In this document: positions 1-5,849 of the stretch, in pieces
Layout: each line of letters opens with the position of its first letter
How positions within the stretch are numbered: the first letter of the stretch is position 1
Origin: Gammaproteobacteria bacterium
GTDB lineage: Bacteria > Pseudomonadota > Gammaproteobacteria > UBA5335
Direction: 5' to 3'
NCBI GenBank assembly: GCA_011620145.1
Contig: WOZT01000138.1
Location: forward strand, 1 to 5,849
DNA: 5,849 bases
The notes under the pieces: model-generated
The model's input: the letters and a program-made list of their open reading frames with translations, nothing else
What the model was told of the DNA's origin: nothing
Database searches by the model: none
Translations under genes and position numbers: made by a program

Positions 1-245
1 AGACGCCCGCGCTCAGGTCCCTGAGTCCCGAGCGCGCGGTGCGCTGCCATTTTCCGCTTGACACGCCGGCAGCTCAGTGAAGCCTCTCCGATAACAGCGG
101 GTTGACAGTTTCAAGGATGAAGTGCAAGAGCGCCTGGTGGCTTGCTGATTTCACACGAGAAGGCCTCGAACTGGATTTCGTCGTCGAACATGCAACTCCC
201 AGCCATCCGCTTGATCCCACCAAACAGTCGCGAAGCCAGTCGAAT
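1..245. other. No supported gene; unassigned sequence downstream of the GST-like gene
   Basis: I see no recognisable protein, RNA gene or mobile element here. Reading frames on both strands are short and their translations match no family I know. In frame with the GST-like gene, the minus strand stays open for 44 codons after the GST stop, from 245 to a TGA at 111-113. It includes a possible 31-residue peptide starting at 206 that contains MFDDEIQFEAF, but nothing supports its translation. A 7-bp stem (8-14 with 30-36, 15-nt loop) lies at the left edge and has no T-run, so I do not call it a terminator. The neighbouring gene may continue beyond the window edge. Confidence 0.4.
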
Positions 246-959
246 TCATGCGGCAACAAGATCGGGGTAATAACGCGTTTGCATGCGATTGACATAGTCC
301 ACCAGATTTTTCTTGGTCAGCGCATAGTCCTTGACCGGCGATTCGATCGGACAAGCGAGCGTATTGACCAGAAAGCCATATCCGGTGGCGTCGAAACTGG
401 TGGGGGTCTCGCCAAGAAGATAGGGCTTGTTCTCCAGGAAGTTTGACGCCGCATCAATGTCCTCAAATCCCAATTCAAAAATTTCCTCGGGTTTATGTCG
501 TCGGGTACCGTGCCCCCAAAGCTGTTTGCGGATTCCTCGGCGCGTGTGATAGGCGGCGACATCTCGAATCAGAACGGGAATGCCGCTGAAAATCGCTGTT
601 TTATTTGTCTCCCAGTTTTCCCGTGTCCATTCCCAGCGCGTAAACATGGTGACCCAATAAAGATGTTCTTCGAGCAGTCGTTGCATGGCACGTCCCGCGC
701 CGATTTGGGCCGTGCTGAGCTGCTGATCCAAATGATCGCCATAGGTCTTTTTCAAGTAGCGGACGATGAATCGTGAATCGCCCATGCGCGCAGAACCATC
801 GACGATATAGGGCAATTTTCCCTTGGGAGCCATTGGCGGAAGTGTGGCATTGACTTCATAGGGAAGCTCCGCCATGCGCAGATAGGTTTCGGTCTTGCAG
901 CAAGAATGGCAGAGATTGGGGAGACCCCAAGTGCGTTTGAGCTGGTAAAACCGGATCAT
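246..959 (-). CDS. Glutathione S-transferase-fold protein, metaxin/Tom37 (failed-axon-connections) type
   Basis: This is a 237-residue cytosolic protein. Seen: an N-terminal thioredoxin-like half (about 1-75) starting MIRFYQLKRTWGLPN, with cysteines at 17, 20 and 21 (LCHSCCK), a KGKLPYI segment near 46-52 carrying the proline that precedes a beta strand in GST folds, and DS at 61-62. An alpha-helical C-terminal half (about 85-237) contains the helix-capping-like segment PTSFDATGYGFL near 186-197. From family knowledge, this architecture matches the GST_N/GST_C domains of metaxin-like bacterial GSTs. These are rarely characterised, and neither glutathione use nor substrate can be read from sequence. 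I chose the ATG at 959 over an in-frame ATG at 992 because a strong GGAGGA (964-969) precedes it and the family begins at this point. The gene is transcribed away from regBA. Its GC content looks clearly lower than regBA, which may indicate separate ancestry. Confidence 0.85.
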   Translation of the reverse strand: MIRFYQLKRTWGLPNLCHSCCKTETYLRMAELPYEVNATLPPMAPKGKLPYIVDGSARMGDSRFIVRYLKKTYGDHLDQQLSTAQIGAGRAMQRLLEEHLYWVTMFTRWEWTRENWETNKTAIFSGIPVLIRDVAAYHTRRGIRKQLWGHGTRRHKPEEIFELGFEDIDAASNFLENKPYLLGETPTSFDATGYGFLVNTLACPIESPVKDYALTKKNLVDYVNRMQTRYYPDLVAA

Positions 960-963
960 GATT

Positions 964-969
964 TCCTCC
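964..969 (-). promoter_or_regulatory. Shine-Dalgarno GGAGGA of the GST-like gene
   Basis: Read on the minus strand, GGAGGA is followed by AATC and then the ATG at 959. This fixes the start 11 codons inside the longest possible frame. Confidence 0.8.
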
Positions 970-1077
970 GGATGACCGCTTGTCTGGTTCATGTTTTTCA
1001 GGCCAATTCATATTCACATATGCCATTCTTTCGATACAATGGCTGCGACCCTTAAATCTGCTTGCCTTGGGCTTGTC

Positions 1078-1092
1078 GAAAAAAGTTTTTTC
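1078..1092. repeat. AT-rich inverted repeat in the GST/regB divergent region
   Basis: GAAAAAA-G-TTTTTTC is a perfect 7-bp-arm dyad around a single G. It lies in the divergent intergenic region, 119 bp upstream of the GST start and about 140 bp upstream of regB. It could be a bent A-tract or a protein site. A terminator role is unlikely because the arms are pure A/T. Function unknown. Confidence 0.4.
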
Positions 1093-1179
1093 TTCGTTTG
1101 TAGAACGCCGCGCCAAAGGTGGCAGGAACGGTGTTCCAATGTCGCTTGGCCGCATCAGGATGTGCTGGCGCGGGTCAGA

Positions 1180-1198
1180 CTGCGGCAATTTGTCGCAG
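1180..1198 (+). promoter_or_regulatory. Candidate RegA (RegR/PrrA-type) binding site upstream of regB
   Basis: CTGCGGC-AATTT-GTCGCAG is a 19-bp dyad with 7-bp arms (one mismatch). Its core, GCGGCAATTTGTCGC at 1182-1196, agrees at 10 of 11 defined positions with the RegR-box consensus GNGRCRTTNNGNCGC as I remember it. The centre at 1189 is about 43 bp upstream of the start site predicted from the -10 box at 1220-1225. That is where a class II activator would replace a missing -35 element. It lies directly in front of the operon encoding the presumed binding protein, so autoregulation is the obvious reading. Binding itself is inferred. Confidence 0.65.
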
Positions 1199-1219
1199 CC
1201 CCTCCGCAAGGGGGCGCCG

Positions 1220-1225
1220 TATAAT
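1220..1225 (+). promoter_or_regulatory. -10 box of the regBA promoter (TATAAT)
   Basis: This is a perfect TATAAT. No hexamer resembling TTGACA exists 15-19 bp upstream, where the sequence is C-rich (around 1199-1205). Transcription would begin near 1231-1233, practically at the regB ATG. Activation would therefore depend on a bound factor, plausibly RegA at 1180-1198. Confidence 0.6.
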
Positions 1226-1232
1226 CCAGGCC

Positions 1233-2570
1233 ATGACGCTGAATTCCGTGCCCAACAAGATGAGCGGGCCACTGCCGGCCAACAACCTGCGTCGACTGGT
1301 GTTGCTGCGCGGCACCGCCATCGTCGGGCTGGCGGTGGTGGTGGGGGTCACCCAACTCCTCGTCGGACTGGCCGTGCCTGTGGCGCTGCCGCTGGCCGTC
1401 CTGCTGCTCATGGCGATGGACAACCTGAGCGCCTGGCAACTCACGCGGCACGCCGAGTCGGTGACTCGGGCGCGTTTCCTGCGCCATTTATTGGTTGATA
1501 TCGCGGGGCTGACCGCCCTGCTCTACGTCACGGGGGGCCACGCCAACCCCTTTGCGTCCCTGTATCTGTTGCCGTTGGCGGTGGCGGCTTCCACCCTGCC
1601 GGCGCGCGATACGGGTTCGCTCGCCCTGGTCTCGGTGGCCTGCTACAGCGCCGTGATGTTCTGGAATATCCCCCTCCCCCACGCGCCTGGGATGGCTCAC
1701 GACAGTTTCAACCTGCATCTGGTGGGCATGTGGGGCAGCTTCGTGCTCGCGGCGGGGGTAATGGCATTCTTCGTGGCGGCGATGGCCGATGAATTGCGCG
1801 AGCGGGAAGAAGGCCTGGCCCGCGCCCGCGAAGGCGCCTTGCGCGATCAGCAAATCGTGGCCCTGGGGGCGCTGGCCGCCGGCGCCGCCCATGAACTGGG
1901 CACGCCCTTGTCGACCATGACCCTGTTGGTGGAGGAGTTGCGCGAACGTTGCCCCACCGATCCTGCGATCCAGGATGATCTGGCGCTGCTCAAGAGCCAG
2001 GTGGATCGCTGCCGGGAAAGCCTGGGACGGGTGCTTACCGCAGGCGGCGAGCCACGGGGCGAGGGGGCCGGCGTGCAAACAGCCGATCAATTGCTGCGCC
2101 AGACCTTGGCGCGATTCAGCCTGTTGCGTCCGGGTCATGCGGTGCGGGTTGATTGGGGGAGACCCCGGCCCGCGCCCCAATTGGTGGTGGACGAGACGCT
2201 GATCCAGTCCCTGCTCAGCCTGCTCAACAATGCAGCCGACGCCAGCGACCGCCCCATCGCAATCGGCATCGATTGGGATGCCGCGCGCCTCACGCTGTCT
2301 GTGCGTGATGAAGGTCCGGGGGTGGCCGCCCACCTGGCGCCGCGCCTGGGTCAGATGGGGGTCAGTGACAAGGCCAGCGGTCACGGCCTGGGGCTGTTTC
2401 TGGCCCAGAGTGTGATCCGGCGCATGGGCGGGGAATTGACGCTGGAATTTGGTCAGGGGCGGGGGAGCTGCGCGCGCGTGACGCTGCCCATCCTGACCTC
2501 GACTGTTGCGAGGGAATTGAAAGATGCCGTTCCAGACGACCGTGGAATCCAGCCTGCTGCTGGTCGATGA
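1233..2570 (+). CDS. regB: RegB/PrrB/RoxS-family redox-sensing sensor histidine kinase
   Basis: This 445-residue inner-membrane kinase autophosphorylates on His and passes phosphate to RegA in response to redox or quinone state. Seen: a hydrophobic N-terminal half (about 25-184) consistent with six membrane segments; the quinone-site motif GGHANPF at 101-107; the H-box GALAAGAAHELGTPLSTM with His220; the redox cysteine Cys260 in SQVDRCRESL, exactly 40 residues after the His as in Rhodobacter RegB (H225/C265); the N-box LLNNAADAS at 330-338; DEGPG at 359-363; and GHGLGL at 383-388. Domains and length match the family. The start is ATG 1233. It lacks a clear Shine-Dalgarno and sits 8 nt after TATAAT, so the mRNA may be leaderless. 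ATG 1260 is an alternative, and an upstream in-frame ATG at 1119 lies before the promoter and is unlikely. The 3' end overlaps regA by 47 bp, adding a tail of about 25 residues after the kinase core. Confidence 0.95.
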   Translation: MTLNSVPNKMSGPLPANNLRRLVLLRGTAIVGLAVVVGVTQLLVGLAVPVALPLAVLLLMAMDNLSAWQLTRHAESVTRARFLRHLLVDIAGLTALLYVTGGHANPFASLYLLPLAVAASTLPARDTGSLALVSVACYSAVMFWNIPLPHAPGMAHDSFNLHLVGMWGSFVLAAGVMAFFVAAMADELREREEGLARAREGALRDQQIVALGALAAGAAHELGTPLSTMTLLVEELRERCPTDPAIQDDLALLKSQVDRCRESLGRVLTAGGEPRGEGAGVQTADQLLRQTLARFSLLRPGHAVRVDWGRPRPAPQLVVDETLIQSLLSLLNNAADASDRPIAIGIDWDAARLTLSVRDEGPGVAAHLAPRLGQMGVSDKASGHGLGLFLAQSVIRRMGGELTLEFGQGRGSCARVTLPILTSTVARELKDAVPDDRGIQPAAGR

Positions 2571-3084
2571 CGATGAGGCGTTCGGGCCCGTGATGGCCCG
2601 CGCCCTGACGCGGCGCGGCTTCACGGTGCATTGGGCGCGTGCGGGGATCCAGGCGCTGCAACTGGCCCGCGCCCATCCACCAACCCACGCCGTGCTCGAC
2701 CTGCGCCTGCTGGAAGGGGAATCGGGCCTGGATCTGATTGAACCGCTGCGGGCGATCAATCCGGCCATCCGCATCGTGGTGCTGACCGGCTATGCCAGCA
2801 TCACCACCGCGATCGATGCCATCAAGCTGGGCGCCGTCTACTACCTGCCCAAGCCGGTGGAAGCGGACACCATCATGCGCGCCTTTGCCCATGCGCCCGG
2901 AGAAGAAGCCACACCAAGCGCACCCCCCGAACCCGAGCGGCTGTCGATCCGGCGGCTGGAATGGGAGCACATCCATCGCGTGCTGGCCGAGCACGGCGGC
3001 AACATTTCGGCGGCGGCGCGCAGCCTGAACATGCACCGCCGCACCCTGCAGCGCAAGCTGTCCAAGCGCGCCATCAATCGCTGA
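2524..3084 (+). CDS. regA: RegA/PrrA/ActR/RoxR-family response regulator
   Basis: This 186-residue cytoplasmic DNA-binding response regulator is the partner of RegB. In other proteobacteria the family controls respiratory, carbon- and nitrogen-fixation and electron-transport genes. Seen: a receiver domain (about 9-125) with acidic pocket Asp15-Asp17, phospho-acceptor Asp59 (AVLDLRL), Thr88 (VVLTGYAS) and Lys110 (LPKP); a proline-rich linker near 126-137; and a Fis-type helix-turn-helix (about 160-183) containing [20 protein letters not shown], the near-invariant RegA recognition segment. The start is ATG 2524, preceded by GAGGGAA at 2510-2516, inside the end of regB. That overlap suggests translational coupling. 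The 3' end overlaps the convergent yrdA gene by 11 bp, so no terminator separates them. Length is typical. The specific regulon here cannot be read from the window beyond the probable site upstream of regB. Confidence 0.95.
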
Positions 3085-3610
3085 GCGGCACTTCCTGAGG
3101 AACCAGCTCGGTGCGATAGCGCTTGGCGTTCTGCACATAGTGCTGGGCGCTCAGGGCCAGCATCTGGATCTCCGGCGGCGAAAGCGGGCGCACCACCTTG
3201 CCGGGCGAGCCCATCACCATCGAGCCGTCGGGAATCTGCTTGTTCTCGGTGATCAAGGTGTTGGCGCCGATCAGGCAGTTCTTGCCGATCACGGCGCGAT
3301 TGAGGATCACGGCGTTGATGCCGATCAGACTGTTGTCCCCGATGGTGCAGCCGTGCAGCATCACCTGGTGGCCGACGGTCACGTTCTTCCCGATGGTGAG
3401 CTTGATGCCCGGATCGGTGTGCAGCACGGCGCCGTCCTGCACGTTGCTGTTCTCGCCGATGGTGATCAGCTCGTTGTCGCCGCGCAGCACGGTGTTGAAC
3501 CACACGCTGGCGCCCCGCTCCAGCACCACCGAACCAATCAACACCGCCGTCTCGGCGATGAAATTCTCGCCGTGGCAAACCACCGCGCGCGAGCCGATGC
3601 GATACATCAT
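3074..3610 (-). CDS. yrdA: Gamma-class carbonic anhydrase-like hexapeptide-repeat protein (YrdA family)
   Basis: This 178-residue cytosolic protein has a left-handed beta-helix fold. Hexapeptide repeats run from about 15 to 135 (for example [24 protein letters not shown]), followed by a C-terminal helix. The gamma-carbonic-anhydrase site residues are present: Arg43 and Asp45 (RGD), Gln58-Asp59, and the three zinc-ligand histidines His64 (VLHTD), His81 and His86 (GHQVMLHG). The GSPGK motif at 134-138 is typical. The family is trimeric and metal-binding. Many YrdA-type members have weak or unproven carbonic anhydrase activity, so CO2 hydration is only a possibility. The start is ATG 3610 (or the adjacent ATG 3607), because GGGAGGAG at 3615-3622 lies just upstream. 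The frame is open further upstream to 3745, but that part looks non-coding and covers the rsmJ promoter and start. The gene is divergent from rsmJ and overlaps the regA 3' end by 11 bp. Confidence 0.93.
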
Positions 3611-3614
3611 GTCA

Positions 3615-3622
3615 CTCCTCCC
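3615..3622 (-). promoter_or_regulatory. Shine-Dalgarno GGGAGGAG of yrdA
   Basis: Read on the minus strand, GGGAGGAG then TGAC precedes two adjacent ATG codons (3610 and 3607). Spacing suits either. This excludes the longer open frame upstream. Confidence 0.75.
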
Positions 3623-3632
3623 TGTGTGAATG

Positions 3633-3654
3633 GCCGCGACCGGACTGCCGCGGC
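3633..3654. repeat. 22-bp imperfect dyad between yrdA and rsmJ
   Basis: GCCGCGAC-CGGACT-GCCGCGGC has 8-bp arms with one mismatch around a 6-bp spacer. The inner half-sites GCGAC and GCCGC have the same form as the RegA-type half-sites upstream of regB, but the spacer is 6 bp rather than 5. It lies 23 bp upstream of the yrdA start and about 57 bp upstream of the predicted rsmJ transcription start. It could be an operator, or a hairpin in the yrdA leader. In GC-rich DNA such dyads also arise by chance. Confidence 0.35.
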
Positions 3655-3687
3655 AATGCCCCCAGCATAGTCGTCCGGCGGGTCCGG

Positions 3688-3693
3688 TAAAAT
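3688..3693 (+). promoter_or_regulatory. -10 box of rsmJ (TAAAAT)
   Basis: TAAAAT matches the consensus at five of six positions. No convincing -35 hexamer precedes it. The predicted start is at about 3700, immediately before the ATG at 3701, which is the same geometry as at regB. Confidence 0.45.
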
Positions 3694-3700
3694 GCCAGGC

Positions 3701-4426
3701 ATGCATGACGCCTCTTGCTCCGCCACGGAACCCGCCCGCTTGCACCCCGATGCCGTCCTGCCCGGAGGGCTGCTGCTCGCCTGCGACGCCGCGGGCTGGT
3801 CATTGCAGGATGTGCAGGGCGCCCTGGCGCCGTTGCGGGTGGATTTCGCCTCTGGCGCGCTGACTTATCGCCGCGCGCGCGGAGGGGATCGCCACCAGGG
3901 GTTGGGGCGTGCGGCCGGCAAGCCCGATCCGGCGGATGCGGCCACACTGATCGATGCCACCGGCGGACTCGGCAAGGACGCCTTCATCCTGGCCCACCTG
4001 GGCTGGCAGGTCACCTTGCTGGAACGCTCGCCTGTGCTGGCCTGGCTGCTGGCGGATGGCGTGGCGCGAGGACGAGCGGATGACTCCGCAGGGCCCGTCT
4101 GCCAGCGCATGCGGGTGTTGCATCGCGAGGCGGTGGATTGTCTCGATCATTTGCCGGCAACCGCGCGTCCGCAAGTAGTGTATCTGGACCCCATGTATCC
4201 GCCCCACCGCAGCAGCGCCCTGCCGGGGCGGGAGATGCAGTATCTGCGGCGGCTGCTGGGCGATGATCCGCCGGATTCCCAGCTCCTTGCCGCCGCCTGC
4301 CGCACCGCCCGTGGCCGGGTGGTGGTCAAACGCCCTGCCGGCGCCCCACCATTGCCCGGCCCATCACCCAGCCACGCCATCCGCCTCGGCCAGACCCGCT
4401 TCGATGTCTACCTGACCAGCCGCTGA
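3701..4426 (+). CDS. rsmJ: 16S rRNA (guanine-1516-N2)-methyltransferase RsmJ
   Basis: This is a 241-residue cytosolic SAM-dependent methyltransferase. In E. coli, RsmJ (YhiQ) makes m2G1516 in 16S rRNA. Seen: an N-terminal region with the family's VDF...LTYRRARGG and GLGRAAGKP segments (about 47-75); SAM-binding motif [14 protein letters not shown] at 83-95; the acidic residue of motif II in LLERSP (Glu108); the catalytic-type motif [16 protein letters not shown] at 159-174 containing DPMYP; and [12 protein letters not shown] at 207-218. Length is close to the E. coli protein (about 250). I prefer ATG 3701 over ATG 3692 because 3692 lies inside the -10 box. No Shine-Dalgarno precedes either start, so a leaderless message is likely. 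The gene is divergent from yrdA and convergent with the OmpW gene. No key residue appears to be missing. Confidence 0.93.
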
Positions 4427-4503
4427 CGCGACAGACAAATCATCACCAGTGCAGTCAGCCTGGCCGTCGGTTGCCAATTCGTAGCCAGGCGGCGCCGCAC
4501 TCA

Positions 4504-4528
4504 AGCGCCGCAAGGCCGCAGCGGCGCT
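4504..4528. terminator. GC-rich hairpin between convergent rsmJ and ompW genes
   Basis: AGCGCCGC-N9-GCGGCGCT forms a perfect 8-bp stem (4504-4511 with 4521-4528). It sits in the 113-bp gap between two converging genes, where a bidirectional terminator is expected. A second GC palindrome (GCGGCGCCGC) lies just to its left. There is no T-run on either side, so a canonical intrinsic terminator is not shown. Confidence 0.4.
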
Positions 4529-4539
4529 CGCCCATTGGT

Positions 4540-5409
4540 TCAGAACACCCGGCCCAGGCTCAGGGTATAGACATACGGATCGGCCTCGACCTTGACCCGC
4601 GCATCGGAAGCCTGGACGTTGCCGACCACGCCGCCGTCGGTCACCACGTTGGTGATGCGGTTGTCAAAACTCAGTTTTACCCGCATCACATCAAGTCCCA
4701 GAAACCACTTTTTGGTCAGGTCCACGTCGATACCGGCTTGAAGGATGCTGCCCCATGAATCGCTCACGTTCAGATCCGGCGCTGTGCCTGGATCCGTGCG
4801 GTTGGTCCACAGGCTGGGGTCCACCAGGCGTTCGTTGTAGGTAATGGTGTAGGTGGCGCCCGCGCCAATGTAAGGCCGCACGCGATGATCGGGGAAAGGC
4901 TGGTAGACGAACTTCAGGTTAAGGGGCGCGGCCGTAACATCCGCAATCTTGCCGTTGAGGGGACCCACTTGCACATTGCTCAGGCGCGGAATGTGAACCC
5001 GCACCAAGGGCTCCTCCTTCAAGCTGCCCTGACCGGTATTGTCAAACTTGAGTGTCGGCAGGCCAAGCGTCGTTTCAATCGCGAAGTGGGGCGTCAACAT
5101 GTAGCCCAGGGTAATCGTTGCGATCTCATCGGGTGAGACGCCGATGCGCGAGCCCGCCACCGGCCCGGCGGGCAGGACGGTGCCGAGAATCGGCACGTTG
5201 GTATCTCGATCAAAGGTCAAGGGTCCGGAACTGGAATCCGGGTCGAATCGGCTGACGCCAAATTTGGCGTAGACACTCCCCGCCTCCAAGGGATTGAGCG
5301 CGGGTTGCGCCAGCCAGTGATCCTCCGCATGAGCCGATAGAGGGGCGCAAAATAAAACAGCCAATGCACCACGGCTTCCCAGCCGCTGCCAAAGCGAAAC
5401 CTGATCCAT
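4540..5409 (-). CDS. ompW: OmpW-family outer-membrane beta-barrel protein
   Basis: This 289-residue precursor is an OmpW-type eight-stranded porin, a family associated with passage of small hydrophobic compounds and with oxygen or stress adaptation. Seen: an N-terminal signal peptide with hydrophobic core GALAVLFCAPLSAHA, probably cleaved after Ala28; family segments TLGYMLTPHFAIETTLGLP (100-118), LKFVYQPFPDHRVRPYIGAGATY (about 165-187) and the AGIDVDLTKKWFLGLDV region (225-241); alternating barrel strands; and the C-terminal Phe289 signature recognised by the BAM machinery. It is longer than the usual 210-230 residues, mainly through loops near 60-95, 120-160 and 195-220. The start is ATG 5409 with AGGAGGA at 5417-5423, spacing 7. 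A dyad lies 87 bp upstream. I see no clear FNR site. A weak promoter (TTGAAT/GATAGG, 17 bp apart) precedes it on the minus strand. Confidence 0.9.
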   Translation of the reverse strand: MDQVSLWQRLGSRGALAVLFCAPLSAHAEDHWLAQPALNPLEAGSVYAKFGVSRFDPDSSSGPLTFDRDTNVPILGTVLPAGPVAGSRIGVSPDEIATITLGYMLTPHFAIETTLGLPTLKFDNTGQGSLKEEPLVRVHIPRLSNVQVGPLNGKIADVTAAPLNLKFVYQPFPDHRVRPYIGAGATYTITYNERLVDPSLWTNRTDPGTAPDLNVSDSWGSILQAGIDVDLTKKWFLGLDVMRVKLSFDNRITNVVTDGGVVGNVQASDARVKVEADPYVYTLSLGRVF

Positions 5410-5495
5410 GCGGCAATCCTCCTGATCCCAGATTGAAATGGAGCCTTCCTATCGACTCCTCACAACCATCATTCAAGCCGATCCACAGCAAAATG

Positions 5496-5509
5496 CCGCT
5501 TCAAAGCGG
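5496..5509. repeat. 14-bp dyad upstream of the OmpW gene
   Basis: CCGCTT-CA-AAGCGG is a perfect 6-bp-arm palindrome, 87-100 bp upstream of the OmpW start. It could be an operator. No regulator that recognises it is known to me. It is too far from the start codon to sequester the ribosome site. Confidence 0.35.
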
Positions 5510-5576
5510 ATGAAAGGGAATTGGCCGCGCGAATTGCGTGGGCCGGCATGGAAGTCTCAGGCTTGGGGGCCGGGTC

Positions 5577-5587
5577 AAGTGTCATCC
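5577..5587 (+). repeat. Outlying copy of the Tn7-like end motif (AAGTGTCATCC)
   Basis: AAGTGTCATCC is an exact 11-bp match to the motif in the glmS-proximal repeat (minus strand of 5744-5754). It points the same way as the left-end copy at 5629-5644 but lies 36 bp outside the proposed 147-bp element. It may be a relic of an older or longer left end. A chance match cannot be excluded. Confidence 0.35.
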
Positions 5588-5628
5588 TCAAAGCATTGTT
5601 TGGCGTTGGGCGCTGTCATGATTGTGGG

Positions 5629-5644
5629 AATATAGTTTCATCCT
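5629..5644 (+). repeat. Left-end transposase-site-like repeat
   Basis: AATATAGTTTCATCCT matches the inverted copy at 5723-5738 at 15 of 16 positions. It abuts the left terminal TGTGGGA directly. Compared with the right end it lacks five bases between terminus and motif. Confidence 0.6.
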
Positions 5645-5722
5645 TTCAAGCAGCCGAATCGCCCAGTTCATGCGGTCTTGAGCGCTTGCATACCACCTTC
5701 GAGGCCAGCAAGGATCATTCTT

Positions 5723-5738
5723 AGGATGAAACTTTATT
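5723..5738 (-). repeat. Right-end inner transposase-site-like repeat
   Basis: On the minus strand this reads AATAAAGTTTCATCCT. It is the inner of two copies in tandem at a 20-bp period and inverted relative to the left-end copy. Confidence 0.6.
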
Positions 5739-5743
5739 TATAC

Positions 5744-5758
5744 GGATGACACTTTATT
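5744..5758 (-). repeat. Right-end terminal transposase-site-like repeat
   Basis: On the minus strand this reads AATAAAGTGTCATCC. It is the outermost copy, separated from the TGTGGGA terminus by TGCA. It differs from the inner copy at one position (GTGTC versus GTTTC). Confidence 0.6.
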
Positions 5759-5769
5759 TGCATCCCACA

Positions 5770-5794
5770 ACAACAGCCAATGCGCTTGTCGGTT
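5770..5794. other. attTn7-equivalent spacer between glmS stop and element end
   Basis: Exactly 25 bp separate the last base of the glmS stop codon (5795) from the element terminus (5769). In Tn7, TnsD binds the end of glmS and directs insertion about 25 bp downstream. No hairpin terminator for glmS is visible in this spacer, so the native terminator may have been displaced by insertion. Confidence 0.55.
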
Positions 5795-5849
5795 TTATTC
5801 GACCGTGACCGATTTCGCGAGATTGCGCGGTCGGTCGACATCGGTGCCC
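5795..5849 (-). CDS. glmS: Glutamine--fructose-6-phosphate aminotransferase, C-terminal end (partial)
   Basis: Only the last 17 codons and the TAA stop (5795-5797) are in the window. The gene enters from the right edge. The decoded tail GTDVDRPRNLAKSVTVE is the near-invariant GlmS C-terminus (E. coli ends DQPRNLAKSVTVE). GlmS makes glucosamine-6-phosphate from fructose-6-phosphate and glutamine, the first step to UDP-GlcNAc for peptidoglycan and lipopolysaccharide. The tail lies in the sugar-isomerase domain. The same codons form the TnsD recognition region of attTn7, and their DNA closely resembles the E. coli sequence. This explains the transposon-like end just downstream. Confidence 0.95.
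   Translation of the reverse strand, partial: GTDVDRPRNLAKSVTVE

Follow-up and report, generated by a model that had tools for sequence, protein, structure and literature searches.

Tn7 is moved by several Tns proteins: TnsB binds repeated sites in the transposon ends, TnsA and TnsB together cut and join, and TnsC has a connecting role (PMC2918618, PMC11406308, PMC13370975). TnsD binds the end of the glmS gene (PMC2918618), and the transposon inserts about 20 bp past the glmS stop codon with its right (R) end toward glmS (PMC2918618, PMC11406308), which gives rise to a 5-bp duplication (PMC2918618, PMC11406308, PMC13370975). The ends themselves show a distinct layout of repeated sites (PMC11406308, PMC13370975). 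The locus described here lies directly after glmS in a window of 5,849 nucleotides (the whole stretch of DNA that was analysed), and the element that it carries fits a Tn7 insertion in place and orientation.

In laboratory mini-Tn7 systems, the Tns proteins are supplied in trans. Such constructs consist of two Tn7 ends without tns genes, inserted at attTn7 (PMC4321384), and in this they resemble the element in the window; however, they are built by hand around a payload, whereas the window element is natural and gene-free. A second likeness is to the Tn3-derived TIMEs and the IS-derived MITEs, which are short, lack a transposase and carry the ends of an autonomous family (PMC4133298, PMC10969869). 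These are bounded by Tn3- or IS-type inverted repeats, whereas the window element has asymmetric Tn7-like arrays, and a Tn7-like transposase is made up of several subunits plus a target selector, unlike the one behind TIMEs and IS-derived MITEs. Among the literature matches listed, Tn7-derived MITEs are not described, and a claim to novelty is limited to the literature searched. A survey that covers 6,549 Tn7-like transposons uses none of the terms “non-autonomous,” “nonautonomous,” and “miniature” in its accessible text (PMC8649781); the available part of a prokaryotic MITE review mentions Tn7 only because of its target site and in the title of a reference, and that of the TIME paper deals with Tn3. 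The large survey began from proteins (PMC8649781), so that gene-less copies would escape it.

The tnsABCDE transposon at glmS of E. coli 873.10 (NZ_CP061754) shares with the window element the terminus TGTGGGATG and an R end toward glmS, which lies 24 nt from the stop codon compared to 25 nt in the window; it has three R sites at positions 12/32/52 and a 5-bp duplication. It differs in its length of 28.6 kb, in its tnsABCDE genes, in a cargo that includes clpK and other heat-resistance genes, and in the wider spacing of its left (L) sites: these lie at 12/157/212 (and at 12/136/191 in the Acinetobacter transposons), compared to 11-12/77-79/133-135 in six small elements (G001, a genome of the same genus as the window; P. 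kurunegalensis; A. veronii; Citrobacter; A. caviae; Rms149). The plasmid elements of K. quasipneumoniae (pKAM644_4) and S. xiamenensis (HD6452) have the same termini, perfect duplications and an L layout that matches the small elements (12/81/136 and 12/78/133, respectively, the middle site of the latter being hand-counted), but they are 16.9 and 20.5 kb long and carry tns genes; their TnsB proteins share 66.6 and 76.5% identity with TnsB of E. coli 873.10. Four non-autonomous elements (A. veronii p158496, Citrobacter pBM527-2, A. caviae BC01 p1, and Rms149) have the same ends and L spacing, with perfect duplications in all except Rms149, and differ from the window element by one or two non-tns genes.

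A gene-less element behind glmS

The sequence-only reading, according to which the attachment site at glmS is occupied by a Tn7-like element without genes, is supported. Two exact copies of the repeat AATAAAGTnTCATCC lie on the minus strand (5744-5758 and 5724-5738) and a third, with one mismatch, on the plus strand (5629-5643); the right terminus is exactly 25 nt past the glmS stop codon (5797-5795), with the spacer running from 5794 to 5770. Read inward from the R terminus, TGTGGGATGCAAATAAAGTGTCATCC spans 5769-5744, and the second copy of AATAAAGTTTCATCC follows 20 bp farther (5738-5724). Of the two borders that had been suggested, 5623 and 5769, the right one stands and the left one does not. 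TGTGGGA is present at 5623 and its reverse complement ends at 5769, but at 5623 it is the base run before the internal L site 3, and in G001 it reads TGTGAGA. Among duplication-verified elements that have a third L site, this site lies 133-212 nt inside the terminus; moreover, L site 2 (5573-5587) falls outside the suggested borders. An element confined to the 147-bp unit 5623-5769 was rejected because its left site is internal and its flanks, ATGAT and ACAAC, show no duplication. The borders that follow from alignment to relatives enclose about 266 bp (Table 1), the one at 5504 being approximate since the left terminus has decayed.

Table 1. Features of the glmS-proximal part of the window.
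Feature	Position	Strand	Basis or remark
Gene-less Tn7-like miniature element	5504..5769	-	R end toward glmS; alignment to both 295-bp copies, end profiles
R end	5719..5769	-	Terminus TGTGGGATG at 5769; R profile 46.4 bits, E 2e-13, model positions 1-51
R site 1, AATAAAGTGTCATCC	5744..5758	-	Sequence match
R site 2, AATAAAGTTTCATCC	5724..5738	-	Sequence match
L arm, inner part	5571..5659	+	L profile 28.9 bits, E 1.4e-8, model positions 75-158
L site 3, AATATAGTTTCATCC	5629..5643	+	Site search and alignment to relatives
L site 2, GGTCAAGTGTCATCC	5573..5587	+	At most 4 mismatches to consensus; aligns with L site 2 of relatives
Decayed outer left end (L site 1 and terminus)	5504..5530	+	Gaps and substitutions compared to G001 (alignment)
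Middle, 77 bp	5644..5720	.	Common to G001 (66/77) and the P. kurunegalensis plasmid element (62/77)
Spacer, glmS stop to R terminus, 25 nt (attTn7 position)	5770..5794	.	Counted
glmS 3' end, stop TAA, truncated by contig end	5795..5849	-	Region recognised by TnsD in Tn7
OmpW-family gene, next downstream of glmS	4540..5409	-	Full-length in the window

The R end of the window element holds two predicted TnsB-type sites compared to three in G001, and in the alignment it is 20 bp shorter. L sites 2 and 3 are 56 bp apart, a spacing that recurs in 6 of the other 13 mapped elements (see below), with 55 bp in a further 4; the S. xiamenensis element, at 55 bp by hand count, is the eleventh at 55-56 bp, and those of P. 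veronii and A. hydrophila are without a third L site. The layout is thus that of the family, i.e., TGT...ACA termini, R sites close-packed at 20 bp next to an intact terminus, and L sites spread over about 130 bp. Missing from the window copy are an intact outer left terminus, which G001 retains, and a 5-bp target-site duplication, which is perfect in 10 of the 14 mapped elements. Between the ends there is no tns gene, and with about 266 bp the element is not an autonomous Tn7-like transposon with tnsA, tnsB and tnsC; rather, it is short and gene-less with ends in common with an autonomous family, as in MITEs. A 67-aa reading frame overlaps the element (5521-5724), and no frame of similar length is kept in step in G001 or in the plasmid copy. 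Nothing stands out among the remaining window genes (GST, histidine kinase, response regulator, hexapeptide protein, SAM methyltransferase, OmpW). At 5496-5509, right at the eroded left border, there is a terminator-like hairpin oriented as glmS.

The strength of the match was assessed with an R-end profile (72 bp) and an L-arm profile (175 bp) built from six elements, one of which (Rms149) lacks a duplication; neither the window nor G001 nor any gene-less copy was part of this set. The window matches both profiles (Table 1), with three L-profile matches at E≤10, none of them within the decayed outer left end, 5504-5530. R and L scores are 70.5 and 61.5 bits for G001, 69.9 and 63.7 bits for the P. 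kurunegalensis copy, 46.6 and 26.2 bits for P. veronii, and 43.6 and 33.8 bits for A. hydrophila. When the window was shuffled 500 times under a first-order Markov model, no match at E≤10 was obtained with the R profile and two, of 7.4 and 7.1 bits, with the L profile. Single sites can match randomly, as a 23-bp match in genome G039 and a reversed control pattern that matched 2 of 369 genomes illustrate, but the scores on both arms compared to shuffles, the constant distances between sites and the presence of tns genes within elements that share these ends leave next to no credibility to a chance resemblance of intergenic sequence, or to the ends of an IS21-type or other element. That the repeats might match IS21-family ends with no tnsABCD relative had been put forward as a possible refutation; it failed, as the ends match tns-bearing elements. 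Searches with the sequences and profiles of this end family gave no link to IS21.

The glmS site in same-genus genomes

A 350-base query was searched against 56 genomes, the window's own included (E≤0.001), and matched 22 of them. Beyond the glmS tail, and aside from the own genome, where the element is single-copy, only G001 matched, plus the 23-bp match in G039, which was dropped as chance because it lies inside an apparent coding gene (read by eye). The G001 element, 295 bp long, occupies the same place; its outermost sequences are TGTGGGATG and CATCCCACA, its R sites lie at 12/32/52, and its L sites lie at 11/78/134. In the other two same-genus genomes searched, G002 and G003, glmS is followed by the OmpW gene and the element is absent. 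The element is thus present in one and missing from two of the three other same-genus genomes, and the alternative that it is ordinary conserved intergenic DNA is not borne out by these genomes. The gap between glmS and ompW measures 385 nt in the window, which leaves 119 nt after subtraction of 266, and 113 and 118 nt at the empty sites of G002 and G003, respectively (hand counts, start codons as read).

In G001, only the last 59 residues of OmpW (232-290) were found, beginning 17 nt from the left terminus of the element, so that this terminus directly borders internal OmpW sequence at about residue 232 (L003:1875-1892). This junction may reflect either a deletion beside the element or an insertion after a deletion. 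The flanks in G001, GTTGC and GCCGC, agree at three of five positions and hence do not form a 5-bp duplication.

An old miniature insertion could since have been taken into host use, e.g., as a glmS terminator or as a 3' structure of the mRNA, and its position directly after glmS, its 16-nt inverted repeats and its retention in two species would suit such a role, as would the terminator-like site that runs in glmS direction across the eroded left border (5509-5496; one such site was found in 450 bp on both strands, with 0.3 expected). However, the RNA fold is no better than that of shuffled sequences (z -0.73; 47 of 200 shuffles fold equally well or better). Moreover, the neighbouring DNA of window and G001 is 95.0% identical over 3,568 aligned columns, but the aligned stretch with the element reaches 88.6% over 306 ungapped columns, below the third-codon positions of four neighbouring genes (91-95%), so that it looks unconstrained. 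The 20-bp difference between the R ends of the two species, the eroded tip and the absence of the element from two same-genus genomes likewise speak against host use, which we regard as very improbable.

A family of ends with and without tns genes

With the G001 element as BLAST query, 291 of 72,556 plasmid records were matched, one of which covers at least 80% of the query. From a selection of records, both ends were mapped for 14 elements, the window included. A perfect 5-bp duplication flanks ten of them (E. coli 873.10, A. nosocomialis, A. soli, S. xiamenensis, K. quasipneumoniae, A. veronii, Citrobacter, A. caviae, P. veronii, and A. hydrophila), whereby A. soli and A. nosocomialis have the same flank and similar neighbours and perhaps represent one event; Rms149, P. 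kurunegalensis, G001, and the window are without one. Outside the 14 are a second Rms149-type record (LC621169), H15 with a decayed R end, pKPN-3967 and pSE5419-2 with R ends but no mapped left end, and pKAM471_2, in which an R end is accompanied by a broken left end.

The elements of E. coli, K. quasipneumoniae, A. nosocomialis, and S. xiamenensis contain tns genes, with tnsA adjoining the R end. In K. quasipneumoniae and A. nosocomialis, TnsA, TnsD, and TnsE are named as such and TnsB and TnsC appear under domain names; tnsD of S. xiamenensis is annotated short, and in A. soli the tnsB frame is interrupted at an IS. No gene of their own is found in the elements of P. veronii (194 bp), A. hydrophila (205 bp), P. 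kurunegalensis (295 bp), G001 (295 bp), and the window (about 266 bp), an annotated coding sequence overlapping one end in the P. kurunegalensis and A. hydrophila copies. The P. veronii and A. hydrophila elements have two L sites each, at 12/69 and 12/79, respectively. These two gene-less copies, on NZ_CP142043 (194 bp) and NZ_CP028567 (205 bp), are flanked by perfect 5-bp duplications, which is strong sequence evidence that gene-less forms of this end family can transpose.

Several side observations arose from these records. Two gene-less copies of 194 and 205 bp on different plasmids (L050:22009-22202 and L052:4047-4251) are flanked by one and the same pentamer, AGAAC/GTTCT, duplicated in opposite orientations; a target preference may be hinted at by this coincidence. 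Rms149 (L028:3070-4167) and LC621169 (L051:7702-8799) represent a Tn7-like non-autonomous element with one gene, a 3'-5' exonuclease. In A. caviae pKAM471_2 (L046:3182-4551), a qnrS2 stretch lies between a second Tn7-like end set with AATAAAGTnTCATAC-type sites and is flanked by a perfect CTTCG duplication; qnrS2 has been described in a mobile insertion cassette with 22-bp inverted repeats, in a source whose accessible text does not contain the word Tn7 (PMC5444012). Three direct AATAAAGTATCATAC-like sites, 20-21 bp apart, on contig G166:C170 (L037:1501-1567) probably form another Tn7-like right end.

The shared middle and the origin of the short form

A 295-bp relative of the window element is located away from glmS, on the P. 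kurunegalensis (Pseudomonas) plasmid NZ_CP156902. With the middle included, it is 78.2% identical to the window element and 80.3% to that of G001; both of its tips are altered, and it has no 5-bp duplication. The 77-bp middle is identical at 62 of 77 positions between window and plasmid, at 66 between window and G001, and at 55 between G001 and plasmid, each pair scoring far above 1000 shuffles (e.g., 101.5 for window and plasmid compared to a shuffle maximum of 31). BLAST of the middle against the plasmid collection returned its own record as significant and two others at E 0.7 and 9, and the middle is absent from the tns-bearing elements that were compared for it. A relic of a coding gene was considered by eye, and no search supported it. 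The L arm of the P. kurunegalensis copy has matches in 124 other plasmid records at 60-80% identity; of all 125 records with this arm, 117 are typed mobilizable.

The sequence-only reading had left two origins open, a MITE mobilised in trans and the collapsed remnant of a full element, and the former is preferred. For a collapse in place, in which a full-length Tn7-like transposon would have lost its genes by internal deletion while both ends stayed behind, it can be said that a full-length tnsABCDE element with these ends sits at glmS in E. coli 873.10 and that the window copy has clearly lost DNA. However, the same 77-bp middle recurs in the plasmid copy, and separate collapses would not yield the same join; in addition, gene-less copies with intact duplications exist elsewhere. 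Collapse in place is therefore unlikely. Because window, G001, and P. kurunegalensis copies have the middle in common, the short form, to judge from sequence comparison, most likely predated the parting of these copies and has occupied two unrelated places. A MITE is expected to have copies at unrelated places, and the middle is indeed found at glmS in two species and on one plasmid, with two further gene-less copies of the same end family on plasmids; the single copy in the own genome is a counterpoint.

Search for a helper and further copies

The window's own genome, only 86.5% complete, yielded neither a TniQ nor a TnsA gene. TniQ was detected in one of nine genomes, namely G001, and not in the own genome or seven relatives; TnsA was detected in one of ten, again G001. 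This genome, a bin with 7% contamination, holds a single tns operon (G001:C32, L039:5413-13432), in which tnsA, tnsB-like, tnsC-like, and tnsD genes and a fifth gene of 541 aa without a Pfam match lie next to genes for type I restriction-modification. No end sequences were found for it, and its TnsB shares 37% identity with TnsB of E. coli 873.10. As a helper, this operon was set aside, since no matching sites occur near its tnsA, and no helper was identified in the lineage. A helper of the K. quasipneumoniae or S. xiamenensis type would be a better candidate, because the L spacing of these transposons matches that of the small elements, whereas it is wider in E. coli and Acinetobacter.

A pattern scan of 369 genomes of the class, allowing up to 3 mismatches, matched 6 and was exact only in the window; the plasmid copy as query matched one genome of the 369, the window itself. 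These scans are uninformative on prevalence, as G001 is outside the listed sample and was not matched by the plasmid-copy query. A genome-contig scan with the spacing pattern returned one stretch (PKDC01000052.1), and neither viral contigs (exact R-end pattern) nor phages (BLAST) contained a match. Among E. coli genomes, 50 of 5,426 match part of the plasmid copy, and none covers 80% of it.

A model for the window element and its implications

The window contains a real, decayed, gene-less Tn7-like element at attTn7; MITEs and Tn7-like elements are kinds that are already known. We put the probability at roughly 0.8 that 5504-5769 is a gene-less Tn7-like miniature that likely reached the glmS site by TnsA/B/C/D transposition in trans. 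The best overall reading is that a MITE with Tn7-like ends, which was likely moved in trans and brought to attTn7 by TnsD, has since decayed. In such a scenario, TnsB would bind the predicted R and L sites, TnsAB would cut and join the element ends, and TnsD bound to the glmS end would select the insertion place, all Tns proteins being provided in trans by a larger Tn7-like transposon. The copy has decayed since, as it lacks one R site that its relatives possess and its outer left terminus is eroded; because of these losses, it is probably no longer mobile. We infer trans-mobilisation of the window element from these sequence features; in the sub-family of window, G001, and P. kurunegalensis copies, none of the three has a 5-bp duplication that would attest the insertion event directly. 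The missing helper in the lineage, the OmpW junction in G001 and the absence of the middle from the tns-bearing elements that were compared also count against this explanation.

If the explanation is true, non-autonomous riders as short as about 200 bp can be served by Tn7-like machinery, the safe haven at glmS also harbours gene-less riders, and the existing copies are natural tests of the smallest movable end pair. Since further insertion can be inhibited by Tn7 at places where one copy is present (PMC11406308), a stub at glmS might determine whether the site stays open to full-sized elements that arrive later. A broader and more tentative view, to which we give somewhat less than even odds, is that Tn7-like transposons have gene-less parasites of their own, i.e., natural mini-Tn7s of about 200-300 bp, which exploit the Tns machinery, are spread by plasmids, become parked at glmS and may exclude full-sized elements by target immunity.
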